A program made the position numbers and the translations under genes. Shown here one piece after another: positions 1 through 64,000 of a stretch of 64,000 nucleotides of DNA; position 1 is the first letter of the stretch; each line of letters starts with the position of its first letter. The notes beneath the pieces are model-generated. The model had not been told where the DNA came from and ran no database searches. It saw only the letters and a program-made list of their open reading frames with translations. The stretch lies in NCBI RefSeq assembly GCF_000974425.1, contig NZ_CP010429.1, positions 5,689,501 to 5,753,500 of the forward strand, given 5' to 3'. Source of the DNA: Spirosoma radiotolerans (GTDB lineage: Bacteria; Bacteroidota; Bacteroidia; Cytophagales; Spirosomataceae).

Positions 1-1478
1 ACATAACGATTACTTTCCCCAATCAACAGACATTTCGTGCCTTTCAGTCGCAGCCAAAACGCACTGCCTGGTCGTGGTATACGGGCCTGTTTGGCCTCTA
101 CATCACTGGCGTTCTCTTATTATTGATCCGGCTTGGCATCCAGCTAGTATCGCTCCGGAAACTCATCCACCAATCGGTACATGATCCTTACGACGATTTT
201 ATTCTGGTCCGGAATGAGGCTGTCTCCTCACCTTTTTCGTTTTTCAACTGGGTTGTATTGAATCCCAATCAGCACACAGTTGACGAACTGGACCAGATTC
301 TCCGACACGAGCGGGTCCATGTGCGGGAACGACACAGCATCGACATGCTTGCGGTGGAGTTGGTCTGCATCGTATTCTGGTTTAATCCAGCCGCTTATCT
401 ATTCCGCCATTTGCTTCACCAAACCCTAGAATTCAGCGCCGACCGTGCCGTACTAGCCGAAGGTATCGACGCAAAAGCTTATCAGTACAATCTTCTGAAA
501 GTGAGTTTGTCGGCTGGGCCATTGGCAATCACCAACCAGTTTAATGGCCCATCTCTACGCCAGCGCGTTGGCATGATAAACAGCCAACCCTCTGGACCAA
601 CGGCCTGGTGGCGGTATGCAGTTTGGTTATTATTGATAGGCACCACTATTCTGGCTTGTCAACACGAACGGAATCAGACGATTAACTTTTCCGGTCAACC
701 GTTCTCGTCGAAAGAGCTTCCTGCCATTAGTCCGGCACGAGCCATGGTTGCCGACCTGGAAGAAAAGGGAACCTGGTATCGCCATATGGCTCTATACCGG
801 GACAAGTTCAGTACACAAATTATTGAAAGTAACCCCATTATACTCCAGCTGAATCAGGATCGGTTTGTATTGCCCGACGATTATAAATATGAGTCGGCAC
901 TCTATATTGACGGCAAAGAGGTTCCGGTTGATAGATTAGTCAAGCTATCTCCAGAGTTTGTCCGCGAATTATTTGTGATGCATCAGTGGGAAAACAGGGC
1001 CAACGCCGACAAACAGGCGAAACCCTACCAGATATTCATTGAAACAAGCCCGAAACCAGTCCCATTTGATAGTAAGCGGAAGCAGTTTTTCACACTCTTA
1101 CAAGCGGCTGCTATGTCAAAATATCCCTTGGGAGAGTCGTTCTCTTTCAACATGAATCAACTGCTCGAAGCGACGTTTTTCCACAACAAAAATGCGCTTG
1201 TTGAACGAACCAAGAACGAACACCTAAGTGTGTATGAAGACTACGCCAATGCAGTAGAAATTGAAATCAACCATTTACCGGCAACCCTTGCCGATGTCAA
1301 GACGGTTCATGTTCGGGAAGTGGCCCGCCTTTACACAAAAGAGCGTCCTTATATCGAGTGGTTCCGCGCCGACAATCCCTTACCCCGCTTTCAATTGTCC
1401 ATCGAGACGTCCCCCAAACGCGCCAAGCGGGATAGCAGTTACTACGTTTTTAGCCCCTTTTATACGGGTGATTTCTAG
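1..1478 (+). CDS. M56/BlaR1-like membrane metallopeptidase, 5' partial
   Basis: The reading frame is open from base 3, so the true start lies upstream of the window; a TTG at 123 is only the first start-like codon inside it. The visible part has a zinc-peptidase motif HERVH (codons at 306-320) followed by a FSADRAV stretch that fits the third-ligand region of M56 peptidases. A hydrophobic segment near bases 610-660 (WWRYAVWLLLIGTTILAC) would be the last membrane helix. After it come about 270 residues, probably periplasmic, with no penicillin-binding domain that I recognise. In the family, BlaR1-like sensors cleave a BlaI-type repressor on signal; a blaI partner would be expected upstream, outside the window. 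The family call is firm; the signal and target are unknown. Confidence 0.8.
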   Translation, partial: ITITFPNQQTFRAFQSQPKRTAWSWYTGLFGLYITGVLLLLIRLGIQLVSLRKLIHQSVHDPYDDFILVRNEAVSSPFSFFNWVVLNPNQHTVDELDQILRHERVHVRERHSIDMLAVELVCIVFWFNPAAYLFRHLLHQTLEFSADRAVLAEGIDAKAYQYNLLKVSLSAGPLAITNQFNGPSLRQRVGMINSQPSGPTAWWRYAVWLLLIGTTILACQHERNQTINFSGQPFSSKELPAISPARAMVADLEEKGTWYRHMALYRDKFSTQIIESNPIILQLNQDRFVLPDDYKYESALYIDGKEVPVDRLVKLSPEFVRELFVMHQWENRANADKQAKPYQIFIETSPKPVPFDSKRKQFFTLLQAAAMSKYPLGESFSFNMNQLLEATFFHNKNALVERTKNEHLSVYEDYANAVEIEINHLPATLADVKTVHVREVARLYTKERPYIEWFRADNPLPRFQLSIETSPKRAKRDSSYYVFSPFYTGDF

Positions 1479-1489
1479 AGTTTTTTCGT

Positions 1490-1536
1490 GATGTCAGATG
1501 CTTACATCTGACATCACACCTCGTGTGTCAACACGA
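1490..1536. repeat. Two small inverted repeats after the M56 gene
   Basis: An 11-bp perfect inverted repeat (GATGTCAGATG, 1490-1500, with 1505-1515, 4-nt loop) is followed by a 6-bp one (TCGTGT 1521-1526 with ACACGA 1531-1536). Both lie ahead of the stronger terminator at 1551, between two convergent genes. Confidence 0.6.
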
Positions 1537-1550
1537 ATACCGTTATCAAT

Positions 1551-1583
1551 AAAAAGCCCCGATCTGTTAAGTCGGGGCTTTTT
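1551..1583. terminator. Bidirectional rho-independent terminator
   Basis: AAAAAGCCCCGA and TCGGGGCTTTTT form a GC-rich stem with an A-run before it and a T-run after it, so it can act on both strands. It lies between the converging M56 and ricT-like genes. Confidence 0.9.
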
Positions 1584-1584
1584 A

Positions 1585-2781
1585 TTATATTTTGCCATTC
1601 GATGCGGGCCGCGGAGAGCCACCCTCTGGCCCCCGCGATTTCTTTTTCTTCTTTTTATTACTACTGGTTCGAGCGGTGTATTTGGCATCCAGCTTTTGCA
1701 GGTCGCTATTCAGGGCCGCTGCAGTGACAGGCTCTTTGGCACCCATGGGTGTCAACACATCGAACGATTCGGGAATGACTCCGTTTTTGTTCAACTCAAC
1801 AATTTCCAGCACACGGTTGATGGGCAATGGATACCAGGTGCTCTCTGCTCCGTAGCCAAACCACATGAGTTTACGAAAGATGTCGGTCTTTTGTAAATAA
1901 GCCCGTCCTTTTTGCGTTTCCAGCGGTTTTTCAATCGTTGGAATATCCCGCAGCGCATCCATGTACGTATCCAGCTCATAGTTCAGGCAACACTTAAGTC
2001 GCCCACACTGCCCCGACAGTTTGGCCGGATTCAACGATAGATTCTGATACCGGGCCGCCGATGTCGCAATATTTTTAAAATCGGTCAGCCAGGTCGAGCA
2101 GCAGAGTTCGCGGCCACAGGAACCAATACCGCCCAGCCGACCAGCTTCCTGCCGAAGGCTGATCTGCCGCATTTCGATTCGGGCTTTGAATTCACTGGCC
2201 AGCATTTTGATCAGCTCCCGAAAATCAACCCGCTCTTCAGACGAGTAGTAAAAGGTTGCTTTGGTATTGTCCGATTGAAATTCGACATCAGACAGTTTCA
2301 TATTGAGCTTCAGCTCACGTGAAATTTCACGGGAGCGGTACAGCGCAGGGAGGTCACGCAGAACAGCCTGTTCGTGGCGTTCCATATCTTTCGGCGTCGC
2401 AATTCGATGAATGACCTTTGTGTCGTCGTTGATTTTAACGGCCCGCTTTTTCACCTGAAGCCGTACTAACTCGCCTTGCAGCGATACAGCGCCAATGTGA
2501 AAACCCGATTGCATTTCAACGACTACATAATCGCCCGTTGTAAGATCCAGCTGATGAACGTTTCGATAATATTCTTTGCGCCCACCTTTAAATTTCACTT
2601 CAACTACGTCATATCGCAGACCTGGCATCGCAATATCACTGAGCCAGTCGAAAGAATTCAATTTGTTGCAGCCTCCACTGCTACACCCTCCGCTACCGCA
2701 TCCGGTAGTGGCCGTTTTCTCGCCGTCGGATGCTCCTCGCTGGGTTCCACACCCACCGGTTGCACAAGATTTGCAGGACAT
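1585..2781 (-). CDS. ricT: PSP1-domain protein, RicT/YaaT-like
   Basis: A 398-residue protein with the PSP1 core (roughly residues 60-320), including the Cys motifs GSCGRELCCSTWL and GQCGRLKCCLNYE. In Bacillus, RicT (YaaT) works with RicA and RicF in an Fe-S complex that affects RNA maturation and phosphorelay; in Bacteroidota the role is not settled. The chosen ATG gives an N-terminus with six cysteines (C3, C6, C11, C28, C33, C38) spaced by Gly/Ser, probably a metal or Fe-S site. The frame could also open at 2847, but that extension (SSYSRVKLYNLMALWLHNY) looks like translated spacer. The C-terminus is Lys/Arg/Gly/Pro rich (KKKKKKSRGPEGG) and probably disordered. It follows purD on the same strand with a 95-nt gap. 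Confidence 0.85.
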   Translation of the reverse strand: MSCKSCATGGCGTQRGASDGEKTATTGCGSGGCSSGGCNKLNSFDWLSDIAMPGLRYDVVEVKFKGGRKEYYRNVHQLDLTTGDYVVVEMQSGFHIGAVSLQGELVRLQVKKRAVKINDDTKVIHRIATPKDMERHEQAVLRDLPALYRSREISRELKLNMKLSDVEFQSDNTKATFYYSSEERVDFRELIKMLASEFKARIEMRQISLRQEAGRLGGIGSCGRELCCSTWLTDFKNIATSAARYQNLSLNPAKLSGQCGRLKCCLNYELDTYMDALRDIPTIEKPLETQKGRAYLQKTDIFRKLMWFGYGAESTWYPLPINRVLEIVELNKNGVIPESFDVLTPMGAKEPVTAAALNSDLQKLDAKYTARTSSNKKKKKKSRGPEGGSPRPASNGKI

Positions 2782-2876
2782 ATATATATAGTTATGAAGC
2801 CATAGCGCCATGAGGTTATAAAGCTTTACCCTAGAGTAACTCGACAACTTTACAACTCTATAACAGTATAACTTCG

Positions 2877-4163
2877 TTAGTCGGAGTACCGAATTAGGTC
2901 GAGCCCAATGTCTTTTCGATACTGTTTTCCGTCAAATTGTACCATCCGGGCCGCTTCCTGCGACTTACGAACAGCGTTTTCAAGCGAATTGGCCTGTGCC
3001 GTAATGGCCAGTACCCGTCCGCCATTGGTCAACACGTGACCGTCTTTTCCCAGCGTTCCGGCATGGAACGCCATCACATCTTCTAAACGCTCCAGATCTG
3101 AAATCAGTTTACCCGTTTCATAGTCAGCGGGGTAGCCACCCGATACCAGCATCGTTGTTACGGCTGTCTGAGAGGACACCTGAATCGCAACATCATCCAG
3201 TGTCCCATCCGCGGCTGCCATCATCAATTCAGCAAAATCGCTCTGGATACGCGGTAGTACGACTTCGGTTTCAGGATCACCCATCCGAGCATTGTACTCA
3301 ATCACATAGGGCTCACTGTTGACTTTCATCAACCCTATGAAAATGAACCCTTTATAAATGATACCTTCTTTCTGCAAACCAGCCAGTGTAGGCTTGACAA
3401 CTTTATCTTCAACTTTTTGCAAGAACGACTTATTGGCAAATACAACCGGCGAGACAGCACCCATACCACCTGTATTTGGTCCTGTGTCACCATCGCCGAT
3501 ACGCTTGTAATCTTTGGCTTCAGGCAGAATTTTATACCCTGTTCCATCGGCCAAGACAAAAACCGACAGTTCAATTCCCCGCAAAAATTGCTCCACGACA
3601 ACTTTACTGCCCGCTTCGCCAAACCTTTGCCCATCGAGCATATCCCGAAGGGCTATTTGAGCCTCCGCCAGCGTTTCGGCAATAATAACGCCCTTACCGG
3701 CCGCCAGCCCGTCGGCCTTAATCACAATCGGCAAGGCATGACTTTCCAGATAATTAAGCCCCTCCTGAAGCGTATCCACCGTAAACGTTTGCGACGCAGC
3801 CGTTGGGATATTGTACCGAAGCATGAATTGCTTGGAAAAGTCCTTACTTCCTTCTAACTGAGCTCCTTTGGCATCGGGTCCAACAATCCGCAGGCCAGAT
3901 AAACCGGTTTGTGCATGCAAGTAATCAACAATTCCTTTTACCAACGGCTCTTCGGGACCAACGATAACCAAATCAATTTTTTTATCCCGGATAGCGTCAG
4001 CAACAGCCGGAAAGTCATTATAACTAATGGGCAAGTTGGTGGCTACCTGTGCAGTTCCGGCATTACCCGGTGCAACAAATAACGCGTCACACAATGGGCT
4101 TTGCGCTAATTTCCAGGCAAAGGCATGTTCGCGCCCACCCGACCCAAGTATTAGTATATTCAT
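2877..4163 (-). CDS. purD: Phosphoribosylamine-glycine ligase
   Basis: 428 residues, the normal size for PurD, an ATP-grasp enzyme that joins glycine to phosphoribosylamine in step two of purine synthesis. Visible motifs are the N-terminal GSGGREHA, GPEEPLVKG, the ATP-grasp lysine region ADGLAAGKGVI and the metal-binding region EYNARMGDPETEV. The start at 4163 (MNILILGSGGREHA) matches the family; an in-frame ATG at 4193 would add residues encoded by spacer repeat sequence. It is downstream of recQ and separated from it by an 83-nt spacer with an inverted repeat. Confidence 0.97.
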   Translation of the reverse strand: MNILILGSGGREHAFAWKLAQSPLCDALFVAPGNAGTAQVATNLPISYNDFPAVADAIRDKKIDLVIVGPEEPLVKGIVDYLHAQTGLSGLRIVGPDAKGAQLEGSKDFSKQFMLRYNIPTAASQTFTVDTLQEGLNYLESHALPIVIKADGLAAGKGVIIAETLAEAQIALRDMLDGQRFGEAGSKVVVEQFLRGIELSVFVLADGTGYKILPEAKDYKRIGDGDTGPNTGGMGAVSPVVFANKSFLQKVEDKVVKPTLAGLQKEGIIYKGFIFIGLMKVNSEPYVIEYNARMGDPETEVVLPRIQSDFAELMMAAADGTLDDVAIQVSSQTAVTTMLVSGGYPADYETGKLISDLERLEDVMAFHAGTLGKDGHVLTNGGRVLAITAQANSLENAVRKSQEAARMVQFDGKQYRKDIGLDLIRYSD

Positions 4164-4175
4164 AAAAAATGATGA

Positions 4176-4246
4176 ATGATGAGTGATGCGCACTACAGGA
4201 TGACTAATGTGAACCCATTCACCCTGTGTTGCGCATCGCTCATCAT
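4176..4246. repeat. 17-bp inverted repeat after recQ
   Basis: ATGATGAGTGATGCGCA (4176-4192) pairs with 4230-4246 with one mismatch and a 37-nt loop. It ends directly at the recQ stop codon. It could mark the recQ mRNA 3' end; there is no clear U-tract. Confidence 0.7.
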
Positions 4247-6457
4247 TTAGTTAGCTACTTCCGACAGGAATTTTATGCGCATCAGGCGCAGATCTTGTTC
4301 GGTGAAATCATCGCCCCCAAATTCACGCAATGCTACAGCGATATTATCGCTTTCGGCCCGCATGAAATACTCGAAAATTTCGTCCTGCCGGTCTTCATCC
4401 ATTACCTGGTTTATGTAGTAATCGAGGTTTAGGCGCGTGCCCGAGTAACAGATGTGTTCAATCTCTTCCATCAGGTCTTCCATCGTTAGCGACTTCGATT
4501 CGGCAATCTCATCGAGGTCTACCTTCCGGTCAATCTGCTGAATAATAAAAATCTTGACTTTCGATTTATTAACGGTCGACTTGATAACGACGTCTTTCGC
4601 CGTTTCTATCTCGTTGTCTTCAACGTACTTTGTTATAAGATCAATGAACTGCCGTCCGAATTTCTGCACCTTACCCATCCCGACACCATTGATCTGCGCC
4701 ATCTCTTCGCGCGTGGTCGGGTAAGTTGTCGCCATCTCTTCCATGGATGTCTCCTGGAAAATAACATAAGGTGGCAGATTTTTTTCTTTGGCAATTCGTT
4801 TCCGAAGGGCTTTCAGCAATCCGAGCAGTTCTTCATCGTAGGCAACACCACCCGATGCCGGCGACGAATCTTTGTCCTCATCTTCCTTTATTTCCGTACT
4901 CTGCTGCTCATAATCGTGATCCTTCGTCAGCGTGATTGGATAAGGATCTTCAATATAATTCAGGCCGCGCTGGGACACTTTTAGTATCCCATAGTTATCG
5001 ACGTCTTTTTCGAGATAACCGTAAATCGTGATCTGTTTAATCAGCGAGCACCAGAAGTTGCAATCTTCATTAAATTCCAGTCCTTTACCATACACGGCCA
5101 GGCGGTCGTGTTCATAACTCGTTACATACTGATTTCCCGTAGCCGTCAACACATCGGCTAAGTGCGCCACATCGAAACGCTGATCCGTTTGCAGAACCGT
5201 TTGCAGCGCCAGGACTACTTCGTGCTGGGCTTTGAATTTCTCCGGCGACTTCAGGCAGTTGTCGCAGAAACCGCAGTCCTTCTCCATATACTCGCCAAAA
5301 TAGCCAAGCAACTGCCGACGGCGGCAAACGCCGAGGTTGGCATAGGAAACCATTTCAGCCAATAGATGTTTGGCGTTATCGCGTTCGGTAACGGGCTTGT
5401 CTTTGTTGAATTTTTCGAGCTTAACAATATCGTCGTAGCTGTAAAACATCAGGCAGTTTCCCTCCAGACCATCGCGCCCGGCCCGGCCCGTTTCCTGGTA
5501 ATAGCCCTCGAGCGACTTGGGCGCATCGTAGTGAATAACGAACCGAACGTCGGGCTTGTCGATGCCCATTCCAAAAGCGATGGTCGCACAGATAACGTCG
5601 GCGTCTTCGTTCAGGAACGCATCCTGGTTATTCATCCGCGTTTGGGGGTCCAGACCCGCATGGTAAGGCAATGCTTTTACATCATTCACACGCAGGAGCT
5701 CGGCAATCTCCTCAACCGTCTTACGACTGAGACAATAGATGATTCCTGACTTCCCCTTGTTTTGTTTGATGTATTTTATGAGCTGCTTTTTAGCGTCGAC
5801 CTTCGGTCTGATTTCGTAGTATAGATTTTTTCGATTGAAGGATGTCTTGTATAAATTAGCATCTTCCATCTGCAGGTTTTTCTGAATATCCTGCTGCACT
5901 TTGGGCGTAGCGGTCGCTGTGAGGGCTATGACCGGTAAGTTGCCAATATTATCAACGATGCCGCGAATTTTACGGTACTCTGGTCTGAAATCATGCCCCC
6001 ATTCTGAAATACAGTGGGCTTCGTCGATAGCGACGAAGGAGATATTGGCTTTCTTCAAAAAATCCAAATTCTCTTCCTTAGTCAATGACTCGGGCGCAAT
6101 GTATAAGAGCTTAAGCGAACTATTAAGCGTATCCTTTTTGACCTTGTTCATCTCCGCCTTGGAGAGCGTCGAGTTAAGGAATTGCGCGTTAATACCGAAC
6201 GCATTAAGCTGATCGACCTGATTCTTCATCAAGGCAATCAAGGGCGAAATAACAACGGCTGTACCCTCACTGACAATAGCAGGGAGCTGATAGCATAACG
6301 ATTTACCGGCTCCGGTGGGCATAATCACAAAGGTATTTCGCCCTGCCAGGATGCTATAAATAATGGCTTCCTGCTCGCCCCGAAACTGGCTATACCCAAA
6401 AATTTCTTTTAGCCGCTCTTTAAGAGTTGAATGGACCGACTGATCAACCTGCATCAT
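4247..6457 (-). CDS. recQ: ATP-dependent DNA helicase RecQ
   Basis: 736 residues. Walker A is MPTGAGKS (about residues 46-53) and the DEAH box lies in AIDEAHCISEWGHDFRPEY. A four-Cys zinc region (GVCRRRQLL ... DCGFCDNC) introduces the RQC winged helix. An HRDC domain follows (LLKALRKRIAKEKNLPPYVIF ... INGVGMGKV). A further C-terminal helical segment of about 110 residues resembles the HTH_40-type extension of many Bacteroidota RecQ proteins. RecQ unwinds DNA 3' to 5' in recombination repair. Two ATG codons, 6457 and 6454, open the frame. It is divergent from kdsD, sharing a 107-nt upstream region. Confidence 0.97.
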   Translation of the reverse strand: MMQVDQSVHSTLKERLKEIFGYSQFRGEQEAIIYSILAGRNTFVIMPTGAGKSLCYQLPAIVSEGTAVVISPLIALMKNQVDQLNAFGINAQFLNSTLSKAEMNKVKKDTLNSSLKLLYIAPESLTKEENLDFLKKANISFVAIDEAHCISEWGHDFRPEYRKIRGIVDNIGNLPVIALTATATPKVQQDIQKNLQMEDANLYKTSFNRKNLYYEIRPKVDAKKQLIKYIKQNKGKSGIIYCLSRKTVEEIAELLRVNDVKALPYHAGLDPQTRMNNQDAFLNEDADVICATIAFGMGIDKPDVRFVIHYDAPKSLEGYYQETGRAGRDGLEGNCLMFYSYDDIVKLEKFNKDKPVTERDNAKHLLAEMVSYANLGVCRRRQLLGYFGEYMEKDCGFCDNCLKSPEKFKAQHEVVLALQTVLQTDQRFDVAHLADVLTATGNQYVTSYEHDRLAVYGKGLEFNEDCNFWCSLIKQITIYGYLEKDVDNYGILKVSQRGLNYIEDPYPITLTKDHDYEQQSTEIKEDEDKDSSPASGGVAYDEELLGLLKALRKRIAKEKNLPPYVIFQETSMEEMATTYPTTREEMAQINGVGMGKVQKFGRQFIDLITKYVEDNEIETAKDVVIKSTVNKSKVKIFIIQQIDRKVDLDEIAESKSLTMEDLMEEIEHICYSGTRLNLDYYINQVMDEDRQDEIFEYFMRAESDNIAVALREFGGDDFTEQDLRLMRIKFLSEVAN

Positions 6458-6500
6458 TCTACAAATCGTACAAAAGTTACTTTACTCAATATGCTTGCCG

Positions 6501-6508
6501 TATCTTTG
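6501..6508 (+). promoter_or_regulatory. -7 element TATCTTTG for kdsD
   Basis: A perfect match to the Bacteroidota TAnnTTTG element lies 56 nt before the kdsD start. No good -33 TTTG was seen at the usual spacing. Confidence 0.6.
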
Positions 6509-6564
6509 CTATATAAAGTTAGCGAATATACGTACCAATCACTTCCTGATTATCAAACCTGACG

Positions 6565-7533
6565 TTGAAAGTAATAAAAAATCCTAAGACTATCGCCCGT
6601 TCGGTTTTGTTGGCCGAAGCCGAAGCAATCCGAAATGCCGTTGATTTACTCGATGATCAATTCGATGCTACCGTTGAAACCATACTGAACAGTTCGGGTA
6701 GGCTGGTTATAACGGGGGTGGGGAAAAGCGCGCTTATCGGCCAGAAAATCGTGGCTACGATGAACTCGACGGGAACACCGTCGCTATTTATGCACGCGGC
6801 CGATGCGATCCACGGCGATTTGGGTATGATTCAGGTAAATGACGTGGTTATGCTGATCTCAAAGAGCGGTAATACGGCCGAAATAAAAGTTCTGGTGCCT
6901 TTATTAAAGCGAACCGGCGTTCGCTTAATTGCCCTAGTAAGCGCCCGTGATTCGTATCTGGCCCAGCATGCCGATCACGTACTTCATGCCTATGCCGAAG
7001 TTGAAGCCGATCCGCTCAATCTGGCTCCCACAACCAGTACGACGGTAGCTCTGGCCGTTGGTGACGCCCTAGCTGTAAGTTTACTGGAGGTCCGTGGATT
7101 TACCCGACAGGATTTTGCCCGCTACCATCCGGGTGGATCGCTTGGCAAACGGTTGTATTTGCGAGTCGCGGATATTTTTCCACACAACCAGTGCCCGCAA
7201 GTTGCACTCACAACGCCAGTGAGAGAAGTGATCTTTACAATTTCCGCTAATCGGCTGGGTGCCACAGCAGTAGTTGATGAAAATGGGCAGTTGAAGGGCA
7301 TTGTTACCGATGGAGACATTCGTCGGATGGCCTATGACCACGCTTCTTTCTGGGAACTCTGCGCAAAAGATGTCATGACCCCTACACCCGTCTGCGTAGA
7401 TCCGGATGAATACGCGGCTGCAGCTCTGCAATTGATGCAGGAACGTGACGTTTCACAGCTTGTGGTGTCTGAAGCGAATCAAGTGCTAGGTTTTATCCAC
7501 CTGCATGATTTGCTCAAAGAGGGTCTTGTTTGA
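6565..7533 (+). CDS. kdsD: D-arabinose 5-phosphate isomerase
   Basis: 322 residues: an N-terminal SIS domain (about 30-170, with GVGKSALIGQKIVATMNSTG and SKSGNTAEIK) followed by two CBS motifs (about 205-260 and 270-322). This is the KpsF/GutQ/KdsD layout; the enzyme converts ribulose 5-phosphate to arabinose 5-phosphate, the first step of KDO synthesis for lipopolysaccharide. The motif LNLAPTTSTTV is typical of the family. The start is a TTG at 6565; no in-frame ATG lies upstream before a stop at 6547, so a TTG start is the best reading. It appears to be monocistronic. Confidence 0.93.
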   Translation: MKVIKNPKTIARSVLLAEAEAIRNAVDLLDDQFDATVETILNSSGRLVITGVGKSALIGQKIVATMNSTGTPSLFMHAADAIHGDLGMIQVNDVVMLISKSGNTAEIKVLVPLLKRTGVRLIALVSARDSYLAQHADHVLHAYAEVEADPLNLAPTTSTTVALAVGDALAVSLLEVRGFTRQDFARYHPGGSLGKRLYLRVADIFPHNQCPQVALTTPVREVIFTISANRLGATAVVDENGQLKGIVTDGDIRRMAYDHASFWELCAKDVMTPTPVCVDPDEYAAAALQLMQERDVSQLVVSEANQVLGFIHLHDLLKEGLV

Positions 7534-7594
7534 CCTTTTATCGATTCCTATTGCCTATAGATGTCTGGCTAGTTCAAACGACTTTCCGCAAATA

Positions 7595-7625
7595 TTGGTA
7601 GGGCGAAGAGTTCTGCCTATTTTTG
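7595..7625 (+). promoter_or_regulatory. Promoter-like pair upstream of the ECF sigma gene
   Basis: TTG at 7595-7597, a 20-nt spacer, then TATTTTTG at 7618-7625. This fits the Bacteroidota housekeeping consensus (-33 TTTG or TTG, about 19-20 nt, TAnnTTTG). Confidence 0.55.
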
Positions 7626-7655
7626 TTTAATGCCGATGCGCAAACGTTAAACAAA

Positions 7656-7687
7656 ATCCACAGTGTGGATTCCCCACAATGGGGGAA
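7656..7687. repeat. Adjacent palindromes in the sigma-gene leader
   Basis: ATCCACA-G-TGTGGAT (7656-7670) is a perfect palindrome around one base. It is followed at once by a TTCCCC/GGGGGAA stem. The half-site TCCACA recurs as TTCCACAC at 7691-7698 and CCACAG at 7700-7705. It could be an operator or a leader RNA structure. Confidence 0.6.
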
Positions 7688-7886
7688 ATATTCCACACTC
7701 CACAGTAAGTAAGGATTATTCATAGGTGCACTGGCACAATTTTAATGACTACCAAACGCTTGACTTACAGATATTTATGCCAGTGACTCAAGTATTTGAC
7801 CTTTAACAAAAAAAGACTGGTTTCTTTTTTGTCTAATGGTTATGTGTATTTGATTCAATAGATTCAACAGAAAAACTTAAACAGCC

Positions 7887-8402
7887 ATGACCGCTCTCGA
7901 ATTTACTAACCATATTGGCAAAGTGTCTAAATCGTTGCGTCCGTTTGCCCTGCGTTTGACAAAAGATGTTGAAGATGCAAACGACTTACTACAGGATACA
8001 TTATTGAAGGCATTTACCAATCGTGACAAATACACGGATGGAACAAATTTGAAAGCTTGGTTATATACAATCATGAAGAATACATTCATCACCAACTACC
8101 AGCGTATGGTGCGGAAAAACACCTTCATCGACACAACTGACAATCTGCATTACATCAACTCGATCGAGAGCAGCACAGATAACATTGCTTATTCTTCTTT
8201 CGCACAGGATGACATCAACCGGGCTGTAAACGGTTTGGACGATACATACAAGACTCCATTTATGATGCATTTCCGGGGTTTTAAATACCACGAAATTGCC
8301 GCGAAACTAAATATCCCCATTGGCACAGTGAAGAATCGGATTCACATCGCTCGTAAGGAATTGAAGGGCCAACTAAAAGTTTACGCATATTTTAACGCCT
8401 AA
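7887..8402 (+). CDS. ECF-type RNA polymerase sigma factor
   Basis: 171 residues, typical for ECF sigma factors. Region 2 is visible at about 25-95 (DVEDANDLLQDTLLKAF, NLKAWLYTIMKNTFITNYQR) and region 4 at about 110-165 (LDDTYKTPFMMHFRGFKYHEIA, IPIGTVKNRIHIARKEL). There is no anti-sigma gene beside it, so control may be transcriptional or through its long leader. The next genes on the same strand are crtI and crtB; ECF factors control carotenoid genes in some bacteria (CarQ of Myxococcus), but a functional link here is only a guess from position. Confidence 0.93.
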   Translation: MTALEFTNHIGKVSKSLRPFALRLTKDVEDANDLLQDTLLKAFTNRDKYTDGTNLKAWLYTIMKNTFITNYQRMVRKNTFIDTTDNLHYINSIESSTDNIAYSSFAQDDINRAVNGLDDTYKTPFMMHFRGFKYHEIAAKLNIPIGTVKNRIHIARKELKGQLKVYAYFNA

Positions 8403-8763
8403 GCGATACTTTTTAAAAGTTAGTCGTCTAAGGTTTATTGATTGAGTAGTTTTTGGTTAAAAAAGAGGAAGGTTCGAAAAGTTGGGTAGTTTCTACCCAA
8501 CTTTTTTCTTTTATAACCCGCTCATTATCAATGATTACAAGCAAAATAGGTAAAATAGAAACTCTGTTAACGCCACAGGTTTAGCATTAGTGAATCTTCT
8601 CAATGTGGTTTATTATTCCCTCAGTTTACCCCTCCCCTCCCCTAAAACGACATGGTCGTTGTGTAGATAAGAGCCCATTGGTTGGAAATTTTAGATAGTT
8701 TAGCCCAAACAAATTTCTTCATCAATAACTTTTTTAAACTCTTACCTACTCATTTAACCATCA
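8403..8763 (+). other. 361-nt gap between sigma gene and crtI
   Basis: It contains the sigma-gene terminator (8476-8510) and then about 250 nt of AT-rich, non-coding sequence leading to crtI. I found no clear TAnnTTTG element or repeat in the second part, so the crtI promoter is unassigned. Confidence 0.5.
8476..8510 (+). terminator. Rho-independent terminator of the sigma gene
   Basis: GAAAAGTTGGGTAG, loop TTT, CTACCCAACTTTTTT: a 14-bp stem ending in a T-run, 74 nt after the sigma-gene stop codon. Confidence 0.9.
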
Positions 8764-10236
8764 ATGCCCAAACGAGTTCTTGTTATAGGAGCCGGGTTTG
8801 CCGGGCTGGCGGCAGCCACAAGCCTAGCCGATAAAGGCTACGACGTTACTATCCTCGAAAAAAATGACATGCCGGGTGGTCGAGCCCGCGTTTTTGAGGC
8901 AGAAGGCTTCACCTTCGATATGGGGCCAAGTTGGTATTGGATGCCCGACGTATTCGAAACATATTTCGCCCGCTTTGGCAAAAAACCCGCTGATTATTAC
9001 AAGCTAGTTCGTCTTGACCCCTCCTATACCGTTGTCTTTGGGCCCGATGAAGCGGTCCATCTTCCTGCCGGGCTAGATAATCTGGAAGCCCTATTCGAAC
9101 AACTGGAACCCGGAAGCGGCCCCAAACTACGCGAGTTTTTGAAGCAGGCTGCCTATAAGTATGAGGTAGGTATGAATAAATTCGTTTGGAAGCCGAGCCG
9201 GTCAGTTTCCGAGTTTATCAGCCTCAAACTACTCTACGATGTTGCACGCCTAGACGTATTCAAATCGTTTGCCAGCCACGCCCGGAAGTTTTTTACGAAT
9301 CCACGTTTACTCGAAATCATTGAATTTCCGGTCCTGTTCCTGGGTGCCACACCTGCCAATACACCCGCGATGTATAGCCTGATGAACTATGCCGAAATGG
9401 CGTTGGGAACCTGGTATCCGATGGGTGGCATGCACGAAATTGTGAAAGCGATGGTCAATCTGGCAGAAGAGAAAGGCGTTAAGATTTTACTGAATCAGAC
9501 GGTTCAGAAGATTGATATACTTAAAAATAAAGCCCGGCGTGTGGTGACCGCCGATGGTATTTTTGAGATAGACGCGGTTGTAGCTGGAGCCGATTATAAC
9601 CACGTCGAAACCAGTTTAGTCACCCCGGAAAACAGAAACTATGACGACGCTTATTGGAACACGCGCGTTATGGCGCCCTCCTCGCTGTTATATTATCTGG
9701 GTATCAATAAGCGTGTGCCAAAATTGAAACACCATACGCTATTCTTTGACGAAGATTTTAAGCTTCACGCCCAGGAGATTTACGAAACGCCCCGCTGGCC
9801 GTCCAAACCCTTATTCTATGCATCAGCACCCTCAAAAACGGACCCTGGGGTTGCGCCGGAAGGATATGAAAATTTGTTTTTGCTCATACCCGTTGCACCC
9901 GATCTTACGGATGATGAAACAACCCGAGCGTATTATTTTGACATGATCATGGATCGGCTGGAAGCGTATGTTGGCGAAGATATTCGCAGCCACATTGTCT
10001 TCAAACGTAGTTATGCACACAGCGATTTTAAACAGGATTATAATGCGTTTCGGGGCAATGCGTATGGCCTCGCGAATACCTTACGACAAACAGCCTTATT
10101 GAAGCCATCTCTAAAGAACAAACGGGTCAACAACTTGTTCTACACCGGTCAACTCACCGTACCGGGGCCGGGTGTGCCTCCTTCCCTTATCTCAGGACTG
10201 GTAGTGGCCGATGAAGTGGCTAAAGAAGTTACTTGA
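8764..10236 (+). CDS. crtI: Phytoene desaturase
   Basis: 490 residues with an N-terminal FAD-binding motif ([19 protein letters not shown], about 6-24), the [21 protein letters not shown] region, and the C-terminal CrtI signature region ([21 protein letters not shown]). CrtI-type enzymes introduce double bases into phytoene to give lycopene or a related polyene in the membrane. It is followed 132 nt later by crtB on the same strand, the usual minimal carotenoid pair. No cyclase or hydroxylase gene is visible nearby, so the end product cannot be told from this window. Confidence 0.96.
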
Positions 10237-10368
10237 TTTCAGCGATTTACAACTGGTTCCGGCGAAAGGGCCCAGTCTATAATCCGCCTGACTCCTTGTA
10301 ACTTACGCCGTTTACAGTCTTTTTATCGTTCATTCCTTACCTCAAAAACTACCATACACTCTATTTTT

Positions 10369-11205
10369 ATGATGGCATTGTTCAACAAAACCGCACTGGA
10401 ATGCAGTAAGCTTATTACGGAGCATTACAGTACGTCATTTACGTTAGGCATTAAAACGCTTGACCGTAAATTCCACTTGCCGATTTATGCTATCTATGGA
10501 TTTGTTCGGTACGCTGATGAGATCGTGGACACCTTCCACGATTATGACAAAAAAACGCTGCTGATGCGCTTTAAACACGATACGTACCAGGCCATCGAAG
10601 AAGGCATTAGCCTGAATCCGGTGTTGCAGTCCTTCCAGTTAGTGGTTAGTCAGTATAAGATTGAACACGAACTCATCGAAGCTTTTTTGAAAAGCATGGA
10701 AATGGACTTGTATTGTCAGGACTACGACGCTGACGGCTATAACGAATACATTTATGGTTCTGCGGAAGTGGTTGGCCTTATGTGCTTACGGGTTTTCTGC
10801 GAGGGTGATTTAGCTGAGTTTGATCGCCTTCGGGCATCGGCCCGCAAGCTTGGTTCGGCCTTTCAGAAAGTGAATTTTCTCCGCGATCTGAAAAGCGATT
10901 TCGTTGATCGGGGCCGTACATACTTCCCCGGTGTGGATTTCAACGATTTTGGGCGCGATGCCAAGCAACTCATCGAAGCGGATATTCAGCGTGACTTCGA
11001 TGAAGCCTATATTGGCATTATGAATCTGCCGCGTGGAGCCAGAATGGGCGTTTACCTGGCGTACATTTATTACCAAACTTTGTTTAATAAGATAAAGCAG
11101 TTGTCCGCCACGCGCATTCAAACGGAACGAGTCAGGGTACCTAACCCACAAAAATTTGCGCTGCTGGCCCAAACATATCTGAAGTATCGGCTGAATGTGC
11201 TTTAA
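10369..11205 (+). CDS. crtB: Phytoene synthase
   Basis: 278 residues of the squalene/phytoene synthase family, which condenses two geranylgeranyl diphosphates to phytoene. Both Asp-rich metal-binding motifs are present: DEIVD (about residues 47-51) and DLKSD (in NFLRDLKSDFVDRGRTYFP). Two consecutive ATG codons (10369, 10372) open the frame. It converges on the JmjC/cupin gene, with a short CGTGGA/TCCACG stem (11208-11229) in the 32-nt space between them. Confidence 0.95.
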   Translation: MMALFNKTALECSKLITEHYSTSFTLGIKTLDRKFHLPIYAIYGFVRYADEIVDTFHDYDKKTLLMRFKHDTYQAIEEGISLNPVLQSFQLVVSQYKIEHELIEAFLKSMEMDLYCQDYDADGYNEYIYGSAEVVGLMCLRVFCEGDLAEFDRLRASARKLGSAFQKVNFLRDLKSDFVDRGRTYFPGVDFNDFGRDAKQLIEADIQRDFDEAYIGIMNLPRGARMGVYLAYIYYQTLFNKIKQLSATRIQTERVRVPNPQKFALLAQTYLKYRLNVL

Positions 11206-11237
11206 TCCGTGGACTTTGCCGAATCCACGTATCCGGA

Positions 11238-12119
11238 TTACCGTTCAAAGGTTCCCAGCACGCCCCCCAGTACTGATAAATAGGTTTGAACAGCTTTGGC
11301 TAATGCAGGTCGGCGCTGGCTCATGTTGGTATCAACTTCCTGCATAAAATTTTTCCAGTTAGAGGCATTCAGGCAATCCAGTGCTACAGATATGGTTGGC
11401 GTGAGCGAACGAGCCGTATGCCACCATCCACAGGGAATAAACAGGGTTTCGCCGGGGCCAACGACAAACGTGACTGGCGTTGCTTTAGCAAATAACGGGT
11501 ATTTCTCCAGGTCAGGATTTCGAATATCATTTACTTCAGAAACCCAGGCATTGTCCGGCTTTGGATACACATAAGGCGTTTGGTCGGGTGGAATAACCGT
11601 AAATTCCTTATGGCCGTACAACTGCGTGATGTATGCATGAAGGCTCATGTAGTCGTAATGCACATAAGGAAACTGCGCCCCTGGGCTACCAAAAAATATC
11701 TCCAGTGTGTTTGCCCCCGACAGCAACCGATTTGGCAGGAGTTTACTGTGAATACGATCAGGCTGGGCGTATTTCAGTCGGGGCAGCACATCGGGCAGTA
11801 ATTCAGGATAATCGCGCTCAATCTGTAGCGTACACGGGTATGGCGCAGGATTCTCCTCGGTGCCCGTCAACATCCAGTCGATGTAGTCACCGAAATTATA
11901 AGTTTTCCCCGCTATGCTCACCTCCCGGTCACTGTAGCGCTCTTTGAAGAACTGGGGGGTAAATTTATTCTTTGCCGACCAGGCTTCGCAGGCATCTCCA
12001 ATCACAACCGGGTAGTTCGCAAAAAGATGCTCCTTCGCAAATTCTTCATAACTCATGTGGTATTTTTTCTCCACAACGATATTCTTATCGCGTACTAATT
12101 CGACTGTCTGGGTAGCCAT
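11238..12119 (-). CDS. Cupin/JmjC-type Fe(II)- and 2-oxoglutarate-dependent oxygenase
   Basis: 293 residues resembling the cupin_8 (JmjC-like) family. The iron triad is visible: H and D in YVHYDYMS and the distal H in CGWWHTARSL. A beta-helix core spans about residues 130-260. Bacterial members hydroxylate proteins or small molecules; the substrate is unknown here. The strand is opposite to the carotenoid genes and gatB, so it is probably its own unit. I recognise the fold but not a specific gene. Confidence 0.85.
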   Translation of the reverse strand: MATQTVELVRDKNIVVEKKYHMSYEEFAKEHLFANYPVVIGDACEAWSAKNKFTPQFFKERYSDREVSIAGKTYNFGDYIDWMLTGTEENPAPYPCTLQIERDYPELLPDVLPRLKYAQPDRIHSKLLPNRLLSGANTLEIFFGSPGAQFPYVHYDYMSLHAYITQLYGHKEFTVIPPDQTPYVYPKPDNAWVSEVNDIRNPDLEKYPLFAKATPVTFVVGPGETLFIPCGWWHTARSLTPTISVALDCLNASNWKNFMQEVDTNMSQRRPALAKAVQTYLSVLGGVLGTFER

Positions 12120-12262
12120 TGGGCAGGAGGGTTGATGTTTATTAGTTTTTAGACTACACGTCTACTTAAATGGACACTTGCCGTTTGGTCTATTTATTGT
12201 TTGGTAGTTTTACTTCGTTAGGCTAAAGCATACACGCGGCAATGCTCTGTTTAATTTCTGCC

Positions 12263-12270
12263 TATCTTTG
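12263..12270 (+). promoter_or_regulatory. -7 element TATCTTTG for gatB
   Basis: A perfect TAnnTTTG match 24 nt upstream of the gatB ATG, implying a leader of about 17 nt. Confidence 0.6.
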
Positions 12271-12293
12271 CCTAAACTTATTTAGTTCTTACA

Positions 12294-13784
12294 ATGGTGG
12301 ACCAAGTGCTTATTTCGCCGGAGGTTCTGTCTCAATACGAAGCTGTTATTGGGTTAGAAGTACACTGTCAGTTGCTCACGCAAAGCAAAGTTTTTGCGGC
12401 CGATGCCAATGCATTCGGTGCTGAACCAAATACCCATATCAGTGTCATTACGCTGGGGCACCCCGGTACGCTGCCCAAACTCAACCGCAAAGCCGTTGAT
12501 TATGCCATCCGAATGGGCCTGGCTTGTGGCAGTTCCATCACGCGTCATAATGTGTTTGCCCGTAAGAATTATTTTTATCCCGACCTGCCAAAAGGCTACC
12601 AACTGTCGCAGGATAAAGGGCCAATTTGCGTTGGTGGGGGCATTCTGGTTAAAGCAAAAGACCCGATTACGGGCGAACCCTACCAGACAACGATCCAGAT
12701 TCATCACATTCACCTTGAAGAAGATGCCGGGAAATCTATTCACGACGGCGACGACTGGGCAACACAGTTAGACTACAACCGCGCCGGAACGCCCCTCATC
12801 GAAATGGTAACCGACCCGTGCATTCGCACAGCCGAAGAAGCGGGTCAATACCTGACCGAAGTTCGGCGACTGGTTCGGTATCTGGACATTTGCGACGGCA
12901 ACATGGAGGAAGGCTCGTTGCGCTGCGACGTGAATGTTTCCATCCGGCCAAAGGGCGCTACACATTTAGGCACGAAGGTTGAAGTAAAAAACCTGAACTC
13001 GATTCGGAATGTAATGCGAGCGGTCGAGAGCGAATTTTTGCGGCAGGTTGAACTGACAGAGACGAACGGGCGCATTATTCAGGAAACGCGAACGTTCGAT
13101 GCAGCCACGGGGCTTAGTTATGGTATGCGCGAGAAGGAAACGATGAACGACTATCGGTACTTCCCCGACCCGGACCTGACGCCAGTAGTTATTTCCGATG
13201 CCTGGCTGGCTGCTATTCAGGCGGCTATGCCGATGTTGCCAGCTGCCCTGTATCAGAAATTTACCACGGTGTATGGTCTTCCGGACTATGACGCGGCTTT
13301 ATTGACCGATGCCAAAGAACTGGCCGACTATTACGAAGCCGTTTGCGTGCATACGACCAACTACAAGGCCGCGTCGAACTGGATCATGGGACCAGTGAAA
13401 GGGCAACTGAATGAGAAAAGCCTGCGTGACCGCCAGTTTCCGGTCCTGGCCGAACAACTGGCCGACCTGATCAACCTGGTCGACAACGGGACAATCAGCC
13501 AAACAGCTGCTCAACAAGTATTTACACTGATGGTTGGGCAATCAGATGCCAGGCCCGCAGACATTGCCAAAGCGAATGGCCTCATACAGAACCGCAATAC
13601 AGACGCGTTGCAAACGTTGGTAGAAGAGGTACTGGCTGCCTGGCCCGACAAAGTCGAACAATACCAAAAAGGTAAAAAGAACTTACTAGGTTTATTTGTT
13701 GGTGAAGTAATGAAAAAATCGAAAGGCTCGGCCGATCCCAAATTGGTAAATGAGTTATTAGCAAAGACCTTACAAAAAGCATGA
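12294..13784 (+). CDS. gatB: Asp/Glu-tRNA amidotransferase subunit B
   Basis: 496 residues, the usual length. GatB amidates misacylated Glu-tRNA(Gln) or Asp-tRNA(Asn) with GatA and GatC. Diagnostic segments are YEAVIGLEVHCQLLTQSK at the N-terminus, YFYPDLPKGYQLSQ, the DYNRAGTPLIEMVTDP motif and the SLRCDVNVSI segment. The C-terminal YqeY-like tRNA-binding domain ends in KGKKNLLGLFVGEVMKKSKGSADPK. Its stop overlaps the next start by ATGA, suggesting translational coupling to the thioredoxin-like gene. gatA and gatC are not in the window. Confidence 0.98.
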   Translation: MVDQVLISPEVLSQYEAVIGLEVHCQLLTQSKVFAADANAFGAEPNTHISVITLGHPGTLPKLNRKAVDYAIRMGLACGSSITRHNVFARKNYFYPDLPKGYQLSQDKGPICVGGGILVKAKDPITGEPYQTTIQIHHIHLEEDAGKSIHDGDDWATQLDYNRAGTPLIEMVTDPCIRTAEEAGQYLTEVRRLVRYLDICDGNMEEGSLRCDVNVSIRPKGATHLGTKVEVKNLNSIRNVMRAVESEFLRQVELTETNGRIIQETRTFDAATGLSYGMREKETMNDYRYFPDPDLTPVVISDAWLAAIQAAMPMLPAALYQKFTTVYGLPDYDAALLTDAKELADYYEAVCVHTTNYKAASNWIMGPVKGQLNEKSLRDRQFPVLAEQLADLINLVDNGTISQTAAQQVFTLMVGQSDARPADIAKANGLIQNRNTDALQTLVEEVLAAWPDKVEQYQKGKKNLLGLFVGEVMKKSKGSADPKLVNELLAKTLQKA

Positions 13785-14917
13785 AAAACTTATTTTTTAG
13801 TGTCGCCAGTTTGATAGCGTTGAGCCTGACAGCCAATGCCCAGGGCACCAAGCCATTTACGGTAACGGGCAAAATCAACAAAGCCACGCCGGGGAGCTAC
13901 GTTTATCTGGAAACGAACTCGCAACCCACGCACAAAATTGACTCGGCCAAAGTGACAGCGGGTAATATGTTTACCCTGAACAGCAAGGTAGCCGATGGCG
14001 GAGAGGTATTTGTGCTGAATGTAGGCGGAAATCAGAAAATGGCGCTTCTGGTAGAAGGGGGTGAAACGCTCAATGTACAGGCCGATGGCTTTGTGATGGA
14101 TGCCAAAACAGGCCAGATCGGGAAAGCAACCGTTACGGGCTCTAAAAACATGGAGTACTACGGAAAGCTTTCCGCTCTCCGTACCGAAATGGAAGCGAAG
14201 GTGAAAAACTGGAACAAAGAAGTTGCCGCAGCGACCGAGAAGAAAGATAACAAGCGAATTACACAGATCGAGCAGGCGTATCAGGCCGCCGAACAGGATG
14301 TCGTTAGTAAAGTGAAGGCGATGTTGCCCGAAATGGGCACCTCGCTTGTGTCGCTATTTGCGCTGAATTTCATTAACATCGACAGCGATTTTGCGACCTA
14401 CGAATCCCTGGCGCAACGATTCGAGAAGGAAAATCCCAATAGCCCGCATGCCAAATCATTGATCGGTCGGGTTGCCCGGATCAAAGGCGTATCTGTTGGC
14501 GCTCCAGCGCCCGAAATTGCGCTGAATGACACTACAGGTACACCCGTTCCGCTGTCATCATTACGGGGAAAATACGTGCTGATCGACTTCTGGGCATCTT
14601 GGTGTGGCCCCTGTCGGGCTGAGAACCCCAATGTGGTTCGGATGTATAACAAATTTAAAGACAAGGGCTTCGCTATTTACAGTGTTTCGCTCGATCAGGC
14701 AAAAGCCAACTGGACGAAAGCCATCCGGAACGATAACCTTACCTGGACTCATGTTTCGGACTTGAAGTTCTGGCAATCGGCGGCCGCTCAGCAATACGGT
14801 GTGCAGGCCATCCCGGCCACTTTCCTGCTCGATAAAGACGGAAAAATCATTGCCAAGAATCTGCGGGGCGAGGCTTTGGAACAGAAATTAGAAGAAATTC
14901 TGAAAGGTGGCCAATAG
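13781..14917 (+). CDS. TlpA/ResA-like thiol-disulfide protein with DUF4369-type N-terminus
   Basis: 378 residues. A signal peptide (MKNLFFSVASLIALSLTANAQ) sends it to the periplasm. Residues about 25-115 look like the DUF4369 domain common in Bacteroidota redox proteins. A helical linker follows, and residues about 240-378 are a thioredoxin fold with the active site WCGPC (C275 and C278). Such proteins reduce or isomerise disulfides or act as peroxiredoxin-like enzymes. The start overlaps the gatB stop (ATGA at 13781-13784). The transcript ends at the terminator at 14944-14973. Confidence 0.92.
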   Translation: MKNLFFSVASLIALSLTANAQGTKPFTVTGKINKATPGSYVYLETNSQPTHKIDSAKVTAGNMFTLNSKVADGGEVFVLNVGGNQKMALLVEGGETLNVQADGFVMDAKTGQIGKATVTGSKNMEYYGKLSALRTEMEAKVKNWNKEVAAATEKKDNKRITQIEQAYQAAEQDVVSKVKAMLPEMGTSLVSLFALNFINIDSDFATYESLAQRFEKENPNSPHAKSLIGRVARIKGVSVGAPAPEIALNDTTGTPVPLSSLRGKYVLIDFWASWCGPCRAENPNVVRMYNKFKDKGFAIYSVSLDQAKANWTKAIRNDNLTWTHVSDLKFWQSAAAQQYGVQAIPATFLLDKDGKIIAKNLRGEALEQKLEEILKGGQ

Positions 14918-14943
14918 GTTAATCGCAAGTCATTAGTTTTGTG

Positions 14944-14973
14944 GGGTCAGGTTATACACCTGACCCTTTTTCT
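14944..14973 (+). terminator. Rho-independent terminator after the TlpA-like gene
   Basis: GGGTCAGGT, loop TATAC, ACCTGACCC, then a T-run. It ends the gatB transcript. Confidence 0.9.
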
Positions 14974-15038
14974 TTTGGCTAAGGTCAAGGAAATACTTCA
15001 TCAACCATGATTCATTCACTAATTCACTCATTGAAAAA

Positions 15039-15842
15039 ATGAAAATTGCTATCGTTGGTTGTGGTAATATGGGCATGGCTTTCGCCAAATCGTTTTTGCA
15101 GTACGATCTGGTAAAGAAAGACAACCTACTGCTGATTGAAAAGAGCGCGGATCGCTCGGAAGCGCTTAAAAACGAAAAAGCGGGTGTTGTTGTAGACACC
15201 ATTGGGCCCCATATCGGCGAAACGGATCTGATCATTTTATCAGTGAAACCACAGGATTTCAACAGCGTTCATGAAGCCCTCCGGGCCGTTATCCAACCGA
15301 CGCAGATTGTGCTGTCGATCATGGCTGGGATTCCAATCGCGCAGATTCAGGAAAAACTGGGGCATCCATTAGTCATCCGGGCCATGCCCAACACGCCCGC
15401 CATGCTGGGTATGGGCATAACCGGTTTTACAGCCGCCAAAGAGGTGGATTCGAGCAGCCTGCGCCGGGTTGAAAACCTGATCAATGCTACGGGCCGGTCT
15501 ATTTTCTTGGAAGACGAATCGATGCTCGATGCCGTTACGGCGCTTAGTGGCAGTGGTCCCGCATACTTTTATTATGTGGTGAAGGCCATGATCGACGCCG
15601 GTAAACAAATGGGTTTTGATGATGCCGTGTCGGCCTTACTGGTCAAACAGACCATGCTTGGCGCGTATCACCTCATCAACACCGCCGACAAATCGCTTGA
15701 CGAACTCATTAAAGCGGTAGCCTCAAAAGGTGGAACCACCGAAGCTGCCCTACGTGCGTTTGAAAGCGGTGGGTTAGCCGATACACTCGTTTCCGGTATA
15801 AAGGCCGCCCAGACCCGCTCAACAGAATTGTCGAAAGGATAG
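15039..15842 (+). CDS. proC: Pyrroline-5-carboxylate reductase
   Basis: 267 residues, the family length. The N-terminal NAD(P)-binding motif is AIVGCGNMGMAFA, and the C-terminal helical dimerisation domain carries TALSGSGPAYFYYVVKAMIDAG and the conserved KGGTTEAALRAFE segment. It makes proline from pyrroline-5-carboxylate. It has its own upstream spacer with CATTCACTAATTCACTC-type low-complexity sequence. It converges on the beta-barrel gene with a 41-nt gap. Confidence 0.97.
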   Translation: MKIAIVGCGNMGMAFAKSFLQYDLVKKDNLLLIEKSADRSEALKNEKAGVVVDTIGPHIGETDLIILSVKPQDFNSVHEALRAVIQPTQIVLSIMAGIPIAQIQEKLGHPLVIRAMPNTPAMLGMGITGFTAAKEVDSSSLRRVENLINATGRSIFLEDESMLDAVTALSGSGPAYFYYVVKAMIDAGKQMGFDDAVSALLVKQTMLGAYHLINTADKSLDELIKAVASKGGTTEAALRAFESGGLADTLVSGIKAAQTRSTELSKG

Positions 15843-15883
15843 CTCATCTCATAGCCAGCTATTTGTCAACGTACTATATTTCC

Positions 15884-18328
15884 TTATAATCTGCCAGTTT
15901 CCTCCTCTGAAGCATTATTGTTATGCCTGCGTTTGCGGGCAAATGTGTCTTTGCCAAAGCGATATGTGAAGGCAAAACCAATTCGCTGGGTATCGGACTT
16001 GCTGGTTTGAAAATACTCGGCCTGCTTCAAACCGACTGACCGGTTGTGATAAATCCACGAATGAAACAGGTCGTCAACGCTCAAACGAATACTGCCTTTG
16101 TTGTTCCATATTTTCTTCTGTACAGCAGCCCTTAGCTGGTACATGCCGCTCGTAACCGTTTGTCCATTCAAATCCCTACTGGCATAATAGCCACTAAACT
16201 CGGCATTCCAGTTTTTATTGATCGTGAAGTAATTATTAGCTTCAAACCGGACCACATTGGTGCTGAAATTCAAATTCTCGGTATATACCTGCCCTTCAAG
16301 GTTCATGTGTAAAAACCTGACTGTATAGTTGACAAACCACCACTTCCTGGGCGAAATCGACAAGCTGGTACTTAAGATTGTCATATACCCGTTGGCTATG
16401 TTTTCAGGTTTAGTAATAAAAATATTATCGACAGCCTGCGTCGTTTGAAAGATTACGTTTGTGAACTTATTGTAGCTCAGTCCCATATTCAGGAGTTGTT
16501 TATGCTGAAATTTTAGCTCGTAGCGGCTCTGATACTGGGGATTCACGAATGGATTTCCTGACGTATAAGAATATTGGTCTTTAAAGAAGACAAACGGATT
16601 AAGTAACTGGTAATTTGGCCGGTTAATCCGTCGAACAGCCATTAGGCTAAACGTATTTTTATTAAGTGTATCCAGTTTATAACTCAAAAATGCACTTGGA
16701 AAAACACCCGTGTAGTTTTTAGTGAAGTTACTCTGCCCTACGGCTTCATTGCCTAATTGCTGGCCACGGGCCTGTGTATTTTCGACCCGTAAGCCCAACT
16801 GCAAGCCAAATCGTTTCCATTCTTTCTGACTATTTACATAAGCAGCGTTAATGTTTTCATGGTATTTGAAGTGGTTCGACTTTGCATTATCAATGAAGCT
16901 AACTGTATTGACCACATCATAATATTGGGCGATGTAGTCATTATCGACAATACTCGACTTAAATCCAGCATCCAGTCTTGCTTTATTTTTAAAAGGGTGG
17001 ACATAGTCGGCTTTAGCTGTGTAGATATTTATAAGCGAGGGGATCGCATATAAAAAATCAGTCCGATTCGATAAGGCTCCATTCGGCTGATACACAAAAT
17101 TCTGCAAAGACTGATTCGTCTCTGAACGGTAGGTGAGGTAATTAATATCCGCAGAAAGCTCCCGGCCCGAGTTACTAAATTTATGTAAAAAATTAAGATT
17201 AGTACCCACGTTTGTCCGTGATGTATTACCGGTTGTTTTTCCTGCTCCGATAGAATCTACTTGGTGTTTAGCATCGTAATTTTTACTGGTATAATCAAAA
17301 TTACTTTTTCCGCTACCTCCATTTATATTGACAATGAACCCAATCGTTGTGTTGGCTGAAGCAGCATAATCTAAACCTAGATTTATACTTTGTCCGTGGC
17401 TCCTGTTCAGCAAGTTATTTTTCAGATCGACGGTTGATATTAATTCAGCCGTTGGCGAATAAAACCGGCGATCATAGTTGTCAAGGTTATACGTTTTTTC
17501 CTGTGTATAACCCAGATTTGTGAATAGGTTGATTTTTTTATACTTGTAGTTTAGGTTAACGGCGTCATTACTCCGGCCATATTTACCCTGCGAATATCCC
17601 ATCGATACGTTTCCCGTTAAACCACCAACTCTATTTTTTTTAAGACGAATATTAATGATTGCATTGCCTGCAGCATCGTATTTGGCAGGTGGATTATCCA
17701 TCAATTCCAGCTTATCCAGAATGCCGCCAGGCAATGATTTCAGGTAAGCCGTTAAATCCTGCGCCGACATATATGTACTTCGGCCATCAATGAGCACTGT
17801 CACACCGCTCCGGCCATTCAGGCTAATTTCTCCATTACTAGCGATGGTTACACCCGGCGTTTTCTCCAATACCTCCAACGTGTTACTCGTCGCACTGCTT
17901 AACATTGCGTCTACATTGACAACTGTTTTATCAATTTCCTGGACAATCAAAGGCTTTTTTGCCGATACGACCACTTCTTTCAGGTCTATATTTTTGGCCG
18001 GCATCAGAACAAATGCGGGCAACATGATGGTCGTATGCGCATCGTCGATGGTAAGCGGTACGCTGGTAAAACGCTTTTGACCAATGGCCGTAATGGCTAG
18101 TATATACGTGCCATTAGCCAGACTGCTTAACTGAAACTTCCCATCAGCATTTGTAACTTCACCTTTCACCAGGACGGAATCGCCAGCGGTCAATAAACGT
18201 ACTGTTGCTCTTGGAATAACGTCATTTCTGTCATCTTTTACGGCTCCGGAAATCATCTTAGGCACAGATTGGGCAAAGGCTGCTGGCATGAAAAGCCAGA
18301 GGAGGGGCGTGTAGCATATTCGTTTCAT
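15884..18328 (-). CDS. TonB-dependent-receptor-like outer membrane beta-barrel protein
   Basis: 814 residues. A signal peptide (to about residue 19) is followed by a carboxypeptidase-regulatory-like beta-sandwich (about 24-105, ISGAVKDDRNDVIPRATV). A plug-like segment comes next (about 115-230, DLKEVVVSAKKP, VLEKTPGVTIASNGEISLNGRSGVTVLIDGR at about 155-185), then a long outer membrane beta-barrel. This layout is typical of Bacteroidota OMP_b-brl_3 proteins. There is no SusD partner and no TonB box that I can identify, so ligand and transport role are unknown. It is divergent from a LytS/LytTR pair, which may regulate it. Confidence 0.88.
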   Translation of the reverse strand: MKRICYTPLLWLFMPAAFAQSVPKMISGAVKDDRNDVIPRATVRLLTAGDSVLVKGEVTNADGKFQLSSLANGTYILAITAIGQKRFTSVPLTIDDAHTTIMLPAFVLMPAKNIDLKEVVVSAKKPLIVQEIDKTVVNVDAMLSSATSNTLEVLEKTPGVTIASNGEISLNGRSGVTVLIDGRSTYMSAQDLTAYLKSLPGGILDKLELMDNPPAKYDAAGNAIINIRLKKNRVGGLTGNVSMGYSQGKYGRSNDAVNLNYKYKKINLFTNLGYTQEKTYNLDNYDRRFYSPTAELISTVDLKNNLLNRSHGQSINLGLDYAASANTTIGFIVNINGGSGKSNFDYTSKNYDAKHQVDSIGAGKTTGNTSRTNVGTNLNFLHKFSNSGRELSADINYLTYRSETNQSLQNFVYQPNGALSNRTDFLYAIPSLINIYTAKADYVHPFKNKARLDAGFKSSIVDNDYIAQYYDVVNTVSFIDNAKSNHFKYHENINAAYVNSQKEWKRFGLQLGLRVENTQARGQQLGNEAVGQSNFTKNYTGVFPSAFLSYKLDTLNKNTFSLMAVRRINRPNYQLLNPFVFFKDQYSYTSGNPFVNPQYQSRYELKFQHKQLLNMGLSYNKFTNVIFQTTQAVDNIFITKPENIANGYMTILSTSLSISPRKWWFVNYTVRFLHMNLEGQVYTENLNFSTNVVRFEANNYFTINKNWNAEFSGYYASRDLNGQTVTSGMYQLRAAVQKKIWNNKGSIRLSVDDLFHSWIYHNRSVGLKQAEYFQTSKSDTQRIGFAFTYRFGKDTFARKRRHNNNASEEETGRL

Positions 18329-18570
18329 TATTTGCTTGCGTTACTGGTAAAAAATCCTCAGCAAATATTGATCGGTCAAAATGCAGCCTGAAATAATTAT
18401 GTTGTACCTTGGATAACACCTGACAGAAAACCATTTTTCGGTGTTAAAACCGTTTAAACACTGTCACGCGGTTTCTATCATCCGTTCCGGGGTGTTCGTC
18501 AGTATAATTTCTTCACCTTGTATTAGTTGCCCAACTTTACAACCCAGTAGTAAAAGAAAACAGGTGCAAC
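18329..18570. promoter_or_regulatory. Divergent regulatory region, beta-barrel gene and lytS-like kinase
   Basis: 242 nt separate two divergent genes. The middle carries GAAAACC, AAAACCG and GCGGTTTC motifs within about 50 nt (18427-18476) that could be binding sites for the LytTR regulator encoded next door. No TAnnTTTG element was clear on either strand. Confidence 0.4.
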
Positions 18571-19605
18571 ATGAATCGTACAGCAAACAATTGGGTTAGT
18601 AGTTTTTTTGGCAGAAGCCTGTATTTTTTTCTGTCGCTTATCATTTCGGTACCCATATACCTGGCCATCGAAACGTATGTAAGATCGATTGAAGTACACG
18701 AAGATGAAGCGGTGGCCACTGCCGCAACGGGCTGTTTTATTGTCGGCGTTTTTGCGGGTCGGTATATGGCTCAGCTCTGGTCGGCAAGAATAAAGCCCGT
18801 ATCAAATGTGCTTATCGGAGGACTGTTTATTTTAATTATAGCGAATATCTGCTGGCTATTTTTCCACGCCGATTTTCCGCTTCAGGGCAGAGCAGCCATT
18901 AACCTTTTATTATTTTGGATTCCCTTTGCCGTTATAAGTTTTTCTCTGGGTATACTCATAAAACTGGTTCGTGCAGTTACCCAGAACCAATTACAGGAAG
19001 CGCAGGCATCAGCGGCTACTAGTCAAAGCGAACTGCAACTTTTGCAATCGCAATTAAGTCCACATTTTTTATTCAACACACTTAATAATTTATATGGATT
19101 ATCCTTGACGCAGCATGAAAAAATTCCACCCTTATTATTAAAACTATCGGATCTATTGCGCTATTCTATATATGATGTGAAGGAAACGTTTGTGCCCTTA
19201 GTCGATGAGTTAGCTTACATCAATAATTACATTGACTTCGAAAAAATACGTATTGGCACTAGACTGGAGCTAAAGACAGATATTGAAAACATAGCGCGTA
19301 CGGATATAAAAATTGCGCCCATGCTATTGATTGTTTTCATAGAAAATGCATTTAAACATTCCAAGAATACGGCAAATGAAAAAATATTTATTGAGGTGGC
19401 GTTAAAGACTTGGGGAAAAATGATTCTCTTTTTCGTGAAAAACTCGCATAGCAAAGCAGAAACTACTCCTTCCGGAAAGGGCAACGGTCTGGGCCTGGAT
19501 AATGTGGCGAAACGATTAACCTTGCTATATCCTAACGAACACATACTAGAGTTTCAAAACGATAGCGAGTTTTATACCGTAAGCTTGCAGCTAAAAATGA
19601 AATAA
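18571..19605 (+). CDS. LytS/YehU-family sensor histidine kinase
   Basis: 344 residues. Four predicted membrane helices occupy about residues 10-135, followed by a coiled-coil linker and a His_kinase (PF06580-type) domain. The phospho-acceptor is H165 in LSPHFLFNTLNNLYGL. The ATPase domain shows the N-box IENAFKHS and G-box GKGNGLGLDNVAKRL. It has no recognisable extracytoplasmic sensor, so the signal is probably sensed in the membrane. Only one base separates it from the response regulator gene, so the two form one unit. Confidence 0.94.
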   Translation: MNRTANNWVSSFFGRSLYFFLSLIISVPIYLAIETYVRSIEVHEDEAVATAATGCFIVGVFAGRYMAQLWSARIKPVSNVLIGGLFILIIANICWLFFHADFPLQGRAAINLLLFWIPFAVISFSLGILIKLVRAVTQNQLQEAQASAATSQSELQLLQSQLSPHFLFNTLNNLYGLSLTQHEKIPPLLLKLSDLLRYSIYDVKETFVPLVDELAYINNYIDFEKIRIGTRLELKTDIENIARTDIKIAPMLLIVFIENAFKHSKNTANEKIFIEVALKTWGKMILFFVKNSHSKAETTPSGKGNGLGLDNVAKRLTLLYPNEHILEFQNDSEFYTVSLQLKMK

Positions 19606-19606
19606 C

Positions 19607-20323
19607 ATGACCACCTATAATTGCCTGATTGTAGACGATGAACCGATTGCCCGCGAGATCGTTAAAACCTATTGCGGTCATTTACCCAATCTGCACGTGG
19701 CCGCCATGTGTGGCAATTCGCTGGAAGCGAAAGCGGTCATGCAAACAAAGGCAATTGATATTTTATTTCTGGACATCAATATGCCTGTACTGGATGGAAT
19801 CGCATTCTTAAAAACGCTGAAAAGTAAACCGCAGGTAATCTTCACCACAGCGTACAAAGAGTTCGCTGTCAACGCGTTCGATCTATCGGCCTGCGATTAC
19901 CTGCTCAAACCCTTTTCGTTGGACCGCTTTATTGTCGCTGTTGATAAAGCGGTCGAAAAATTAGCGCCGGAGGGCATGCCCACAACAGATTCCACAAAAA
20001 GAGACGCTTACCTTTTTATCAAATTTGACGGGAAAATATGTAAGATCCTGCACGATGATTTACTCTATGCGGAAGCCAATGGCAATTACACAAAGATCGT
20101 TACCATGCAAAACCTGATTACACCTAGCATGGCGTTTTCTACCTTCACCGAACTACTTCCCCAAAAAGTTTTTATTCGTATACATCGCTCGTTTATCGTC
20201 AACAAATCCAGGATCACTCATATTGAAGGCAATCGAGTTTTTATTGACACAATAGAACTACCAATTGGGAGTAATTACAAAGATGATTTTATGCGGGAAA
20301 TAGGCATTCGAAGTCAAAACTAG
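19607..20323 (+). CDS. LytTR-family response regulator
   Basis: 238 residues: a receiver domain (about 3-120) with the phospho-acceptor D56 in FLDINMPVLDG and the conserved switch Thr and Lys in FTTAYKEFA and LLKPF, then a LytTR DNA-binding domain (about 135-235; LYAEANGNYTKIV, RIHRSFIVNKSRI). It is the partner of the upstream kinase. The divergent beta-barrel gene is the natural candidate target; that link is inference. Confidence 0.95.
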   Translation: MTTYNCLIVDDEPIAREIVKTYCGHLPNLHVAAMCGNSLEAKAVMQTKAIDILFLDINMPVLDGIAFLKTLKSKPQVIFTTAYKEFAVNAFDLSACDYLLKPFSLDRFIVAVDKAVEKLAPEGMPTTDSTKRDAYLFIKFDGKICKILHDDLLYAEANGNYTKIVTMQNLITPSMAFSTFTELLPQKVFIRIHRSFIVNKSRITHIEGNRVFIDTIELPIGSNYKDDFMREIGIRSQN

Positions 20324-20359
20324 TTAATCGTTGTGACGCTTACCGAAACACATCTATAG

Positions 20360-21700
20360 CTACAAACCTGTGTACGAAAACGGCGTTATAGCGCGTAGTT
20401 CGGCCTTTACAGCATCAGAGACGTTTAACTCGTCAATAAATTGGCTGATCGTTTGTGCCGTAATCTTCTGATTCGTGCGGGTCAGGGCTTTAAGCGCTTC
20501 GTAGGGTTTGGGATAGCCTTCACGACGGAGAATGGTCTGGATACCTTCGGCAACGACGGCCCAGTTTTCTTCCAGGTCGGCCGCAATGGCAGCAGGGTTT
20601 AGCTCCAGTTTGCTCAGCCCTTTCAACAAGGATTTCAGCGCAATAACCGAATGGGCGAACGGAACGCCAATGCTTCGTAATACCGTCGAATCAGTCAGAT
20701 CGCGCTGAAGCCGGGAAATCGGAAGCTTGCCGGATAAGTGTTCGAACAAGGCATTGGCAATACCCAGGTTACCCTCTGAGTTCTCAAAATCAATGGGATT
20801 GACCTTGTGCGGCATCGCCGAAGAGCCCACCTCTCCTTCTTTCAATTTCTGCTTAAAGTAGTTCATGGAGACATACGTCCACACATCACGGTCAAGGTCG
20901 ATGAGGATGGTATTCAAACGCTTGAAGGCATCGAGCGTAGCGGCCAGCATGTCGTAATGTTCAATCTGGGTCGTAAACTGGCTGCGAACCATGCCCAAGC
21001 CTTCTACAAAGGTATCCCCAAACTTCTTCCAGTCGTCTTTAGGATAAGCAACCATATGGGCATTGAAATTGCCTGTTGCGCCCCCAAATTTGGCGGCCGT
21101 TGGTATGGTCGACAAAAGCTGGAGTTGCTTTTCTATTCGCTCTACAAACACCAGGAGTTCTTTGCCCAAACGCGTCGGGGAAGCGGGTTGGCCATGGGTG
21201 CGGGCGAGCATGGCAACGTCTTTCCATTGTTCAGCCAACACCTGCAATCGCATAAATACATCCCGATAGAGCGGAACGATCTCTGTATCGAGGGCGTCGC
21301 TCAGAAGCAGTGGAATCGCCGTATTATTAATATCCTGTGAGGTTAGCCCGAAGTGGACAAACTCCAGAAAAGGCTCCACAGACGAGCCTTCCAGCTTTTC
21401 TTTTATAAAGTATTCAACAGCTTTAACGTCGTGATTGGTCGTTTTCTCAATTTCCTTTATGCGCAACGCATCACCCTCTGTGAAGTTTTCATAAAGCGCC
21501 CGCAACGCTGGAAACTGCGACCGATCCACACCGGCCAGTTGGGGAACCTGCCACTCGCAGAGCGCAATGAAATACTCGATCTCAATGCGAACGCGGTAAT
21601 GAATTAAGCCCAATTCAGAAAAATAAGGGGCTAGAGCGTCAACCTGGGACCGGTACCGACCGTCGACTGGCGAGATCGCCGTTAATGCAGATAAATTCAT
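20360..21700 (-). CDS. purB: Adenylosuccinate lyase
   Basis: 446 residues. The fumarase/aspartase-superfamily signature SSAMPHKVNPIDFENSEGNL is present, and the N-terminus LTAISPVDGRYRSQV is characteristic of the PurB clade like that of E. coli. It acts twice in purine synthesis (SAICAR and adenylosuccinate cleavage). The start at 21700 was chosen over an open frame to 21772, whose extra residues come from the repeat-rich spacer. It is last in a minus-strand series with the DUF1207-like gene upstream. Confidence 0.97.
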   Translation of the reverse strand: MNLSALTAISPVDGRYRSQVDALAPYFSELGLIHYRVRIEIEYFIALCEWQVPQLAGVDRSQFPALRALYENFTEGDALRIKEIEKTTNHDVKAVEYFIKEKLEGSSVEPFLEFVHFGLTSQDINNTAIPLLLSDALDTEIVPLYRDVFMRLQVLAEQWKDVAMLARTHGQPASPTRLGKELLVFVERIEKQLQLLSTIPTAAKFGGATGNFNAHMVAYPKDDWKKFGDTFVEGLGMVRSQFTTQIEHYDMLAATLDAFKRLNTILIDLDRDVWTYVSMNYFKQKLKEGEVGSSAMPHKVNPIDFENSEGNLGIANALFEHLSGKLPISRLQRDLTDSTVLRSIGVPFAHSVIALKSLLKGLSKLELNPAAIAADLEENWAVVAEGIQTILRREGYPKPYEALKALTRTNQKITAQTISQFIDELNVSDAVKAELRAITPFSYTGL

Positions 21701-21799
21701 GTTTATGATAAATGTATGATGTATGATAGAGGGTATATGACGGATGATATAGATCAGCTTTCCATGTATCATACAGCATATACTTATATCATACCCTTC
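21701..21799. repeat. AT-rich imperfect inverted repeat between DUF1207-like gene and purB
   Basis: ATGTATGATGTATGATAG-type sequence on the left faces TATCATACAGCATATAC and TATATCATAC on the right. It begins just after the upstream gene's stop codon. Confidence 0.5.
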
Positions 21800-23134
21800 T
21801 TAAAACGGGTTTAGATACAGGCCAACCCCTATCCACGATGTTTGTTGTTGTTCATACTGGCTATAAGGCCGGAAACCGGAATAGCCTTCCAGCAGAAACG
21901 TCAGGTTATTTTGTGTACGGCCCAACTCAATACCAATGCCGCCATGAATACCGGGCCGAAAATCCGTCTGCTGCCAGAATTTAATATCAACACCACCTAC
22001 CAGACGAGCCGCACTAGCCGAAGGCTTTTTATAGAATGCACCCAACTGAGCGCTCATCAGCTTACGTTCTTCCGCTTTCCGCAACACAATGCCTAGCCCA
22101 CCATATAAACGCCAGTTATCAACCACACGACTGTAGGTAGCGTCTAGCTGTTCATAGTTGACTGAATTAGGCGATGGAGCGGTCAGTTTATTTCGGTAGA
22201 TATAGTCGTCGCCCAGGTGAGAAGAGATGTGATAAACCCGAAACCGGTAGTTGTTTTCACCCCGGCGAACATTGTAAATAATGCTGATTTTATAATCAGT
22301 ATTCATGATTTGCCGACGGGCTTTATCCTGTACATCGTCATGATAAGCCTCAAACTGCGTGAAGGACGCTAAATCCAGTACCCATTCCTCTGCGTGCGTT
22401 GCGTCGGTTGAGCGACGATAAAATGGCTTGGCAAACCCAAAAGCAAACGGCACGATGCTTCCTTTGTATTTTTTACCTTCCGTCCAGTAACCCGGCAGAA
22501 TGCTCCCGTAAGTTTGCGCTTCGAGGGGGTCCAGCAAGATCGGATCAAATAAATGTCCCTTCGGTAGAAATTCCCGTCCCGGCCGAACGACGCTTGCGTC
22601 GCGATTACTTTCCGCAACAACAGGCTCTGAACTAACCGGTTTGGGCTTTCTTTCCCGCTTAACCCGTTCGGGGCGTGGCGTTGTAACAGGAGCTTCGGCA
22701 GCCGGGGCCGGCGGAGCGTCAGGTTCGGCAACGGGCGCGTTAGCAGGTGTTGGTGCTGAAGCCGCTTCTTTTTTGCGTTGTTCGCGCTTTTCCTTGCGCG
22801 TTGGCTCAGCAACAGTTGGTGCGGGTGTACTTGTCGACGGTGGGTTGCCCGTGGATGCCGGGGCAGTAACGGGCGCTGGCGGGGCAATAGGCTTACCCGC
22901 TTTCTTGGCAGCCCGTTGCCGCTCCTTCTCGGCCTGTCTGGCTTCGTATTCGCGTTGTTTCTGCAACCATTCTGCCCGAATTTGGCGTTCGCGCTGAACT
23001 TCCCGATCTATTTTTTCTTTTTGCCGCTGCTCAGCAGGTGTTAAAACACGGGCAGGTGGTGTGGTCGGCGTTTGTGCCAAAGCTCCTGCTCCTAATAAAA
23101 TACTCAGTAAAAGAACCGACAGCGTTTGTTTCAT
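21800..23134 (-). CDS. Secreted DUF1207-like protein with Pro/Ala/Lys-rich linker
   Basis: 444 residues. A signal peptide (MKQTLSVLLLSILLGAGALA) is followed by a charged coiled-coil-like stretch (about 35-80), then a Pro/Ala/Thr-rich low-complexity region (about 80-185). The folded part (about 185-444) ends in a typical outer membrane strand with terminal Phe (GVGLYLNPF). It contains LPKGHLFDPILLDPLEAQTYGS, which fits the DUF1207 family as I remember it. The role is unknown; the architecture suggests an outer membrane barrel with a periplasmic or surface linker. It sits between the M20 peptidase and purB genes on the same strand. Confidence 0.65.
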   Translation of the reverse strand: MKQTLSVLLLSILLGAGALAQTPTTPPARVLTPAEQRQKEKIDREVQRERQIRAEWLQKQREYEARQAEKERQRAAKKAGKPIAPPAPVTAPASTGNPPSTSTPAPTVAEPTRKEKREQRKKEAASAPTPANAPVAEPDAPPAPAAEAPVTTPRPERVKRERKPKPVSSEPVVAESNRDASVVRPGREFLPKGHLFDPILLDPLEAQTYGSILPGYWTEGKKYKGSIVPFAFGFAKPFYRRSTDATHAEEWVLDLASFTQFEAYHDDVQDKARRQIMNTDYKISIIYNVRRGENNYRFRVYHISSHLGDDYIYRNKLTAPSPNSVNYEQLDATYSRVVDNWRLYGGLGIVLRKAEERKLMSAQLGAFYKKPSASAARLVGGVDIKFWQQTDFRPGIHGGIGIELGRTQNNLTFLLEGYSGFRPYSQYEQQQTSWIGVGLYLNPF

Positions 23135-23179
23135 AAAGGAAAAATCGGGGTTAATAAGTAAGCTAGGTAAGGGGTAGGA

Positions 23180-24541
23180 TTACTGTTTGAGTTCGGCGTA
23201 ATGTTTGTAGAAATAAGGAATGGTTTCGATGCCTTTGTAAAAGTTAAACAGCCCGTAGCTCTCATTGGGTGAGTGCAGGGCGTCGCTGTCCAAGCCAAAA
23301 CCCATCAGGATGGATTTCACGCCAAGCTCCTGCTCAAAGAGAGCCATAATGGGAATACTTCCACCACCCCGTGTTGGAATTGGCTTTTTTCCCCAGGCAT
23401 CTTCAAACGCTTTACTGGCCGCTTCAAATTCAATGGAATCGACGGGCGTAACATAGGGCATGCCACCGTGATGTGGCACAACCGTAACCGTGACACCGGC
23501 TGGTGCAATGGATGTAAAGTGTTGGGTAAACAGTTCCGTAATCTCCTCAGGCGTTTGGTTAGGCACCAACCGCATACTGATTTTAGCCGATGCTTTAGAG
23601 GGCAATACCGTTTTGGCACCTTCGCCGATGTAGCCACCCCAGATACCATTCACATCGAGCGTTGGCCGAATAGAGGTACGCTCATTGGTCGAATAACCAG
23701 CCTCGCCCATCACCTCATTAATGCCCAGATCACGCTTATACTCAGTTAAGTCGAAAGGTGCTTTTGCCAGTTCAGCCCGTTCGGCATCACTTAAATCGGC
23801 GACATTCGTATAAAAGCCTGGGATGGTGATTCTACCATTTTCATCGTGGAGAGACGCAATCATGTCGCATAATACATTGATTGGGTTGGCTACCCCACCG
23901 CCGTATACACCCGAGTGTAAGTCCCGGTTAGCACCCGTTACGTGTACCTCTACGTAAGAAAGGCCACGCAGACCTGTCTCCAGCGAAGGCGTATCGTTCG
24001 ATATGATGCTGGTATCGGATACCAGGATGACATCCGCTTTCAGCATATCCCGGTGTTCAGCGACAAAGATGCCCAGATGGTCGGAACCCACCTCTTCTTC
24101 ACCTTCAATCATCACTTTCACATTACACGGCAGCCCATCCGTTGCCACCATTGCCTCGATGGCCTTCACGTGCATGTAGAACTGGCCCTTGTCATCGCAG
24201 GCTCCGCGTGCATAAATCCGTTCATTCCGGATCGTAGGCTCAAACGGAGGTGTATGCCAGAGTTCATAAGGATCGGCGGGCTGAACATCATAATGTCCAT
24301 AAACCAGCACCGTAGGCTTGGCCGGATCGATCAGCTTCTCCGCATAAACGATTGGATGGCCAGGCGTTTCAAAGAGTTGAGCATTATCTAAACCGGCTGC
24401 CTGTAATTTTTCTTTAACAAATTCGGCAGCCCGGCGAACATCGCCTTTAAATTTAGAATCGGCCGAAACTGACGGAATGCGGAGCAGTTCCAGCAATTCG
24501 TCTAAAAACCGCTGTTTGTTGGCTTCAAGGTAAGTCGTCAT
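23180..24541 (-). CDS. M20-family dipeptidase
   Basis: 453 residues with the dinuclear zinc site of M20 peptidases: H in VYGHYDVQP, D in GACDDKGQ, the catalytic and metal Glu pair in EGEEEVGS, D in VSDTSI and the C-terminal H in SDALHSPNE. Closest in style to the Cys-Gly/carnosine dipeptidase group. It lacks a signal peptide, so cytoplasmic peptide breakdown is likely. The ATG at 24541 (MTTYLEANKQRF) was preferred to a TTG three codons upstream. The spacer upstream has an AT-rich inverted repeat (about 24555-24615). Confidence 0.93.
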   Translation of the reverse strand: MTTYLEANKQRFLDELLELLRIPSVSADSKFKGDVRRAAEFVKEKLQAAGLDNAQLFETPGHPIVYAEKLIDPAKPTVLVYGHYDVQPADPYELWHTPPFEPTIRNERIYARGACDDKGQFYMHVKAIEAMVATDGLPCNVKVMIEGEEEVGSDHLGIFVAEHRDMLKADVILVSDTSIISNDTPSLETGLRGLSYVEVHVTGANRDLHSGVYGGGVANPINVLCDMIASLHDENGRITIPGFYTNVADLSDAERAELAKAPFDLTEYKRDLGINEVMGEAGYSTNERTSIRPTLDVNGIWGGYIGEGAKTVLPSKASAKISMRLVPNQTPEEITELFTQHFTSIAPAGVTVTVVPHHGGMPYVTPVDSIEFEAASKAFEDAWGKKPIPTRGGGSIPIMALFEQELGVKSILMGFGLDSDALHSPNESYGLFNFYKGIETIPYFYKHYAELKQ

Positions 24542-24625
24542 GCTTATCAAACTGTAGGATATAGGATGTACGATATATAAAAAGCGACTCTATTATACAT
24601 CCTATATTATACATTATTAAAAGTT

Positions 24626-24664
24626 CGCCCCGAAGTTACGCACTTTTTGCGCAACGTCGGGGCG
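24626..24664 (-). terminator. Terminator after plsY
   Basis: A 17-bp stem (CGCCCCGAAGTTACGCA, 24626-24642, with 24648-24664, two mismatches) followed on the minus strand by CTTTTAAT. It lies 28 nt after the plsY stop. Confidence 0.8.
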
Positions 24665-24692
24665 TTGATGTTGTTGGAAATCGTTTTGGTCT

Positions 24693-25343
24693 TTATCGCT
24701 TTTTGCGCAAACGAATCAGGACCGTGCGCGTTTCCTGACCACGCAGTAACCGGCCAATATTTTTCTGGTGGGTGAGCACAACCAACAGAAAAACAATGAA
24801 TCCAAAAACAATAAGTAGGGGGCTTTCCTTTTGGCCAAAGATGCGGAGCAACAGCAAAACGGGGAAAGCAAGTGCCGCCATAATTGAGCCCAACGATACA
24901 TACTGGGATGCGATAACAACCAGCAAAAAGATGCCAATGCAAACAACTGCCATTTCAGGATGTGTAGCCAGCACCATTCCCAGCAGCGTAGCCACACCCT
25001 TACCACCCTTGAAATCAGCAAAAACAGGGTATAAATGGCCTATTACGGCCACCAGTCCGAAGACAATTTTGAATGTCAGAATTTCTTTATCCGTAATAAC
25101 ATCGGCGTACCACAGCAACGAGGACAGAATAGCGGCCGTATAGCCTTTGAGTACATCCACAAGCATCACAATTGTGCCAGCCCGTTTACCCAATACTCTG
25201 AACGTATTGGTAGCGCCAGCATTACCACTGCCGAATTTACGGATGTCGAGACCAAAGAAGCCCTGTCCGTACCAAACAGCCGTAGGTATTGAGCCCAGTA
25301 AATAGGCCACGACCACTGTAATGCTAATGAGAAAAATATTCAT
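24693..25343 (-). CDS. plsY: Glycerol-3-phosphate acyltransferase PlsY
   Basis: 216 residues, a polytopic membrane protein. The three conserved PlsY loops are visible: GSIPTAVW near the N-terminus, GSGNAGATNTFR (about 40-51) and GHLYPVFADFKGGKGVAT (about 100-117). It acylates glycerol 3-phosphate from acyl-phosphate, starting phospholipid synthesis. ATG at 25343 is the better start; the open frame also includes a TTG one codon earlier. It has its own promoter. Confidence 0.96.
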   Translation of the reverse strand: MNIFLISITVVVAYLLGSIPTAVWYGQGFFGLDIRKFGSGNAGATNTFRVLGKRAGTIVMLVDVLKGYTAAILSSLLWYADVITDKEILTFKIVFGLVAVIGHLYPVFADFKGGKGVATLLGMVLATHPEMAVVCIGIFLLVVIASQYVSLGSIMAALAFPVLLLLRIFGQKESPLLIVFGFIVFLLVVLTHQKNIGRLLRGQETRTVLIRLRKKR

Positions 25344-25416
25344 CAACAGATAAAATAAGTTGTTGTTGGATAAACGGATTGACCGATTTGACGCAATCGA
25401 CCCTGAAATGTGAGGT

Positions 25417-25447
25417 CAAAATTAAGGTATTGTTACTAGACGGTCAA
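25417..25447 (-). promoter_or_regulatory. plsY promoter
   Basis: On the minus strand, TTG (25447-25445), a 20-nt spacer, then TAATTTTG (25424-25417). It is a two-element match to the Bacteroidota consensus, 74 nt upstream of plsY. Confidence 0.7.
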
Positions 25448-25510
25448 CCTTTTTAACCTACGAAACAACTGTACTAGTAAATAAATTTCCGAAAATTAGT
25501 TTATAAAGCC

Positions 25511-26791
25511 CTATTTTCCGCCAACAACCACCTCGCGCAGGCTATCAGAAGCCAAATAGCGGGTAGCCATCTCCATAATATCACTGGGCGACACGGCCCG
25601 TACCTTTTGAATATAAGTTGTCAGGAAATCAGCAGGCATATCGTCTAGTAATATCACCTTGTATCGATCCGCAATTTCGAAAGGCGTGTTAAGAGAACCG
25701 ACAAACTCACCAGCCATGTAGTTCTGAACGGTCTCTAATTCATCCGGCAATACGGGCTCCGTTTGCAGAATATGAATCTCTTTTCGAATCTCGTCCAGCG
25801 TCTGCTGCGTATTTTCTTTATTAACATCGGTACCAATCAGAAAATACCCATCCCGCCGGAACGAGGGCATATTCGACGAGATACCATAAGTAAAGCCTTT
25901 CTCTTCCCGAATATTTTTCATAAGCCTCGACCCAAAATAACCGCCTAAAACCTCATTGGTAACGAGCATTTTGAAGAAGTCCGGGTGCGACCGGGTAAAC
26001 AGCCGGCGGCCCATGCGTATGGATGACTGGATACTGTCGGGTTTTTCAGCCAGTACGGTTAACTGTTCATCGGCTTCTATTTGCCCATCAGCCGATGGCA
26101 GCGTATCCGTGCGAATAGTCAACTGGCCCAATTCACGGTTAATGGCGACGACCTCATTCTCTGTGGCCTGTCCGGCCAGCACGATCTGAAACGGTCGATT
26201 ACGAACAACGCGCTCGAAAAAGTCGACAACACTTTGCCGGGTCAACTTTTCAACAGCCTCCGGGCGCTGACTCCGGCCATAGGGGTGATCGGCGCCAAAG
26301 AGCGTTTCCCGAAAAAGGACTCCTGCGAGGTAGGCATTTTTCTCGTAGTTAACGCGCAGATTCTGAAGGGTAATGTTCCGCAGATCATCCAGCTCTTTTT
26401 GCGGAAAAGCCGGTTCGGTCAGCATCTCGCGAAGCAACGGCAGTAAATCGGGTAGAAACTTCGTCAGGCAGTAGACTACCACACTAGCCCGATCGGGGCC
26501 TGAGTTCAGTTCCAGAAACGCGCCGTACCGGTCAATGTATTCATTAATTTGCGCTGATGAGCGAGAAGGCGTTCCTTCCGACAACATCTTCATCGTAAAA
26601 AACGCGCTACCTGGCACTTGCTCGTACCAGGTCCCGGCATTGAACACGCACTCCAGCCGCAAAACCGGCTGGTGCGCAACAGAAATAAGATGCAGCGGAA
26701 TGCCATTGTCCAAACGGTGAGACTGAACGGCGGGTAATTGTATTTGCTGAATAGCCTGAAAAGCAGGCGGCTGAGTTCTATCGAGAGTCAT
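25511..26791 (-). CDS. M16-family peptidase homologue, probably catalytically inactive
   Basis: 426 residues with the M16 fold: an N-terminal half starting HRLDNGIPLHLI and a C-terminal half with YFGSRLMKNIREEKGFTYGI, where the Arg and Tyr of the substrate-binding R-Y pair are kept. The zinc motif HxxEH is absent; the equivalent region reads SAFFTMKMLSEGT. Inactive M16 proteins usually pair with an active subunit, which is not next door. The start at 26791 (MTLDRTQPPAF) was chosen. An ATG at 26839 would add a hydrophobic stretch, but that stretch is encoded inside a 35-bp palindrome. It is downstream of porV. Confidence 0.85.
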   Translation of the reverse strand: MTLDRTQPPAFQAIQQIQLPAVQSHRLDNGIPLHLISVAHQPVLRLECVFNAGTWYEQVPGSAFFTMKMLSEGTPSRSSAQINEYIDRYGAFLELNSGPDRASVVVYCLTKFLPDLLPLLREMLTEPAFPQKELDDLRNITLQNLRVNYEKNAYLAGVLFRETLFGADHPYGRSQRPEAVEKLTRQSVVDFFERVVRNRPFQIVLAGQATENEVVAINRELGQLTIRTDTLPSADGQIEADEQLTVLAEKPDSIQSSIRMGRRLFTRSHPDFFKMLVTNEVLGGYFGSRLMKNIREEKGFTYGISSNMPSFRRDGYFLIGTDVNKENTQQTLDEIRKEIHILQTEPVLPDELETVQNYMAGEFVGSLNTPFEIADRYKVILLDDMPADFLTTYIQKVRAVSPSDIMEMATRYLASDSLREVVVGGK

Positions 26792-26798
26792 AAGTGCC

Positions 26799-26883
26799 AA
26801 AAGAGCGAAGGAGCAAAAGAGTGAAAGAGTGAAAACCATCCGGCTCGATTCACCCTTTCACTCTTTTGCTCCTTCGCTCTTTT
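26799..26883. repeat. 35-bp near-perfect inverted repeat between porV and the M16 gene
   Basis: Arms 26799-26833 and 26849-26883 pair at 34 of 35 positions around a 15-nt loop. The sequence is purine-rich on one strand (AAAAGAGCGAAGGAGCAAAA begins the left arm). It ends 3 nt from the porV stop codon. Confidence 0.9.
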
Positions 26884-26885
26884 AT

Positions 26886-28106
26886 TTAGTTGGAGTCGTT
26901 TGAATAAGCTTCATCATCGCCATCAATGCGGCTACCTTTATTCAGGCTCAGCAATAACGAAATCCGGAAGGTTTCAGACAGTGCGCTACCCTGTTTAACC
27001 GGTAGCAGATACGAAAAGTCGACACCAAAGCGCTGCTGTAGTTTCAAACCAATGCCGGTTGTTACGTATTTACGACCGCCTTTTGCATTCGACTCGTTAA
27101 AATAACCAACCCGTGCCGCAAACTGATCGTTGTACCAATATTCGACACCAGTCGAGATTGTAACTTCTTTCAGCTCTTCGCTAAAGCCACCGGGCGCATC
27201 AGCAAACGAACCAAAGACAGAGCTAAAATAGTTCTTATTTGCATTTACGTTGGTTATCACACCGTTAACCGTCTGAAAGTTAGGTGTTGGCACCATTAAT
27301 TTATTGGCATCCACCACGAAGTTGAATTTGTTGTACTGGTCGGCAAAGATGGTGAGCCGGGTTCCTAAACGCAGGTTCGTCGGAATAAAGTAGCTCTGAG
27401 TTCCACCGTAATTAATACGACCGCCCAGATTAGAGATCATACCACCAAAAGCCCAGCCAATTCCTTTACCAGTTGCATTATCGCGCGCTTCATTCTGATA
27501 ATACGCGCTGATGTCGGCTGCGGCCGTTGAGCCGGGTTTCAGACCTGGGTTGCTACTACCAGCGGCCAGATTGGAGCTTAGGTATTTGAGATCAACAGCA
27601 AGTGAAAAGTTTTCGGAAAGACGCTGTGCAAATGTAGCGGTGATGGCGTATTCCCGCGAATTGAATGTACCCGCTGCTACACCCGTTGCTGTTGTAAAAT
27701 CGACCGTTCCCAAGTCGAAATACATGAGCGAACCACCCACTACGGAGTTTTTACCCACTTTTGAGTAACCACTCAGATAGGTATAATACATATCGCCAAT
27801 CAAGTTGCGTAGCCACGGGGTGTACGAAATTGAAGCTCCTTTATCCTGTTTGGCAAAAACTAACTTTGATGGATTCCAAAAGATAGCATTGGCATCTACA
27901 TCACCAAGGGCTACACCAGCATCACCCAGCGCACCCGAGCGGGCATCGGGGGTGAAATTAAGAAAGGGCACCGATGAAGTAGGAATATTTAGCTGGCCGT
28001 TAAGATTAGTAACTGGAGCAGGGGTAGGTGTTGTGGATTGAGCAGAAACGACGAACGGAAGAAAACTGCAAACGCCGAGAAGAACACGGGAAAAATTGCG
28101 CTTCAT
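26886..28106 (-). CDS. porV: Type IX secretion outer membrane protein PorV
   Basis: 406 residues. A signal peptide (MKRNFSRVLLGVCSFLPFVVSAQ) precedes a FadL-like outer membrane barrel with the PorV signature region (FLNFTPDARSGALGDAGVALGDVDANAIFWNPSKL, about residues 45-80). PorV shuttles cargo from the type IX translocon to PorU. The open frame extends to 28211, but that extension is spacer sequence. It follows porU on the same strand, with its own -7 element in the 115-nt gap. Confidence 0.95.
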   Translation of the reverse strand: MKRNFSRVLLGVCSFLPFVVSAQSTTPTPAPVTNLNGQLNIPTSSVPFLNFTPDARSGALGDAGVALGDVDANAIFWNPSKLVFAKQDKGASISYTPWLRNLIGDMYYTYLSGYSKVGKNSVVGGSLMYFDLGTVDFTTATGVAAGTFNSREYAITATFAQRLSENFSLAVDLKYLSSNLAAGSSNPGLKPGSTAAADISAYYQNEARDNATGKGIGWAFGGMISNLGGRINYGGTQSYFIPTNLRLGTRLTIFADQYNKFNFVVDANKLMVPTPNFQTVNGVITNVNANKNYFSSVFGSFADAPGGFSEELKEVTISTGVEYWYNDQFAARVGYFNESNAKGGRKYVTTGIGLKLQQRFGVDFSYLLPVKQGSALSETFRISLLLSLNKGSRIDGDDEAYSNDSN

Positions 28107-28166
28107 ATAAAGTGAGTTTGTCAACGACAGCAACCGATGATGGTGAGAATGGCAGTACTGTGTGGT

Positions 28167-28174
28167 CAAAATTA
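28167..28174 (-). promoter_or_regulatory. -7 element TAATTTTG for porV
   Basis: A TAnnTTTG match on the minus strand 61 nt upstream of the porV ATG; no clear -33 element. Confidence 0.5.
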
Positions 28175-28221
28175 CGATGAAAGGTTGAATTAGAAAAAGA
28201 GATAACTTCAAGTCTGTGAAT

Positions 28222-31200
28222 TCATTTGGCTAGTACTAAGCGGCAGGTCGCGTTGGCAATGGTGCCATCAACCGCCGAACGAACTTGACAATGAACAATA
28301 TATAAGCCATTAGCCAGGGGCGCCCCCGTTTTGGTTAACCCGTCCCAGGTGCCAACAACCAGATTAGCGTCGCAATCGGTACACTGCCCTGTTTGCTGAT
28401 ACAGCAATCGGCCAGTTAAATCATAGATGCCCGATGTCCAGTCAAGTGGTTCTGCTGAGCGATTTAGTTCGGCAGTTAAGGTGGTTTGTGAATTAACCGG
28501 GTTGGGACTGGCCCGCAATATAGTCACTTCCAATCCCGGACGTGCCGAAACTACTATGGTCAACGAGCCCTCTGCCGAATTATTGTTAATATCCCAGGCT
28601 TTGACCCGAATCGTATACGTTCCTGGTGCTATATCCCGGAACGTGTATAACACCTCCCCCTGGCGTCCGTCGGTTCCAGTTGCTACATAACTTTCGTTCA
28701 GCACCACCACTGGTTGGGCGTTTAATTGAGCCGTAAGTTCATGCCCCAGGCCAGAACGAGCTATGTTGATCCCCCGGTTATCGGCCAACCCAATTCGCAG
28801 GGTCACGTCTGGTCCGGCTACCCGAACCAATTCGCCGTCAGGTACACCACCAACCACCGACATCGCTACAGTAGGCGGCTGACTGTCAATCGTATCCGCA
28901 AGAACGCTACTACCAATGAGCAGACTGTCGTAACTACCAGCCGCATCGAGTACGCTATCAGCCTGCACGGCATACAGGTATAACTTTCCCAAACCAACGG
29001 TATAATTAATGTCTTTAGGCATGGTAAACCGTACCGTAAACTGCCCTTGCTGTACAGCCACCTGCCCTGTGAAGATTGGGGCCGAAAACGTTTGGTAGCT
29101 CATTTTTGGACTCCCCGCTTCGGAGCCCAATGTCGTTTTCGTTATTTTTTTATCATAGAGCGTCAATCGGAGGAGGCCGGTGAAACTAGCAAGCCGTTTC
29201 TCCAGTTGCTGAATTTCGCCCGACAATTCGACGGTTTCTAACGCCCGCAATGTATCCGGCCGGGTATCCGTAATGGCTTTTCCGTTCACCTTTGTGAGCA
29301 CAGCCTTGGCTTGTGGGTAGGCCAGCCGCATGGAAGGGTCGCCCAGAAGAGCAAAATTGCGGTTTACAGGCCCACTCAAACTGTTATTTTTTGTACTCTG
29401 CATAATCTCACCCAGGCGGGGCATTTGCCCATTGACAGGTTTAAAAGCAGCATCATAAAAAGCCTGATTCAGTAATAAATTCGTATTGGCGTATACAGGC
29501 CGGGTAGTGGTCAATAAGCCAATGGCGCCACCTGTTCGGCTCAGCAGCGTTAATTCAGCGCCTGAATTTTCATTCGGATCATCATAACGCCCGAATTGGC
29601 AGGTGGCAGTGACGAATAGCGGTAATCTCCGGTTTTTCCAGGACAGAATATCCTTAAGCGTTACAATCTGCTCATCGGCAAGCACTAAATTACCGCCATG
29701 TCCACTATAATTGATGATGAGTTGCCCATCGGCAATTGACTGGTCAATTAGCTGATTCACAAGGGGGGCTTTCTGACCATCGCTCGTGATTTCCTGCGGA
29801 TAATCATCCAAAAAGACACGTTGGGGTCGGTAAGCGGGATCGTTTTTCTCTACGCTGCTCGCCAATTGGTTAGCGTGCTGCTCATGAATATTATAATCGC
29901 CATCATCAGCAATCAGCATTATCCGGGTTCGCCAGTCGCCCGACAGAGTTGGGTCAGCACTATACCGGATCAGTTTGTCGACCACTGTACTAGCTTCATC
30001 AACCGATTTTACCGGCAATCGACCAACCCCAATATCCATTGTATAGTCGCCTTTCGTGGTTTCCGGCCATTCGCCTTCATCGGCCCCCATAAACCCAAAG
30101 TAATCATCCGACGAGTAACTCAAAACCGGATGCAATGACTCCCGGCTTTCATAAACGGGCACCATGTTCGCCAACTGTGTTGAGCTGATCAATCCGCCTA
30201 TGTTGCGATAATTGAACGTTGCGTCGCCAAAAAGCAGCAGATACCGAAACTTCGCGGGTTGCTTCTGATAAAAATACCTCGCCATATCCCGGATGGCAGT
30301 TGGGTCGGGCTGACCAGATCCAAATTCATTGAATGCCTGCTGGGTTGTCACGATTAGCACCGAAAGCTGGTCATGTTCACGCCTGAACTGCGCTAACCGT
30401 TCGGCCTGTTCACGCCAGGCGGCTGGTGTTACAATGAGCAGATCGGGGGCAGCCTGTGCATGAATGTCCTGATTCGCAACTGTTACCAGTGATACGGGTG
30501 CTAAAAACTGAGCTTCAGTAAATAGAAAATAATCACTGGTTCGTGTTGTTAGCCAACTGGCCCCCTGTGTGGTCGACAGTGTATAGAGCTGATTAGCGGG
30601 AACAAGCGGATTCGTTACATCCCAAACGCGCAAACTGGAAGCGGCCTGCCGAACCGCCACTTGCCCAACGGATAACCGACGTACCCACATGGAGTTGTCA
30701 TATTGCCGAAGTTCACGCTGGGTCTGTACCGATAGGAAATTGAGATACCCCTGCGCGGATGGCTGATCCTTTCTCTGGAAGGTAATTGCCAGCTGAATAG
30801 AGCTAACAGCCGTTGTCAATTTAGTTAAAAATGTATCTGTCCGGGAAACGGCCCGGTAATCGTATTCATACCCGCCTATTACCGACATGGGCATTATGCC
30901 GGCCACTTGTTTATTAACCTGCACTTGAAACTGCGTTGGTGACGTAGCGCCGGCTACTGCCGAAGCCGTTATGCGTAACGGCACAGTTGGCACAGCTCCG
31001 GCCACATCGAAGGAAACGGTCTGCGTCGTATCGTTCGTCATGTACTCACCCAACCACTCCCGACCTGAACGAACCGATGGAAGTTTTAGTAGATCCTGTT
31101 CATGAAACTGATAATCATCGAAGGTGGTAACCGTGGGTGTAGCCGCAAGGGCTCCCGCCGATCTATCGACGATGCGTAAGCCGGGTGAATCGCCAATGGT

Positions 31201-31635
31201 CAGAAAGTAAAATGTCGTATCCGAATAGGCGTTTAGTTGATGGGTAAAACAGCGGGCCGTGGAGTCATATCGAATCACGTGCGGACTTTGGCCAAAGAAC
31301 AGAAGCGCATCGCCCGCGTCGAATCGGCCGTCGGCTTCACCCACTACCTGAATGGCATTCTCAGTCAAGTCGGCGAGACGCGGGCGGGCATTGGGCTGGG
31401 GAAGCATCCCCCCGCCATTGCCGTACAAGCGTAAGCGTTTAGGGTCAGCCGTCGCAAAAGCTGGGTTGAGCTGAGCGAGTTGCGATTGACTAAGTCGATA
31501 AACGCCCGACTGGGTCACACCAATTTTCACCCAGATGCCCGTACGCAGAACAGACTGCGCCTTTAAGGAATGAGTAAAAAATGAAGAATGAAAAGTGAAT
31601 AATAAATAGAACAGCCAATATCGCCTGATCAACAT
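28222..31635 (-). CDS. porU: Type IX secretion sortase PorU
   Basis: 1137 residues, the size of PorU proteins. A signal peptide (to about residue 26) is followed by an N-terminal beta-domain. Then comes a gingipain-like C25 peptidase domain (about 400-790) with the catalytic His in NYSGHGG (about residue 645) and Cys in TATCQFGRY (about 677). The C-terminus (about 1040-1137) contains SPNPVNSQTTLTAELN, YDLTGRLLY and GLYIVHCQV, the pattern of a type IX C-terminal signal domain. PorU cleaves that signal from cargo and attaches the cargo to the cell surface. The start at 31635 is preferred to 31662. It is followed by porV. Confidence 0.95.
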   Translation of the reverse strand: MLIRRYWLFYLLFTFHSSFFTHSLKAQSVLRTGIWVKIGVTQSGVYRLSQSQLAQLNPAFATADPKRLRLYGNGGGMLPQPNARPRLADLTENAIQVVGEADGRFDAGDALLFFGQSPHVIRYDSTARCFTHQLNAYSDTTFYFLTIGDSPGLRIVDRSAGALAATPTVTTFDDYQFHEQDLLKLPSVRSGREWLGEYMTNDTTQTVSFDVAGAVPTVPLRITASAVAGATSPTQFQVQVNKQVAGIMPMSVIGGYEYDYRAVSRTDTFLTKLTTAVSSIQLAITFQRKDQPSAQGYLNFLSVQTQRELRQYDNSMWVRRLSVGQVAVRQAASSLRVWDVTNPLVPANQLYTLSTTQGASWLTTRTSDYFLFTEAQFLAPVSLVTVANQDIHAQAAPDLLIVTPAAWREQAERLAQFRREHDQLSVLIVTTQQAFNEFGSGQPDPTAIRDMARYFYQKQPAKFRYLLLFGDATFNYRNIGGLISSTQLANMVPVYESRESLHPVLSYSSDDYFGFMGADEGEWPETTKGDYTMDIGVGRLPVKSVDEASTVVDKLIRYSADPTLSGDWRTRIMLIADDGDYNIHEQHANQLASSVEKNDPAYRPQRVFLDDYPQEITSDGQKAPLVNQLIDQSIADGQLIINYSGHGGNLVLADEQIVTLKDILSWKNRRLPLFVTATCQFGRYDDPNENSGAELTLLSRTGGAIGLLTTTRPVYANTNLLLNQAFYDAAFKPVNGQMPRLGEIMQSTKNNSLSGPVNRNFALLGDPSMRLAYPQAKAVLTKVNGKAITDTRPDTLRALETVELSGEIQQLEKRLASFTGLLRLTLYDKKITKTTLGSEAGSPKMSYQTFSAPIFTGQVAVQQGQFTVRFTMPKDINYTVGLGKLYLYAVQADSVLDAAGSYDSLLIGSSVLADTIDSQPPTVAMSVVGGVPDGELVRVAGPDVTLRIGLADNRGINIARSGLGHELTAQLNAQPVVVLNESYVATGTDGRQGEVLYTFRDIAPGTYTIRVKAWDINNNSAEGSLTIVVSARPGLEVTILRASPNPVNSQTTLTAELNRSAEPLDWTSGIYDLTGRLLYQQTGQCTDCDANLVVGTWDGLTKTGAPLANGLYIVHCQVRSAVDGTIANATCRLVLAK

Positions 31636-31683
31636 GTCATCTACTTTTTGGCTAGTTTTCATTTGTCATTCTTCATTTTTCAC
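31574..31683. repeat. Inverted low-complexity repeats around the porU start
   Basis: A 24-nt segment at 31574-31597, inside the porU signal peptide codons, is complementary at 21 of 24 positions to 31660-31683, which covers the last codons of the sprT-like gene. Both are CATTCTTCATTTTT-type sequence. Confidence 0.6.
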
Positions 31684-32286
31684 GGGGGCAACCCACGCAT
31701 GAGCCAGAATGGCATATGACCTCCCCGTAGATACTTCTTTACAAACGACACGAGTCCGGCGGAGCGTACCCCGAACATACGTCTTTTTTGCAAACTCAAA
31801 TACCTGTCCTTCAGGCACATTACTCAAGAGTATTTTTTTCTCTCCAACTGTGTCCCGCACGAGAGCATCCTCCTGGCGCAACGCGATCATCAACGCTGGG
31901 TTGGCGTAGGTTGTCGCTGCGGGTTTAGCCATGTATTGCTGAAGGGGCCACAGGATGGCTGGTGGAAACACAACCTCTGTTAGAAGCGGTTGCATTAGTC
32001 GCTGAAACGCGGTTTGCCAGGCTTTGCCGTGGGGTTGCACGCGCCTTTTATACCGCAGATTGACGTCGGCATGGGCTACCTCGTGAACGTATGTGATCAC
32101 AAAAGCGTACGGGTTGAGATTTGCATTGACCGTAATCTGAATCTGGTGATTGGGCAATACTCTAAAATCGCCGAGCCGGGTCTGCCGCGGTTTAACAACC
32201 CGAAAGTGAAATTTATATTCCTGCCAAAGCGCCTGGCAATAGGCCGCAGCAGTTGGAGGAAAATAAACCGTGAATGGATCTGCCAA
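31666..32286 (-). CDS. SprT-like zinc-protease domain protein
   Basis: 206 residues. The SprT-like domain (about 10-115) carries the zinc motif HEVAH followed by a third His region (VQPHGKAWQTAFQRLM). The C-terminal part (VFEFAKKTYVRGTLRRTRVVCKEVSTGRSY) is a small beta-domain in the position of the usual zinc ribbon but without its Cys set. Family members include Spartan-type DNA-protein crosslink proteases; bacterial SprT proteins are little studied. It lies 30 nt upstream of porU on the same strand and may be cotranscribed. A terminator from the upstream lipoprotein gene lies just before its start. Confidence 0.88.
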   Translation of the reverse strand: MADPFTVYFPPTAAAYCQALWQEYKFHFRVVKPRQTRLGDFRVLPNHQIQITVNANLNPYAFVITYVHEVAHADVNLRYKRRVQPHGKAWQTAFQRLMQPLLTEVVFPPAILWPLQQYMAKPAATTYANPALMIALRQEDALVRDTVGEKKILLSNVPEGQVFEFAKKTYVRGTLRRTRVVCKEVSTGRSYAILAHAWVAPVKNEE

Positions 32287-32297
32287 GGTATAAAAAC

Positions 32298-32328
32298 AAA
32301 AAAGCCTTATAAAAATAAGGCTTTTTTT
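32298..32328 (-). terminator. Terminator of the small lipoprotein gene
   Basis: AAAAAAGCCTTAT and ATAAGGCTTTTTT form a symmetric stem flanked by A- and T-runs. It lies 20 nt after the lipoprotein stop and 12 nt before the sprT-like start, so the sprT-like gene needs readthrough or a promoter within this short gap. Confidence 0.85.
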
Positions 32329-32347
32329 AAATCTTGACGAGAAGAAC

Positions 32348-32548
32348 TTATTTCTTCGTGGTGTCAGCAGCCATCGTTGACGCTGAATCCGTCGACATGG
32401 TCGAAGCAGAATCCGTAGCCATCGTGGTGGTGTCAGTTGACATGACAGCCGTCGAATCGGTAGTTGTTTCTTCTGTTTTAGGTTTGCTCTGACAAGCTGC
32501 GAATGTTAGCATGCTGCCAACGAACAATAAAGCGAATACTTTTTTCAT
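32348..32548 (-). CDS. Small Thr/Ser/Met/Asp-rich putative lipoprotein
   Basis: 66 residues. The signal peptide ends in LTFAAC, a plausible lipobox with Cys19. The mature part is almost entirely Thr, Ser, Asp, Met and Ala in a loose repeat (TDSASTMSTDSASTMAADT). Such short acidic lipoproteins are common in Cytophagales and have no known function. It has a two-element promoter upstream and a terminator downstream, so it is a complete single-gene unit and a real gene despite its size. Confidence 0.8.
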   Translation of the reverse strand: MKKVFALLFVGSMLTFAACQSKPKTEETTTDSTAVMSTDTTTMATDSASTMSTDSASTMAADTTKK

Positions 32549-32578
32549 TCCTTCAGTGATTTTTTAGGTTTCCAGACA

Positions 32579-32608
32579 CAAATATAGTTTTTTCCTGGTA
32601 AATCCAAA
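32579..32608 (-). promoter_or_regulatory. Promoter of the small lipoprotein gene
   Basis: On the minus strand, TTTG (32608-32605), an 18-nt spacer, then TATATTTG (32586-32579), 30 nt upstream of the ATG. Confidence 0.7.
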
Positions 32609-32694
32609 ATTGTAGTCAACTCATACGCTACAAACAGCAAGTATCACTAGAATATTACTATTTACAATTCACTTAATTGAAGAAACTACTTTAG

Positions 32695-33204
32695 TCAATA
32701 TTGCTTTTCTTCCTCTTTTGGAGTACGGAATCGGATTCTGTCGTACATGCCTGTACTACGAAAGGTTAGTAACTTATGGCCAAAATAATTAGCTAGAAAG
32801 CTAAATCCCATACCCACAACGTGAGAGCCTTTCTCGCGCCAGAAGGTAGTTGCATTTGGAAAGTAAGGGTTGGCGATCCACTCGAGCGTAGCGACGGCGA
32901 CACCCACCTGAACGCCCCAGGCAACCAGAGCAATGATGCCAAACTTAATCATCTCGCGCCCTGTGTTGCCCGTTTGCTTGGCCGAAAACGCGAAGAGTTT
33001 AGTCGGTACGAAACTAACCACAGTAGCCGTTAAATAGCCGAGAAAAACACTAGTAGAGTAATCGAATGATTTGCGATAGAGAATCTGGCTGAAGAAATTA
33101 ACAGATGCACCAAGCAGAGCCGTCAAGAAAAACGAGAAAAAACTTTTGTAGTTTTTATATTTCGGCTGGTCAATAATGCTCACGTTCACTGCTTTACTGG
33201 ACAA
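32695..33204 (-). CDS. GtrA-like four-helix membrane protein
   Basis: 169 residues with four hydrophobic helices (about 22-45, 52-72, 85-110 and 128-150) and the GtrA pattern FFLTALLGASVNFFSQ, GYLTATVVSFVPTKLFAF, FSFLANYFGHKLLTFR. GtrA-family proteins are thought to flip lipid-linked sugars for surface polysaccharide modification. No ATG opens the frame; starts could be TTG at 33204 or GTG at 33189 or 33183. A TAAGTTTG element lies upstream at 33250-33243. No sugar-transferase partner is adjacent. Confidence 0.8.
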   Translation of the reverse strand: MSSKAVNVSIIDQPKYKNYKSFFSFFLTALLGASVNFFSQILYRKSFDYSTSVFLGYLTATVVSFVPTKLFAFSAKQTGNTGREMIKFGIIALVAWGVQVGVAVATLEWIANPYFPNATTFWREKGSHVVGMGFSFLANYFGHKLLTFRSTGMYDRIRFRTPKEEEKQY

Positions 33205-33242
33205 ATAGTCGAATTTGTTTGCCTTTACACTGAATAACAGCT

Positions 33243-33250
33243 CAAACTTA
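33243..33250 (-). promoter_or_regulatory. -7 element TAAGTTTG for the GtrA-like gene
   Basis: A TAnnTTTG match on the minus strand about 40-60 nt upstream of the possible start codons. Confidence 0.45.
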
Positions 33251-33314
33251 CAAACTCGATAGCAAACAATAAGTTATTTTCTAGGCTATGGCCTGCCTAA
33301 CAGTTACATATTTA

Positions 33315-34721
33315 TTAGAAAAGTCCCTGTAATAGGCCCGGTGCAATGCCTAATCCAATTGTCAGAATGCTGGCAGCCAGTAATACGTACCGATAAAAAG
33401 GAGCAATTCGGATAGGTTCAGTAGCCCCATCCCGGAAATACATGGCAATGATAACGCGAAAATAATAGTAGATACCAACCGCCGACATGAGTACCGCTAT
33501 CACCAGTAGCCATATCTGCCCCCGTTCGACAGCGGTCGAAAACAGATAGAATTTGCCCCAAAAACCAGCCGTCAAAGGAATACCGGCCAGCGATAGCATC
33601 GACACCGTCATGGCAAATCCCAAAAATGGATTCTGCTTGGCAAGCCCGTTGAAGGAATCGTAGTTTTCCCGTATCACGCCTTCACCGGTAATCGTTTGCG
33701 TACTGCGTTGCTGCGCGATTAACAACAAGATGCCAAACGCAGAAATCGTGGCGACTGAATAGGCAAGTGAATAAAAGACGATAGCCTGTTTGGTGAGGGC
33801 GCCTAAAGCCGCTAAGCCAATTAGCAGATAACCGGCATGTGAGATGCTGGAGTAAGACATCATCCGCTTGAAGCTATTCTGGTAAACCGCCGTAACGTTA
33901 CTAATCACAAGGGTAATCGCCGTGATGACCGCCAGAATAATCCACCAGAAATTGTAGACCCCAACAAACGAAACAGACAATAGACGGAACAAGGCTGCAA
34001 AACCTGCTGTCTTCACCACCGTAGACATGAAGGCAGTGAAAATTGTTGGTGCTCCGTCATACACGTCTGGTGTCCAGAAATGAAAAGGGGCCGCCGATAC
34101 TTTGAAGAGCAATCCGATGAGCAACATAAGCAACCCCACATACAGCAACAGCGAAAGCCCTACCTGCGGATGAGCCGCATAGGCACCAATACCAGCAATG
34201 GTAAATGAGCCGGTAGCCCCATATAGAAGGGCCATCCCAAACAACATAATACCTGTGGTGAAAGAACCCATCAAAAAATACTTCAGGGCAGCTTCGTTCG
34301 AACGCAGATTGCGCTTGTCGCTACCCGTTAACACATACATGGCAACCGATAGAATCTCTACGCCAACGAACAGCATCGTTAGGTTTTCGAAGCTGACCAT
34401 CATGACGGCGCCAACTAGGGAAAACAGAATGATGGCGTAATATTCGGCGGGTTGCGATTCTTCGCCGTCAATCAAACTACTCGACAGGGCAACGACCAGA
34501 AAAGCTGACAACAACACAATGGCCGTAAACACCATAGCCAGGTTGTTGGTCCGCAACATATCGTTGAAATACAAGTAGGTCTTATTCCAGTCGAGAAAGT
34601 TGACGGCTAAGGTGATGAGTAAAAACAGGAGCGTGGCAGGTAACAGGATGGCTCTCGACTTTATGAAGCCAAGAAACAGCAGGACTATACCAAAAACCGA
34701 TAACAGAACAATTGGAAACAT
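33315..34721 (-). CDS. nuoN: NADH-quinone oxidoreductase subunit N
   Basis: 468 residues, a polytopic membrane subunit of complex I with about 14 helices and the Nqo14/NuoN patterns (YFLMGSFTTGIMLFG, KVSAAPFHFWTPDVYDGAP, SYSSISHAGYLLIG). It is one of the three antiporter-like proton-pumping subunits. It is last in the nuoK-L-M-N group; 94 nt separate it from nuoM. Confidence 0.96.
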   Translation of the reverse strand: MFPIVLLSVFGIVLLFLGFIKSRAILLPATLLFLLITLAVNFLDWNKTYLYFNDMLRTNNLAMVFTAIVLLSAFLVVALSSSLIDGEESQPAEYYAIILFSLVGAVMMVSFENLTMLFVGVEILSVAMYVLTGSDKRNLRSNEAALKYFLMGSFTTGIMLFGMALLYGATGSFTIAGIGAYAAHPQVGLSLLLYVGLLMLLIGLLFKVSAAPFHFWTPDVYDGAPTIFTAFMSTVVKTAGFAALFRLLSVSFVGVYNFWWIILAVITAITLVISNVTAVYQNSFKRMMSYSSISHAGYLLIGLAALGALTKQAIVFYSLAYSVATISAFGILLLIAQQRSTQTITGEGVIRENYDSFNGLAKQNPFLGFAMTVSMLSLAGIPLTAGFWGKFYLFSTAVERGQIWLLVIAVLMSAVGIYYYFRVIIAMYFRDGATEPIRIAPFYRYVLLAASILTIGLGIAPGLLQGLF

Positions 34722-34815
34722 AGGTTTACAGTTTACGCGGTTACCCGCCGGGTTTTCGGTTCATAGATTACGCGCTGACGTTGTGCTGACCGTAATCCAC
34801 TCACCGGAAACGTTC

Positions 34816-36294
34816 TTATTTCATGGAAACTGACGTTGTACCGATGTATTTCATCAGGTTCGCCACGGCAGGTTCGGTTACGTTAAGGAATGTATGTGGG
34901 TAAACACCGATCCAGAAAACGAGCACAACCAGCGGGATAAACACCCAGCTTTCTGTGGTGGTCAGATCGGCAAACGATTCTGTACGGGGCGATGTGGGGC
35001 CGAACATACTCTTCTGAAACATTCGAAGCATGTATACCGCACCAAAGATGATGGTGAACCCAGCTGCTAAACCCAGGTAATGGTTGTAGGTGAAGACGCC
35101 GTGCAGCAGCAAAAACTCACCGATAAATCCGTTTGTAAGCGGTAAAGCCACACTTCCCAGCAACATAATCAGGAAGTACACGGTCAGCTTAGGCGTCGAC
35201 TGTGTAATACCCCCGAGCTGGTCGAGCTGACGGGTGCTGGTTCGGGAAAAGATAATGTCGGCGACAAAGAACAAGCCAACGACATTGATACCATGAGCCA
35301 GCATTTGTACCAGAGCCCCCTGCATTCCGGTTTCGGTTTGGGAGAACACCCCGGCCGCCATCAGGCCAACGTGCGAAAACGACGAATAAGCAATCAGTCG
35401 CTTCATATCGCGCTGGCGAATGGCAATGATCGCTCCGTAAATAATGCCAATAACAGCTAGCACAATGGCTGTTCTACCCCAGTTTTCAACACCGAGAGGA
35501 ACAATAGGCAGGATAAACCGGATGAGACCATAAACACCCATTTTGAGCATAATACCCGCCAGAAGCATAGTAGCAGGCGTTGGCGATTCAACGTAGGTAT
35601 CAGGCTGCCAGGTATGAAAAGGAAAGACGGGCATTTTGATGGCAAAGGCAATGAAGAACGCCCAGAAAATCCAGTTTTGTGCCTGCGGTGTCAGTTGTAG
35701 CTTGTAAAAATCAGCGATGGCCGATGAGTGGGCCGATCCATTGACTGCTGGTGTTTGATAGTACAAATACACCAGCGCAATGAGCATAAACAGGCTCCCG
35801 AAGATGGTATAAACGAAAAATTTGAAGGTAACGGGAATCCGGTTTTCTCCGCCCCACATAGCCGCCAGAAAGTAAATCGGGATCAGAGCCGCTTCGAAGA
35901 AAAAGTAAAATAAAAAGCCATCGCGAGCCGTGAACACGCCCATTAAAGCCGCCTGCATAAACAGCATCAGCGCGTAGAACGTGGCGGGTTGTTTATAGGT
36001 CCGGTCAAAGGTCGAGAGGATAATGAACGGAACCAGCAGCCCAGTCAGCAACACCAGCAAGACACTTATGCCGTCGATACCCGCGCTTAGTCGAATACCC
36101 AACGACTCGATCCACGGATAATCGAACCCAAACTGAGAACTGGCATCGGGTTTAAAGATGAAAAAGGAATAGACAGCCAGCGCTAGTTCAATCAGCGCAG
36201 CGATCAACGCTACCTGTTTTATTCGCTCTCCCCCAATCAGAAAAATCAGGGTGGCCGCTATGGCAGGGTAAAGAATAAGAAATAGAGTAAGCAT
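34816..36294 (-). CDS. nuoM: NADH-quinone oxidoreductase subunit M
   Basis: 492 residues, antiporter-like membrane subunit of complex I. Characteristic segments include FYFFFEAALIPIYFLAAMWGG with the conserved Glu, KMPVFPFHTWQPDTYVESP, and AYSSFSHVGLMAAG. ATG at 36294 was chosen; the open frame includes a TTG three codons earlier. It is between nuoL and nuoN, with 70 nt to nuoL. Confidence 0.96.
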   Translation of the reverse strand: MLTLFLILYPAIAATLIFLIGGERIKQVALIAALIELALAVYSFFIFKPDASSQFGFDYPWIESLGIRLSAGIDGISVLLVLLTGLLVPFIILSTFDRTYKQPATFYALMLFMQAALMGVFTARDGFLFYFFFEAALIPIYFLAAMWGGENRIPVTFKFFVYTIFGSLFMLIALVYLYYQTPAVNGSAHSSAIADFYKLQLTPQAQNWIFWAFFIAFAIKMPVFPFHTWQPDTYVESPTPATMLLAGIMLKMGVYGLIRFILPIVPLGVENWGRTAIVLAVIGIIYGAIIAIRQRDMKRLIAYSSFSHVGLMAAGVFSQTETGMQGALVQMLAHGINVVGLFFVADIIFSRTSTRQLDQLGGITQSTPKLTVYFLIMLLGSVALPLTNGFIGEFLLLHGVFTYNHYLGLAAGFTIIFGAVYMLRMFQKSMFGPTSPRTESFADLTTTESWVFIPLVVLVFWIGVYPHTFLNVTEPAVANLMKYIGTTSVSMK

Positions 36295-36364
36295 TTTGAA
36301 CAAGTTTTCGGTATCCAGTTTTAGCTTTCCGGCCAGTCAGCCGCAATTAAAATTGAGAACCGGC

Positions 36365-38275
36365 TTATAACCGAATAAAGAACCGTAGAGCAAAAATGGC
36401 TACAATGCTCACGACCATGGCCAGCACATAAAAGCCAATGGAACCGCTTTGCAGCAACCGCAACTGCGCTGAAGTTTTTTGAACGAGCCAACCGATACCG
36501 GTCACGATACCATCGACAAGTCCTTCGCCAAAACTATAAAGCGTATCGCCCAACCCACGAATGGGCCGAATAATAATCGCTTCGTATAATTCATCGACGT
36601 AATATTTATTGTATACCACTTGCTCTGGCAACGAACGTTCGGCGGATTCGGGCGCAGGAACGGCCTGACGGCTGATGTACATGACATAAGCAATCACAAG
36701 AGCCAGTAACGCAACACCCGCCGAAACGGCCATGAGAGCATATTCCGTGCTGTGTTCTATCGTCGATTCGGCAAACGCTTCAGGATTTACCAATCTCGAC
36801 CCCTCAAAAATGGGTGCCATAAAATGACTCAGCCAGCCATTTCCCGGCAGATTGAGCCCGCCACCGATTGCCGATAGTACCGCCAGTACCATCAATGGCA
36901 GTGTCATCGAAATGGGCGACTCATGCAGATGATGACGTTGCTCTTCTGTTCCCCGGAATTCACCAAAGAAAGTCAGAAACAGCAGGCGGAACATGTAAAA
37001 AGATGTCAGGCCGGAACCTAGAACGCCCAGCGCCCACAGCAGTTTGTTGTGCTCGAATACGTGAGCCAGAATTTCATCTTTCGAGAAGAATCCCGCGAAG
37101 GGCGGTAAGCCAGAAATAGCGATTGTGCCAACCAGGAAGGTAACGAACGTAATGGGCAATGCCTTCCGCAGCCCACCCATCTTGCGAATATCCTGCTCGT
37201 CGGACATGGCGTGGATCACACTACCGGCACCCAGGAACAGCAGAGCTTTGAAGAACGCGTGGGTAATAACATGAAACATCCCCGCTGTATAAGCCGTTGC
37301 GCTCAGGCCAAGGAACATATAGCCTAGTTGCGAAACCGTCGAATAGGCCAGCACTTTTTTGATATCGTTTTGCAGCAGGCCGATAGAAGCCGCCAGTAGC
37401 GCCGTAGCAATAGCAATACCGCCAATGATTTCGAGCGTTAACGGCGAAAGGGTGTAGAGCACGTTTGATCGGACAACCATATAAATACCCGCGGTGACCA
37501 TGGTAGCCGCGTGGATCAGCGCCGATACAGGTGTCGGGCCAGCCATGGCGTCCGGTAGCCAGGTATAGAGTGGAATCTGCGCTGATTTTCCCATGGCTCC
37601 AACGAACAACAGCAACGTAATGATCAGCACTGTGCTATCATTCATTTCTAAACTCGTCGCCTGCTTAAAAACGTCCAGATATTCGACTGTGCCGAACGTG
37701 TTGATGAGCATGAATATGCCCAACAGGAAGCCTAAATCGCCAATGCGGTTCATGACGAAAGCTTTGCGGGCCGCATTGTTGTAGCTGATGTTCTTGTTCC
37801 AGAAGCCGATGAGCAGGTACGAGCAAAGCCCTACCCCTTCCCAGCCAATGAACATGATGACGTAGTTTGACCCCATCACCAGCAACAGCATAAAGAAAAT
37901 GAAGAGATTCAGGAAGGCCATGAACTTGCCAAACCCTTCATCGTGACTCATGTAGCCAATGCTATACAGATGAATTAGCGATCCAACGCCCGTTACCACG
38001 AGGAGCATCAGCAACGAGAGTTGATCGATCTGGAACGAGAAGTTGATGTGTAAATCACCGACGCTGATCCAGTCGAAGAGCGTAGCGACCAGTGGCTGAG
38101 AATCGCCAGAAAATGAACTGAACAGATAGATGGACAGCAGGAAGGAGGCAAGTACAGCCGCTGTGGCCAGCACGCCGGCTAACCCTTTGGGTACCCGACG
38201 GAAGCCGAGACCATTGATCAGAAAGCCAAGTAACGGAAAGAGCGGAATTAACGCACTGAGTAATTCTATTTTCAT
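36365..38275 (-). CDS. nuoL: NADH-quinone oxidoreductase subunit L
   Basis: 636 residues, the largest antiporter-like subunit of complex I. Visible are MFIGWEGVGLCSYLLIGFW, the KSAQIPLYTWLPDAMAGPTPVSALIHAATMV block (residues of the proton channel), and a long C-terminal part (about 520-636) with the lateral helix. It follows nuoK after a 115-nt spacer containing an imperfect inverted repeat. Confidence 0.97.
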   Translation of the reverse strand: MKIELLSALIPLFPLLGFLINGLGFRRVPKGLAGVLATAAVLASFLLSIYLFSSFSGDSQPLVATLFDWISVGDLHINFSFQIDQLSLLMLLVVTGVGSLIHLYSIGYMSHDEGFGKFMAFLNLFIFFMLLLVMGSNYVIMFIGWEGVGLCSYLLIGFWNKNISYNNAARKAFVMNRIGDLGFLLGIFMLINTFGTVEYLDVFKQATSLEMNDSTVLIITLLLFVGAMGKSAQIPLYTWLPDAMAGPTPVSALIHAATMVTAGIYMVVRSNVLYTLSPLTLEIIGGIAIATALLAASIGLLQNDIKKVLAYSTVSQLGYMFLGLSATAYTAGMFHVITHAFFKALLFLGAGSVIHAMSDEQDIRKMGGLRKALPITFVTFLVGTIAISGLPPFAGFFSKDEILAHVFEHNKLLWALGVLGSGLTSFYMFRLLFLTFFGEFRGTEEQRHHLHESPISMTLPLMVLAVLSAIGGGLNLPGNGWLSHFMAPIFEGSRLVNPEAFAESTIEHSTEYALMAVSAGVALLALVIAYVMYISRQAVPAPESAERSLPEQVVYNKYYVDELYEAIIIRPIRGLGDTLYSFGEGLVDGIVTGIGWLVQKTSAQLRLLQSGSIGFYVLAMVVSIVAIFALRFFIRL

Positions 38276-38291
38276 GAGGTCTGTTTATGGT

Positions 38292-38369
38292 TTTCTGTTT
38301 ACAGTTTACGGTTCAGCAATGACAAGTTCGCTGGGCAGCAAGACCGCTTCGCGTAACTGTAAACAGAAA
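38292..38369. repeat. Inverted repeat between nuoK and nuoL
   Basis: TTTCTGTTTACAGTT (38292-38306) pairs perfectly with 38355-38369; outer sequences (CTGTTTATGG and CCCATAAATCTG) extend it imperfectly. It lies 22 nt after the nuoK stop. Confidence 0.65.
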
Positions 38370-38390
38370 CCGTAACCCATAAATCTGTTT

Positions 38391-38735
38391 TTACCATTTC
38401 AGTTTATTGAGCAATCCCACGTCGATCGAGCGGGTATTTCGGTAAATCATAACAATAATAGCGAGCCCCACCGATACCTCGGCGGCCGCAACGGCCATGA
38501 TAAAAAAGACGAATACCTGCCCCGAAGAATCGGAGCGATACGACGAAAACGCAATGAGTAATAAATTGACGGCATTGAGCATTAACTCAATGGACATGAA
38601 GATAATGATGGCATTGCGCCGGGTCAGTACCCCTATAATGCCGATAACGAAGAGCGCGGTACTGAGAATCAGGTAGTACGTGAGCGGTATTTGTTGAATG
38701 ACTTCCGGAATGAGGACGTCCTGCGTGGGTTGCAT
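38391..38735 (-). CDS. nuoK: NADH-quinone oxidoreductase subunit K
   Basis: 114 residues with three membrane helices and the two conserved membrane glutamates (IELMLNAVNLLL and AAAEVSVGLAIIV). The N-terminus is about 12 residues longer than in short NuoK proteins. It is the first gene of nuoK-L-M-N; subunits A-J are not upstream, where an exonuclease gene is found instead. Confidence 0.96.
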   Translation of the reverse strand: MQPTQDVLIPEVIQQIPLTYYLILSTALFVIGIIGVLTRRNAIIIFMSIELMLNAVNLLLIAFSSYRSDSSGQVFVFFIMAVAAAEVSVGLAIIVMIYRNTRSIDVGLLNKLKW

Positions 38736-38761
38736 GGCTTGCCGGTTAATACAAAGTTCCG

Positions 38762-38769
38762 CAAAGGTA
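38762..38769 (-). promoter_or_regulatory. -7 element TACCTTTG for nuoK-L-M-N
   Basis: A TAnnTTTG match on the minus strand 27 nt upstream of the nuoK ATG, giving a leader of about 20 nt. Confidence 0.6.
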
Positions 38770-38887
38770 AAGATTATTCGGAATTGGTGTAATGGTGTTT
38801 TCCGTCTCTACGCGGGCTTATTGTAAAACTAAGGCAAAAACGGCGTCTTTTGTGACGTTTCTTGTCATCCTGTCTAAAAAATTCACA

Positions 38888-39703
38888 TTAACGCTTGGCG
38901 TTGCTGAACATCCGTAACCGAATTTCGGTCAGACGTCGTTTGGTATCGAGCGGGAAATCCCCTTTTAGAATCCAGTCGTAAAACGAAGGCTCCTTTTTTA
39001 ACACCTCAAGCACCGGAGCCCCTTTGTGTTTGCCGAAGTTAAAGACTTCTTCACCTTTTTCGTTGATAATCATACGGCCTGCCAGGTCAATATTTTTATT
39101 GGCCGTCAGGCTATGGAGCATGTCGATGTCATTTTCGAACACCACATCCTGACCACTATCTGATTTCGCCACCATGCCCATATACCGTTGTACCTGGGCA
39201 TCGAGGACTTCGAGCGTAGCAATGGTGTCGGCCTCCGCCCCGTGAGCACCAACCAACTCTTTGTTGCAATAAAACCGATAGGCTGCCGACAAATTACGTG
39301 GCTCCATCAGGTGAAAAATACGCTGAGAATCCACCATCCGGCGATTTTTCATATCGAAATCAACATTAGCCCGCAAAAATTCCTCAACCAGTAAGGGTAC
39401 GTCGAACCGATTGCAGTTGAAGCCTGCCAGGTCACAACCATCCAGAAACTGAGCCAATGTTCGGGCTACGGCCTTAAATGGGGGCGCATCCTGAACATCG
39501 TCGTCATAGATACCATGAATTAGACTCGACTCCAGTGGGATTGGCATACCCGGATGAACCCGCTGGTTCTTAACGATTACCTCACCCCCCGGCAACGCTT
39601 TAATGATGCAAATATCAATAATGCGATCTTTTGCAATGTTGATGCCAGTTGTTTCGAGGTCGAAAAAGGCCAGCGGCTTTCTGAGTACAAGTTGATGCGT
39701 CAT
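38888..39703 (-). CDS. DEDDh 3'-5' exonuclease, DnaQ-like
   Basis: 271 residues. The exonuclease domain (about 8-180) has FFDLETTG (first Asp and Glu), AGFNCNRFDVPLL (Asp) and AHGAEADT (His with Asp five residues on), the DEDDh pattern. The C-terminal ~80 residues (GRMIINEKGEEVFNFGKHKGAPVLEV) resemble the small domain attached to bacterial exonucleases in this phylum. It probably acts in proofreading or repair rather than being the main polymerase epsilon subunit; that cannot be decided here. The ATG at 39703 was chosen over 39733. Confidence 0.9.
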   Translation of the reverse strand: MTHQLVLRKPLAFFDLETTGINIAKDRIIDICIIKALPGGEVIVKNQRVHPGMPIPLESSLIHGIYDDDVQDAPPFKAVARTLAQFLDGCDLAGFNCNRFDVPLLVEEFLRANVDFDMKNRRMVDSQRIFHLMEPRNLSAAYRFYCNKELVGAHGAEADTIATLEVLDAQVQRYMGMVAKSDSGQDVVFENDIDMLHSLTANKNIDLAGRMIINEKGEEVFNFGKHKGAPVLEVLKKEPSFYDWILKGDFPLDTKRRLTEIRLRMFSNAKR

Positions 39704-39732
39704 AACCAAACCGGTTTTCCAGGGTTTGACCA

Positions 39733-39740
39733 CAAAGGTA
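39733..39740 (-). promoter_or_regulatory. -7 element TACCTTTG for the exonuclease gene
   Basis: A TAnnTTTG match on the minus strand 30 nt upstream of the chosen ATG. It supports the start at 39703, because the alternative ATG at 39733 would lie at the promoter itself. Confidence 0.6.
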
Positions 39741-39906
39741 AACAGGTTTGGCTTTTAAGCAGGTATGGAATCATGGCTAAAAAGCCACGATTTTTACATC
39801 ATTCTCCGTTCCTCGATCCAACTAATGCCTTGCTGGGTCTGCTTTCATCTTACATAAACGGGTTCTTATGTGGTACTTCCAAGACGAAAATAGTTGAGTA
39901 ACCCAT

Positions 39907-39936
39907 AAAAAAGCCGACGCAACATCTGCATCGGCT
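39907..39936 (-). terminator. Terminator after exbD
   Basis: On the minus strand, AGCCGATGC, a 7-nt loop, GCGTCGGCT (one mismatch), then a T-run. It lies about 40 nt after the exbD stop. CATCTGCATCG occurs twice in the spacer. Confidence 0.8.
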
Positions 39937-39976
39937 CAAAATCATCTGCATCGTTTAAATCCTAAAAATCCAGGGC

Positions 39977-40369
39977 CTATTTCGAGGTGGCCATCACCAT
40001 CTTAATATTGAGTTTCGCCCCCGTTTGCAATACATCGACCAAGTCCTGGACGGTTAGCGTTTTGTCGAAACGCACCACAACGGTTGGTTCGGCAATACCG
40101 ACCATCATTGTTTTAAGCTCGTTCTCCAGGTTCGCCGGGTCGACTGGCTTTTTGTCAATATAATATTTTTTGTCGGCGTCAACAGATAGGGTTACCTGCT
40201 TTTTGCTCAGTTGCTGCGTTGATGCGGCCTTGGGCAATAGCAGTTTAATGACGTTTGGGTTGGCCACCGTCGATATTATTAGGAAGAACAACAACAGGAA
40301 AAACATGATGTCGTTCAACGAAGAAGTGGCTACTTCGGCGGCAAATTTATTTTTACGTCGGAGTTTCAT
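39977..40369 (-). CDS. exbD: ExbD/TolR-family biopolymer transport protein
   Basis: 130 residues: one N-terminal membrane helix (about 20-40) carrying the proton-path Asp in SLNDIMFFLLLFFLI, then a periplasmic domain. With ExbB it forms the proton-driven motor for TonB or Tol. It follows the exbB-like gene after 60 nt. No tonB is present in the window. Confidence 0.93.
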   Translation of the reverse strand: MKLRRKNKFAAEVATSSLNDIMFFLLLFFLIISTVANPNVIKLLLPKAASTQQLSKKQVTLSVDADKKYYIDKKPVDPANLENELKTMMVGIAEPTVVVRFDKTLTVQDLVDVLQTGAKLNIKMVMATSK

Positions 40370-40381
40370 AAGAGAGTTGAC

Positions 40382-40425
40382 GTTTGTGGTTTGTAGTCGA
40401 TAACAACAAACTACGAACCATAAAC
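40382..40425. repeat. Imperfect inverted repeat between exbB and exbD
   Basis: GTTTGTGGTTTGTAGT (40382-40397) pairs with the complement of 40410-40425 with two mismatches, 5 nt after the exbB stop. Confidence 0.6.
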
Positions 40426-40429
40426 TGAC

Positions 40430-41140
40430 CTACCGCATCCGGGCAGGTTCGTTCGTTGGTTTCTGAAGGACTTCGATAAACTCGAACGCATTCACTTCCA
40501 GCGCGAGGGTAAACCGCTCAATCATCATATTGAGCAGGTGATAGCCTGTATAGGCAATAACACCGACAATAAGGCCGGAACCCGAGGTGATCATTTTCTC
40601 GTATAATCCCCCGGCAATGATACCGACGCTAATGTTATCGGAGAGTGATATATCGTAGAAAATACGAATGATCCCGGAGATGGTCCCGATAAAACCCAAC
40701 ATAGGCGCAATACCGGCAATAACGCCCAGATAGCCCATGTTGCGCTCCAAACGCGAGAGTTCGATCTGACCAACGGTTTCGATGGTGCTTTCAATTTCGC
40801 GAATGGGTGACCCAATACGGCCAATGGCCTTTTCGAACACACGTCCCATAGCCGTTCGCTGGTTTTTGGCAAACGATTCGGCCGATTTGATGTTTCCCTG
40901 CGCCACCATATCCCGAATATTATCGATGAAATTGGCGTCGTACCGGCTTTGCGACCGAATCACAAAAAACCGTTCAAAAATCAGGTAGAGGGCGGAAAAT
41001 AGCAGAAATGCGATGGGAATCATGACCCAGCCACCTTTGGCTACCAAATCAAATAGTTGCAGCGTTTGGGGTTGAGCAGCCGTTGTGGCCGACAAGGAGG
41101 TGGCCGTAGTGTCAATAGCCGGAACCTGGAGCAAGAGCAT
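40430..41140 (-). CDS. exbB: ExbB/TolQ/MotA-family proton channel protein
   Basis: 236 residues with three membrane helices (about 33-53, 140-165 and 178-205) and the MotA/TolQ/ExbB core (LGVIAGIAPMLGFIGTISGIIRIF). It partners the downstream ExbD. A TATCTTTG element sits upstream at 41226-41219, so the pair is a two-gene operon, probably energising TonB-dependent receptors. Confidence 0.94.
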   Translation of the reverse strand: MLLLQVPAIDTTATSLSATTAAQPQTLQLFDLVAKGGWVMIPIAFLLFSALYLIFERFFVIRSQSRYDANFIDNIRDMVAQGNIKSAESFAKNQRTAMGRVFEKAIGRIGSPIREIESTIETVGQIELSRLERNMGYLGVIAGIAPMLGFIGTISGIIRIFYDISLSDNISVGIIAGGLYEKMITSGSGLIVGVIAYTGYHLLNMMIERFTLALEVNAFEFIEVLQKPTNEPARMR

Positions 41141-41218
41141 ACGAACGAGTCGGGTAAGTGTATGAGGGTAAACCTGTAATCGTTATTGAAACAAACGCAC
41201 CGGGGCGTATAATGTTGT

Positions 41219-41226
41219 CAAAGATA
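41219..41226 (-). promoter_or_regulatory. -7 element TATCTTTG for exbB-exbD
   Basis: A perfect TAnnTTTG match on the minus strand about 80 nt upstream of exbB. Confidence 0.6.
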
Positions 41227-41270
41227 CGCAAGCCACCTGAAATCGTGTTAGAAAATTAGTCAACGTAGCA

Positions 41271-41308
41271 CTTTCGTTTGACCGGGTTACAACCCGGTCA
41301 AACGAAAG
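41271..41308. terminator. Perfect 18-bp hairpin after the MDR oxidoreductase gene
   Basis: CTTTCGTTTGACCGGGTT (41271-41288) and its exact complement (41291-41308) with a 2-nt loop, 17 nt after the oxidoreductase stop codon. No U-tract follows, so it may act as an RNA 3'-end stabiliser rather than a classical terminator. Confidence 0.75.
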
Positions 41309-41325
41309 CCTCGCCCCCGTAACGA

Positions 41326-42297
41326 TCAGGGTTTTAACAGAATCTTTCCCCGGCGGCCCGGTCGATCCGCATGCTCGACCGCTTCAGTAATTTCATGAAG
41401 CGGATACGTAGCTTCCACGGGCATTTGTATTTTACCCGATGTCAGCAGACCAATCACGTTCTGAGCCACGTCCATGCGGGTCTGGCTATCCACCCGACGC
41501 ATCCAATCCGTAAGCCAGAATCCCTTAACGGTTAACTCTCTAAAAATTAAAAGACCGGCATTCAAAACGGGATCCTGCAAACTCATCAACCCGTAAATGA
41601 GCATCTTGCCTCCTCGGGCCAAACACTTGATCGCTTCTGTAGCGGTATGGCCACCAACCGCGTCGAGGATGCAAGCCACGCCAACCCCATCGGTAATCTG
41701 CTTGACTCGGGCCGCCAGATTTTCGCTCTCGGTGTTAATCACTTCGGTTAGGCCAAGCGCTTTCAATTCGTCGTTCATCTCATCGCGCCGAACCGTGCCA
41801 ATTGTTTTAATGCCTCGCATGGCACAAAGCTGAATAACCAGCTTACCAAAGGCCGATCCGGCGGCTGTCAGCATGAGCCAACCGCCTTCGGGCACACCCG
41901 AGTCCTGCACCATGGCATAGGCCGTAAACGGGTTGACGAACAACTGGGCAGCCACTTCGTCGGACATGGCATCCGGTACGGGAATCAGGCTCCGGTGGTG
42001 TGCAATCGCGTACTCCGACCAGGTACCGATACTGGTGAAGCTAACGCGAATGCCCGTTCTCATCTGAACGCCCTCCCCTACTGCCTCCACAATACCGACG
42101 CCCTCAAAACCCGCCCCCGACGGCAACTGAGGCCTAATTCCGTAGAGATTCTGCACGAACATAATATCCGAAGGATTGATCGGCGCGGCTATAACCTTAA
42201 CCCGAACCTCGTTAGGGCCCGGCTCAGGCGTCGATAACTCGGTAAGCTTCAGAATATCGGTTGGTTTTCCAGTCTGGTCGAATGTGATGCTTTTCAT
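41326..42297 (-). CDS. MDR-superfamily NADPH-dependent oxidoreductase, enoyl reductase-like
   Basis: 323 residues. The medium-chain dehydrogenase/reductase fold has an N-terminal GroES-like domain with APINPSDIMFVQNLYGIRP and GAGFEGVGIV, and a C-terminal Rossmann domain (AAGSAFGKLVIQLCAMRG). It lacks the structural-zinc cysteines and catalytic zinc ligands of alcohol dehydrogenases. The NPSDI...YG segment resembles 2-enoyl thioester reductases (ETR/MECR type), so enoyl-CoA or quinone reduction is plausible. The substrate is not known. It is divergent from the aquaglyceroporin gene. Confidence 0.85.
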   Translation of the reverse strand: MKSITFDQTGKPTDILKLTELSTPEPGPNEVRVKVIAAPINPSDIMFVQNLYGIRPQLPSGAGFEGVGIVEAVGEGVQMRTGIRVSFTSIGTWSEYAIAHHRSLIPVPDAMSDEVAAQLFVNPFTAYAMVQDSGVPEGGWLMLTAAGSAFGKLVIQLCAMRGIKTIGTVRRDEMNDELKALGLTEVINTESENLAARVKQITDGVGVACILDAVGGHTATEAIKCLARGGKMLIYGLMSLQDPVLNAGLLIFRELTVKGFWLTDWMRRVDSQTRMDVAQNVIGLLTSGKIQMPVEATYPLHEITEAVEHADRPGRRGKILLKP

Positions 42298-42381
42298 AGC
42301 GAAGAAGTAACGAACGAGAATAAAACGAGTCGTTGAGCAGTGGATGAACCAATGAATTTAAGACTCGGTTTGGAATAGGGC

Positions 42382-42389
42382 CAAAAATA
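42382..42389 (-). promoter_or_regulatory. -7 element TATTTTTG for the MDR oxidoreductase gene
   Basis: A TAnnTTTG match on the minus strand 85 nt upstream of the gene. Confidence 0.5.
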
Positions 42390-42527
42390 TGACTTAATTC
42401 GCACAAACTATTCCTAAACCCTGAATCAAGTCGGTAACTAACGAGTGTCGGTCAATCAGAAAACAGACTTTTTCTGTGCACTTCTTTAATTGACTGATGA
42501 CCGTTAGTCCCCTACGAATGCCTGCTT

Positions 42528-43253
42528 ATGCAAACGTCTCCTTTTCTTGGTGAATTAATTGGCACTATGGTCCTGCTTCTGCTGGGCAACGGGGTAGTAG
42601 CCAACGTTGTGCTGAAACAAACAAAAGGTGAATCATCGGGCTGGATTGTCATTACGGCAGGCTGGGCGTTTGCCGTAACAATGGGCGTTTTCGTCGCTAA
42701 AGCCTTTGGAAGCGTTGATGCCCACCTGAACCCTGCCGTTACAGTTGCCTTTGCCGTAGCCACAAACGACTTCAGCCACTTGGTGCCTTATATCACGGCG
42801 CAACTGATTGGGGCTTTTCTGGGGGCAACGCTGGTTTGGCTTCATTACCTCCCCCACTGGGCCGCCACACCAGATCCGGCCGCCAAACTGGCCTGTTTCG
42901 CTACAGGACCAGCCATTCGCCAACCTGGTTCCAACCTCCTGAGTGAAGCCATGGCCACCCTCGTACTGATTTTGGGTCTGGCGGGTATTTCATCCAAGCA
43001 CCTGGGCGAACTGGCCGTGGGTGTCGGCCCTTATCTGGTTGGTATTTTAGTCTGGAGTGTGGGTCTGTCATTAGGCGGCACCACGGGCTACGCCATGAGC
43101 CCCGCCCGCGATTTTAGTCCCCGTCTGGCTCATGCCCTACTGCCCATTACCGGCAAAGGGTCGTCGGACTGGAGTTATGCCTGGGTGCCTGTGGTTGGTT
43201 CGCTGGCAGGGGCCACCATTGGTGGGTTATTGATTCGCTGGTTTACGTTGTGA
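42528..43253 (+). CDS. glpF: MIP-family aquaglyceroporin, GlpF-like
   Basis: 241 residues, six helices and two half-helices. The first NPA motif is intact (AHLNPAVTVAFA). The second, NPARD in GlpF-type channels, reads SPARD here (Ser codon AGC at 43098-43100); the selectivity-filter Arg and the following Asp, typical of glycerol channels, are kept. It is 152 nt upstream of glpK on the same strand, so glycerol entry followed by phosphorylation is the likely job. The effect of Asn-to-Ser on permeation is unknown. Confidence 0.93.
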   Translation: MQTSPFLGELIGTMVLLLLGNGVVANVVLKQTKGESSGWIVITAGWAFAVTMGVFVAKAFGSVDAHLNPAVTVAFAVATNDFSHLVPYITAQLIGAFLGATLVWLHYLPHWAATPDPAAKLACFATGPAIRQPGSNLLSEAMATLVLILGLAGISSKHLGELAVGVGPYLVGILVWSVGLSLGGTTGYAMSPARDFSPRLAHALLPITGKGSSDWSYAWVPVVGSLAGATIGGLLIRWFTL

Positions 43254-43405
43254 TAGCAAGTGGATTAATCGCAGACTCAACTATTATAGCACAACAAAAT
43301 ACTAATTGTTAGTCAGTTATAGCTCAGTGCTCTTTGTGCCTCTGTGGTTATATTTTTTGCCTGGCTACTTACTATTTCTTTCTCTCTTTGCATTTTCAGA
43401 CTCCT

Positions 43406-44908
43406 ATGCCCTCCTACATAGCCGCCATTGATCAGGGAACGACCAGTACCCGTTGCATTGTGTTTGACCGACAAGGTAAGATTGTCTCCCTGGCTCAAAA
43501 AGAGCATAAACAACTGTATCCGCAACCCGGCTGGGTGGAGCACGACCCGGAAGAGATCTGGCGAAATACCCTCGAAGTGATCGCACTGGCCCGTATCAAA
43601 GGAAAACTTTCGGTGCAGGATATTGCTGCTGTCGGCATTACCAATCAGCGGGAAACCACCGTTGTCTGGAACCGCCGAACAGGCAAACCTTACTACAATG
43701 CCATCGTTTGGCAGGACATGCGCACGGCGGATCTGGTTACGGAATTTTCGGGAAATGGCCACGGGCAGGATCGCTTTCGGGCGCAAACAGGCTTACCGTT
43801 GGCCACGTATTTCAGTGGACTAAAGCTCAAATGGCTGCTGGATCACGTGCCGGGTTTGCGGGACGACGCCGAACGGGGCGAAGCGATCTTTGGCAATATG
43901 GATACGTTTGTGGTTTGGAATCTGACGGGTGGTGTAACGGGTGGTCTACACCTGACCGATGTTACCAACGCCAGCCGTACGCAGCTTATGAACCTCCAAA
44001 CGCTTGACTGGGACGATAGCCTGTTGGAAGATTTCACCGTGCCGCGCGCAATGTTGCCCCAAATACGGCCCAGCAGCGAAGTGTACGGAACCGTATCATC
44101 GGAAGTACTGCCGGGCGTGCCGATAGCGGGTATTCTGGGCGATCAGCAGGCGGCCCTTGTTGGGCAAACATGCTACGAGCCAGGCCAGGCCAAAAATACC
44201 TATGGCACGGGTTGCTTCCTGCTCATGAATACCGGCACCGAACTGCGTACCTCCACATGCGGCCTGCTGACAACGGTGGCCTACCAATTTCGGAACGAAC
44301 CGGTTCATTACGCGCTAGAAGGTAGCGTGGCCATCACCGGGGCGCTGGTACAGTGGTTACGCGACAATCTGGGTATTATCAAGAAGAGTACAGATATTGA
44401 AACCCTGGCCCGTTCGGTCGATGACAATGGGGGCGCTTACTTTGTACCTGCCTTTTCGGGTCTCTACGCTCCGCACTGGAAAGCCGATGCACGGGGCGTT
44501 ATCGCGGGCCTGACGCGCTTCGTGACTAAAGGTCATCTGGCACGGGCCGTACTGGAAGCAACCGCTTACCAGACTGTTGACGTCGTCCGGGCCATGGAGC
44601 AGGACGCGGGTGTATCATTGAAATCCCTGCGTGTTGATGGCGGCATGGTCGTCAATTCATTACTGATGCAATTCCAGGCCGATGTCTTGAATGGGCCTGT
44701 GGTTTGTCCACAAATGACAGAAACAACAGCGCTTGGAGCCGCCTACGCTGCGGGCCTCGCCGTAGGGTATTGGCAAAACCTGGATGACCTCCGCCAGAAC
44801 TGGGGCGTTGCCAAAACATATGAGTCAACGATGGACGATGTTCAGCGTAAAAAACTGATGCGCGGCTGGCAAAAAGCCATTGAGCGGTCCTTTGGTTGGG
44901 AGGAATAA
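43406..44908 (+). CDS. glpK: Glycerol kinase
   Basis: 500 residues, the usual GlpK length. FGGY-family motifs are clear: [16 protein letters not shown] at the N-terminus, [30 protein letters not shown], the [15 protein letters not shown] phosphate-binding region, and [16 protein letters not shown]. It phosphorylates glycerol with ATP. The ATG at 43406 ([12 protein letters not shown]) was chosen over 43334. Its last codons (GWEE) lie inside a 30-bp palindrome shared with the converging mscS gene. Confidence 0.98.
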
Positions 44909-44960
44909 AGCAAATGGGGTGGCAGTTTCAAAACTGCCACCCCATTTGCTTTATTCCTCC
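44899..44960. terminator. Perfect 30-bp palindrome overlapping the ends of glpK and mscS-like gene
   Basis: Arms 44899-44928 and 44931-44960 are exact complements with a 2-nt loop. The arms contain the last codons and stops of both converging genes, so both proteins end in Glu-Glu from the same sequence read on opposite strands. It probably ends transcription from both sides; the AAAG/CTTT flanks are short. Confidence 0.85.
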
Positions 44961-46060
44961 TTTGGCTTTAGTTCTTCGGCCAGCATCAGACGCGTTTGCG
45001 GCAGGCTATGTGGATATTCATCACGGATAAACGCAATCAGCTGCTCGCGCATGTGGCAACGTAAATCAAAAGCCGATGGCGCATCGGGCGCTGATACCAG
45101 AACACGGATGACGATGCAGGTAGGTTGTGTATCGGTTACCTGCACGGCAAACGTATCGCCAGTCCAGAGGGGATCGTTTTCAGCCAGCTCCCGCGCCTTC
45201 TCCCGAATCTTTTCGACGGGAACGTTATAATCCAGATACAGGAAAATCGTCCCAACAATGGATGCATCGGAGCGGGTCCAGTTTTCAAACGGTGTCTCAA
45301 CAAAATATGTAATGGGTAAAATAAGCCGTCGTCGATCCCAGATGCGAACAATAACGCTGGTGAGGTTGATTTCTTCGATTCGCCCCCATTCTTTTTCAAC
45401 CACCACCGCATCGCCCAACCGAATTTGCTGATTGAAAGCAATTTGAATACCCGCCATCAGGTTGGCCAGCGTTTTCTGGGCGGCAAAACCGATTAATACC
45501 GAGACGACCCCAGCCGACGTCAATACGCTTAGCCCTACTTTCCGACTCCCCTGAAAGGAAATCAACAGCAGTGATGCACTGATAATGACAATACCTGCGG
45601 CCAGCACCCGGCGAAAAAAGCGAACCTGTGTGACGAATTTACGGTGCGATAAATTAACATCCTGCACCGTATCGTATTGCCGGACAAGGAGCAATTCGCC
45701 TACTTTTAGCAGTTGAATGACCAGCCAGGTACTGGTAATGAGAAACAATACTTCTGCCGTTTTATCGGCTACGGGATGCCGACGTATAAACCGCGCCGAT
45801 TGGACATTGGTCGCCAGTAGAAAGAACAGAGAAGGCACAAAAACCCAGAACGCCCACCGCACATACACCTTAAGATAACCCAGCGTTTGAAACGGCCGGC
45901 GCCGAACAATAAATCGGATGACCTGGGTAATAACCAGATCGACCAGCAGGCCCAGCAGTATAGCTATGGTGAGTAGTACCCAACCCGATAAATCGCGGTT
46001 TGGAACATAGCCACACCAGCGGACTATGGCTCGTATCCAGGTATCAAATTGTTGTAGCAT
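44951..46060 (-). CDS. MscS-family mechanosensitive ion channel
   Basis: 369 residues. Four hydrophobic helices (about 25-47, 70-88, 105-125 and 150-172) precede the MscS pore helix and beta domain (LTSAGVVSVLIGFAAQKTLANLMAGIQIAFNQQIRLGDAVVV, about 180-220; EWGRIEEINLTSVIVRIWDRRRLILPITYFVETPFENWTR, about 223-262). A C-terminal alpha/beta domain follows. It releases solutes on osmotic downshock. The ATG at 46060 was chosen over a TTG five codons earlier. It converges on glpK. Confidence 0.93.
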   Translation of the reverse strand: MLQQFDTWIRAIVRWCGYVPNRDLSGWVLLTIAILLGLLVDLVITQVIRFIVRRRPFQTLGYLKVYVRWAFWVFVPSLFFLLATNVQSARFIRRHPVADKTAEVLFLITSTWLVIQLLKVGELLLVRQYDTVQDVNLSHRKFVTQVRFFRRVLAAGIVIISASLLLISFQGSRKVGLSVLTSAGVVSVLIGFAAQKTLANLMAGIQIAFNQQIRLGDAVVVEKEWGRIEEINLTSVIVRIWDRRRLILPITYFVETPFENWTRSDASIVGTIFLYLDYNVPVEKIREKARELAENDPLWTGDTFAVQVTDTQPTCIVIRVLVSAPDAPSAFDLRCHMREQLIAFIRDEYPHSLPQTRLMLAEELKPKEE

Positions 46061-46081
46061 ATCGATTACTGACAAAAGTAA

Positions 46082-46111
46082 GGCCTACAAGGTTGAAAAA
46101 CCTCATAGGCC
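46082..46111 (-). terminator. Hairpin after the DUF1501 gene
   Basis: GGCCTACAAGGTT and AACCTCATAGGCC pair over 13 positions, the two mismatches being G-U compatible, with a 4-nt loop. It ends the five-gene cluster, 32 nt after the stop. Confidence 0.75.
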
Positions 46112-46143
46112 CACTTGTCCAATTACCAAAAACTACCCCGCTA

Positions 46144-47598
46144 CTAGGCCAGCAGTGGCTTAACTACTTGGCCATGTACGTCCGTTAACCGGTACCGGCG
46201 ACCCTGGCTTTTAAAGGTCAGTTTCTCGTGGTCCACGCCCAGAAGGTGCAGAATAGTTGCCTGAAAATCATGAACATGAACAGGATCACGGACGACATTG
46301 TAACCAAAATCATCGGTTTCACCGTATACCATACCTTTTTTGACCCCGGCACCGGCCATCCAGACGGAGAAGGCACGGGGATGATGATCACGGCCGTAGT
46401 TATCGCGGGTAAGTTTTCCCTGTGAGTAGGCGCCACGGCCAAACTCACCGCCCCAGATCACGAGCGTGTCGTCAAGCAAACCGCGCTGCTTGAGGTCCAT
46501 GATCAGGGCCGCCGATGGCTGGTCGACACTCTTTGCCTGCGTCTTAATATCGTTCGGTAAATTGCCGTGCTGATCCCATCCCTGATGGTAGAGTTGCACA
46601 AACTTTACGTCTTTTTCGACCAGCTTACGGGCCAAAAGGCAGTTGGCGGCAAACGTACCGGGTTTACGGCTGTCGGGCCCATACATATCGAAAATATAAT
46701 CGGGTTCTTTCGAAATATCGAGTGTTTCGGGTACCGAAGTCTGCATTCGATAGGCCATTTCGTACTGAGCCATTCGGTTATTGATTTCCGGGTCGAGCAC
46801 GTGCTTATATTGCTCCTGATGCAGTTTGGTCAGGTAATCGAGCATTCGCCGACGGCTGGTTTTGTCGACACCCGGCGGATTATTGAGGTAATAGACTGGA
46901 TCTGGCCCCGACCGAAATACCACCCCCTGATGCACGGATGGCAGAAACCCATTGCTCCAGAGCTTGGCATACAACGGCTGATCGCCATCGCGTCCTTTGG
47001 AAAGGAGCACCACAAAAGCAGGCAGATTCTGATTATCGGAACCTAGACCGTAGCTGATCCACGAGCCAAAACTGGGTCGTCCGGCCTGTTGGCTTCCTGT
47101 TTGGAAGAAGGTGACGGCTGGATCATGATTGATGGCCTCGGTATGCAGGGAGCGAACAAACGTTAGGTCACCAGCAATGCGGGCTGTATGCGGCAACAAT
47201 TCACTAAGCCACATCTGGCCAGGTCCATACTGCGCAAATTTATATTTCGACGCAGCCAGCGGAAAACGGCTCTGTCCCGCACTCATGCCCGTCAGGCGTT
47301 GACCATTGCGTACGGAAGCGGGTAAATCCTGCCCCCACATGGTTTCGAGTTTCGGCTTGTAATCGAACAACTCCAATTGCGAAGGTGCTCCACTTTGAAA
47401 TAGGTAAATAACCCGCTTCACTTTCGGAGGGAAGTGCGGCTTACCCACGGCGGGGTTCTCTCCGGGCGCGGACGAACCACCAAACAGCTTTGTTGGATTG
47501 AGCAGCGAGGCTAACGCAATAGCGCCCAGCCCCGCACTGGATTGCCCCAGAAACGTCCGGCGGCTGAATTGGTCATGTATTTCATCCTGAATATCCAT
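46144..47598 (-). CDS. DUF1501 (sulfatase-like fold) Tat-exported protein
   Basis: 484 residues. A twin-arginine signal (FSRRTFLGQSSAGLGAIALA, from about residue 11) predicts folded export to the periplasm. The body has the DUF1501 patterns FLFQSGAPSQLELFDYKP-like (here YLFQSGAPSQLELFDYK), VKFVQLYHQGWDQHGNLP, VIWGGEFGRG and NYGRDHHPRAFSVWMAGAGVKKG. DUF1501 proteins have an alkaline-phosphatase/sulfatase-like fold but no proven activity. It lies 11 nt downstream of the PSCyt1/DUF1549/DUF1553 gene, the standard partner in Planctomycetes and Bacteroidota. Confidence 0.93.
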   Translation of the reverse strand: MDIQDEIHDQFSRRTFLGQSSAGLGAIALASLLNPTKLFGGSSAPGENPAVGKPHFPPKVKRVIYLFQSGAPSQLELFDYKPKLETMWGQDLPASVRNGQRLTGMSAGQSRFPLAASKYKFAQYGPGQMWLSELLPHTARIAGDLTFVRSLHTEAINHDPAVTFFQTGSQQAGRPSFGSWISYGLGSDNQNLPAFVVLLSKGRDGDQPLYAKLWSNGFLPSVHQGVVFRSGPDPVYYLNNPPGVDKTSRRRMLDYLTKLHQEQYKHVLDPEINNRMAQYEMAYRMQTSVPETLDISKEPDYIFDMYGPDSRKPGTFAANCLLARKLVEKDVKFVQLYHQGWDQHGNLPNDIKTQAKSVDQPSAALIMDLKQRGLLDDTLVIWGGEFGRGAYSQGKLTRDNYGRDHHPRAFSVWMAGAGVKKGMVYGETDDFGYNVVRDPVHVHDFQATILHLLGVDHEKLTFKSQGRRYRLTDVHGQVVKPLLA

Positions 47599-47609
47599 TG
47601 TCCTCTGCC

Positions 47610-50600
47610 CTATCGTTTAATGATCGCTTCGTCGAAATTCATGATCGTGCTGGCTACTACGGTCCAGGCAGCTAACTCAGCCCGGTTTATATGCTTATCG
47701 ACAGGGTATTCACCCACCGACAGGAGTTCGTTTGCCCGTTTGGGATTCTTTTTAAAGTCAGCCAGTTCTTCGGTATAGAGTTGGTTCACCAGCGTTAATT
47801 CTTCGGGCCGCGCCGGACGGCTGACAACCGCTTTAAAGACAGCCGTAATACCCGCCGAAGCATTGGTGACTGGCAGTAGATGTTGCGCCAGCACTCGGGC
47901 AGCTTCCACAAACTGTGGGTCATTCAGGGTAACCAGTGCCTGGAGGGGCGTACTGGTTTTCTGCCGTTTCACCACACAGGTATGCCGTTCGGCCGCATCG
48001 AAATTTAACATCATCGGCGCGGGCGATGAGCGTTTCCAGATCGTGTACATGGAACGGCGGTAGAGGCTATCGCCTTGACTTTGAACATACTTTACGGCAT
48101 TTCGTGTAGCTAAAGCCTCCCAGATGCCTGCCGGTTGGTAAGGCCGCACACTTGGACCACCAACACGCTGGGTGAGCAATCCGCTGGCTGCGAGGGCGTT
48201 GTCGCGCACTTGCTCGGCCGACATTCGATAGCTTGGTCCACGGGTCAGGAATGTATTATCCGGATCGATTTCCCGTACGTTCTCAGGCACGCTCGATGCC
48301 TGGCGATAGGTGGCCGACATAACGATCATCTTATGCATGGCTTTCGTATTCCATTGCCCGCCCGATTTTAGGTCGCCCATGTTGCGGAATTTTATGGCTA
48401 GGTAATCAAGCAATTCCGGGTGGCTTGGCAAAGCGCCCTGATTTCCAAAGTCATCGCTATTTTTGGCGAGTCCCTGTCCAAAATACTGTTGCCACATCCG
48501 GTTCACCATTACCCGACTGAACAGCGGATTTTCGGGCGCCAGTAACCACTTAGCCAGACCAAGCCGATTTTTGGGCATACCCTCAGGCAAGGGATTGAGG
48601 CTGTGCAAAACAGCCGGCGTAACAACTTCGCCGGGAGCATCGTAAGCACCCCGCTTCAGGAGGTGAGTTTCGCGCGGCACTGACCGCTCCTGCATAACCA
48701 TTACCTGATCGGAGTTGGTATAGAGCTTGATTTGCTCACCCCGCAGTTCCATGGCTTTGGCGTAGGCATCGTGGTAAGCGGGGTCCTGCGTCCTGACGTA
48801 ATAGGTGTATAATCCGGTTCGCTGGGCAGGGGTCCGGTTCGCAACGGGTGTCTGTAGAGCCGCCCGGAGCGCATCGGGTTGACCAGCCAGACCGGGCATT
48901 TCCAGGGGTGTCAGGCAACGATTATAAATCCGAAGTTCATCGACCGCAAAATCTTTATAGAAATAATCATGCATCCGGCCTACGTAAAAGTTGTGCTGCG
49001 CCCAGTGCGTTCGATCTTTACCAAACACCATACTGTGCATCAGGTTATCGGTAATCACCTTTGTCCGAATGGGCCGCCCGTTCAGATACAATGCGATGCC
49101 TTTTGCCTGGCCCGTTCCATCGTAGGCAAAGGCAACCTGGAACCACTGATGCACCGGCACTTTATCGACGGATTCAATGTCAATGGCATTGGCGGGCCAT
49201 ACATGGTTAAAGGTTAGTTTCAACCGCCCATCCCCCAATAAATCGAGCTGGTAGCCGCGCTGGCCATCCATCGGGCCGGTCGTGCGCCCCATAAGCGTCA
49301 ACGCCATGTTTGGCTTCGCCAAATTAAACCAGCTGCTGATAGTGAATGGCTCATTCTGCTCGAAGGCTCCGAAGTTGCCAGGCAACTCAATAAAGCTGTC
49401 ACCAGCCAGGTAGCGTGCTTTGCCAAAACGGCCAGGCACCGCATACGGCACTTTGTCGGGATCGCCCCCCAACCGGGCGGGCAACGTGTCATTCACCGTA
49501 TTAGCGAAGGCATTACGCGGGTCTTTCCAGAGATCCTCCTTCGTTTTACGTTTAACCGGTTCTTTCTTTTCAGGCTTCTTATCGTTGGACTTGCCAAGTT
49601 TAGCGATGCCTTCTTTTTTACGGTTAGCTTCCTCAGCTACTTTTTTCTTTTCGTCTTCCCGTTTGCGCTCCTCGTTTTTTGCTTTCACGTAAGCGCCGAT
49701 ATCAGCCCGGTCGGCTTCATCGAATGTGTAGTGCGCCAGTAGCCCGGAGTCAATTGACGTTACAGTAGGATTTTTGGCTAGCCACTGCCCAAACCGTTGC
49801 TGGTAATCGGGACGATTAGGATTGAGTTGCTGCTGAATAGGCGTCAATTGTTCGCGAATGAAGCGGAGTTTGGCTTCTGTTTCGGGTTTCGTCAGCGTGA
49901 TGGTCGGCGCAGCTTCCCCGTTGTAAGGAATCTGGCCCCGATCGTTATTGCTGTTGAAAAAGGCAAAAAGTGAGTAATAATCCTTTTGGCTAATCGGGTC
50001 GTATTTATGATCGTGGCAGCGGGCACACTCAACCGTCAGGCCCAACATGGCTTTTCCAAACGTGTTGGTCCGGTCGGCAACATACTCGGTCCGGTATTCT
50101 TCGTCCACAATGCCACCTTCCTGACTTTGCTGGTGATTGCGATTAAAAGCCGTGGCAATAAGTTTATCGCGTTTATCTTTCGATGTGGCCAGATTGGGCA
50201 ACAGATCCCCGGCCAACTGCCAGGTAATGAACCGATCGAAAGACAGGTTCCGGTTATACGCCCGAATAACCCAGTCACGGTAGGGCCACATGGTGCGCAG
50301 GCCATCGTCCTGGTAGCCATCAGTATCCGCATAACGAGCCACATCGAGCCATTCAACGGCTTGCCGCTCCCCATAATGCGGACTACTCAGGAGCCGGTTC
50401 ACCACTTTTTCGTAGGCGTTTGGCGATTTATCGGCCAGGAATGCATCCACCTCAGCGGGCGTTGGTGGCAGGCCCGTCAGATCAAGGCTCACCCGGCGGA
50501 GCAGTGTAGTTTTATCGGCTTCGGGAGCGTGCCCTAATTTTTTGGCTTCCTGTTTCGCCAGAATAAACCGGTCAATATCGTTGATGGCCCACTTTTCGTC

Positions 50601-51086
50601 GGTCACCTTCGGAATCTTGGGCGTGACTGGTGCAATAAGCGACCAGTGTTCTTTATACTCCGCGCCCTGCTCAACCCAGCGGATCAGTATCGCCTTCTCT
50701 TCGGCGGTTAGGGTAAGATTTGATTTAGGAGTCGGCATCATCTCCTCGGGATCAGTGCTGATGATGCGGCTAACCAGTTCACTCTTGGCTAAATTGCCGG
50801 GAACAATCGCTTTATGGCCACTTTTTGCCAATGCTTGATAGGCGCCTTCGGGCGTATCTAGCCGCAGACCTGCCTGTTGCTTAGCTTTATCCGGCCCATG
50901 ACAGGCAAAACAGCGGTCGGACAGAATGGGCTTTACATGTAAGTTATAATCAACTTTTTCGGGCAGGCTTGCTTCAACCGCAACAACATCAGCCGGTTTT
51001 TCAACGGAACTATGACAGGCTGTTAACCAAATAGACGCACCGAAAAGGCTCACCGTTGCGCTGAGAAGAACGTATCGAACTTGCAT
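47610..51086 (-). CDS. PSCyt1-DUF1549-LamG-DUF1553 cytochrome lipoprotein
   Basis: 1158 residues. A lipoprotein-type signal (ASIWLTAC) is followed by a cytochrome domain with heme motif CFACH (about residue 58). A DUF1549 domain (about 165-375) contains a second CxxCH, CARCH. A LamG/concanavalin-like domain (about 450-730) is interrupted near its start by a Lys/Glu-rich insert of about 55 residues (about 465-520). A DUF1553 domain closes the protein (about 810-1095). This is the planctomycete-type layout, thought to act in oxidative or hydrolytic processing of complex glycans; no activity is proven. It precedes the DUF1501 gene by 11 nt. ATG 51086 was chosen over 51104. Confidence 0.93.
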   Translation of the reverse strand: MQVRYVLLSATVSLFGASIWLTACHSSVEKPADVVAVEASLPEKVDYNLHVKPILSDRCFACHGPDKAKQQAGLRLDTPEGAYQALAKSGHKAIVPGNLAKSELVSRIISTDPEEMMPTPKSNLTLTAEEKAILIRWVEQGAEYKEHWSLIAPVTPKIPKVTDEKWAINDIDRFILAKQEAKKLGHAPEADKTTLLRRVSLDLTGLPPTPAEVDAFLADKSPNAYEKVVNRLLSSPHYGERQAVEWLDVARYADTDGYQDDGLRTMWPYRDWVIRAYNRNLSFDRFITWQLAGDLLPNLATSKDKRDKLIATAFNRNHQQSQEGGIVDEEYRTEYVADRTNTFGKAMLGLTVECARCHDHKYDPISQKDYYSLFAFFNSNNDRGQIPYNGEAAPTITLTKPETEAKLRFIREQLTPIQQQLNPNRPDYQQRFGQWLAKNPTVTSIDSGLLAHYTFDEADRADIGAYVKAKNEERKREDEKKKVAEEANRKKEGIAKLGKSNDKKPEKKEPVKRKTKEDLWKDPRNAFANTVNDTLPARLGGDPDKVPYAVPGRFGKARYLAGDSFIELPGNFGAFEQNEPFTISSWFNLAKPNMALTLMGRTTGPMDGQRGYQLDLLGDGRLKLTFNHVWPANAIDIESVDKVPVHQWFQVAFAYDGTGQAKGIALYLNGRPIRTKVITDNLMHSMVFGKDRTHWAQHNFYVGRMHDYFYKDFAVDELRIYNRCLTPLEMPGLAGQPDALRAALQTPVANRTPAQRTGLYTYYVRTQDPAYHDAYAKAMELRGEQIKLYTNSDQVMVMQERSVPRETHLLKRGAYDAPGEVVTPAVLHSLNPLPEGMPKNRLGLAKWLLAPENPLFSRVMVNRMWQQYFGQGLAKNSDDFGNQGALPSHPELLDYLAIKFRNMGDLKSGGQWNTKAMHKMIVMSATYRQASSVPENVREIDPDNTFLTRGPSYRMSAEQVRDNALAASGLLTQRVGGPSVRPYQPAGIWEALATRNAVKYVQSQGDSLYRRSMYTIWKRSSPAPMMLNFDAAERHTCVVKRQKTSTPLQALVTLNDPQFVEAARVLAQHLLPVTNASAGITAVFKAVVSRPARPEELTLVNQLYTEELADFKKNPKRANELLSVGEYPVDKHINRAELAAWTVVASTIMNFDEAIIKR

Positions 51087-51137
51087 GTCTGACCAGGCGC
51101 GCATACCAACGATTGGCTTGATGGTGAAACGGATTCA

Positions 51138-51145
51138 CAAAAATA
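51138..51145 (-). promoter_or_regulatory. -7 element TATTTTTG upstream of the DUF1553 gene
   Basis: A TAnnTTTG match on the minus strand 52 nt before the DUF1553-protein ATG, in a 276-nt AT-rich gap. It suggests a separate promoter for this gene and DUF1501. Confidence 0.5.
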
Positions 51146-51362
51146 ACCTCGGGGAATATAGAAAAATCGTACTATCTTATCTTGTTGATAGACTATTTTG
51201 CTGTTAAATGAGTTGCTCTTTACCGGCGATATAGGGGTTCTCTGTAAACAGCGAGAAGAGCAAATTGAGTTCTTGTAGGATAAAATTTAATTTTAATATA
51301 ATTTTTACCAGTATACTTTGAAGAATCGTATTTACTATTCGTCTAAAAACTGTTTGAGCGCT

Positions 51363-51842
51363 TTACTCAACTGCTCTGAGGATACAGGGGACATTATTGT
51401 CTTCATGAGTCAGTGTATAATTAACTAATAGTGCCATCTTTTGAAATCGGTTATAGTAGCGGCTATTCCCAGCTACTGGCACAAACCCGTCGTAAACAGC
51501 GTCATGAGTTAAGTCCCCAATTGTTGATCGCCTTTCGTCCCAGGCGATCTCACTAACAAGCCCATCATTTTTGCGAATCCGGATAAGAATTTGGGTACTA
51601 TCGCTCTCTTTTTTATACTCGTAGATCGTGCTTTCGGGTCTCTCTTTGTTCGAAGCGAGTTTAAACCGCTTCATGCTGAGCATACTCTCAACCGTTGTCT
51701 TGTGCCTCAACAGCAATCCTTTCAATTCCTGGTAGTCAAGCACTTGCCTGGTTATGGCAGGTTGAGCATCTGTGCTATAGAACGAGGTTAGTAGGCTAAA
51801 GCAAACCGTGAAAAGTATGAATTTGACGAGTTCAGATTTCAT
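51363..51842 (-). CDS. Secreted protein of unknown function
   Basis: 159 residues. A signal peptide (MKSELVKFILFTVCFSLLTSFYSTDAQ) is followed by a small mixed alpha/beta domain with no motif that I recognise (LDYQELKGLLLRHKTTVESML, YEYKKESDSTQILIRIRKNDGLVSEIAWDER). The domain style suggests a periplasmic or lipid-facing small protein. ATG at 51842 was chosen because it begins the signal peptide; the frame opens as far as 51914. It sits between the LRR/cytochrome gene and the DUF1553 gene on the same strand, and may belong to the cluster or be a later insertion. Confidence 0.7.
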   Translation of the reverse strand: MKSELVKFILFTVCFSLLTSFYSTDAQPAITRQVLDYQELKGLLLRHKTTVESMLSMKRFKLASNKERPESTIYEYKKESDSTQILIRIRKNDGLVSEIAWDERRSTIGDLTHDAVYDGFVPVAGNSRYYNRFQKMALLVNYTLTHEDNNVPCILRAVE

Positions 51843-51924
51843 AATCCTGGATGTTGTATCGGTGGATTGCCCGTTGCAGAAGTCAATATCTGGAAAATAT
51901 GGTTCGTTTACCAAAAGCGTTCAA

Positions 51925-53457
51925 CTAGTTCTTTTTCGGCTCACTCCCTTTCGATTCGGATGGGGCCACTTTTGCAAATTCGGCAATAGCCTGTTCATTG
52001 ATTCCACCAACGACTTCTAGTTTGGGTAAAGCCGTTTTCAAGCTGGCAATGCCTTGTTCGGTCACTTTAGTTTGCCAGAGATAAATCGTTTTAAGATTTT
52101 TTAGCCCGGCCAGTTCGACTAATCCAGCGTCGGTAATAGCGGTGCCATACAGGTTCAAATACTCCAGATTGGCTAGCTGCTTTAGTTGTTTCAGGCCCGC
52201 GTCGGTCACCTTTGTTTCTTCCAGATGGAGCTTTTGTAAATTCTTCAATTTGGCAATCGATGCCAGGGCCGCATCCGAAATTTCGGTATCACCCAGCTTG
52301 AGCCACACAATTTGATTGCTCAGTTTTGGCAACGCAGCAGCCTGAGCATCGTTGAACGTACGGGCGTTTACGGCACTGACTTCCAGTTGGTTTTGCTCTT
52401 TTGACAGGGGTAATACTAGCAAATTTAGCTTTTTCAGCTCCTCGACAACCTTGGGATCAGCGGCTGGTACTTTCATGGTCAGCACTGGCGACTCGGGAGC
52501 AGGCCCCGAGGCAACCTGTGTTCCTCCAACTTCGAGCGGCCCACCACCGGCCAAAGACGCCAGCACCGGCCGGATAGCCTCATTTACAGTAAGATCAGCT
52601 ACTTTTTTGTCGAAGGGCGCTCCCTGATCAATCCACCAGGTCAGCAACGCAATATCGCTCTCCTTTAACTGGGTTTTACCTTTAGGAGGCATATGATGAT
52701 CATCATCCTCAGGCAACAGACAAACCTTTACCAACTCGCTCGTCTTACTCTTGCCCGCCACAAACACCGGCCCGTCTTCATACCCTTTCTTGATCATTTC
52801 GGGCGTATCCAGCCGCAATCCAGCTTTTGCTTTTCCTGCGTTATGGCATTGTACGCACCGACTGTGCAGAATAGGGTTCACGATTTGCTGATAAACCATT
52901 GCCTGATTGACATCCGTAATGGGCTGAAATGTCATCTCTTTCTGCTTGGGTTGTACACCAGCCAAGGTTCGCATGGTTTCCGGCATGTACTGGGTTAAGT
53001 AGTCTTCACCATGCGTCAGATTGCCCCCTAAATGCCCGGCGGCCAGCAGCAACAGCAACGATACGCCCAGCGCAGGCAGATACATGAGGGAGGCAAAGGG
53101 CACAATACGACCCAGATTTTCGGACTTTACGGCCCAAGCCAGCCAGGCAAACACCGCCACACCAATGCCTTCCCACATGTGGTTGTTCAGCGTTTCGACT
53201 TCGTAGCCACCCCCTAACGACAACATATAGCCAAACACACAGGCCAGGGTCGCACTCACTGCCGAGCAGAACAGAATTAACGTGATCGTATGCGGACTGA
53301 CGGAGTTGTGCCGGATTAGTCGGTCCAGTTCAAGTAGACCGGCAATGAGCAAAAAGCCGATAGGCAGGTGAACGATGAGGGGGTGAAAATGTCCCCAGAA
53401 CAACACCCAATCGGCGGGGGACGACGGCTTAGCTTGCAATAAAATTAATTCATGCAT
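51925..53457 (-). CDS. DUF2231-like membrane/cytochrome c/leucine-rich-repeat protein
   Basis: 510 residues. Four membrane helices (about 15-150) contain the DUF2231-type pattern HFHPLIVHLPIGFLLIAGLLEL. A PSCyt1-like cytochrome domain follows with heme motif CVQCH (about residue 199) and the MPPKGKTQL segment. The C-terminal third (about 355-490) is a leucine-rich repeat array with the repeated pattern LKNLQKLHLEETKVTDAGL. Proteins joining these three parts occur in Bacteroidota and Planctomycetes near DUF1501/DUF1553 genes. It probably passes electrons from periplasmic cytochromes to the membrane, while the LRR part binds a partner; both are inference. 16 nt downstream of the propeller gene. 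Confidence 0.9.
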   Translation of the reverse strand: MHELILLQAKPSSPADWVLFWGHFHPLIVHLPIGFLLIAGLLELDRLIRHNSVSPHTITLILFCSAVSATLACVFGYMLSLGGGYEVETLNNHMWEGIGVAVFAWLAWAVKSENLGRIVPFASLMYLPALGVSLLLLLAAGHLGGNLTHGEDYLTQYMPETMRTLAGVQPKQKEMTFQPITDVNQAMVYQQIVNPILHSRCVQCHNAGKAKAGLRLDTPEMIKKGYEDGPVFVAGKSKTSELVKVCLLPEDDDHHMPPKGKTQLKESDIALLTWWIDQGAPFDKKVADLTVNEAIRPVLASLAGGGPLEVGGTQVASGPAPESPVLTMKVPAADPKVVEELKKLNLLVLPLSKEQNQLEVSAVNARTFNDAQAAALPKLSNQIVWLKLGDTEISDAALASIAKLKNLQKLHLEETKVTDAGLKQLKQLANLEYLNLYGTAITDAGLVELAGLKNLKTIYLWQTKVTEQGIASLKTALPKLEVVGGINEQAIAEFAKVAPSESKGSEPKKN

Positions 53458-53473
53458 AAGTCAGGCCAATCTA

Positions 53474-54544
53474 TCAGGCAACACGCGCTAGTTTAATGGG
53501 ATATGTTTTTTTAGACGCCCACTGAGCCACATAAACGCTGTCGTCTTCGTCCACCAATACATCATGTGGGTGTAGAAAAGGTGAGTTTTTAAGGTCTTTA
53601 CGCTGCTCGGCAAGTTTATTATCCTGGTAGATCGGTGCAGAGCCGCCGGGAGTTGAAATCACCCGATCATTTTTGTCCAGAATCTGAATGTAGCCCGAGT
53701 CAGGGTAGGCATCGGAAGTGCTCCGAAACACAGCCCCGTAAATATTGTCGCCATGAATCACCGGTCGGCAGATATACGAACCCGGCAAAGCAATGGTCGA
53801 CACGTATTTGCCATCGAGTGTAAACCGTTTCAGCGCGTTGTGTCGACGGTCGGTAATGAGCAGGGTCGGATTGGCCGCTACCCGACGGTCGACAACAATA
53901 CCGTGGCAGCAATCGAATGTATCGTTTCCTTCGCCTTTGCCGCCCCAGTACCGAATAATCTTACCCGTTTTATCGTATTGGGTCACGTAGTTCAAACCGT
54001 ACCCGTCTACCACATAAATATCTCCATTAGCCGGATTAATAGCTGTTTCGGTCGGTTTATACTGAGATGGATAGTCGTATTTGCCGGTTTCTTTCGGATA
54101 GTCCAGCTTCATTAACTCACGCCCTTTCAGATCGGTTTTTATAACCTGATGCCGGTCGGTATCACAAATGAGCAGGTACTGATCATTTCCTTCGCCACCC
54201 AAGGTCAGCCCATGTCCGCCCGGATAACTATGCCCCCAGGTTTCGAGTAGCTTGCCCGATTTGTCGTAGATAAGAATATTGTTTTTCGTCTCATTGGTCA
54301 ACAGGATAATGCGCCCTTTGGCATCCTGTACCATTTCGTGGCAATCATTGACGGGATTCTTGCCCGCATCCAATACGCCCCAACCTGGCACGACCCGATA
54401 CTGGAAGCCGTTATGGCCGATCACTGTTGGCTCAGGATTATAGATGCCTGATTTAGCCGACAGCAGTGTCGGAACGGCCATACTTGTTGCTCCTACGAGC
54501 GCAGTTTGTTTAATAAATAGCCGACGGGATACGGGAGGTGCCAT
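53474..54544 (-). CDS. Tat-exported NHL/six-bladed beta-propeller protein
   Basis: 356 residues. A twin-arginine signal (VSRRLFIKQTALVGATSMAVP) is followed by a beta-propeller of NHL type, seen as repeated blades (IYDKSGKLLETWG, GDIYVVDGYG, VTQYDKTGKIIRYWGG, HPHDVLVDEDDSVYVAQWA). Such propellers act as lyases or as binding platforms; which one is not decidable here. ATG at 54544 was chosen over 54643 because it begins the Tat signal. It is first in the five-gene cluster and shares the Tat route with the DUF1501 protein. Confidence 0.87.
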   Translation of the reverse strand: MAPPVSRRLFIKQTALVGATSMAVPTLLSAKSGIYNPEPTVIGHNGFQYRVVPGWGVLDAGKNPVNDCHEMVQDAKGRIILLTNETKNNILIYDKSGKLLETWGHSYPGGHGLTLGGEGNDQYLLICDTDRHQVIKTDLKGRELMKLDYPKETGKYDYPSQYKPTETAINPANGDIYVVDGYGLNYVTQYDKTGKIIRYWGGKGEGNDTFDCCHGIVVDRRVAANPTLLITDRRHNALKRFTLDGKYVSTIALPGSYICRPVIHGDNIYGAVFRSTSDAYPDSGYIQILDKNDRVISTPGGSAPIYQDNKLAEQRKDLKNSPFLHPHDVLVDEDDSVYVAQWASKKTYPIKLARVA

Positions 54545-54614
54545 TGAGCGATTGACCAGTTTTAGACCAAAAGGAGAATATATATAAACTTTACTGTAAA
54601 GTGAACTCTGTCTT

Positions 54615-54684
54615 GTCTCTACAAAAACGGGGCTGAAAATCAACGTTCGTTAATGTCGATTTTCAGCCCCGTTTTTGTAGAGAC
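54615..54684. repeat. Perfect 27-bp inverted repeat after the Spy-like gene
   Basis: Arms 54615-54641 and 54658-54684 are exact complements (left begins GTCTCTACAAAAACGGGGCT), with a 16-nt loop. It lies 16 nt after the Spy-like stop and upstream of the propeller gene. Confidence 0.85.
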
Positions 54685-54700
54685 TCTATTTTGATCTGGC

Positions 54701-55165
54701 TTATTTCTGGTCTTTCTCCTGATCGCCATTGTCTGGACCACTCCGTCCGTGCCGCATCCCGCCTTTTCCTTTCATGGATTCAAGCTTGGCGAACTGGTCA
54801 GGCGTCAGAATGCCTTTCAATTTAGCCTTGAAATCGTCAGCGTTAGCTTTTAGCGCCTGCGCTTTGGCTTTATTATCATCGGAGCTGGCCTGAATGGCAT
54901 CTACTTTCTGAGCGCGTGCCAGGGTGACATCGTACACTTTTTGCGACGTGCCCTGATCGAGTCCCAGTTGCTGCGTCATACGGTCAGTCATTTTTTTAGC
55001 ACGGGTAGCTGGATCACCCATTTGGTGCCGTTGCATGGCCCCGTTTTTACCCATCCGGCGCGTATTAGTCTGGGTGGGAGCATCGGGTGTAGCGGTTTGC
55101 TGCGCTAACAATGGAAATGAAAACAGAGAGAGCAATAAGCCACTCAAAGCGATTTTCTTAAGCAT
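54701..55165 (-). CDS. Spy/DUF4890-like periplasmic protein
   Basis: 154 residues. A signal peptide (MLKKIALSGLLLSLFSFPLLAQ) precedes a helical domain (about 50-130: TRAKKMTDRMTQQLGLDQGTSQKVYDVTLARAQKVDAI ... LTPDQFAKLESMKG). The pattern resembles Spy/CpxP-like proteins and the DUF4890 family of Bacteroidota. The C-terminus is Gly/His/Asp/Lys-rich (GKGGMRHGRSGPDNGDQEKDQK) and may bind metal. A chaperone role in the periplasm is inferred from the family resemblance. It has its own -7 element. Confidence 0.8.
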   Translation of the reverse strand: MLKKIALSGLLLSLFSFPLLAQQTATPDAPTQTNTRRMGKNGAMQRHQMGDPATRAKKMTDRMTQQLGLDQGTSQKVYDVTLARAQKVDAIQASSDDNKAKAQALKANADDFKAKLKGILTPDQFAKLESMKGKGGMRHGRSGPDNGDQEKDQK

Positions 55166-55183
55166 GGTTCTTGTTGTTAAGTC

Positions 55184-55191
55184 CAAACCTA
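55184..55191 (-). promoter_or_regulatory. -7 element TAGGTTTG for the Spy-like gene
   Basis: A TAnnTTTG match on the minus strand 19 nt before the chosen ATG, implying a short leader. Confidence 0.55.
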
Positions 55192-55284
55192 AGACGGCTA
55201 ATCACATCGATGGTTTAAGTGCAGGCTAAACTTTAACAGCATCTTAACGCATACAGACTGCACTCAGAAACCACGTACTGCTCC

Positions 55285-55767
55285 TCAAAACGTCATGATT
55301 AGCCCTGCAATTTTTTCTAGCTCTCTGACATCAACTTCGCTGAAGTCGTTCAATTGATCACTGTCAACATCCAGCACCATCGTTACGTTGCCAGCCCGAT
55401 CAAACACAGGAACGACGACTTCCGATCTGGATGCCGAACTACAGGCAATATGCCCCGGAAACTGCTCGACATCAGGCACTAGAATCGTTTCCTGACGCGA
55501 ATAGGCGGCTCCACAAACGCCTTTATCAAAGGCTATCCGAGTGCAGGCAATTGGCCCCTGAAAGGGTCCCAACACGAGTTGGTTATCTTTTTTAAGGTAA
55601 AAGCCAACCCAGAAAAACCCGAAGGCCTCTTTAAGCGCAGCAGCCATATTAGCCAGGTTGGCAATCAGGTCCGGTTCGCCCTCTACGAGCGCGGCCAGTT
55701 GAGGAATCAGGCTATCGTAAATGGCCTGCCGATCCTGTGTTTGAGGAAGTATGAGCGTTTCAGACAT
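55285..55767 (-). CDS. msrC: Free methionine-(R)-sulfoxide reductase (GAF type)
   Basis: 160 residues, a single GAF domain with the three fRMsr cysteines: C75 in IACTRI, C85 in GVCGAAY and C109 in HIACSSASRSE. The enzyme reduces free Met-R-sulfoxide using thioredoxin. It is 22 nt downstream of mreD on the same strand, so it is probably cotranscribed with the mre genes, an unexpected partner that may only reflect operon convenience. Confidence 0.93.
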   Translation of the reverse strand: MSETLILPQTQDRQAIYDSLIPQLAALVEGEPDLIANLANMAAALKEAFGFFWVGFYLKKDNQLVLGPFQGPIACTRIAFDKGVCGAAYSRQETILVPDVEQFPGHIACSSASRSEVVVPVFDRAGNVTMVLDVDSDQLNDFSEVDVRELEKIAGLIMTF

Positions 55768-55789
55768 GTTTTCTTGTGTGGACGGACAC

Positions 55790-56296
55790 TTAATTTCTCG
55801 TAAAAAACTGAATCAGAACAATACTCACGGTGGTAAACAAGGTACTGGCGGCCACCCGAATCAGGGTTGGGACAAGCAACGTAAGGCTACTCGCTTCGAT
55901 AAAAAAGAGGGCCGTATGATGAATGAGCGTCAACACGAACACATACCGAAAAAAAGCCCCGACGCCCAGTTCCCGAAGCGAAAACTCAATCCGTGTCTCT
56001 AAACCGGGAACGTCAATCTGTGAACGAACAATCAATGGCCGACAATAAGCCATTAACACAGAAGCGGCTGCGTGCATTCCCAATGTATTGTAAAACGTGT
56101 CGACAATAATACCCGTCACAAAGGCAATCAACAACAGCCAGGTCAGGCCCATTTCATTTGGCAAGAGCAGAATGCAGGCTATGTAGATAAAGCAGAAGGC
56201 ATAATCGAACAGAACCAGATTTCGCACCAGCAGAATTTGCAGGACCAGGTATAATAAAAATAAAAGTGACGTAGACAGAATTTCGCGCAGGGTCAT
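55790..56296 (-). CDS. mreD: Rod-shape-determining protein MreD
   Basis: 168 residues with about five membrane helices, a match to Bacteroidota MreD by size and by position after mreC. The sequence shows the short-loop pattern LVLQILLVRNLVLFDYAFCFIYIA and the later LPNEMGLTWLLLIAFVTGI. It works with MreC in the elongasome. The gap from mreC is 74 nt. Confidence 0.85.
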   Translation of the reverse strand: MTLREILSTSLLFLLYLVLQILLVRNLVLFDYAFCFIYIACILLLPNEMGLTWLLLIAFVTGIIVDTFYNTLGMHAAASVLMAYCRPLIVRSQIDVPGLETRIEFSLRELGVGAFFRYVFVLTLIHHTALFFIEASSLTLLVPTLIRVAASTLFTTVSIVLIQFFTRN

Positions 56297-56370
56297 TTTA
56301 TAGCTCAGCCTGCCGGCCCGGATAGTTCATTACGTCTGATAAACGTTATAACAAACCACAAACCACAAGC

Positions 56371-57207
56371 TTATTTTTCCGTTTCTATTTGTTTTTCTAA
56401 CTGCTCCTGCTCGGCCTGAAGGCGATTTTCGACGACATATACAAAAGACAAGTTGCTGAAGTTAGTAGCCAGATTAAGCGTAATATCATGAAACGTTTGG
56501 TTGGGCTGAACGCCAACTGTACGAACTCGCCCCACCAGAATACCAGGCGGAAAAGTCGAATTATATTGTGATGTTACAACAGAATCGCCTTTACTGACGG
56601 GTTTTGTCAACGAAATATCATCCAGTTTGATCAGGTGTGGATCAATACCATCCCATTTCGCCGTGCCGGTTTCCCCTAATTTTACCAATTGAGAGGACAC
56701 CAGATATTCAGAATGCAGGATGGATGTGATAACCGAAAAGCGTCGATTGCAGGACTTCACTTTACCTACAATACCTGTCGGTGAGATTACACCCATGCCT
56801 GGTCGAATCCCATCGTCTGTTCCTTTGTCAATTGTGATGTAATTATTGGCAAATTGCGTGGTGTTGTTAACCACCTTCGCTACGACAAACTTAAACCGGT
56901 CGGCAAAAGCTGAATCAGCCTGATATTCTGCCGGGGCGGTTGGCTTACTCTGGAGTAGTTTTGTCAATTGGGCATTCAGCTGTTGATTCTCCAGCGCCAG
57001 ATCGGAGTTAACCTGACGAAGGTGAGTGTATTCATTAGCCGCGTTTGACAGGGCCAATACTTTAGCCGCATACAGGTTCGACGTGTTGAAGTACGTAACA
57101 CTCCAATAGTTGCTGGTATTGATAATGAAGTAAAAACAAAGTACTTCCAGCAACACAAACAGAATGAAGTTCCGGCTTCGAACAAAAAAATCGACTAACT
57201 CTCCCAT
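56371..57207 (-). CDS. mreC: Rod-shape-determining protein MreC
   Basis: 278 residues: an N-terminal membrane helix (about 10-30), a coiled coil (about 50-90; NEYTHLRQVNSDLALENQQLNAQL) and two beta domains with the MreC pattern (TIDKGTDDGIRPGMGVISPTGIVGKV). It links MreB to the periplasmic wall-synthesis enzymes. ATG at 57207 (MGELVDFFVRSRNF) was chosen over a TTG five codons upstream. A perfect 37-bp inverted repeat separates it from mreB. Confidence 0.95.
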   Translation of the reverse strand: MGELVDFFVRSRNFILFVLLEVLCFYFIINTSNYWSVTYFNTSNLYAAKVLALSNAANEYTHLRQVNSDLALENQQLNAQLTKLLQSKPTAPAEYQADSAFADRFKFVVAKVVNNTTQFANNYITIDKGTDDGIRPGMGVISPTGIVGKVKSCNRRFSVITSILHSEYLVSSQLVKLGETGTAKWDGIDPHLIKLDDISLTKPVSKGDSVVTSQYNSTFPPGILVGRVRTVGVQPNQTFHDITLNLATNFSNLSFVYVVENRLQAEQEQLEKQIETEK

Positions 57208-57226
57208 TATGTTAAAAAGCAACGCA

Positions 57227-57313
57227 GTCGGTTGGTCATTGCCGAAGAATCCGTGCGTTGTAGATGAAAACTATACCTACAACGCACGGATTCTTCGGCA
57301 ATGACCAACCGAC
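57227..57313. repeat. Perfect 37-bp inverted repeat between mreB and mreC
   Basis: Arms 57227-57263 and 57277-57313 are exact complements (left begins GTCGGTTGGTCATTGCCGAA), with a 13-nt loop. It starts 10 nt after the mreB stop and ends 19 nt before mreC. No U-tract follows the stem. Confidence 0.92.
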
Positions 57314-57323
57314 AGTTACCCAA

Positions 57324-58349
57324 TTAGCTAATCAATACCGATCTGTACATTTCCAGATTCTTAATCACCTCACCCGTACCTTTCACAACCGCTTTGAGCG
57401 GATCGTCGGCCACGTGAATGGGTAATTTGGTTTTAGCCCCCAGCCGTTTATCGAGGCCATGCAGCAGGGCTCCGCCCCCCGTTAGGTGAATGCCATTGGT
57501 ATAAATATCGGCAGACAATTCCGGTGGCGAAATTTCGAGGGCTTTCATGGTAGCCTCTTCTATTTTCGAAATGGATTTATCGAGCGCGTAGGCGATTTCG
57601 CTGTAGGTAACCTTAATTTCTTTCGGGATACCCGTCATCAGATCGCGGCCCCGGATTTCATAATCAGCCGGTGGGTTGTCAAGTTCAGGTAACGCTGAGC
57701 CAACTTCCATCTTGATTTGTTCAGCCGACCGTTCGCCGATGAGCAGGTTGTGTTCCCGACGCATGTAATCGACAATATCGCGGGTAAACACATCACCAGC
57801 AATCCGGATAGATTGTTCACAAACAATACCCGACAGGGCAATCACCGCAATTTCGGTGGTCCCTCCGCCAATATCGACGATCATCGTACCGTTGGGCTGA
57901 GTAATGTCTATGCCAATGCCGATGGCTGCGGCAATGGGCTCATGTACCATATATACCTCTTTCGCACCAGCATGCTCAGCGGAGTCTTTTACAGCCCGCT
58001 TCTCTACTTCGGTAATGCCCGATGGAATGCAAATAACCATTCGGTGCGAGGGAGAAAACAGCTTGCTGCCCGTATCGATCATTTTTATCATGCCCCGAAT
58101 CATCAGTTCGGCGGCCGTAAAATCGGCAATGACACCGTCTTTCAACGGGCGAATTGTCTTGATGTTCTCATTGGTCTTTTCGTGCATCTGCATGGCCTTA
58201 TGGCCAATGGCCAGTACCTTGCCACTGACTTTGTCCATTGCGATAATCGAAGGCTCATCTACCACAATTCGATCTTTGTGAATGATCAGGGTATTCGCCG
58301 TGCCCAGGTCAATAGCAATGTCGCTGGTTAAAAAATTAAAAAGTCCCAT
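57324..58349 (-). CDS. mreB: Rod-shape-determining actin-like protein MreB
   Basis: 341 residues, the usual length. Actin-family phosphate loops are clear: IDLGTANTLI near the N-terminus, IADFTAAELMIRGMI, VHEPIAAAIGIGI, VDIGGGTTEIAVIA and LTGGGALLHGL. MreB filaments direct lateral wall synthesis. It is first in mreB-C-D-fRMsr and has a TATTTTTG element upstream. Confidence 0.98.
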   Translation of the reverse strand: MGLFNFLTSDIAIDLGTANTLIIHKDRIVVDEPSIIAMDKVSGKVLAIGHKAMQMHEKTNENIKTIRPLKDGVIADFTAAELMIRGMIKMIDTGSKLFSPSHRMVICIPSGITEVEKRAVKDSAEHAGAKEVYMVHEPIAAAIGIGIDITQPNGTMIVDIGGGTTEIAVIALSGIVCEQSIRIAGDVFTRDIVDYMRREHNLLIGERSAEQIKMEVGSALPELDNPPADYEIRGRDLMTGIPKEIKVTYSEIAYALDKSISKIEEATMKALEISPPELSADIYTNGIHLTGGGALLHGLDKRLGAKTKLPIHVADDPLKAVVKGTGEVIKNLEMYRSVLIS

Positions 58350-58402
58350 TATAGGTTGACGCAGAACGCCTTATTACAAATACAGTTTTATTGAAAAGTG
58401 TG

Positions 58403-58410
58403 CAAAAATA
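58403..58410 (-). promoter_or_regulatory. -7 element TATTTTTG for mreB
   Basis: A TAnnTTTG match on the minus strand 54 nt upstream of the mreB ATG. Confidence 0.55.
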
Positions 58411-58521
58411 TAGATTAATAATCAGAATGATGAATAATGAATTATGAATCATCCTGGCAATAAACGATAAAGTTGATTATTCATCCTTTTTCGTTCCTCA
58501 TTCATCCTTGTGATTAAGCCT

Positions 58522-58529
58522 TACCTTTG
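58522..58529 (+). promoter_or_regulatory. -7 element TACCTTTG for the GH3-like gene
   Basis: A TAnnTTTG match ending 7 nt before the GH3 ATG at 58537. Transcription would start at or next to the ATG, so the mRNA may be nearly leaderless. Confidence 0.55.
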
Positions 58530-58536
58530 TGCCATT

Positions 58537-60039
58537 ATGGGAATTCGTTCAGTCGTCAGTAAGCCATTAGCCAAGTTTGTAGTAGAGCGGCAGCAAGCCT
58601 GGATGTATCAGCCTGCCGAGGCTCAGCAACGCTGGTTTCAGCGCCTGATGGAAGGCGGCCGGGCCACTGTTTTCGGTCAGGATCATCATCTAAAGGATGT
58701 GCGAACGGTTGCGGACTTCCGGCAGGCGGTCCCTGTTCGCGATTACGAAGAATTGAAACCGTATATCGAGCAGATTTTAAGCGGTGGAACCGATGTGCTC
58801 TGGAAAGGAAAGCCGCTCTATTTTGCCAAAACATCCGGCACAACATCCGGCACCAAATATATTCCAATCACGCAGGATTCGATTCCAAACCATATTGATT
58901 CGGCCCGCGATGCGCTGCTGAATTACATTAACGAAACGGGAAACGGGGCCTTTCTGGACAAAAAATTAATTTTTTTATCGGGCAGTCCCGAACTGACTCA
59001 GAAAGCGGGCATCAACATTGGGCGCCTTTCGGGCATTGCCAATCACCATGTTCCGGCTTATCTGCGCACCAATCAGTTGCCCAGTTACGAAACCAATGTC
59101 ATCGACGACTGGGAAACCAAACTCGAACGCATCATCGATGAAACCCTGACCCAGCCGATGTCGCTTATTTCGGGCATTCCGCCCTGGGTGCAGATGTACT
59201 TCGACCGGATTCAGGAGCGAACGGGCAAGTTGATTAAAGATGTCTTCCCCGATTTTTCGGTGTTCGTGTATGGTGGCGTCAATTTCGAGCCCTACCGCGC
59301 CAAGTTATTCGACAGCATCGGCAAGCGTGTTGACTCCATCGAGACCTATCCGGCATCGGAAGGATTTATCGCGTTTCAGGATAGCCAGACGGAAGAAGGA
59401 TTACTCCTGTTGGTAGACAGTGGCATCTTTTTCGAGTTCATTGCTGCCGACGAGTACTTTACTGAAAATCCGCGCCGATTAACCATCGATGAGGTGGAGC
59501 TTGGTAAAAATTACGCGGTGATTATCAATAATAACGCCGGGTTATGGGGCTACTCGCTGGGCGACACCGTCAAGTTTGTCTCCAGAGAGCCGTATCGGCT
59601 TCTGGTAACGGGGCGTATCAAACACTTTATTTCGGCTTTCGGCGAACACGTCATTGGTGAAGAAGTGGAGAAGGCGTTGCAATTTGCCATGCAGAAACAC
59701 CCCGAAACCGAAGTGGTTGAGTTTACCGTAGCGCCCATGGTAAGTCCTAGAGAAGGCCTGCCGTATCATGAATGGCTGGTGGAGTTTGCCACACCCCCGC
59801 ACGATATGCGTGCATTCGCCCAGGCTGTAGACAACCGCCTGATCGAGCTAAACGTATATTATGACGACTTGATTACGGGTTCGATTCTGCAACCGTTAAA
59901 ACTGACAAGCTTGCCCCGTGGCGCCTTTCAGCGGTACATGAAGTCGCAGGGCAAGTTGGGCGGCCAGAACAAAGTACCGCGTCTGGCAAATGATCGGAAG
60001 ATTGCCGAAGGATTATTGGAGATAGGACAAACGGCGTAA
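58537..60039 (+). CDS. GH3-family acyl-adenylate-forming protein
   Basis: 500 residues. The GH3 family pattern is clear: SVVSKPLAKFVVERQQAW at the N-terminus, the ATP-binding loop FAKTSGTTSGTKYIPIT, VYGGVNFEPY, ETYPASEGFIAFQ, and NNAGLWGYSLGDTVKFVSREPYRLLVTGRIKHFIS. Plant GH3 enzymes link acyl acids to amino acids; bacterial members have no settled substrate. ATG 58537 was chosen over a GTG at 58510 because the family N-terminus begins there and the promoter element overlaps the longer form. Only 3 nt separate it from the AAA-ATPase gene that follows. Confidence 0.93.
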   Translation: MGIRSVVSKPLAKFVVERQQAWMYQPAEAQQRWFQRLMEGGRATVFGQDHHLKDVRTVADFRQAVPVRDYEELKPYIEQILSGGTDVLWKGKPLYFAKTSGTTSGTKYIPITQDSIPNHIDSARDALLNYINETGNGAFLDKKLIFLSGSPELTQKAGINIGRLSGIANHHVPAYLRTNQLPSYETNVIDDWETKLERIIDETLTQPMSLISGIPPWVQMYFDRIQERTGKLIKDVFPDFSVFVYGGVNFEPYRAKLFDSIGKRVDSIETYPASEGFIAFQDSQTEEGLLLLVDSGIFFEFIAADEYFTENPRRLTIDEVELGKNYAVIINNNAGLWGYSLGDTVKFVSREPYRLLVTGRIKHFISAFGEHVIGEEVEKALQFAMQKHPETEVVEFTVAPMVSPREGLPYHEWLVEFATPPHDMRAFAQAVDNRLIELNVYYDDLITGSILQPLKLTSLPRGAFQRYMKSQGKLGGQNKVPRLANDRKIAEGLLEIGQTA

Positions 60040-60042
60040 GCG

Positions 60043-61425
60043 ATGAAGATAACCGGAATAGACATTGGCGAATACCGCCAGTTCAAGAATATAAAATTTG
60101 ACTTTACCTATCCAAATGACCATCCAAAAGCTGGCCAGCCATTAGAGAAGGTGTGTTTTATCGGGCAGAGCGGAACGGGAAAGACGACGTTGCTAAGAAT
60201 AATTTGGGATTTTTTTCAAGTTATAAATGATGGCTATCAAATCTCAACGAATAGATTTTCGATTCCTACAGTCAGTCATTATGATACATTCAGAGCCAAT
60301 GTTTCTGTACATGCAAAAATCTCCGATCAAGCAATCCGTTTTGGATCCGAGTTTCTTCGTAGTCCTTCCGATTTATATACAAATAATGACAAAGATATTG
60401 CCGGTAGCAGTTTGGATTGGATTCAGTCACAACCTAGTAATATTTATGATGCTATAAAATCTTACAGCAAGCTATGCTTGTACATAGACGAATCTGCTCT
60501 TAGTTATGCATACAGTCTTACTGCAAACAGAAATGAAGATAACAGGGCCTATTTAGCTAGCACAGATGAGCTTTTTCTCATTAATGAGAAAAGACAAGAG
60601 TCTATTGATAGACTGGCCCAATCAAAAACACTGGCCTTCCACTCTTTGGATGGACGTTATTTGTGGTCTTATTTACTTAATGATATTGAAAAATATGATG
60701 AAAGCTTAAAGAAAGTTGCCATTGATCTTATTCAGAAAAATGGCAGTTTTTCACCTCATCGCTTATCTGAAAGCCTAAATAAGTGGCAAACTGAAAACCC
60801 TAATCCTAAGGTTGATATCGCTACTAATTGCCTAAATTCTGTTTTGAAAGATTTTTTTCTTGAAGTTGATACAGAAGGTACTGAAGCGTTAATTGTAATA
60901 AAAACGAAGGGTGGTAAACAGCTGGCTTTTAATGGCTTAAGTACTGGAACGAAGCAACTATTGGTAACAGCTATTCCTATTTATAAAAGCCAAATTAATA
61001 AGGGAGTTATTTTATTCGATGAACCTGAACACTCCTTATTCCCGGATATTCAGCGAAAGCTGGTAGATTATTACACTTCCCTTGCCCCTGAAGCACAATT
61101 CTTCTTCGCCACTCATTCGCCTATCATCGCATCAGCTTTTGAGCCATGCGAACGGTTCGTTCTATATTTTGATGAAAATGGCGAAGTAAATTATCATACC
61201 GGTGTTGCACCAGAAGGTGACGACCCGAATGATATTTTGCGTCAGGATTTCGCGATGGCTGAGTTGATGTTACAGAAAGGTCTTGATGAATATGAGTGGT
61301 ATCGGCAGCTTGCGATGCAGATTAGGGCAGAAACGGATGAGGAAAAGAAAAATCAACTTATTGCCGAACGGCTTGAATTAGGAAATCGCTACAATTTCGC
61401 TGGTCAATATGCGCAGAGTAAATAA
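60043..61425 (+). CDS. PtuA-like AAA/ABC-type ATPase of a putative Septu-like defence cassette
   Basis: 460 residues. Walker A is GQSGTGKTT (about 41-49), a degenerate signature LSTGTKQ lies near 299, Walker B ILFDEPE near 323-329 and the switch His358 is in FFATHSP. This is the SMC/OLD-like ATPase layout with a coiled middle (about 170-290). The C-terminal segment EGDDPNDILRQDF matches what I remember of PtuA and retron-associated ATPases. With the HNH gene, which overlaps it by 17 nt, it resembles the Septu PtuA-PtuB antiphage pair; defence is inferred, not shown. Lines I counted here are 35-42 per cent G+C against about 57 per cent in dxr, suggesting transfer. There is no insertion-sequence scar. 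Confidence 0.8.
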   Translation: MKITGIDIGEYRQFKNIKFDFTYPNDHPKAGQPLEKVCFIGQSGTGKTTLLRIIWDFFQVINDGYQISTNRFSIPTVSHYDTFRANVSVHAKISDQAIRFGSEFLRSPSDLYTNNDKDIAGSSLDWIQSQPSNIYDAIKSYSKLCLYIDESALSYAYSLTANRNEDNRAYLASTDELFLINEKRQESIDRLAQSKTLAFHSLDGRYLWSYLLNDIEKYDESLKKVAIDLIQKNGSFSPHRLSESLNKWQTENPNPKVDIATNCLNSVLKDFFLEVDTEGTEALIVIKTKGGKQLAFNGLSTGTKQLLVTAIPIYKSQINKGVILFDEPEHSLFPDIQRKLVDYYTSLAPEAQFFFATHSPIIASAFEPCERFVLYFDENGEVNYHTGVAPEGDDPNDILRQDFAMAELMLQKGLDEYEWYRQLAMQIRAETDEEKKNQLIAERLELGNRYNFAGQYAQSK

Positions 61426-61999
61426 GTCAGACAGTTCAGTTATTCTGCAAGAGAAGTTGACGTACAGAGTCGGGGGCGACAATAAAAAGTTGGCAAATGT
61501 GCTTTGCGATGAACAACACAATATCTGCGCTTACACGGAAACGTATTTGGGACGTTCGGACAAAAAAGATATAGAGCACTTTAACCCCACGCTAAAAGAC
61601 ACGCCTGATGATAGCTATCAGAATTGGTTTTTAGTTAAGGCTCAATGGAACGGTGAAAAGGCGTCGAAGTGGGAACAGTATCAACCCATTTTAAACCCAA
61701 CAGATGAGGCTTTTGAAGAGCGAATTATTTATTTTGAAGGTGACTATTTAGCTGCTTCGCTTAATGATCAAGAGGCTATTAACCTTATCAAACTCCTAAA
61801 ACTAGATGATGAAGGATTGGCATTTGAACGACGTTGCTACTTGGAGAACCTCAAAGAAACGCTTATTCTGTCAGACAAAACGGCTCAACAGTATATTGAT
61901 GACTTGTTAATGACAAGACCGAGTCTAGTTTATTACACCCGTGCCATCGAAGAAGAATTAGGAGTGAAAGTCAATTTCGACCTAGTAAAAACTAAATGA
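61409..61999 (+). CDS. PtuB-like HNH nuclease, variant with CAYT motif
   Basis: 196 residues. The core VLCDEQHNICAYTETYL, then DIEHFNPTLK (E56, H57) and NWFLVKAQWNGEK (N72, N81) fits the beta-beta-alpha HNH pattern of PtuB and retron HNH proteins. Those usually have CAYCE, with a zinc-binding second Cys; here it is Thr43. A conserved-looking tail QPILNPTDEAFEERIIYF follows. It would cut nucleic acid once licensed by the ATPase. Its start overlaps the ATPase gene by 17 nt and its stop overlaps the dxr start by ATGA, so it is translationally coupled to both. Whether this variant keeps nuclease activity is open. Confidence 0.78.
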   Translation: MRRVNKSDSSVILQEKLTYRVGGDNKKLANVLCDEQHNICAYTETYLGRSDKKDIEHFNPTLKDTPDDSYQNWFLVKAQWNGEKASKWEQYQPILNPTDEAFEERIIYFEGDYLAASLNDQEAINLIKLLKLDDEGLAFERRCYLENLKETLILSDKTAQQYIDDLLMTRPSLVYYTRAIEEELGVKVNFDLVKTK

Positions 62000-63168
62000 C
62001 TGACATAAAAAAACGCCATATCGCCATCCTCGGCTCTACAGGTTCTATTGGGACCCAGGCCGTTGAGGTGATAAAATCCCATCCCGACCAGTTTCAGGTT
62101 GAGGTGCTGACGACCAACAACAATGCCGATCTGCTCATTCAGCAGGCCGTTGAACTGAAACCGAATGTTGTGGTTATCTGCAATGAGAATCGCTACGATC
62201 AGGTTTTCTCGGCCCTCGACCCGTTGGGCATTAAGGTCTATGCCGGAGCCAAAGCCATTTCGTCGGTCGTGCAGATGGATACCATCGACATGGTGTTGAC
62301 GGCCATGGTGGGTTACGCCGGACTACTGCCCACCATCAAAGCGATTGAAGCAGGGAAGGCTATTGCACTGGCCAACAAAGAAACACTGGTGGTGGCAGGC
62401 GAGCTCATTACCCGACTGGCAGCCCAAAAAGGCATCAACATCTACCCCGTCGACTCGGAACATTCCGCAATTTTCCAGTGCCTGGTCGGTGAGTTTCACA
62501 ACCCAATCGAGAAAATTATTCTGACAGCATCGGGTGGGCCTTTCCGGGGAAAGACACCGGAATTTTTGTCGACCGTGACGAAAGCCCAGGCGCTCAAGCA
62601 TCCGAACTGGACGATGGGAGCCAAAATCACCATCGACTCGGCCACACTGATGAACAAAGGGCTGGAAGTCATTGAAGCCAAGTGGTTATTTGGCCTGACG
62701 GCCGAGCAGATCGACGTCATCGTTCACCCGCAGAGCATTATTCATTCGCTGGTGCAGTTCGAAGACGGCAGCCTTAAAGCGCAAATGGGCCTGCCCGATA
62801 TGCGCTTACCCATTCAGTTTGCACTGGGCTATCCCAATCGGCTGAAATCTGATTTTCCTCGCTTCAACTTTATAGATTATCCGTCGCTGACGTTCGAGCA
62901 GCCCGACCTGAAAACGTTTCGAAATCTTCAGCTTGCTTTCGATGCCCTGAAACGGGGCGGCAATGCACCCTGCGTTATTAACGCGGCTAATGAAGTAGCG
63001 GTCGATGCTTTCCTGAACGACCAGGTCAGTTTTCTGGAAATTTCGGATATCATTGAGTCCTGTTTGACTAAAGTAACTTTTGTCGAAAAGCCGACCTACG
63101 ATGACTATGTCTACACCGACGAAGAAACCCGTCGGCTTGCTACGGAGCGAATTAAAACTTTGGTTTAA
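61996..63168 (+). CDS. dxr: 1-deoxy-D-xylulose 5-phosphate reductoisomerase
   Basis: 390 residues, the family length. The NADPH loop ILGSTGSIGTQAVEVI, the metal site region YPVDSEHSAIFQCL, the flexible lid ASGGPFRGK and MNKGLEVIEA are all present. It makes MEP, the second step of non-mevalonate isoprenoid synthesis, which also feeds carotenoid formation by crtB and crtI elsewhere in the window. Its ATG overlaps the stop of the HNH gene, so its translation may depend on the preceding defence-like cassette. It is followed by rseP after 187 nt. Confidence 0.98.
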   Translation: MTDIKKRHIAILGSTGSIGTQAVEVIKSHPDQFQVEVLTTNNNADLLIQQAVELKPNVVVICNENRYDQVFSALDPLGIKVYAGAKAISSVVQMDTIDMVLTAMVGYAGLLPTIKAIEAGKAIALANKETLVVAGELITRLAAQKGINIYPVDSEHSAIFQCLVGEFHNPIEKIILTASGGPFRGKTPEFLSTVTKAQALKHPNWTMGAKITIDSATLMNKGLEVIEAKWLFGLTAEQIDVIVHPQSIIHSLVQFEDGSLKAQMGLPDMRLPIQFALGYPNRLKSDFPRFNFIDYPSLTFEQPDLKTFRNLQLAFDALKRGGNAPCVINAANEVAVDAFLNDQVSFLEISDIIESCLTKVTFVEKPTYDDYVYTDEETRRLATERIKTLV

Positions 63169-63210
63169 CTGTTTGTATCGTATCAACCACGCTCAACGTT
63201 TTTACTTTAC

Positions 63211-63288
63211 GTGACTTACTGGATTTGGTTTATCGTAGGTATTGTACTCGGCATTATTTTACTTCGCGCCCTCAAAAGCCGACGCTAA
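63211..63288 (+). CDS. Possible 25-residue single-helix membrane peptide
   Basis: A GTG-initiated frame between dxr and rseP encodes one hydrophobic helix (WIWFIVGIVLGIILLRAL) with a basic end (KSRR) and a stop. Its composition is that of a small membrane protein and the codons match the neighbours in style. There is no recognised ribosome binding site, and a CTG at 63169 could extend it. It could be chance; the clean helix and positive tail argue for a real gene. Confidence 0.35.
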   Translation: MTYWIWFIVGIVLGIILLRALKSRR

Positions 63289-63355
63289 ATAAAGCGTATT
63301 TTTAAAACCCTCACATTAGCATTATCACAACGGTCTGCCATAGCGGATTAACTAC

Positions 63356-64000
63356 ATGGAACCTAAGTATTTAGAGATTTTAATAATGGCGGGTCAGCTC
63401 ATTCTGGGCTTATCCATTCTCGTTGGCTTACACGAATTAGGTCATTTATTGGCCGCCAAGGCCTTCGGCATGCGCGTAGAGCAGTATTTTATTGGCTTTC
63501 CCCCTAAAGTATGGAGTATCAAACGGGGCGAAACCGAATACGGTGTCGGGGCCATTCCGCTGGGTGGTTTTGTGAAAATTTCGGGCATGATTGACGAATC
63601 GCTCGATACAGCCCATACCAACACAGAGCCCCAACCCTATGAGTTTCGCGCCAAACCCGCCTGGCAGCGTTTGATTGTGATGCTCGGTGGCATTATTGTT
63701 AATGTGATCGTTGGAATTCTGATTTTCGTGATCATTGCTTACAAAAACGGCAATACGTATCTGGCTGCCAAAGACGCTAAATATGGCATTGTCGCCTATG
63801 ATCTGGCCAAAAGCATCGGCTTACAAACGGGGGATAAAATTGTGAAGGTCAATGGAAAGACAATCACCGACTTCAATGAAATTCGTAGCTCAGATGTGTT
63901 CCTTGGCAATAACAGCTCATACACGATTGAGCGGAATGGTAAGCTGGAAGACATTTTCATCCCGAATAATTTTGTTGATAAGTTAGCCGACAAGAAAGCG
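63356..64000 (+). CDS. rseP: Site-2 protease RseP, 3' partial
   Basis: The first 215 codons of an M50 site-2 protease. The zinc motif HELGH lies in the first membrane helix (about residues 26-30), followed by GFPPKVWSIKRGETEYGVGAIPLGGFVKISGMIDES, the MRE beta-loop region. A PDZ domain begins at about residue 145 (AKSIGLQTGDKIVKVNGKTI). RseP cuts membrane anti-sigma factors within the bilayer. The dxr-rseP order is common. The gene runs past the window end. Confidence 0.95.
   Translation, partial: MEPKYLEILIMAGQLILGLSILVGLHELGHLLAAKAFGMRVEQYFIGFPPKVWSIKRGETEYGVGAIPLGGFVKISGMIDESLDTAHTNTEPQPYEFRAKPAWQRLIVMLGGIIVNVIVGILIFVIIAYKNGNTYLAAKDAKYGIVAYDLAKSIGLQTGDKIVKVNGKTITDFNEIRSSDVFLGNNSSYTIERNGKLEDIFIPNNFVDKLADKKA

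Follow-up and report, generated by a model that had tools for sequence, protein, structure and literature searches.

The two-gene cassette ptuA-ptuB found in the window (the whole 64,000-nt stretch of Spirosoma radiotolerans DNA analysed here) is best read as a Septu type I anti-phage system that occupies a fixed chromosomal site and bears a swappable recognition centre in PtuA, a reading to which we assign a probability of about 0.6. As read from the aligned alleles, the PtuA centre has been swapped between alleles with alike flanks, independently of a module formed by the PtuA tail and PtuB. The gene pair as such is already catalogued Septu, and what is new is the centre exchange and not the genes; the fixed junction and the exchangeable PtuA centre are unusual features, invisible from a single sequence.

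The gene pair and its assignment to Septu

Both ORFs lie where the initial annotation placed them, overlapping by 17 nt (61409-61425), and the features of the locus are collected in Table 1. Only 3 nt separate the GH3 stop codon from the ptuA start and ptuB overlaps dxr by 4 nt, so that the pair is wedged into a housekeeping run with almost no spare DNA; a scan of the sequence gave 8 promoter sites where 8.3 were expected and 4 terminator sites where 5.6 were expected. Every motif quoted at first inspection was found in the translations, and beyond chance, since the key residues are invariant among relatives: G41-G44-T45-G46-K47, S300-G302-Q305, D326, E327 and H358 in 58 aligned PtuA relatives (of 120 listed), and H57, N72, N81 and K84 in a PtuB alignment of 42 sequences (the window plus 41 of 120 listed). 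Judged from these alignments, the catalytic motifs of PtuA are intact and the HNH protein PtuB retains an invariant H/N/K core. The Pfam HNH_4 profile scored 21.2 bits on PtuB, just under its 22-bit cut-off.

Table 1. Features of the ptuA-ptuB locus and of its borders (positions in the window).
Feature	Position	Strand	Evidence
GH3 family protein, 509 aa, slot's upstream border	58510..60039	+	Pfam GH3 5.5e-40
ptuA, ABC/OLD-like ATPase of Septu, 460 aa	60043..61425	+	PADLOC PDLC00274 628 bits; solved-PtuA fold match
Conserved 5' ptuA segment, residues 1-52, with Walker A; putative upstream recombination arm	60043..60198	+	
Walker A GQSGTGKTT, PtuA residues 41-49	60163..60189	+	invariant or nearly so, n=58
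Exchangeable central PtuA segment, residues 56-290	60208..60912	+	identity profile, matrix, breakpoints
Most variable PtuA stretch, residues 61-140	60223..60462	+	mean pairwise identity 0.15-0.19
ABC signature-like motif LSTGTKQ, PtuA residues 299-305	60937..60957	+	S300, G302, Q305 invariant
Conserved 3' ptuA core, residues 321-400; putative downstream recombination arm	61003..61242	+	identity 0.77-0.88
Walker B of PtuA	61009-61029	+	inside conserved 3' core
His switch of PtuA	61102-61122	+	inside conserved 3' core
PtuA tail, residues 392-460, co-inherited with PtuB	61216..61422	+	Mantel rho 0.74
ptuB, HNH effector of Septu, 196 aa	61409..61999	+	PADLOC PDLC00347 309 bits
HNH core of PtuB, residues 37-84 (HNICAYTE ... 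DIEHFNP ... NW ... WNGEK)	61517..61660	+	
dxr, DXP reductoisomerase, 390 aa, slot's downstream border	61996..63168	+	Pfam 1.2e-42

The proposal of a Septu-type pair held, PtuA and PtuB matching the PADLOC profiles with E-values of 2.4e-189 and 4.8e-93, respectively, in agreement with the PtuA fold. Structure prediction gave for PtuA a fold that matches solved PtuA (17% sequence identity with 8eea_D); the predicted model of PtuB was poor (mean pLDDT 65) and without a Foldseek match, and its best solved sequence match was the Ec83 HNH, at E 0.21. The descriptions "variant form" and "poorly described system" are unsupported for the gene pair as such, which fits one PADLOC PtuA and one PtuB profile end to end, full-length matches that rule out an undescribed system.

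As in Septu type I, the ABC/OLD-like ATPase PtuA carries Walker A, signature, Walker B and His switch, the HNH protein PtuB is encoded beside it, and no reverse transcriptase precedes ptuA, GH3 being found there instead. In the excerpt available of one source, Septu type II is defined by the reverse transcriptase (PMC8565338). Retron type I-A (Septu type II; Ec78/Eco7, Ec83/Eco4), in which a reverse transcriptase and the msDNA RNA gene lie upstream, was rejected, there being no reverse transcriptase and GH3 lying 3 nt 5' of ptuA; the NCBIfam equivalog cut-offs of retron Ec78 were missed (PtuA 52.4 of 500 bits, PtuB 31.1 of 150). PARIS (AriA-AriB) was discarded because the partner fits PtuB profiles and the PtuA profile is far stronger, at 628 bits; AriB was absent among the PADLOC matches listed (25 of 32), and the other neighbours are GH3 and dxr. 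Gabija and OLD nuclease were rejected for want of a C-terminal Toprim domain on PtuA: Toprim is absent from the 14 Pfam families listed for the locus up to E = 1, and past residue 395 the PtuA model is predicted to hold helices only. From E. coli Septu (PDB 8eea, 8ee4) the present pair differs by the fixed GH3-dxr junction and the exchanged centre, both read in Spirosoma-type alleles only.

A fixed GH3-dxr junction of variable content

By search, the pair was found in 17 of 36 Spirosoma genomes and was absent from 19, some of them incomplete, and all the 17 copies sit between GH3 and dxr, hereafter the slot. The window's own genome returned a single match when searched for a second copy. The slot does not account for all Septu-like genes of the genus, as more distant PtuA-like genes lie elsewhere in genomes G019 (58% over residues 1-59 and 35% over 155-384) and G004 (31%, next to a 34% PtuB-like match).

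The junction survey comprised 33 of 34 genus genomes with dxr found. As read from these assemblies, the junction content varies among relatives, which carry the pair, toxin-antitoxin pairs, both, remnants or nothing. The pair is alone in 11 junctions, accompanied by a ParE-type toxin-antitoxin pair in one (L069), by MNT-HEPN in two (L058, L081) and by MNT alone in three (L078, L079, L083). MNT-HEPN without the pair occupies eight junctions, with the HEPN frame-split in L060, and the ParE-type pair alone one (L080). Remnants were seen in three, consisting of part of MNT (L066), of the end of ptuB (L075) or, in L062 (genome G004), of both Septu pair ends around ORFs that are transposase-like by eye; two junctions (L070, L072) hold a gene of 405-420 aa, glycosyltransferase-like by eye, and in two (L055, L064) no gene was seen. 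Naming was based on Pfam Polbeta and NTP_transf_2 (MNT, also PADLOC PDC-S09), HepT-like PF01934 (HEPN) and PF05016 (ParE-type toxin). The last gene of the MNT-HepT pair also overlaps the dxr start, at L054:11270-12008 and in other junctions, sometimes beside the Septu pair, and the ParE-type toxin with its small partner gene (L069, L080) is a third kind of module in the junction. The dxr of genome G015 (L084) matched in two pieces in different frames, reflecting a sequencing error or a damaged gene.

Transfer, which the initial annotation had put forward, is supported by low G+C, patchy presence and decayed remnants. Of the base composition it reported, the low value stood (36.5-41.4% in 1-kb windows), but the neighbours are at 51.9% and 52.4% and not at 57%. 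A genus core gene, which it had named as evidence against a defence module, is ruled out by occurrence in 17 of 36 genomes. There is no classical defence island around the close relatives, which occupy one housekeeping junction common to toxin-antitoxin pairs, where unlike defence and toxin-antitoxin modules replace or join each other. As to carriers, no match was found in 50,697 phage records, and 6 of 72,556 plasmid records matched, all at less than 35% identity and one covering at least 80% of the query.

Forty genomes from the family's other genera were examined as well. The pair lies ahead of dxr in 5 of them; MNT-HEPN is intact in 2 (L119, L127), split in one (L120), and partial or weakly matching in another 3 (L122, L123, L128); the GH3 and dxr matches adjoin each other, 18-80 nt apart, in 14; and the GH3 match is missing from the examined stretch in 15. 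On these contents, direct adjoining of GH3 and dxr is probably the older state, and the junction has since probably been filled, emptied and refilled. PtuB relatives are encoded at 28 loci of a second collection, which overlaps the first. The nearest 17 (L087-L103, from Spirosoma, Larkinella, Fibrella, Fibrisoma, Rudanella, Arsenicibacter and others) are each followed by dxr; GH3 borders 16 of them on the opposite side, and the remaining one is on a contig that starts within ptuA. The other 11 are more distant (42-50% identity) and occupy sites other than GH3-dxr.

A role in housekeeping or stress linked to dxr or GH3, instead of defence, would also fit the fixed place and the 4-nt overlap with dxr. 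We find such a role scarcely credible, given the 19 genus genomes (some incomplete) from which the pair is absent by search, its lack in most family genomes examined, where GH3 and dxr often adjoin, and the location of the distant relatives at other sites.

In two Flavobacterium loci (L105, L114) the distant pair follows a PurK-like gene (Pfam), perhaps another fixed housekeeping site, and in a third (L113) the size and position of the neighbouring gene make a PurK-like neighbour probable. Locus L102 (JAPQNS010000006.1), recorded as 'Flavobacterium sp. SUN052', carries mreB and dxr resembling those of Spirosoma at 97% and 85%, respectively, so that the record is probably misnamed or contaminated. 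Runella limosa (L107) has two ptuAB-like pairs within 6 kb, on opposite strands, one with an ATPase of 558 aa.

A variable centre within a conserved ATPase

The identity profile was drawn from 116 PtuA homologues, that is the best 120 of 1,355 matches minus 4 dropped by length. Residues 1-60 show a mean pairwise identity of 0.74-0.89; it falls to 0.15-0.19 in residues 61-140, is 0.27-0.54 in residues 141-300, and rises through 0.66 (residues 301-320) to 0.77-0.88 (residues 321-400), the tail being at 0.51-0.60. Between residues 52 and 207 no column reaches 90% in 58 aligned sequences, and single linkage at 50% identity yields 33 clusters of the centre versus one of the tail. The centre is the lowest G+C part of ptuA in all the 18 slot alleles (0.30-0.37), and its G+C is below that of ptuB in 17 of them. 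The same contrast between ends and centre is seen in eight distant PtuAs outside the slot, and in the three Flavobacterium ones alone. An insert more variable than its ABC head is not unusual in itself; in RecF, a control housekeeping ATPase of similar layout, identity stays at 0.60-0.98 in 28 genus genomes (28 of 30 loci, L168 and L177 giving no recognised ORF). In one metagenomic PtuA homologue of 508 aa (P0100) the predicted protein includes a GH3 C-terminal Pfam domain as well, as though the reading frame of GH3 had continued into ptuA.

Two modules with separate histories

Distances were correlated among the 18 slot alleles (17 from Spirosoma and one from Fibrisoma). Mantel rho is 0.74 for tail vs PtuB and 0.61 for centre vs core, and is 0.00 for centre vs tail and 0.08 for centre vs PtuB. 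Either module gives -0.11 to 0.10 with GH3 or dxr, which correlate with each other at 0.59; the first 52 residues of PtuA are weakly correlated with GH3 and dxr (0.30 and 0.38). Segments of RecF correlate weakly too (0.05, 0.26 and 0.35), so that for short, conserved segments a low rho says little by itself.

Tree comparisons were made alongside. The tail-plus-PtuB tree is rejected by the centre data by 1,467 lnL units and the reverse comparison gives 1,219, whilst the housekeeping tree is rejected by the centre data by 1,669 and by the tail-plus-PtuB data by 1,031; altogether, the differences of the modules from housekeeping data or from each other amount to 604-2,076 lnL. The modules are imperfectly coherent, as the core tree is rejected by the centre data (332) and the tail tree by the tail-plus-PtuB data (93). 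These tests are over-sensitive, because the AU-test controls were rejected as well, GH3 and dxr rejecting one another by 74 and 44 lnL and parts of RecF by 119 and 38.

Exchange of the centre between alleles

Up to about ptuA codon 52, the alleles of S. sordidisoli (L078) and S. lacussanchae (L079) share 95.1% identity across 4,693 nt; between there and about codon 321 the figure drops to 0-71% in windows of 8 codons, and from there to the ptuA end it recovers to 83-100%, with PtuB 98% identical; the breakpoints are sharp and fall near codons 50-56 and 321-330. Loci L067 and L068 show 100% nucleotide identity between about codons 357 and 428, and diverge before and after this stretch. The window allele compares with that of S. 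migulaei (P0033) at 0.92 in the N segment, 0.23 in the centre, 0.92 in the core and 0.95 in the tail (PtuB 85%), and with that of S. horti (P0002) at 0.96, 0.89, 0.84 and 0.54, respectively (PtuB 56%). By thresholds set by the analyst, 39 pairs resemble centre swaps and 80 tail switches among the 116 homologues (from the best 120 of 1,355 matches).

For centres of the same class, dN/dS lies at 0.05-0.16 wherever the synonymous distance is unsaturated, the 'inf' values of saturated distances being left out of the ratios. In three swapped pairs the centre (residues 56-207) has a dN of 1.1-1.2, versus 0.05-0.08 for the N segment and 0.06 for the tail. The low within-class ratios indicate that the variety comes from replacement of the segment, and positive selection on point changes is unsupported by them. 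Third-position identity is 0.63 at the ptuA start and at the ptuB end, 0.32-0.50 inside the cassette and 0.46-0.55 in its borders, as expected if the cassette ends served as recombination arms, to which constraint on the start region could add.

Transfer of whole Septu cassettes followed by fast divergence of a poorly constrained insert, with no functionally meaningful exchange, would account for the low G+C and the patchy distribution (17 of 36), and RecF, too, varies somewhat more in its middle than at its start (mean distance 0.15 vs 0.09). The PtuA contrast (0.63 vs 0.11), however, is far above that of RecF, centres within a class are under purifying selection, and such a course does not yield flanks of 95-100% identity around a replaced centre, nor one centre class on different effector modules; we thus regard it as very improbable.

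Proposed function of the exchange

In the preferred reading of a Septu system with a swappable recognition centre, an anti-phage function is assigned to the pair by analogy with studied relatives, the centre would be an exchangeable trigger-recognition domain and the tail with PtuB the putative effector module. The exchanged centre is a natural candidate for cue recognition. A more specific form of this reading, whose odds we judge to be about even, makes PtuA an immune receptor whose locus is kept and re-targeted through centre replacement, tail and PtuB being swapped separately, which would give combinatorial diversity of sensors and effectors at one fixed site, common to toxin-antitoxin pairs.

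By comparison with studied Septu and retron PtuAB, PtuA would hold PtuB under control in a complex until a phage cue shifts its ATPase state, upon which PtuB would cut nucleic acid, which in the systems studied is tRNA-Tyr or DNA, and phage growth would stop. The exchange pattern suggests that it is the variable centre that meets the cue; recombination in the conserved PtuA ends would replace the centre, and a swap would alter sensing with ATPase and nuclease unchanged. In E. coli Septu EcB88, as described in the excerpt available, defence is lost when the Walker or the HNH motif is mutated, and cleavage of tRNA-Tyr falls in the variable loop (PMC13096335). Excerpts of two sources cite nicked DNA as the target of another Septu (PMC13096335, PMC11555353).

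The main rival to cue recognition, which we hold to be rather unlikely, accepts the same system and the same exchange but has the centre replaced to escape phage inhibitors that bind it, so that the trigger may be common. The exchange pattern fits any selection for a new surface and cannot separate escape from sensing; to our knowledge, no PtuA inhibitor has been described. An extra phage tRNA-Tyr does rescue T6 from Septu EcB88, acting, in the excerpt available, on the target and not on PtuA (PMC13096335). Less probable still is a centre that sets assembly or the substrate of PtuB, for instance which tRNA or DNA is cut, instead of sensing. Targets do differ between PtuABs, since retron-Eco7 PtuAB depletes tRNA-Tyr and retron-Eco4 PtuAB does not, according to the part of the source at hand (PMC11555353), and the dimerisation domain of OLD is described, in an excerpt, as inserted in the ATPase domain, to which the centre may correspond (PMC10568477). 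Independent inheritance of centre and PtuB (rho 0.08) would nevertheless be odd if the centre had to fit the nuclease or its substrate.

Under recognition by the centre, the locus can be set beside other diversified systems. In type I restriction, the target-recognition domains of HsdS are swapped. The evolution is alike, conserved arms flanking a recognition segment that is replaced at one locus; here, however, the exchanged segment lies inside an ATPase and there is no methylase. Retroelement-diversified conflict systems have putative immune sensors with a variable part, as presented in the excerpt available (PMC10907252), and differ by targeted hypermutation, whereas here a segment is replaced. 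If the reading is true, a defence ATPase joins the bacterial immune proteins diversified by segment exchange. The natural alleles, which vary chiefly in a single domain while ATPase frame and nuclease are near-identical, make the Septu trigger directly testable, and no engineering is needed to compare their phage ranges and triggers. Titles and abstract starts of the open-licence literature yielded nothing on an exchangeable PtuA centre or the GH3-dxr junction, nor did that literature yield anything on Septu in Spirosoma.

The linkage between tail and PtuB seen in the alleles is consistent with docking. Of the chains in the E. coli complex, two of PtuA run to 445-456 residues, whereas the others, and PtuA alone, have 364-403; a tail ordered by PtuB would explain the longer chains, as judged from chain lengths alone.
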